Shown here: positions 1 through 21,497 of the stretch, piece after piece
How positions within the stretch are numbered: the stretch's first letter is position 1
How the letters are laid out: the number at the start of each line of letters is the position of its first letter
Source: a virus
DNA length: 21,497 bases
IMG/VR virus record: IMGVR_UViG_3300006109_000046
Location: 1-21,497 of that record
Direction: 5' to 3' (one strand)
The notes under the pieces: generated by a model
What the model saw: only the letters and a program-made list of their open reading frames with translations
Told to the model about the DNA's origin: nothing
Database searches by the model: none
Position numbers and translations under genes: made by a program

Positions 1-1308
1 ACCCTGCTGATCAAACAGCCCCCACACCACACTGGCTTGGCACGCGCCTTGCAGGTGATTGTGTTCAAAGAACTGCCAAGCAGTGGTTCTGTCTACCAGT
101 GCCATGGTCAGGGTTCTGGCACCCACACGCCGGCTTTTGCCCAGCAAATGGCAGATCTTGTCCAGCACAATGTCACGTTTGGCAAACACTTCCCAGTCAA
201 AGAATTGCAGCAATCTGATGCCAGCCTGTGCTGCTGCAGTGGTTTTGGACAGATGATAGGATGGCAATTTGCCCTGCAGTTCGCTGTGATAGTATGCACC
301 GTTGAGTTCTATGCCCAGTTTGGCACTGGGTATCCATAGGTCGATCTCAAGTGGTGAGATTGTGACACGATCATTGCAGACCATGTCAATGCCCAGCTGA
401 GCGAGATAGTGAGCAATGTCTCGTTCCATTGCACTGCGGAAGTGTTTTTTGATTTCCAACCCATGATTGTGGAAATATTTGCAGAGATTGCTGCTGCTGA
501 CTCCCAGCTCATCTGCTATCTCACCCAGGCTCTTGCCAGACTGATTTTGGTCCAATAGCCAATCTCTGTCATGTATCTTGGCATAGGCATAGGCACTGTA
601 ATGATTGAGCTTTCTCGTCTGTGCAGCAGCAGCTGCTATTGCAGGTACCTGCATGGCATGCTGATGACCATGGCGTTGGATCATGGTGGCAGCCACTTTG
701 GCCTTGATCGTGGGTGAGCTCAGTGGATTTGATCTGCCATATCTGTTGAGATTGGTGGCTGTTTGCTTGGCCTTGAGTGCAGGACTGTGCATGGGATTGT
801 GCACGCCGTGATTGACAAATGTGGTTTGACTGATCTTGGCACGTGTAGCTGGGTCCTGCGCCGGATGATTCACTCCGCGCTTCACTTGGTTAGTGGCAAT
901 CACGCTCTGTTTGAACTGTGCAGTCTTGCTGTAATGGCTTGTGCCAAAACGTTTCAAACTGGTTTGCTTGACTTGGTCTCTGTATGACTGTGTCTGTGTG
1001 TGATGTGCCACACCTCTGCGCGTGATATTGGTGGCTTGGATTTTGCTTTGGCTGTATACAGCTGTGCAGCGCTTGCTGCAATAGGTCCTGTATTCCCGAC
1101 GATCTGCATGCCACGCTAGACAATTGCCACAGGCACACTGTGGTATTGGCCGATCATGCATGGCATGCCAAATGATCTGTCGAGGATTTGATATTGCCAG
1201 GGCCACAGCAATATCTGCAAATGTTTGGCGATATTGGCTGGACTCCAGCTGTGCGATCGTGAGTTTCTTCAGTGACCACAGTCTATCACAGTGTGCCAGC
1301 AGTGTCAT
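1..1308 (-). CDS. Free-standing homing-type endonuclease, Vsr-fold/EDxHD-like (3' end outside window)
   Basis: This frame is open for 436 codons from ATG at 1308 to base 1 with no stop, so the C-terminus is cut by the window edge. The start is supported by AAGGA at 1316-1320, seven bases upstream. Visible parts, in order: a Cys-rich finger (C58, C60, C63, C77, C81); six tandem repeats of exactly 23 residues (93-230) of the type T-N-L-x-R-Y-G-x-x-x-P; a helix-turn-helix-like stretch (about 251-284, SLGEIADELGVSSSNLCKYF); and a nuclease core with EIDLWIP (321-327), GIELNGAYYHSE (332-343) and GIRLLQFFDWEV (363-374). These match the Vsr-fold homing endonucleases typified by I-Bth0305I, common as free-standing genes in phages. 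D323 and H341 are the likely active-site residues. The tail (WQFFEHNHLQG) resembles the usual C-terminal domain of this family. It lies 50 bases downstream of the gp55 gene on the same strand and probably serves its own spread. Confidence 0.85.
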   Translation of the reverse strand, partial: MTLLAHCDRLWSLKKLTIAQLESSQYRQTFADIAVALAISNPRQIIWHAMHDRPIPQCACGNCLAWHADRREYRTYCSKRCTAVYSQSKIQATNITRRGVAHHTQTQSYRDQVKQTSLKRFGTSHYSKTAQFKQSVIATNQVKRGVNHPAQDPATRAKISQTTFVNHGVHNPMHSPALKAKQTATNLNRYGRSNPLSSPTIKAKVAATMIQRHGHQHAMQVPAIAAAAAQTRKLNHYSAYAYAKIHDRDWLLDQNQSGKSLGEIADELGVSSSNLCKYFHNHGLEIKKHFRSAMERDIAHYLAQLGIDMVCNDRVTISPLEIDLWIPSAKLGIELNGAYYHSELQGKLPSYHLSKTTAAAQAGIRLLQFFDWEVFAKRDIVLDKICHLLGKSRRVGARTLTMALVDRTTAWQFFEHNHLQGACQASVVWGLFDQQG

Positions 1309-1327
1309 GCCAAATCCTTTTGTATAT

Positions 1328-1335
1328 TATTTAGC
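1328..1335 (-). promoter_or_regulatory. Possible late promoter for the endonuclease gene
   Basis: Read on the minus strand the octamer is GCTAAATA, six of eight bases of the T4 late consensus TATAAATA. It ends 19 bases before the endonuclease start codon at 1308. The identical octamer precedes the gp25-like gene at 10165-10172. The match is short, so this is suggestive only. Confidence 0.4.
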
Positions 1336-1341
1336 AGGACA

Positions 1342-1358
1342 CAGCTTAAATCAAGCTG
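1342..1358 (-). other. Short hairpin directly after the gp55 stop codon
   Basis: CAGCTT and AAGCTG form a perfect 6-bp stem with a 5-base loop right after the TAG stop at 1359-1361. No T-run follows on the minus strand, so it is not a classic intrinsic terminator. It may slow or protect the 3' end of the sigma-factor transcript, or may be chance. Confidence 0.3.
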
Positions 1359-3209
1359 CTATTCGTCTGTGGTTTTGGCAGATGCAGCTATTGGTTCTTC
1401 TCTATTGGCCTGATTGGCCATGTCATTTTCCGTTTGGCGAGTGTAGCTGGGCATGGCACCATGCATGATCAATATGTCGTCTCTGATATTTTGGTTGCGT
1501 TTCTCTATGTTGAGTATGCGAGTAAATGAATTCGTTATTGCCGCAGTATAATATGCAAATGGGTTTGGTGTTTCGCTGCGACTCTCATCAAATTGCAGTC
1601 CTATCTGGCTCAGCTGCAGCAGTGCTTGGCATTTCATTTCCTCTATGTACGTGTTGCCTGTGAGATATACCTTGCCGTTCCTGCGCGCCACAAAACAGCC
1701 GTGTTCAGTCTCCGGACACCAAACTCGGCCGTTATACTGAGTGGTTGGCTCATTTGGGTGGTGCGCCTTGCCGCGGCCTGACCCTGGACCGCGTGAATTT
1801 CTACCGTTTCTTTTACCACCATGGAAATCAATGCATTCCACTCGTGTGGTATTTCTTCGTTCTGAGAATAAATTCACCTGATAGAAAGTTGAAGTTGTGC
1901 CGTATGACTGATGATCTAATACCAGATGATGGTTGGTCTTGATACCTGCAAGTGTGCACAGAACCTGCAGCATGTCTATGCCATCTTTGCTCTTCTGCAC
2001 ATAGCGTCTTGGTCCATTTACTCGCCATCTGTCACTGTCGATCATTGTGTTGATTAGCAATTGTCGCTGATCATTGGTCAGTGATAATACAAAATCCATG
2101 GTGAGATTCTTGTTTGGTAATAATTTTGCAATCGTGCGAGAATCTTCACCGGACACAGCAAAGGCTATGTTCTTATTTCTTGGTATTGATTCACTGAACT
2201 TATATCCAAGCTTAATCAAACAGTTGCGTATTCGATCTGCTTTTGATCTAGAATTTTGGTAGATAGTGATGTGTTTGATACCCTTTTCGTTTGATTCGTA
2301 GCAACCTTCTGTCACTATCCAACCTACTAGCTCAACCAAGCAGTCTTCATATATGCCAGATCCATCTTCTACTGCATCTCCCATCAGTATTACCCTGTCA
2401 GATTCCATGAGATGCTCAGCTTTTACCAGCCCTCTTTCAGTAACCAGCTTGTGGTTTGGTGTTATCAACGCATCCATGCCACGTGCTGTGAGACGGTGCA
2501 TGAGACCGTCATACTGCCCACGATATATGCTTTTGATGCTGCTCCAAGTGAGCGAACCATCTGAGTATGATAGGATTGTGTCATCTTCACAAATGTCGTC
2601 TATGCTTAACCAACCTCTTTTGGTCAATGCTTCTGTGGCCGTGTCTACACAATAGCCCCTCCAGTTGCCTCTGTGACCATAGCGCTCTACCAGTTTCATA
2701 AACATCATGGCCAGTTTGTTGGTCATCTTGCCATGTGTCACAGCAAAATGTCCATTCTCCAGCCCGCCCTGCCAGTGGCTCTTGCCCACACACATGAATG
2801 CACCATCTCTGAACACAAAATGTTGAAATGGCGGAAAGTTGCATTTCATGTGACGTTCGGCAGTGGTCTTGGCCTTGGCAGCACGTTCTTGGTTGATGGG
2901 TATGTGATCAAAGGTCATGATGCGTATCACAATGTCTTCCACGGGCACATGTTCCAGTGTCAGTGAGACCACTGGATTGCGTATGCCTTGGGCGATCTGT
3001 GCCTTGCGGCTGGCTGCTGTCAGCTGTTCCAATTTGGCATGTCTAGCGGCGGAGAGCTTGTCCTCAGTGACCATGGCAAGATCGGTGACTATGAAATCAT
3101 AATTGGCATATCGCATGTCTGTGAATTCACAATAGCTGGATTTGCTGCGATGTATTTCTTCCAGCAGATCCTTGTTGGTCAGATATTTGATCTTGGTCAC
3201 TGGGGCCAT
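1359..3209 (-). CDS. 55: T4 gp55-like late-transcription sigma factor, interrupted by an intein
   Basis: The 616-residue product is a phage sigma factor (residues 1-186 and 520-616, 283 residues after splicing) split by an intein. Similarities to T4 gp55 (185 residues, from memory) are the N-terminal TNKDLLEEI, the helix KLAMMFMKLVERY, the RGY-TYIEEMK junction matching T4 SGYTQSWKQEM, and NPFAYYTAAITNSF...IEKR matching T4 NPHAYITQACFNAF...KKER. These lie in the sigma region-2-like core that binds RNA polymerase and the late -10 element. About 100 extra residues (30-160) precede this core. The start at 3209 is backed by GAGGTGA at 3217-3223, seven bases upstream. The gene is divergent from the baseplate operon that it should activate. 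The extein identification is firm; whether unspliced protein has any activity is unknown. Confidence 0.88.
   Translation of the reverse strand: MAPVTKIKYLTNKDLLEEIHRSKSSYCEFTDMRYANYDFIVTDLAMVTEDKLSAARHAKLEQLTAASRKAQIAQGIRNPVVSLTLEHVPVEDIVIRIMTFDHIPINQERAAKAKTTAERHMKCNFPPFQHFVFRDGAFMCVGKSHWQGGLENGHFAVTHGKMTNKLAMMFMKLVERYGHRGNWRGYCVDTATEALTKRGWLSIDDICEDDTILSYSDGSLTWSSIKSIYRGQYDGLMHRLTARGMDALITPNHKLVTERGLVKAEHLMESDRVILMGDAVEDGSGIYEDCLVELVGWIVTEGCYESNEKGIKHITIYQNSRSKADRIRNCLIKLGYKFSESIPRNKNIAFAVSGEDSRTIAKLLPNKNLTMDFVLSLTNDQRQLLINTMIDSDRWRVNGPRRYVQKSKDGIDMLQVLCTLAGIKTNHHLVLDHQSYGTTSTFYQVNLFSERRNTTRVECIDFHGGKRNGRNSRGPGSGRGKAHHPNEPTTQYNGRVWCPETEHGCFVARRNGKVYLTGNTYIEEMKCQALLQLSQIGLQFDESRSETPNPFAYYTAAITNSFTRILNIEKRNQNIRDDILIMHGAMPSYTRQTENDMANQANREEPIAASAKTTDE
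1653..2651 (-). mobile_element. Intein with LAGLIDADG homing endonuclease inside the gp55-like gene
   Basis: Residues 187-519 of the precursor (333 aa) form an intein. It starts with C187 (CVDTATEAL), has the block-B motif TPNH (T250, H253), and ends CFVARRNGKVYLTGN with T520 as the +1 extein residue. A penultimate Gly in place of His, with the preceding RRNGK...TGN pattern, is seen in other phage inteins. Between the splicing halves lie two LAGLIDADG-like motifs, LVGWIVTEG (294-302) and INTMIDSDR (386-394). E301 and D393 are the expected metal-binding acids, so cleavage activity may be retained. Removing it joins RGY to TYIEEMK, restoring the gp55 fold without gap or frameshift. Its codons look more A/T-ended than those of the surrounding phage genes, suggesting later arrival. 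Confidence 0.9.
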
Positions 3210-3216
3210 GTGCCGT

Positions 3217-3223
3217 TCACCTC
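3217..3223 (-). promoter_or_regulatory. Ribosome binding site of the gp55-like gene
   Basis: GAGGTGA on the minus strand sits seven bases before the ATG at 3209, a near-ideal Shine-Dalgarno placement that fixes the start. Confidence 0.7.
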
Positions 3224-3258
3224 ATTGGGCATGCGTGTATTGCACACACGACTGCAAA

Positions 3259-3286
3259 TGTGTATCAACAGCGTGGTGTAAGTCAA
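3259..3286 (-). promoter_or_regulatory. Weak sigma70-like promoter candidate for the gp55-like gene
   Basis: On the minus strand TTGACT (3286-3281) and TACACA (3264-3259) are spaced by 16 bases. The -35 is a five-of-six match but the -10 only three of six. A sigma70-type or middle promoter here would let gp55 be made before late transcription begins, which is logically needed, but the match is poor. Confidence 0.2.
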
Positions 3287-3320
3287 TTTTGCTCATGAAA
3301 TCTTTGGTGGTTTTTTGCAC

Positions 3321-3328
3321 CATAAATA
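3321..3328 (+). promoter_or_regulatory. Late promoter-like octamer before the baseplate operon
   Basis: CATAAATA matches seven of eight bases of the T4 late consensus TATAAATA and lies 26 bases before the start codon of the gp48-like gene. A T4-type late promoter needs no -35 element, only this -10 octamer, gp55 and the sliding clamp system. The expected start of transcription is about 3334. Confidence 0.55.
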
Positions 3329-3349
3329 GCTGTAGATGGAGCATCAGAC

Positions 3350-3357
3350 TATTTATG
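3350..3357 (-). promoter_or_regulatory. Mirror-image late promoter-like octamer pointing at gp55
   Basis: Because of the inverted repeat, the minus strand also reads CATAAATA here. It would fire leftward from about 3344, giving gp55 a leader of about 135 bases. This could allow autoregulation of the late sigma factor. The long leader makes it less convincing than the plus-strand copy. Confidence 0.3.
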
Positions 3358-4167
3358 GCAGAGGACATCGGCCAATTTGGCCGCACTGACACATCATCCA
3401 CGCCCAGCAGCGATGCCTTTGGTCGCAGAGTTCGTCTGCGACCCAAACCTGCTGCTGTTTCGCAGATCTATGGCCTCAGTGGGCTCTTACAGCCTTTGAA
3501 AACCACCAACGGCATGATATGGCCCTATCAGCCCACAATCACCTATGATGCACAGGTAGACTATGCCAACATAGAGTTGGTACATGTGAATCAGGAAATA
3601 TTGGCCTATACCAAAACTCCTTCTGTCAAGCTCACTGTGGCTGGTGCATACAGCGTACAGAATCAACAAGAAGGTATCTATGCACTGGCCTGTATTCATT
3701 TCCTGCAAACAGTGACCAAGATGTACTTTGGCAGCAGTGGTGACAACAATGGCACGCCACCGCCTGTGCTGCTGTTTGATGCCTATGGTCAGTACATGTT
3801 CAATGCCTTGCCTGTGCTGGTGACCAGTTTTAGTGTTGAGCTCAATAACGACATCGACTACGTGCCAATAAACCTAGCCAACATACAGACCTATACTGCA
3901 CTGCAGGCCCAGACCAATAGTGTGGGCTACAGCCGGCTGCAGACCACCACACAGATGACTTCCAATGGCGATGCCAGAAACGCAGCCTATGTGGCCAGCA
4001 GAATATTTCAGCAGAGCCTACAGAGCACAGAAGGCTACATCTGGCTGCCCAGTGTGTTCAGCATCACGGTGGGCCTCACTGTGCAAAACACCGCAGCAAG
4101 ACTGCGCAGTTTCAATCTGGATTCCTTCCGCACTGGCCAATTGATGAAAGGAGGTGGTTGGATATGA
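3355..4167 (+). CDS. 48: gp48-like baseplate tail-tube cap protein
   Basis: The 270-residue product caps the baseplate hub and is the base on which the tail tube polymerises, if it acts like T4 gp48 (or the related gp54). Features seen: an N-terminal VRLRPKP stretch, GMIWPYQPTITY, FLQTVTKMYFG, PPPVLLFDAYGQYMFNALPV, and near the C-terminus LPSVFSITVGLTVQ, which parallels LPSTFTLEITM near the end of T4 gp48. This pattern fits the gp48 proteins of marine T4-like phages. The frame remains open upstream to 3142, but that part is antisense to the gp55 gene, so I start at ATG 3355. The only ribosome site is GGAG at 3338-3341, 13 bases away, which is long. The gene ends in an ATGA overlap with the gp53-like gene. 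Confidence 0.78.
   Translation: MAEDIGQFGRTDTSSTPSSDAFGRRVRLRPKPAAVSQIYGLSGLLQPLKTTNGMIWPYQPTITYDAQVDYANIELVHVNQEILAYTKTPSVKLTVAGAYSVQNQQEGIYALACIHFLQTVTKMYFGSSGDNNGTPPPVLLFDAYGQYMFNALPVLVTSFSVELNNDIDYVPINLANIQTYTALQAQTNSVGYSRLQTTTQMTSNGDARNAAYVASRIFQQSLQSTEGYIWLPSVFSITVGLTVQNTAARLRSFNLDSFRTGQLMKGGGWI
4147..4155 (+). promoter_or_regulatory. Strong ribosome binding site for the gp53-like gene
   Basis: AAAGGAGGT inside the end of the gp48-like gene sits eight bases before ATG at 4164. It decides for this ATG over the TTG codon at 4158 in the same frame. Confidence 0.75.
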
Positions 4168-4472
4168 CACAGGTCACCTACACTCCCCAGAGTACCTATT
4201 ATCAAACTCCACAGATCAGCAACTATGTCAGCTATTTGGATTTCTGGAATGGGCAATATATTCTACCTCAGGGATCTGACAGCATCTATCAAATACCTGG
4301 TGTATACAACCATAGACCAGATCTTCTCAGCTATGAACTCTACGGAACCAGCCAACTTTGGTGGGTGTTTGCCCTGCGCAACCCCAATCAGCTGTTGGAC
4401 CCTGTGTGGGATTTTGTCAGTGGTCTGACCATTTACATACCCAGCAAGGAAACTTTGACAAGGTATGGCTGA
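4164..4472 (+). CDS. 53: gp53-like baseplate wedge protein
   Basis: A small protein of 102 residues. The core RPDLLSYELYGTSQLWWVFA followed by LRNPNQLLDPVWDF matches T4 gp53, which has RPEELANAIYGNPQLYWVLL. In T4, gp53 (196 residues) joins neighbouring wedges when the baseplate ring closes. The present protein is about half that length, ending soon after the conserved core with GLTIYIP, so the C-terminal part of T4 gp53 is missing; short versions are usual in environmental relatives as far as I recall. Its start overlaps the gp48 stop (ATGA) and its stop overlaps the next start (TGATG), so the three genes are probably translationally coupled. Confidence 0.8.
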   Translation: MTQVTYTPQSTYYQTPQISNYVSYLDFWNGQYILPQGSDSIYQIPGVYNHRPDLLSYELYGTSQLWWVFALRNPNQLLDPVWDFVSGLTIYIPSKETLTRYG

Positions 4473-7099
4473 TGGCGGGTCCCACTACATATACCAAAGT
4501 GGTCAACGGGGTCACAACCACTATCACTGCAGAGGAATACAACGCTAGAAAAGCTGCACTGAACACGCAAGCCGACCAGTTAAGAAATTCTCTCCGCACA
4601 CCAGCAGCGCAAGACACACAGGCCATCACAGCTGTTTCAGCAGCTCAAGCCACACAGGCCATCGCAGCTGTGGACCCTGTGAAATTGGACCAAAACACCA
4701 CAGCTGTGACACAGACAGCTAGGTCTGCTGTGGATCGATTCACAGATCCCAGCAAGCTACCAGTTGATTCCATTGCCGCACTGGGTCAAGCTGGGCACAC
4801 AGCCAGGCTGCTGCCAAACAACAGCTTTGACAACATTGCCAGAGCGCAGGGTCTGAATTTTGCTCCAGAGCCCAATCCTCTGAACCAGTATGCCAACTAT
4901 ACCTATCACATTCGTTGGTTCATGACTTCAGTGGATGAAAGCTACAACAACATTGGTGGCACCAATCCCAACAGCAGCAACATGGCCAAGACCGTAATAG
5001 CTGAAAGTGGAGTCACAGCAGGCTTCAACATTACGGAGCTGCATATACATGCCGCCTGCACTACCAGCAATGAAAAGCGCAACATGTGGTCTCTGACAGA
5101 GATTGACCTTGTGCTGCACGAACCTCTGGGTCTCAGCCTCCTGGACAAGATCTACTATTCGGCACAGCAGATTGGCATTCGCAATCATCTGCGCTGCCCA
5201 TACTTCCTAGAGGTATGGTTCAATGGTTATAATGAAGATGGCAGCCTTGCAGCCAACAACTTGTATTACAACATCTATAGGATCAATTTTCAAGATGTTG
5301 ATGCCAATGCCACTCATGTGGGCACCATTTACAATATCAAATTCTACGCTGACAACAGCACAGGCGAATCCAATCAGCTGGCCATACCAGCAGCTGGTAT
5401 CAATGTGCCTGCCAACAATCTTGGAGCATTTTTTGATGATCTGACCATTGCACTCAATGCCCAACCGCCACAATCCAATAATGATGGTATCAAACGCACA
5501 GTATATAAATTTCAATATCCCAACACTTGGAAAAACTGGTCCATGCGGCCCAAAGATCCAGATCGACATGTGTCTCGCAATGAATCAGTGAATGCAGCGG
5601 ATGCTGCACTGGGCACAGGGTCGGTTATCAAAATAGCCTCTGGACAGGCCATAGAAACCATCATCAACAATGCAGTTTACAGCTGCAAGGAAGCACAGGA
5701 TTTCATCACAGGCAACAATGGAGGCAGCACCGGCGGTGCCAGTTTTGGTGAGCATGCGCTGATAGGCTATGTGGCAGTGCGTGCAGTGACCAAGTTGATT
5801 TCAGTTGATCCTGTGTCTGGTGATTACACACGCGAAATCACCTATGTGATGTGGCGTGCAGAAAGCCTCAAAAGCTACACAGACCCTCAGGCTGTGAAAG
5901 ATGCCAGCACACCACAAATACAGTCCAACAAATTGCAGTATATGGTGCAAAAGAAGCGCCTAAACAAAAGATACGATTACATCTACACAGGTCTCAACAC
6001 AGAAGTGGTGTCTTTTGACTTCAAAGTCAACATGACATACATGTTTGCAAATCCTGCCTGGGCGCAGGCCAATGCCTATGGCCAGTATGCCACTCCGGCC
6101 TTGGTAAACGAAGGCAGTGTGGGTCGCGCACAGCAGACTCAGACTCTGCCTCAGGAAAAGGTTCCTGCCAATACCATTGACGCTGTGAAACCAGACTCTG
6201 TGTCTCCAGCCAATGCCATCACTACGGCTGTGGGCACAGCCCCCGCCAATGCAGCGACCAATTTGCTCACCAGGGCAGGCACAGCGATTACCAATGTGAT
6301 TAAAAACACCACCAATCAGCTGGCCGCTGCCAGTGTGAACATACCACTCAATGCCAGTCCCGGACAGCTGGCAGGCTATCAGGCTCTGCTCAATGCGCAG
6401 GGGAAAACTGCTGCTGCGCAACTGGTGCAAACTCAGCGCAACTACTTGGCAAGCAAGCAGAGCCGGCTCACTGCATATGCGGAAGATGCCAAAAACAATC
6501 CAGCTGCAACACCCCCCTTGCCGCTGGTGGCCACATTTCCCAATGAACCATTGACACAGAATGCTCAGCAGAACACTGACCAGATCAAAGTACCTGTCGA
6601 TACTGATGCCTTGGCAAATCCCAGTGGCACTGGATTTGTTGCTGCTGTGATGGGAAACCTTTTTGCAGCAGGGCCCGCTGAATTTATGAATATAGAAATC
6701 ACTGTGCGAGGCGATCCCTGGTGGATTCCCACCAGCAACATCAGTCAAAATGATCGTGCGCTGGAGCTCACAGGCAACAACACCAATAAATCTGCCAACA
6801 GCAATCAGCTACAGGCAGATTTTCTTGCTGGTGACAATGCTTTCTTGTTGCAGCTCAGACCGGGGGTGGTCATTGATGAAAGCACAGGGTTGGCAGTGAC
6901 AGATGGCAATGGGTCTGATTTTTTCAAAGGCATATATGTGTTGTACGAAGTGGACTGTCAATTTGTTGGTGGTAAATTCACACAGCTGCTGAAGGCCTAC
7001 AAGGACGTGCTGAGCCAAAACCCCATACCCAATCAAACCACTGTGGGCACAGCTTCTGGCACTGCAGCTGCAGCATCCACTAGAGCGCAGGCTTTTTGA
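4472..7099 (+). CDS. Large baseplate hub-like structural protein (VrlC-type)
   Basis: The 875-residue protein has no enzymatic motif that I can see. Parts: an N-terminal Ala/Thr/Gln-rich tail with a 12-residue repeat (about 48-66); a folded domain (about 134-300) with YTYHIRWFMTS, EIDLVLHEPLGLSLLDKIYY and PYFLEVWFNGYNEDGS; a second folded region to about 540; a long low-complexity Ala/Gln/Pro/Thr linker (about 540-735); and a C-terminal domain with RGDPWWIPTSN, LLQLRPGV and FFKGIYVLYEVDCQF. Proteins of this layout in marine T4-like phages are labelled VrlC or baseplate hub, by my recollection. Position directly before gp5, and the C-terminal domain resembling the end of T4 gp27, suggest it is the gp27-equivalent hub. 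Start ATG at 4472 overlaps the gp53 stop, with AAGGT at 4460-4464 as ribosome site. The upstream extension to 4358 only runs through gp53 and is rejected. Confidence 0.68.
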   Translation: MAGPTTYTKVVNGVTTTITAEEYNARKAALNTQADQLRNSLRTPAAQDTQAITAVSAAQATQAIAAVDPVKLDQNTTAVTQTARSAVDRFTDPSKLPVDSIAALGQAGHTARLLPNNSFDNIARAQGLNFAPEPNPLNQYANYTYHIRWFMTSVDESYNNIGGTNPNSSNMAKTVIAESGVTAGFNITELHIHAACTTSNEKRNMWSLTEIDLVLHEPLGLSLLDKIYYSAQQIGIRNHLRCPYFLEVWFNGYNEDGSLAANNLYYNIYRINFQDVDANATHVGTIYNIKFYADNSTGESNQLAIPAAGINVPANNLGAFFDDLTIALNAQPPQSNNDGIKRTVYKFQYPNTWKNWSMRPKDPDRHVSRNESVNAADAALGTGSVIKIASGQAIETIINNAVYSCKEAQDFITGNNGGSTGGASFGEHALIGYVAVRAVTKLISVDPVSGDYTREITYVMWRAESLKSYTDPQAVKDASTPQIQSNKLQYMVQKKRLNKRYDYIYTGLNTEVVSFDFKVNMTYMFANPAWAQANAYGQYATPALVNEGSVGRAQQTQTLPQEKVPANTIDAVKPDSVSPANAITTAVGTAPANAATNLLTRAGTAITNVIKNTTNQLAAASVNIPLNASPGQLAGYQALLNAQGKTAAAQLVQTQRNYLASKQSRLTAYAEDAKNNPAATPPLPLVATFPNEPLTQNAQQNTDQIKVPVDTDALANPSGTGFVAAVMGNLFAAGPAEFMNIEITVRGDPWWIPTSNISQNDRALELTGNNTNKSANSNQLQADFLAGDNAFLLQLRPGVVIDESTGLAVTDGNGSDFFKGIYVLYEVDCQFVGGKFTQLLKAYKDVLSQNPIPNQTTVGTASGTAAAASTRAQAF
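4615..4671 (+). repeat. Imperfect direct repeat, 21 bases, period 36
   Basis: Two copies (4615-4635 and 4651-4671) differ at one base and encode TQAITAV and TQAIAAV in the N-terminal tail of the hub-like protein. The 36-base spacing keeps the frame. It looks like a local duplication in a flexible tail. Confidence 0.6.
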
Positions 7100-7131
7100 T
7101 GAAGGAAAAACTGCTGAGCCAGTGGAGCTTT

Positions 7132-7144
7132 TGATCTCAGATCA
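7132..7144 (+). other. Short dyad TGATCT-C-AGATCA between hub and gp5 genes
   Basis: Two perfect 6-base half sites around one central base lie 12 bases before the late-promoter-like octamer at 7156. The centre is too tight for an RNA hairpin, so if meaningful it would be a protein site on DNA. It may be chance. Confidence 0.2.
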
Positions 7145-7155
7145 GCTGCGCATGC

Positions 7156-7163
7156 TATAAATT
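7156..7163 (+). promoter_or_regulatory. Late promoter-like octamer before the gp5-like gene
   Basis: TATAAATT matches seven of eight bases of the T4 late consensus and ends 22 bases before the ATG at 7186. It lies in the 86-base gap after the hub-like gene, one of few noncoding gaps in the operon. Ribosome site AAGGT follows at 7176-7180. Confidence 0.55.
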
Positions 7164-7185
7164 ACTGTTACTCGCAAGGTGCACA

Positions 7186-10128
7186 ATGGTATCATTCCAT
7201 AGAACAGCCAAAACTCCGGATGCCTTTAATCTACAGCCTGCAGGCAGATCCACAAGTCTCACCAGTATATATGTGGGCTTTGTGAAAACTGTGTTGGATC
7301 AGCAGTACATGGGGCGTATACAGGTTTGGATTCCAGAAATCAGTGGCGATGTCAATGACAAGAGTCAGTGGTTTACCTGCAGCTATGCCAGTCCGTTTGC
7401 TGGCGCCACCAGCATTACCAAAAACACTCACGGGCCAGCATGGAACAACAGCCAACGCAGCTATGGTTTTTGGTTTGTGCCACCGGATCTGGAAAATGAA
7501 GTAGTGGTATGTTTTGCCAATGGTGATCCTGCGCGGGGCCTTTGGTTTGGTTGCCTGTATCAACAGAACATGAACCACATGGTGCCTGGTATACCGGGTG
7601 ATCCCAGTACCAATGGTCTACCAGTTGTGGAATACAACAAAATTCGTCAAGACATCACAGTCAACACAGCCGTGGGACCAATATACACTCCATTGGCAGA
7701 TCAGTTGAAGATACAGGGGTTGGAAAAGGATCCCTTGCGTGGAACCTCAACCAGTGGTGCAAGGCGCAGCCAACCTGCCAACGGTGTGTATGGCATATTG
7801 ACTCCTGGTGCCAATCAGTTTGTCATGGATGATGGCGCAGATGGTGCTTACATACGGCTGCGCACACAAAGTGGCACAGCCATCACAGTGAGTGAAACTG
7901 ACGGCAGTATCTATATGATAAGCCGTGACGGCAACAGCTGGATGGAACTGGGAGTTGATGGCAGTATCAACATCTATGGCAGCAATAACCTCAACATACG
8001 CACACAGGGCATTCTCAACCTGCATGCTGATCTGGATATCAATATTGAAGCTGGTCGCAGCATCTACATGAAGGCCAGAGGCGATGTCAACAGTGTGGTT
8101 CTCAATGCTGCACCAGCCACTGCTGCTGACAGCGGACAGATTGTCACTGCCACCACCAGCAGCAATGCCCAGGTGCCGGCCATTGCTGTGTCAGACACAC
8201 ACGTGACCATTGCTGCACCCAGCAATGGCATTACCGGAGAGTTTGTGCCCGGCATGACCATAACTGGCATACCATGGAACAACCCCACATCAGACACTGC
8301 TCCGCCTACCCCAGCACCCACACCTGCAGTGCCAGGCAGTGGTGCACCCGTGGTCCTTGTGGGGGACACAGCAGCAGGCGGCATAGCTGCCACACTGGCA
8401 ACCAAATATCCTGGCACACTGACCAACATCATGCCAAATGTGCTGAGCAGCAGTTTGGACAGCACCATAAAAAGCACGCCAACACTGCAGAATGCACAGT
8501 ATGCAGTGGTCAGCGTGGGGGACTATGACACTCGCAGCACAGAAACTTCAGCTGGACAGCTGAGCGAAAGCCTTGTGTCCATACGTCAGAGTCTCAATGC
8601 CAAATACTACATTTGGATATTGCCTTTGGATCCCACAGCACATGCCACTGTATATGGTTTTGCCACTGGAGTGGGAGATGTGCCTCAGGCACAGGTTTTG
8701 GACTATGCCACAGGTGGCACAAACAGCGCTCAGTTGGCAGACAACGTGCTTGGCAACATTGGCCAAATAGTCACACCAACACCTCCTGACAACATCACCA
8801 GCACTGCTACCACAGTGCCTGCTGCACAACCCAACGGTCTGCTGGCCAGCGTATCTACCAATGATGATGGCAGCATTACCTATCTCAATGTGACTTTTGC
8901 CAGTGGCAATCAGAGCATAGTCAGCAATGCCAGTGTGATCACTGGTACTCTGCAGAATCCCACTAGCAATGTCACAGTGCCGCAAACCAACAACAACAGC
9001 ACTGCTCCTGGTGTGATCATGTTCAACGCCAATGCCACCATGCATGTGACCAGCGGCAGTGACATGTTCATACAGAGCGGTGGCATCATGGCTCGCACCA
9101 GTCAAAGCAACATGTTTGACTATGCCTACGGCAGCTATGATCTGGCCGTGGGAGGATACCTCACCATGCAGAGCAATGGCCTACTGAGCATTGGCACTAC
9201 CAATAACATGCTGATTGGGGCCAACCGCATAGATCTCAATGGCCCGGCTCCACAGGCTGCCAAGGCCGCACCGGCTGCGCTCAAACCCATTGACTCACAA
9301 CAGCAGGATGTGCTGGTGGTGGGCCCGGGCTCATTTGACTTTGTGTTGAAAAACACCATAGTCAGCCAGCTGGTGACTCATGAGCCCTATGGTGGACATT
9401 CGGCCGCAGCTCCTGGATACAGAGGACATGTGGACCAGGGCACGGCCATTGATCCCAACACCGGGGCTCCGCTACTGCAGGGTCAGGTGGTTGGCGGTCA
9501 GACCATTCCCCTCAGCATCAATGGCACGCCCAACGGCAACAGTCCGCCTGGCATGTATGAGGGTCAGGGCTACAGTGCCAGTGGCCAACCGCAATATGCC
9601 AACACTGGTCCTGCTGAAGGACAGGTGCCCCCGGGTACTCTGCAGCTGAGCAATGCAGGTGCACAGTTTATTGCGGCCTTTGAAGGCAAGAAAAGCACAG
9701 TGTATTTGGACAGTGCCAATCTGCCGACCATTGGCATAGGACATCTGCTGTTGGCAGAAGAAAAGGCAGGCAACTATGTGATTATTGCTGGGCAAAAAAG
9801 ACCGCTGCCTCCGCAGGGAGGACCTCTGACTGATGCTGAGATTGTGTCCCTGTTTCGTCACGAGCTTGAGCGGTTTGTTCAGATCGTGCGCACTCAGATC
9901 AAGGTGCCGCTGAGTCAAACACAGTTTGACATGTTGGTGAGTTTTGCCTACAACGTGGGCAATATCAATGCGCTGGCAGCTGTGATCAATACCAACAATT
10001 ACAACGTCACTGACATTTTCATGCAGTTTGTGCATGCCAAGGGTGCTGTGATCAAGGGTCTAGTGCGACGACGTCAGGCTGAAGCGGCCAATTTCAGTGC
10101 AGGCAAGATCATCAACCCTGGTGGTTGA
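7186..10128 (+). CDS. 5: gp5-like baseplate hub/spike protein with C-terminal lysozyme and embedded SGNH-like domain
   Basis: The 980-residue product is the central spike that punctures the outer membrane and opens peptidoglycan. Domains in order: an OB-fold (about 24-130; SIYVGFVKTV, YMGRIQVWIPE, NEVVVCFANGDPARGLWFG); a beta-helix-like stretch of alternating residues (about 210-300; ITVSETDGSIYMISRDGNSW); an SGNH-like domain (about 385-530) with degenerate catalytic positions; a second beta-rich part (about 555-690); a THEPYGGH motif (731-738); a Gly/Pro/Gln-rich linker; and a T4-type lysozyme (GH24, about 822-970). E833, D842 and T848 have exactly the spacing of T4 lysozyme E11, D20, T26, followed by IGIGH and SFAYNVG, so muramidase activity is likely. 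In T4 gp5 the lysozyme sits between OB and beta-helix; here it is at the C-terminus. Start ATG 7186 with AAGGT at 7176-7180. Confidence 0.88.
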   Translation: MVSFHRTAKTPDAFNLQPAGRSTSLTSIYVGFVKTVLDQQYMGRIQVWIPEISGDVNDKSQWFTCSYASPFAGATSITKNTHGPAWNNSQRSYGFWFVPPDLENEVVVCFANGDPARGLWFGCLYQQNMNHMVPGIPGDPSTNGLPVVEYNKIRQDITVNTAVGPIYTPLADQLKIQGLEKDPLRGTSTSGARRSQPANGVYGILTPGANQFVMDDGADGAYIRLRTQSGTAITVSETDGSIYMISRDGNSWMELGVDGSINIYGSNNLNIRTQGILNLHADLDINIEAGRSIYMKARGDVNSVVLNAAPATAADSGQIVTATTSSNAQVPAIAVSDTHVTIAAPSNGITGEFVPGMTITGIPWNNPTSDTAPPTPAPTPAVPGSGAPVVLVGDTAAGGIAATLATKYPGTLTNIMPNVLSSSLDSTIKSTPTLQNAQYAVVSVGDYDTRSTETSAGQLSESLVSIRQSLNAKYYIWILPLDPTAHATVYGFATGVGDVPQAQVLDYATGGTNSAQLADNVLGNIGQIVTPTPPDNITSTATTVPAAQPNGLLASVSTNDDGSITYLNVTFASGNQSIVSNASVITGTLQNPTSNVTVPQTNNNSTAPGVIMFNANATMHVTSGSDMFIQSGGIMARTSQSNMFDYAYGSYDLAVGGYLTMQSNGLLSIGTTNNMLIGANRIDLNGPAPQAAKAAPAALKPIDSQQQDVLVVGPGSFDFVLKNTIVSQLVTHEPYGGHSAAAPGYRGHVDQGTAIDPNTGAPLLQGQVVGGQTIPLSINGTPNGNSPPGMYEGQGYSASGQPQYANTGPAEGQVPPGTLQLSNAGAQFIAAFEGKKSTVYLDSANLPTIGIGHLLLAEEKAGNYVIIAGQKRPLPPQGGPLTDAEIVSLFRHELERFVQIVRTQIKVPLSQTQFDMLVSFAYNVGNINALAAVINTNNYNVTDIFMQFVHAKGAVIKGLVRRRQAEAANFSAGKIINPGG

Positions 10129-10142
10129 TGACCGCATCTAGC

Positions 10143-10165
10143 AAAAAACCCTGGTATCACCAGGG
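10143..10165 (-). terminator. Intrinsic terminator-like hairpin readable on the minus strand
   Basis: CCCTGGT (10149-10155) and ACCAGGG (10159-10165) form a 7-bp stem with a 3-base loop. On the minus strand the stem is followed by TTTTTT, the form of a rho-independent terminator; on the plus strand no T-run follows. It lies between the gp5-like and gp25-like genes, and its last base overlaps the late-promoter-like octamer. No minus-strand gene is seen here, so it may stop antisense RNA or act on the plus transcript as a processing or stability hairpin. Confidence 0.5.
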
Positions 10166-10172
10166 CTAAATA
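10165..10172 (+). promoter_or_regulatory. Late promoter-like octamer before the gp25-like gene
   Basis: GCTAAATA matches six of eight bases of the T4 late consensus and ends 27 bases before ATG at 10200. It directly follows the GC-rich hairpin, and the same octamer precedes the endonuclease gene. AGAGGT at 10183-10188 is the likely ribosome site. Confidence 0.4.
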
Positions 10173-10199
10173 TCTCATAGACAGAGGTATCGCTGCCAT

Positions 10200-10598
10200 A
10201 TGGCCACCATTGCACCACAAAGAGTTTTCTACGGTTTCAGCACACTGGATACCACTGCCAAACAGCAGACCTTTGCTGATGTGCCTTTGATACAGAGAGA
10301 TCTCTATAATCATTTCAATACTCTCAAAGGTGAGAGACTGATGATGCCGCAATATGGCTGCAGCATCTGGGACTATTTGTTTGAACCCTTTGACGATGCT
10401 GTGGTACAGAGTGTGGCAGCCGAAGCCACCCGCATAGTCAATACTGACAGCCGTGTGCAGCTACAGAGTCTGCAGGTAATACCCTTTGCCAATGGTATGA
10501 TTGTGCAGATGCAACTGTTTTACCTGCCATTTGGGGTTACCAACACCTTTAGTGTACAGTTTGATCAAGACGCAGTAAACCTAGATGCAATAGGTTGA
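10200..10598 (+). CDS. 25: gp25-like baseplate wedge protein
   Basis: The 132-residue product has the length of T4 gp25 and its characteristic core: a predicted N-terminal strand and helix region (VFYGFSTLDT, DVPLIQRDLYNHFNTLKGER) followed by MMPQYGCSIWDYLFEPFDD, which fits the region of gp25 that binds gp6 and the sheath. Proteins of this family, also called GPW/gp25, contact the gp6 wedge and start the contractile sheath; the fold is shared with type VI secretion TssE. It begins at ATG 10200 with AGAGGT 11 bases upstream, and is followed after 12 bases by gp6, its structural partner. Of its seven Ile codons four are ATA, the general bias of this phage. Confidence 0.85.
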   Translation: MATIAPQRVFYGFSTLDTTAKQQTFADVPLIQRDLYNHFNTLKGERLMMPQYGCSIWDYLFEPFDDAVVQSVAAEATRIVNTDSRVQLQSLQVIPFANGMIVQMQLFYLPFGVTNTFSVQFDQDAVNLDAIG

Positions 10599-10610
10599 TC
10601 GGGAAAACAC

Positions 10611-13600
10611 ATGGCAGTTAGTCAGCAACAACGTCAGAAGCAGCTGTTTGCAGCAGAAGATTGGCAGGTAATCTACACTGCGTTCACTCAGGTCAACTTC
10701 AACGCCTATGATTTCCCCACCATACGCACAGCTATGGTGGAATACATTCGCCTCAACTATCCAGAAGATTTCAATGACTGGACAGAAAGCAGCGAATTTG
10801 TGGCCATTATTGATCTGCTGGCCTATCTGGGTCAGAGCTTGGCCTTTCGCATGGATCTCAACACTCGCGAAAACTTTCTAGACACAGCTCAGCGTCGCAG
10901 CAGCATCTTCCGCTTGGCTCGCATGCTGAACTATCAGCCTCAGCGCAGCATACCCAGCAGTGGCCTATTGAAGATCAATCAAATAGTCAGCAACCAACCA
11001 ATCTATGATGCCAACGGGCTGAATCTACAGAACACGCCCATCAATTGGAATGATCCCAACAATGCCGATTGGCAAGAGCAGTTTACTCTGGTGCTGAATG
11101 CCACACTTAACACCACCAATTATGTGGGCAATCCCAGCAAGAGTGGCATCATCAACGGCATACCCACTGAACTCTATGCCATGAACAACACAGCTATTCC
11201 CACCAGTGTCATAGCCTTTTCCGCTGTGGTGGGTGGCAATAGCATGGCATTTGAACTGGCCAATCCCGATTTCAACGCAGCTTCTAGTGGCAATCCCACA
11301 GTGCTTGGTACCAGTGGTAACTTTTTTGAGCGCACACCCAATCCTATCAACAGCTGGTATTTGATATATCAAAACGATGGCAATGGCTATGACAGTGCCA
11401 ACACAGGGTATTTCCTCTATTTCAAACAGGGTACCATGGGATATGCAGACTATCTCTTGGAATTGCCCATTGCCAATCGTGTGATAGATGTGAATGTCAA
11501 TGGCATAAACCAAACTGATGTCTGGGTGCAGAACATCAATACCACAGGGCTGGTCACAGCTGATTGGACAGCTGTGCCCAATGTCAATGGCTTCAATGTG
11601 ATCTACAACAGCCTACAGAGCAGCATACGCAATATCTACAGTGTGATCACTCGCGACAACAATGGCAATGATCAGATCAGTCTGCGATTTGCTGATGGCA
11701 ATTTTGGCAATGTGCCCATAGGTCTGCTGCGGGTATGGTATAGGGTCAGCAATGGACTGCAGTATCAGATACGTCCCACTGACATGACCAATCTCAAGTT
11801 CAACTTTGGATATAACGACAGGTTGTTCAACACCTACAGTGTGGCTTTCAATAGCAATCTGCAATACACAGTGGCCAATAGTCAGACCGCACAGACCAAT
11901 CAGCAGATACAGCTGTCTGCTGAACAGGTATATTATACACAAGATCGCATGGTCAATGGCGAAGACTACAATCTCTTCCCACTGCAGAGCAGTCAGGCTC
12001 TGAAGGTCAAGGCAGTGAATCGCACCTACAGTGGACAGAGTCGCTATCTGGACATCAATGACCCCACTGGCACTTATCAGAACATCAACGTATTTGCTAC
12101 CGATGGCATACTCTATGAGGAAAGTGATCTCAATCAACAGCAGGTCACCATAAATGTGGGAACCCCCAACCAAGTCTATGTGATTGACAACATACAACCC
12201 ATGATCAGTGGTGGGTCTGGCTTTGAGAGCGATGCTATAGAGCTGCAGAACTTCTACTACTATAATTTTGCTCGCTACACAGCACCTGGTCTGTACTGGA
12301 AACAGGTCAGTGCTGCCACAGGCAGCAGCACGGGCTCATTTGACATTGGTGGTGTGGCGCAGCGGCTGGGAGCCAGTGCTGCTGCGGGATCCGCAGAGCA
12401 ATATATTGCCAGCGCCAGTTTGATCCAATACACCACTGTGGGCAATGTGTCAGCATGGACCAGCGTGGTCAGTGTGGTGGGCGATGGCACAGGCCTCAAC
12501 AACACTGGCGTTTTGGCCAGTGGTCTGGGTGCTGTGACTCTGAGCAGTGTGCCGGGGGACCTCAGCACAGTGACCAGCATCTGCGGACCATGGGTCACTA
12601 CCTTCACCACTGATGAGATCAGTGCCATAGCAGCGGCCATGAATGCCACACAGACATTTGGCATAGGCTATGCACCTCAGACACAGACTTGGTATGTGAT
12701 TACCAACAACAATCTGGCCATAGGCAACAGTTGGAGTGAAACCTATGCACAGGATACCACTGGAACCAATCGTGACAACAGCTGGTTGGTCAGAGTGATA
12801 TACAACATTGGCAGCTGGATCATACAGACCAGAGCTCAGCGCTATGTGTTTGAAAGCGTGGATCAGGTGCGCTTTTATTTCAGCAACGAACGCAAGACTC
12901 TAGACAGCAGCACAGGCAGGGTACTGTATGACACTGTGACTGTGCTGAAAGTGAATTCGGCACCATTGCCACCTGCTCCTGCTCCGGCACTGGGCCAAAA
13001 TTATCAATGGCAGATCTATGGACAGGAGATTTATCCTGATGGCTATGCTGATCCGGCCAGTGTGCGAGTGACGTTTGTCAGCACACAGAATCCCATATTG
13101 CCCGACGATCCTGATGAGTTTACCATAATAGTCAACCCCTTGGTCACCCCGCCTCCCAAATATGTGTTCTGGGTACGCTATACCAGCGCAGAAGGCTATC
13201 AGTATTATCAGCCGGTGAACATCAGTGACAATCGTATATACAGCACCCCTCTGCAGGTACCGCAGCCACCTCAGGGCAACTGGACCCTAGGCGAGTTGGC
13301 CTATGTGATCAGTACTGCAGTCTTTCTGCAATACAACGGCACAGTGTTAGTGGATGTCACTGTGGATTACAAGGTGCGAATTGGTCGCAACAACATCAGC
13401 TATCTGTGGAAGCACTTTGCCACATATAATCAACGCATCAATCCTGCAATAATGAACATAATTGACATCTTTATTCTCACGGCACCCTATAATGATGCAC
13501 TGCGCAACTGGATAGCCATCAATGGCAGTGCAGATACCAGACCCACCCCGCCCACAGTTGATCAACTGAATAATACCTTTGCTTATTTTGAGCAATACAA

Positions 13601-14015
13601 GATGATGACTGATCAGATAGTGTGGCATCCAGTGACCTATAAGCTGCTGTTTGGTGCACAGGCACAGAGTGAATATCAAGTGCTGTTCAAGGTTGTCAAA
13701 GTACCGGGTACCAGTTACAGCGACAATGAAGTGCGTAGTTTGGTCAAAGCACAGATAGACAGTTATTTTGATTTGGCCAACTGGGACTTTGGACAGAATT
13801 TTTTCTTCACTGAAATGAGTACCTATATACAGATGAACCTAGCCACCATCGTGGCCACGATAGTCATGGTACCTACCAATGGCTCTGCACATTTTGGTGA
13901 CTTGTTTGAGATCATAGCCAATCCAGATGAGATCTTCATCAGCTGTGCCACGGTGGCCAACATAGTTGTGGTAAGCAGTCTCACAGAAGCACAGCTGGGA
14001 ATAAGCAATGGTTGA
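10611..14015 (+). CDS. 6: gp6-like baseplate wedge protein, enlarged
   Basis: The 1134-residue product belongs to the gp6 (baseplate J-like) wedge family that forms the ring around the hub. The N-terminus has the family signature (PTIRTAMVEYIRLNYPEDF, NDWTESSEFVAIIDLLAYLG, FRMDLNTRENFLDTAQRRS). The C-terminus has FILTAPYNDALRNW and VRSLVKAQIDSYFDLANWDF. T4 gp6 has about 660 residues; the extra length lies mainly in the middle (about 560-790), which includes a Ser/Gly/Val-rich part and a separate motif around TFGIGYAPQTQTWYVITNN, plus TGTNRDNSWLVRV. Such long gp6 versions occur, as far as I recall, in marine T4-like phages. GGGA at 10601-10604 precedes the ATG by six bases. The stop lies 8 bases inside the next gene. 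Confidence 0.87.
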   Translation: MAVSQQQRQKQLFAAEDWQVIYTAFTQVNFNAYDFPTIRTAMVEYIRLNYPEDFNDWTESSEFVAIIDLLAYLGQSLAFRMDLNTRENFLDTAQRRSSIFRLARMLNYQPQRSIPSSGLLKINQIVSNQPIYDANGLNLQNTPINWNDPNNADWQEQFTLVLNATLNTTNYVGNPSKSGIINGIPTELYAMNNTAIPTSVIAFSAVVGGNSMAFELANPDFNAASSGNPTVLGTSGNFFERTPNPINSWYLIYQNDGNGYDSANTGYFLYFKQGTMGYADYLLELPIANRVIDVNVNGINQTDVWVQNINTTGLVTADWTAVPNVNGFNVIYNSLQSSIRNIYSVITRDNNGNDQISLRFADGNFGNVPIGLLRVWYRVSNGLQYQIRPTDMTNLKFNFGYNDRLFNTYSVAFNSNLQYTVANSQTAQTNQQIQLSAEQVYYTQDRMVNGEDYNLFPLQSSQALKVKAVNRTYSGQSRYLDINDPTGTYQNINVFATDGILYEESDLNQQQVTINVGTPNQVYVIDNIQPMISGGSGFESDAIELQNFYYYNFARYTAPGLYWKQVSAATGSSTGSFDIGGVAQRLGASAAAGSAEQYIASASLIQYTTVGNVSAWTSVVSVVGDGTGLNNTGVLASGLGAVTLSSVPGDLSTVTSICGPWVTTFTTDEISAIAAAMNATQTFGIGYAPQTQTWYVITNNNLAIGNSWSETYAQDTTGTNRDNSWLVRVIYNIGSWIIQTRAQRYVFESVDQVRFYFSNERKTLDSSTGRVLYDTVTVLKVNSAPLPPAPAPALGQNYQWQIYGQEIYPDGYADPASVRVTFVSTQNPILPDDPDEFTIIVNPLVTPPPKYVFWVRYTSAEGYQYYQPVNISDNRIYSTPLQVPQPPQGNWTLGELAYVISTAVFLQYNGTVLVDVTVDYKVRIGRNNISYLWKHFATYNQRINPAIMNIIDIFILTAPYNDALRNWIAINGSADTRPTPPTVDQLNNTFAYFEQYKMMTDQIVWHPVTYKLLFGAQAQSEYQVLFKVVKVPGTSYSDNEVRSLVKAQIDSYFDLANWDFGQNFFFTEMSTYIQMNLATIVATIVMVPTNGSAHFGDLFEIIANPDEIFISCATVANIVVVSSLTEAQLGISNG

Positions 14016-17000
14016 TAAACGCAGAGTCATATCGCTACTGCCAGCGGTCAATCAAACTGACACGTTGACCAAGTTCTTCTCGGCCACTGTGGACCACATG
14101 TTCCAGCCAGAGAGTGTGGAGTTTCTTGGTGGTTACATAGGCAGCAAGCCTGTCTACTATGATGCAACCAAAGATTTCTATGTAGGTGAACCAACCAAGA
14201 GCCGGCAGGACTATCAGCTGCCTGTGACTGCGGTCAGCAAGAACCAAAGCAGCGGCATTCCAACCAACATCATGTTTTATCATGACTATGTCAACAGCCT
14301 GCAGTTTCAAGGGGCGCTGACCACCAATCAGACCAGGCTGTTTGAGCAGGAATACTACAGCTGGAGCCCACCTATTGATCTGGACAAACTGATCAACTTC
14401 ACAGACTATTACTGGGTGCCATTTGGTCCAGCACCTATTCTCTTGCTGAATCCCACAGACCTGCGTGCTGATGCAGTGGGACAGCCACACTATACCTATA
14501 ATGGTGCCTATCAGCTGACTGCCACGGGTGAGACCAAAGTTGGAGCGCTGACATTCAGCACAGGTTTGATAATCACCCCCACAGCTGACACAACTGCAGC
14601 CATCAACGGCACCAGTTTTATTATCAACAATGTGGGCCGCAGCATTCAGCTATTGAACAACAACGGTTACATTGATCCCAACTGGGATGATCGTGGTTGG
14701 GATGTCACCGGTTGGGATGGCAATGCTGCTGTGTATGTCAAAGACTATCTCACTCTTGGTAGGGCGCCAAACCCCAGCAACCAGTGGAGCCTAGCCAATC
14801 GTTGGTTCCATATAGCAGTGCTCACAGTCAGCGGCACACTGGCCACCACTGTGTTCCAAAGCCGAGCTGCACGTCCAATCATTGAATTTGATTATGATCT
14901 ACAGCTGTACAACAGCGGATTCAAAGGCCGTGCATCGGTCAGTAACATATTGGACAATGTGCCAGATGTGTTTGGAACCATAGTGGGTCAGACCAGCTAT
15001 GTGATCAATGGCAGGCAGTTGACCGATGGTGACACAATCTTGGTGGTCGGTGACAGTCATGCAGATGTCAACAATCGAGTGTATCAGGTTGGAGGTCTCA
15101 ATACTCTGGGTGTGATCACGCTCGCACTGGTGGGCGGCGCGCCTCTGCTGGGTGATGCCATATTGGTTCGCTATGGCACGCTGTCTGTGCAAAACATCAG
15201 CTACACCACAGCAGTGCAGTATTGGTACAACGGCATGGCCTGGATCATGGCTCAGCAGAAGAATCAGTATGCAGCTCCGCTGTTTCAACTGTATGATCTC
15301 TATGGCAATGCACTGAATGATCCCAGTGTCTATCCCAACAGCACCTTTGTTGGCAACAGTGTGTTTACCTATGCAGTTGATGTGCATGCTGCCATAGACA
15401 GCGAGCTGGGTATACAGCCGCTGCGTGACCAATTTGGAAACTATGTGTACAACAACACACTAGTAACAGACACATCAACTTACGTCAGCAATGGCACAGT
15501 CACAGCCATTGTGGGCTATCAATACTATCGCAACAACACTCTGCCGGTACCCCAGTACAACAATGCTTGGTACCGCAGCCCTGTGCCCAGTAGGCAGTAC
15601 ATTGTAAATGATTTCACAATATCTCTGCCCACCGCCAGCTTCACCATAGATCAGGTACCAGAAGCCAACCCCGGACTGCTGCCCAGCATCTATGTGAATC
15701 TCATGGCCAACGGCCTCACTACACAGCTGGTTCAAGGCACGGATTACACAGTATCTGGTAACACTGTGACCTTGGCTGTGCCCGCTGTGGCAGGGCAACG
15801 TGTGCTGATTCGCAGTTGGAACAACCGAGACACGCCCATCAACACTGTGGGCTTCTATGAATTGCCACCAAATCTCACAGCCAATGCCAATAATCAACAG
15901 GTGCAGACAGTCACGCAGAGTCAGTTTCTGCAGCACTTCACCAGTATCATAGAGAATCAACCTGATTTCAGTGGGTCACCGCTGGGTGTCAACGATTGGA
16001 GAGACACCGCACAGATACGCGGTCTGGGCCTGTATATTCTGCAGCACAAAGCGCCTTTGATCAAACCCATGATACTCAGCAGTGGCAACATCACTGTGGG
16101 TGTCAGCACAGTGCTGAACCACACTGAGCCCATGCAGGTCATGCAGTATGCACAGAATCAGTATGTGCGATTCTACAATCGCTTCATACAGTCGCTGTTT
16201 CAACTCAGTGCCAACGGCTATACTCTCAATCAAACGCCCGATGTTTGGGTTTCCACTGCACTGAGACAGATCAATCTGGGCAAGAGTCCCAACAGTCCCT
16301 GGGCCAACAGCGGACCAGATGGACCTCAGGCTGGCTATACCTATCTGCGCAGCACTGCTCCAACCTATGTGCCTCCAACTGGAACCAGATTGGGAGTCAG
16401 CAAGGCCTATCAGCCCACTGTGTCACAAGAACCACAGACTGTGGGCTACAATTTGGTCATACAGTGTCATGATGGTGCGCGATTTGTCATGGCCAAAGAC
16501 GGCCTGCCTCTGGGCTCAATCAACTATGGTCTGGCATCAACCAGTGATCCGCTGTTGCTCAGCAATCCTGTGGCCGCAGCTTGGCTGCAGTTTGAACTGG
16601 ATCTGTTCAACAACATGCCGGATGCCTACAGCAATCCGCAGGCTCAGCTGGCCTTGGACATAGTGGCATATCTGCCAGGCAAGTGGCGTCGGGGTCACTA
16701 CACACAGAGCGAATATCTGCAGGTCACTTATCCCATGTTTGACCGCTGGGTTACCACTTATCAAGTGGATTACCGAGCCAACACCACATACAACATCAAC
16801 GATCCATTCACTTGGAACTACAACAACATACAGGATCGCGACGGTCAGGCAGTGCCAGGCTACTGGCAAGGCATGTATCGTTGGTTCTATGACACCGACC
16901 GACCACATCTGGCACCTTGGGAGATGCTGGGATTCAGTCAACAGCCGCCTTGGTGGACAACAGAATATGGTCCGGCTCCCTATACCAGTGGCAATACCTA

Positions 17001-20000
17001 TATGTGGAGTGATCTAGCAGCTGGTATCATAAGACAGGGTCCACGAGCTGGAGTGTACCTACCAGGTGTGCGACCAGGTCTGCTGTCCTGCATACCAGTG
17101 GATGCACAAGGCAACCTACTGCCGCCAGTGACTGCAGGCTGTGTGATTGCTGCTCCTGGCATAGATCAGGCCAAGGCCGCCTGGGTATTTGGTGATGGAT
17201 CCCCTGTGGAAACTGTGTGGATCTACAGCAACGAATACACCTTTGTCACTGCTCAATACAGTTACCTCATGAAACCCGCGCAGTTCATAGAGTACAACTG
17301 GGATACACTACGCACTGAAACTGTGTTTGCAGATCAGCCAACAGCACAGACCATCTATATAGATACAGACAATCGTCGACCCAACAGCCAACTGTATGTG
17401 CACAGAGAAGATCCCAGTGCCATCAATGGCAATCTCAGCATACCCAACGAAAGCACACTGTCATACTATGGCAGCGGCGGTATTCAGCACTGGATCAGTG
17501 AATATCTAGTGAGCCAAAGCCTCAATGTCACCCAGTATCTGGGCAGCATAGTGCGAGGCACAGCAGCACAGTTGGCACATCAGTGTGGTGGCTTTGTCAC
17601 TGCAAATCTGTATCTCACAGCAGACAGCTTTGGACAGGTTGGCTACACCAGTCAGATCATACCCAGCGAAAATGTCAAAACATACCTCTACAAAAGCGCC
17701 AGTATACGTGAAAGCTTCTACGGCGGTGTCATAGTCACACAAGTGGCAGCAGGCTGGAGAATCACCGGCTATGATGTGGTGGATCAGTATTTTGTGGTGA
17801 TTCCCAGCAATCAGTTTGGTTCCAAAACCACTGTGGTTGTGGGTCATGACACAGTGTCATGGTACAAGACTGGAGTCAAAGCCGCACAACAAGTGTCTTA
17901 TGGACAGATATTTGCCACCAAGCAACTGGTCTTTGATTTCTTGGTGAGTTTGCAGCGTTATCAGGAATTCCAGGGATTTGTATTTGATCAATACAATGCA
18001 GATGGCAACACCACTTATGACTGGGTACAAAGCGGTCGAGAATTCCTACTTTGGAGCCAAGGCAACTGGGCCAATGGCAACTTCATTGCGCTGAGTCCGT
18101 TGGCCACAATGGTGAAATATGTGCAGCCATTTGGCAATGTGCAGTTTGTCAATGCCTTGGTCAGTGGCACATTCCCAGTGGTGGACAAACTGGGCTCGCG
18201 CATAGACGGTCAGAACTTAGATGTGCTGCGCTATGACGATACCATAACCATAACACCCACAGGCACACAGACCATCTTTGGCATGAGACTGTTTGCCAAC
18301 ACTCTGGAAAGCGTGATCTTGATTGACAATGTGACCAGTTTTGAAGACACTGTGTATGATCCCTTGTATGATCTGGCACAGCCAAGACTGCGCCTATTTG
18401 CCTATAGGACCAACGACTGGGATGGCAGAGTGGATGCTCCAGGATTTTTCCTCTATCAAAACGGCACAGACAATCAGTGGAATCTGGTCACCAATTTTGA
18501 AAAGACTGCCAACGACTTTACCAAATACTACAACATAGATCAGCCCAAAAACTACAGCACCATTGACCCCATCACCGGCAATTTGGTGGTCAATACCACA
18601 AGTTTGGCTGCAGTAGACGATGCCACTATCAGTGCATTGAGCAAGCATCAGATTGGCTATCAACACAGACCCTATTTGGCCAATCTGTTGCTGGAAGAAA
18701 GCACAGAGTTCCAATTCTATCAAGGATTTATACGACAAAAGGGCACTGTGAAAAGCTTTGATGCGCTGCTGCGCAATCAAACCATAGTGCCTAGTACCAG
18801 CACTTATGTATATTATGAAGAATATGCGCTGCGTACCAGCAGATATGGCAGCACAGCACTGAACATCAACATTGATTTCATAATTCCTCAGCATCAGTAT
18901 CTCAATGATCCGCAGCAGATACAGGTGTTTGGTATACAGAGCACTGACCGTGAGTTGGACAGTGTGATCACTTTGATACCAAATGATCCTTTGATTGTGG
19001 TACCACCTATCAGCTATAGCAGTGTGACCAATCCACTGTTCCCGCTGAATACCACCACTGAGCCAAACTATGCTACAGATCTGCCCACAGCCGGCTATCC
19101 TCTGATAGGCGAGACCACATTCACAGTGGCCAATGCCACAGTGCTGAGCTCTTTCTGGGAAACACAAAATGCAGCCAATGCCAGCATAGTCAACGGTGAC
19201 ACCGTATGGCAGTTTATAGATGAAGTCAGAGGATGGAATACCTGGAAATTCTCCACAGCCAATGTCAACATAGTCAACACCACACCCAGTATCGGATCTG
19301 GCAATCCCACTGTGATCAATTGCAACGGCAATGTGGGACTCAGCACAGGTGATCTCATAGTGCTGGATGGCATTGCCAATGTCAGTGCTCTGCAGGGCAG
19401 CTTCTATGTGGGCAACATAGTGGGCCATGGACGCAGCTTTGAAGTTGGAGTCAACACCTTTACCGTTGGTACCGGTGGCAATGTCTCTGCCTACAAGACC
19501 ACTAGATTCGCCACCACACTGCAGCGAGATACCAGTCCGCCCCTCAACGGGTGGCAGACTGGCGACATCAGTTATGTGGACCACAGCAACTACGGCATCA
19601 ACGGTTGGACAGTGTATCAGTATCTCAATCATGCGTGGATGCCAATACGCACTCAGACCTATGATGTAAACGTCGATGGCATGCAGCAGGCCAAACTCTA
19701 TAGCCTAAGTCGAGGTCAGGTATACACATATTTGGACTACTATGACCCAGCCAAAGGTGCCATTCCTGGTCAGGCACGCAAGAATTTGGATCGCATCAGC
19801 TACTTTGATCCTGCAAACTACAACACTGGCAACACTGCAGTTTATGCACTGGATCCCATGCGTGCCTGGGGTGTGGAACATGTGGGCGAAACTTGGTGGG
19901 ATATATCAGCTGTGCGGTATTATGATTATGAGATCGGTACCAACAGCTATCGCTGGCAGAACTGGGGCAAGATAGCCCCTGGGACTCGGGTCAACATCTA

Positions 20001-21497
20001 TGAGTGGGTTGAAAGTCCTGTGAATCCCAGTCAATGGTCCATATATGTGGCTAACCAAAGCAGCTTCAGCCAGTATGGCCTTGATTATGTGCCCACAGGC
20101 ACAGTGTATAATGTCAATGATCCGCCATATACACAAAATACCACATACAATGCTGCCAACACCCCACAGACTCGCTATTACTTCTGGGTCAGCAATGCCA
20201 CAACCCTGCCTTTGCCACCTGGTCGCAGAGTTACCACACTGCAGATCAGCAATTTCTTGACCAATCCCAGCGCCTATGCATTGCCTTGGTATGCAGCCAT
20301 AGACTCACGTACCATATTGGTCAGTGGTATAGGACGGTATCTCAGCAATCAAGACACAGTGTTGAGTCTGCAGTACACTCACCAGGCCAACAATCAGATT
20401 GACTACAAGCAATATGATCTGGTTCGAGAGCATGATCCAGACAGCATTCCTGAAAACTTCTTCTGGCTCAAGCTGAAAGACAGTCTCACCGGCAAAGATG
20501 GACAGGATGAAAACGTACCAGATCCCTATCTCAGCACGGTGATGCGCTATGGTACCTTGATACGTCCAAGGCAGAGTTGGTTTCAATATCGGGTGTTGGC
20601 AGCCCAGACCTATGTCAGCACTGCCAACACACTGCTGAGCACCATACTGCTGGTACCAGATATCAATCGTGGCAGCTGGGTGAATTATTTTTATATCGCT
20701 GAGCCGCCACCCCAGTCAGACTACACAGTGGGCAGCTTGAGCAGCATGTATGCTCTGGGCGGCACCATACCCAATGGCAGCACCATTGTGGTGCTGGCTG
20801 GCCCAGACACACAGAATCTATGGACTCAGTATCAATACAGTTTCAATAATGGCCAATATCTTTGGACAGAGTTGGCAGTGCAGGCCTACAACACACCCAA
20901 TTATTGGACCTATGTGGATTGGTATCTGTTGGGCAGTGGAGTGACCAGCACCACTGTGGTGAATTTCACCGTGGCCACAGATGCCGATCGCCAACCCTAC
21001 CAAGGCATCAGTGGCGTGCTGATCAAGGTTCTGAACCGCGGCGATGGCTACTGGGCCATATATCAATGGCAGGGTGATAGTGTGTTGGGCACTTGGATCA
21101 CAGTGGGCTATCAAAATGGCACTGTGCAGATCAGCACAGGTGTATACGATGGTTCTGTCAACACCATGTTGTTTGGCACCACGCCCTTTGACAGCACAGG
21201 ATTTGACATATTTCCGCATGCAGAGTTTGGCAACATCATTGATGGCCTGCGCTATGCCATCTTCAACAATCCAAATCCTGCTGTGCCTGGCGAAAGTGTG
21301 TATCTAAATAAACTATTCTTTGCCATGATCAACTATGTGTTGGTTGAACAGGGATTTGTGGATTGGATATTCAAAACCAGTTTTATCTATCTCAGAGGTT
21401 TCAACATACCGCTGACCACAAGTCTGCTGTATCAGCCTGACTATGGTGATGCACTGCTGAGCTATCTCAACGAAGTCAAACCATATCATGCCAAGGT
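14008..21497 (+). CDS. Giant baseplate-associated structural protein in the gp7 position (3' end outside window)
   Basis: Starting at ATG 14008, which overlaps the gp6 stop, this frame stays open to the right edge: at least 2496 residues. Every line I translated is in frame and the last codons read LNEVKPYHAK. Recognisable stretches include DTLTKFFSATVDHMFQPESV near the N-terminus, SWSPPIDLDKLINFTDYYW, RPIIEFDYDLQLYNSGFKG (about 287-307), PDFSGSPLGVNDWRDTAQIR (about 651-670) and VPPTGTRLGV (about 788). These fit a very large structural protein found after gp6 in marine T4-like phages, as I recall. T4 has gp7, the 1032-residue wedge protein, in this slot, so a gp7/gp8-like wedge role is an inference from position. 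The composition is rich in Tyr, Trp, Asn, Thr and Val with no catalytic motif, signal peptide or membrane segment seen. Translation is probably coupled to gp6 as no strong ribosome site is visible. Confidence 0.75.
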   Translation, partial: MVDKRRVISLLPAVNQTDTLTKFFSATVDHMFQPESVEFLGGYIGSKPVYYDATKDFYVGEPTKSRQDYQLPVTAVSKNQSSGIPTNIMFYHDYVNSLQFQGALTTNQTRLFEQEYYSWSPPIDLDKLINFTDYYWVPFGPAPILLLNPTDLRADAVGQPHYTYNGAYQLTATGETKVGALTFSTGLIITPTADTTAAINGTSFIINNVGRSIQLLNNNGYIDPNWDDRGWDVTGWDGNAAVYVKDYLTLGRAPNPSNQWSLANRWFHIAVLTVSGTLATTVFQSRAARPIIEFDYDLQLYNSGFKGRASVSNILDNVPDVFGTIVGQTSYVINGRQLTDGDTILVVGDSHADVNNRVYQVGGLNTLGVITLALVGGAPLLGDAILVRYGTLSVQNISYTTAVQYWYNGMAWIMAQQKNQYAAPLFQLYDLYGNALNDPSVYPNSTFVGNSVFTYAVDVHAAIDSELGIQPLRDQFGNYVYNNTLVTDTSTYVSNGTVTAIVGYQYYRNNTLPVPQYNNAWYRSPVPSRQYIVNDFTISLPTASFTIDQVPEANPGLLPSIYVNLMANGLTTQLVQGTDYTVSGNTVTLAVPAVAGQRVLIRSWNNRDTPINTVGFYELPPNLTANANNQQVQTVTQSQFLQHFTSIIENQPDFSGSPLGVNDWRDTAQIRGLGLYILQHKAPLIKPMILSSGNITVGVSTVLNHTEPMQVMQYAQNQYVRFYNRFIQSLFQLSANGYTLNQTPDVWVSTALRQINLGKSPNSPWANSGPDGPQAGYTYLRSTAPTYVPPTGTRLGVSKAYQPTVSQEPQTVGYNLVIQCHDGARFVMAKDGLPLGSINYGLASTSDPLLLSNPVAAAWLQFELDLFNNMPDAYSNPQAQLALDIVAYLPGKWRRGHYTQSEYLQVTYPMFDRWVTTYQVDYRANTTYNINDPFTWNYNNIQDRDGQAVPGYWQGMYRWFYDTDRPHLAPWEMLGFSQQPPWWTTEYGPAPYTSGNTYMWSDLAAGIIRQGPRAGVYLPGVRPGLLSCIPVDAQGNLLPPVTAGCVIAAPGIDQAKAAWVFGDGSPVETVWIYSNEYTFVTAQYSYLMKPAQFIEYNWDTLRTETVFADQPTAQTIYIDTDNRRPNSQLYVHREDPSAINGNLSIPNESTLSYYGSGGIQHWISEYLVSQSLNVTQYLGSIVRGTAAQLAHQCGGFVTANLYLTADSFGQVGYTSQIIPSENVKTYLYKSASIRESFYGGVIVTQVAAGWRITGYDVVDQYFVVIPSNQFGSKTTVVVGHDTVSWYKTGVKAAQQVSYGQIFATKQLVFDFLVSLQRYQEFQGFVFDQYNADGNTTYDWVQSGREFLLWSQGNWANGNFIALSPLATMVKYVQPFGNVQFVNALVSGTFPVVDKLGSRIDGQNLDVLRYDDTITITPTGTQTIFGMRLFANTLESVILIDNVTSFEDTVYDPLYDLAQPRLRLFAYRTNDWDGRVDAPGFFLYQNGTDNQWNLVTNFEKTANDFTKYYNIDQPKNYSTIDPITGNLVVNTTSLAAVDDATISALSKHQIGYQHRPYLANLLLEESTEFQFYQGFIRQKGTVKSFDALLRNQTIVPSTSTYVYYEEYALRTSRYGSTALNINIDFIIPQHQYLNDPQQIQVFGIQSTDRELDSVITLIPNDPLIVVPPISYSSVTNPLFPLNTTTEPNYATDLPTAGYPLIGETTFTVANATVLSSFWETQNAANASIVNGDTVWQFIDEVRGWNTWKFSTANVNIVNTTPSIGSGNPTVINCNGNVGLSTGDLIVLDGIANVSALQGSFYVGNIVGHGRSFEVGVNTFTVGTGGNVSAYKTTRFATTLQRDTSPPLNGWQTGDISYVDHSNYGINGWTVYQYLNHAWMPIRTQTYDVNVDGMQQAKLYSLSRGQVYTYLDYYDPAKGAIPGQARKNLDRISYFDPANYNTGNTAVYALDPMRAWGVEHVGETWWDISAVRYYDYEIGTNSYRWQNWGKIAPGTRVNIYEWVESPVNPSQWSIYVANQSSFSQYGLDYVPTGTVYNVNDPPYTQNTTYNAANTPQTRYYFWVSNATTLPLPPGRRVTTLQISNFLTNPSAYALPWYAAIDSRTILVSGIGRYLSNQDTVLSLQYTHQANNQIDYKQYDLVREHDPDSIPENFFWLKLKDSLTGKDGQDENVPDPYLSTVMRYGTLIRPRQSWFQYRVLAAQTYVSTANTLLSTILLVPDINRGSWVNYFYIAEPPPQSDYTVGSLSSMYALGGTIPNGSTIVVLAGPDTQNLWTQYQYSFNNGQYLWTELAVQAYNTPNYWTYVDWYLLGSGVTSTTVVNFTVATDADRQPYQGISGVLIKVLNRGDGYWAIYQWQGDSVLGTWITVGYQNGTVQISTGVYDGSVNTMLFGTTPFDSTGFDIFPHAEFGNIIDGLRYAIFNNPNPAVPGESVYLNKLFFAMINYVLVEQGFVDWIFKTSFIYLRGFNIPLTTSLLYQPDYGDALLSYLNEVKPYHAK

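Follow-up and report, generated by a model that had tools for sequence, protein, structure and literature searches.

Why does a gp5-like, membrane-puncturing spike carry a domain that reads like an SGNH hydrolase with its catalytic residues replaced? The question is raised by virus record IMGVR_UViG_3300006109_000046, of which positions 1 to 21,497, here called the window, were analysed as one stretch of 21,497 nucleotides. A preliminary description of this DNA had placed such a domain at 8338-8775, residues 385-530 of the open reading frame 7186-10128, and all the strings that it quoted are present there. The spike, its parts and two neighbouring baseplate genes are laid out as follows.

4158..4472, + strand: gp53-like baseplate wedge subunit, a neighbour of the spike gene (PF11246, 1.1e-5; phrog_7145, 3e-23)
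7186..10128, + strand: P0001, gp5-like central spike, 980 aa (PHROG, Pfam, tblastn)
7186..8085, + strand: OB domain and first beta region, residues 1-300, the conserved N-terminal part (PF04717)
8086..8979, + strand: insertion, residues 301-598, absent from L019-L021 (BLASTP junction)
8338..8778, + strand: SGNH-fold domain, residues 385-531, by prediction catalytically degenerate (held-out HMM, AlphaFold2, PDB matches)
8368..8370, + strand: Thr395 at the block I nucleophile position, GDS to GDT (alignments)
8524..8526, + strand: Tyr447 at the block III Asn position, SxGxND to SVGDYD (alignments)
8698..8748, + strand: block V region LDYATGGTNSAQLADNV, from residue 505, without a D-x-x-H-P motif (alignments)
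8980..9285, + strand: second beta region, beta-helix-like, residues 599-700 (weak PF10106 DUF2345 match, 605-683)
9676..10083, + strand: C-terminal GH24 lysozyme, residues 831-966 (PF00959, 3.7e-24)
10200..10598, + strand: gp25-like baseplate wedge subunit, a neighbour of the spike gene (PF04965, 1.8e-9)

The location of the domain in a gp5-like spike is agreed on by PHROG, Pfam and tblastn. P0001 matches PHROG 13211, 'baseplate hub subunit and tail lysozyme', at 2e-48, and in a tblastn search it aligns with gp5-type proteins from jumbo phages, Agrobacterium phage Atu_ph07 among them. Judged by the N-terminal third, the nearest cultured relatives are jumbo phages including Agrobacterium phage Atu_ph07 and Pseudomonas phage PA5oct. 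The PF04717 OB domain is present (E 1.5e-9, best stretch 92-125), and residues 1-300 are common to spike relatives with and without an SGNH domain. The second beta region is also conserved in SGNH-less spikes and has a mean identity of 0.81 in the window clade, the group of close relatives defined below; the evidence for a triple-stranded beta-helix consists of the weak DUF2345 match and repetitive beta-like sequence. In the C-terminal lysozyme a motif listing showed Glu833, Asp842 and Thr848 spaced 9 and 6 residues apart, as in T4 lysozyme, where the counterparts are Glu11, Asp20 and Thr26. With this spacing the GH24 catalytic residues appear intact and the lysozyme looks active. Elsewhere in the window, at 1362-3209 on the minus strand, lies a gp55-like late sigma factor gene that is apparently split by an intein containing a LAGLIDADG-like domain; the sigma matches lie on either side of residues ~185-520, and this middle segment resembles other families in which such inserts are known.

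Searches against family libraries were not enough to establish the SGNH identity: with Pfam, PHROG and NCBIfam, neither the window domain nor the intact copies gave more than weak SGNH matches, if any. Taken alone, the window domain matches nothing in Pfam or PHROG at E<=1, and its homology is therefore visible only via relatives and structure. An HMM built from SGNH relatives minus the window clade gave P0001 a score of 78.6 bits (E 5e-24); with the remotest relatives alone the score was 51.3 bits. The best of 200 shuffled copies of P0001, in which the SGNH domain alone was altered and the rest left unchanged, reached 4.8 and 4.6 bits in the two HMMs, which places the match far above chance. 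A profile search of PDB sequences gave marginal matches to OatA-type acyltransferases (E 0.003); the same kind of search with a five-sequence spike set gave one unrelated match only.

The fold was approached through structure prediction. An AlphaFold2 model of residues 375-545, based on 49 relatives, has a pLDDT of 87.9 and a pTM of 0.81, with five strand-helix units in order; its alignment contains intact relatives, so the model may be pulled towards the canonical fold. In Foldseek and VIA-align comparisons the top PDB matches are SGNH enzymes, with a VIA Z of up to 15.8 over ~133-148 residues. They include Staphylococcus aureus OatA (6wn9, Z 15.4) and TesA (Z 15.4), and further matches are GDSL lipases, acetylxylan esterases and a few designed scaffolds. 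Among viral structures, the tail spike of Pectobacterium phage PP99 is one of the matches. A longer model, covering residues 285-640, has a mean pLDDT of 64.6 with low confidence beyond the SGNH domain, for which reason the linkers are assigned no fold; its SGNH part found the same PDB matches and in addition PatB (7tjb, Z 13.4). OatA and PatB are the SGNH enzymes of peptidoglycan O-acetylation among the structural matches. Residues 385-531 are predicted by these models to have an SGNH-hydrolase fold, a three-layer alpha/beta/alpha structure. The preliminary description had proposed this fold and held that a predicted structure of another kind would refute it; the predicted structure agreed with the proposal.

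Alignments with the relatives showed what has become of the active site. At block I, Thr395 takes the place of the nucleophilic Ser. At block III, Gly445 is kept and the Asn of the oxyanion hole is replaced by Tyr447. Both replacements had been read from the sequence beforehand and are confirmed. The suspected loss of the His was likewise borne out: intact relatives carry D-x-x-H-P at block V, for example DGIHPKNY in L080, while the window has no His at this position and is missing the HP dipeptide of L080 and L081. In the block II column, where the alignment is uncertain, the window has Asn, most intact copies Gly, and the intact L080 and L081 Ser. Of the Ser-His-Asp triad of the OatA/PatB type, the Ser and the His are absent. 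With nucleophile, oxyanion Asn and base all missing, the SGNH mechanism cannot work, and judged from its residues the window domain is a predicted pseudo-enzyme, non-catalytic by that mechanism.

The loss is not confined to the window. Among 51 distinct SGNH domains, Ser, Asn and His are all kept in 29 and at least one is lost in 22. Copies with an intact Ser-Asn-His set, for which a homolog survey had been proposed in the preliminary description, were found among the spikes themselves: 14 of 36 distinct spike copies keep the triad and 22 have lost it. The triad is kept in 15 of 15 non-spike copies, and all 22 degenerate copies are spike copies, a restriction that is possibly biased because the search pattern contained GDSIA. 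Scans starting from non-spike copies, with patterns spread over the domain, again read all copies as intact, and remote dead stand-alone copies could escape these scans.

On a maximum-likelihood tree from which the three catalytic columns were left out, the intact or lost state changes at least 6 times. This pattern needs at least 6 independent inactivations, all in spikes of the GH24-lysozyme group. The window clade consists of the window, L004, L006, L009, L010, L013, L029 and L115, and in these eight, in the same order, the Ser column reads T, L, N, D, S, Y, D and A. The Asn is kept except in the window and L004, the block V His is absent from every copy, and L010 keeps Ser and Asn. Beside this clade, the tree places a sister group with L080 and L081 among its members, both intact and both with ~40% identity to the window domain; their spikes carry GDSIA, SxGSND and DG(I/V)HP.

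Non-spike SGNH copies occur as stand-alone proteins of ~130-175 aa, as superoxide dismutase fusions (L086-L096) and in proteins of ~2000 aa. In two viral contigs (L086:1617-2771 and L094:2079-3116) the domain lies behind an Fe/Mn superoxide dismutase and has its triad intact. An 859-aa protein (L106:1963-4539) holds a seemingly circularly permuted SGNH domain with the block order III (SMGTND), V (DGYHP), I (VVVGDSIAQG). A second, stand-alone SGNH protein with an intact triad (ORFs of 137-166 aa) is found at L122:2110-2520 and, on the minus strand, in L123 and L124. Stand-alone SGNH genes co-occur with a dead spike copy (G001) or an intact one (G003, G016). The idea that a second, intact SGNH gene generally takes over from a dead spike copy was rejected, since G003 has both intact.

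Two close pairs bring the change down to single sites. The domains of L060 and L062 are 86% identical, and Ser, Asn and His are replaced by Gly, Gly and Tyr. Those of L080 and L108 are 74% identical, and the same three residues are Thr, Tyr and Thr in L108. All three catalytic positions changed in each pair, against 2 of 42 other core positions in the first and 1 of 38 in the second (Fisher p 0.0007 and 0.0004, values that describe the pattern and are no blind test, the pairs having been picked for differing state). Outside the SGNH domain L080 and L108 are about equally diverged (0.60-0.73 identity), L060 and L062 less so (0.90-0.96). Dead copies keep fold residues at zero entropy, namely the block I Gly, the block III Ser and Gly, and the Trp and Pro of WILP, in a ranking that is biased because the dead set was defined by the catalytic residues. 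Step counts within clades are fairer. In the window clade 2 of 146 columns take as many as 6 steps, and the Ser column is one of them; in a second dead clade 2 of 140 do so, one of which is the Asn column. With catalytic columns so variable in the dead clades, a conserved new pocket is not evident.

One cause of such losses could be selection against catalysis itself, if the activity did harm or brought no benefit on the present hosts, as it might where the peptidoglycan is not O-acetylated. Such selection would leave room for either kind of present role, binding or architectural. In its favour are the joint loss of all three residues between close relatives that keep the fold, and the intact state of all non-spike copies. 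Relaxed constraint after one loss would give a similar pattern, however; moreover, an intact stand-alone copy stands beside dead (G001) and intact (G003) spike copies alike. Selection of this kind is a possible but doubtful cause.

The position of the domain in the spike bears on its present role. In P0001 it follows the OB/first beta region and precedes the second beta region. In L019-L021 the equivalent of residue 300 is joined directly to that of residue 599 (BLASTP q1-300:s4-303 / q599-973:s304-682), and the SGNH domain is therefore part of an insert in an otherwise shared spike. The absence is clean both in L019-L021 and in the related spike L045. As relatives without the insertion exist, its deletion is tolerated; the window clade nonetheless keeps it. 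In other spikes the SGNH domain sits elsewhere, starting at residue 538 (L080) or 541 (L108), or being C-terminal (L092, L097 and L105). The L080 and L108 spikes have an extra domain of ~140 aa (residues ~387-525; L080:1550-1966 and L108:4542-4964) between OB and SGNH, which is absent from the window. By eye it is transglycosylase-like (NEGAGSYQ...GPYQLY), and no library match confirms the likeness to lytic transglycosylases.

A purely architectural role, in which a bulky side domain acts as a spacer or a lock for the spike trimer in the baseplate and binds no ligand, agrees with this placement in the shaft and with the fact that dead copies preserve motif positions of the fold core and not the catalytic sites. 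Homologous spikes that do without the domain speak against it, as do the different positions in L080, L092, L097 and L105, where one fixed slot would predict otherwise. As a full account it seems rather unlikely, though conceivable.

In the window clade the SGNH domain with its linkers is the fastest-evolving part of the spike, with a mean identity of 0.62 against 0.78-0.81 for the OB, second beta and lysozyme regions. For the SGNH domain the median dN is ~0.33 and dS is ~2.5 or saturated; dN is far below dS, and with dS saturated the estimate of selection is rough. Every distinct window-clade copy that spans the domain retains an open frame and the core of the fold. Slow dN and an open frame fit an apparent constraint on the fold combined with freedom at the old active site. 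An inert relic, a useless domain that decays by drift and whose deletion has just not happened yet, would account for the fast evolution and for catalytic sites that vary freely once lost, but the preserved frame and fold core, the low dN and the clean absence in L019-L021 and L045, by which retention is not forced, make it improbable. Thr can stand in for Ser as nucleophile in some hydrolases, and L010 keeps Ser and Asn, but an enzyme that still works by a non-canonical mechanism, with a Thr nucleophile or another residue as base, is very improbable, as no window-clade copy has a block V His and conserved catalysis would hardly allow a Ser column as mixed as that of the eight copies.

Residues 385-531 are thus probably a non-catalytic SGNH domain that has been retained for a function. 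With catalysis lost and the domain retained, a non-catalytic role, either in binding or in architecture, is the best reading.

A history can be proposed for this retained domain. Its ancestral intact form may well have been a carbohydrate esterase that removed O-acetyl groups from peptidoglycan or other cell-surface sugars, a de-O-acetylation that would let the muramidase domains of the same spike cut. Peptidoglycan hydrolases accompany the intact SGNH domain in spikes: some have two GH24 domains, others, with weaker scores, GH19- or M15-like domains. Because of this company and the resemblance of the fold to OatA and PatB, the intact module likely de-O-acetylates; its ancestral substrate, peptidoglycan or another surface sugar, is a guess. 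On this account an esterase module beside lysozymes would have lost its activity repeatedly and persisted in non-catalytic form. Today its old pocket and surface may bind an envelope component, and binding of surface sugars or peptidoglycan is a plausible candidate role for the window domain. Alternatively, and this is doubtful, the domain would fit into spike and baseplate assembly. The C-terminal lysozyme would still do the cutting. It seems unlikely that the spike SGNH module was repeatedly converted from an esterase into a rapidly diversifying, non-catalytic envelope-binding module; if it was, selection would act on the former active-site pocket and shift its ligand specificity as in receptor-binding domains. 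For this reading speak the Ser column of the window clade and the Asn column of the second dead clade, each of which ranks with the two most changed columns of the domain.

The spikes with two GH24 domains (L026:4989-8633 and similar ones, e.g. L018, L022, L027, L030 and L061-L063) show a separate feature. In their C-terminal GH24 copy the Glu-Asp-Thr motif seems to be without its Asp and Thr, as in RENGSYRPIEVGNPPKQEIGYGH, and this copy may be a second pseudo-enzyme in the same protein.

Several known systems share parts of this arrangement. P0001 resembles T4 gp5 in its OB domain, lysozyme and beta regions, and it also lies near gp53- and gp25-like baseplate genes. The lysozyme of T4 gp5 sits between the OB domain and the beta-helix, whereas that of P0001 is C-terminal; P0001 has the inserted SGNH domain, and to our knowledge T4 gp5 has none. 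A precedent for a cell-wall hydrolase fold that outlives its catalysis is SpmX, in which a phage-type lysozyme was reportedly co-opted and detoxified in bacteria. SpmX differs in its fold, its bacterial setting and its developmental role. OatA (6wn9/6vjp) and PatB (7tjb) share with the window domain the three-layer fold, the small size (OatA ~155 aa) and the order of the blocks. The window domain is ~14% identical to OatA; unlike these enzymes it lacks the Ser, the block III Asn and the His, and it sits in a phage spike. A further system is gp55 of Pectobacterium phage PP99, an SGNH-like tailspike that was shown to deacetylate O-polysaccharide (PMC6989608). It has the same fold in a phage virion protein, but tailspikes of this type are receptor-binding, whereas the window domain lies in the central membrane-puncturing spike and, by its residues, would be non-catalytic.

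The literature searched, which included few subscription papers, contained no description of an SGNH domain in a gp5/VgrG-type spike, and a survey of 224 jumbo phages makes no mention of SGNH or GDSL (PMC7824862). One scan of bacterial genomes gave no convincing relative, the two matches being weak or partial (26% identity; a 29-residue stretch). Among 50,697 phage records only two distant proteins, one small and stand-alone and one from an unannotated record, match the intact domain at E<=0.01, and at that sensitivity the search therefore found no isolate with this spike SGNH domain. The fold and the spike are known; new are their combination, not seen in isolates here, and the recurrent loss of the catalytic residues.

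How a spike passes through the envelope, beyond mechanical puncture and lysozyme action, is poorly known. The spikes described here show clearly, for a virion protein, that catalytic residues can be lost in a targeted way, time after time, from a fold that itself persists. Natural matched pairs of closely related spikes, one member with the triad and one lacking it, make the question of catalysis versus binding directly testable.
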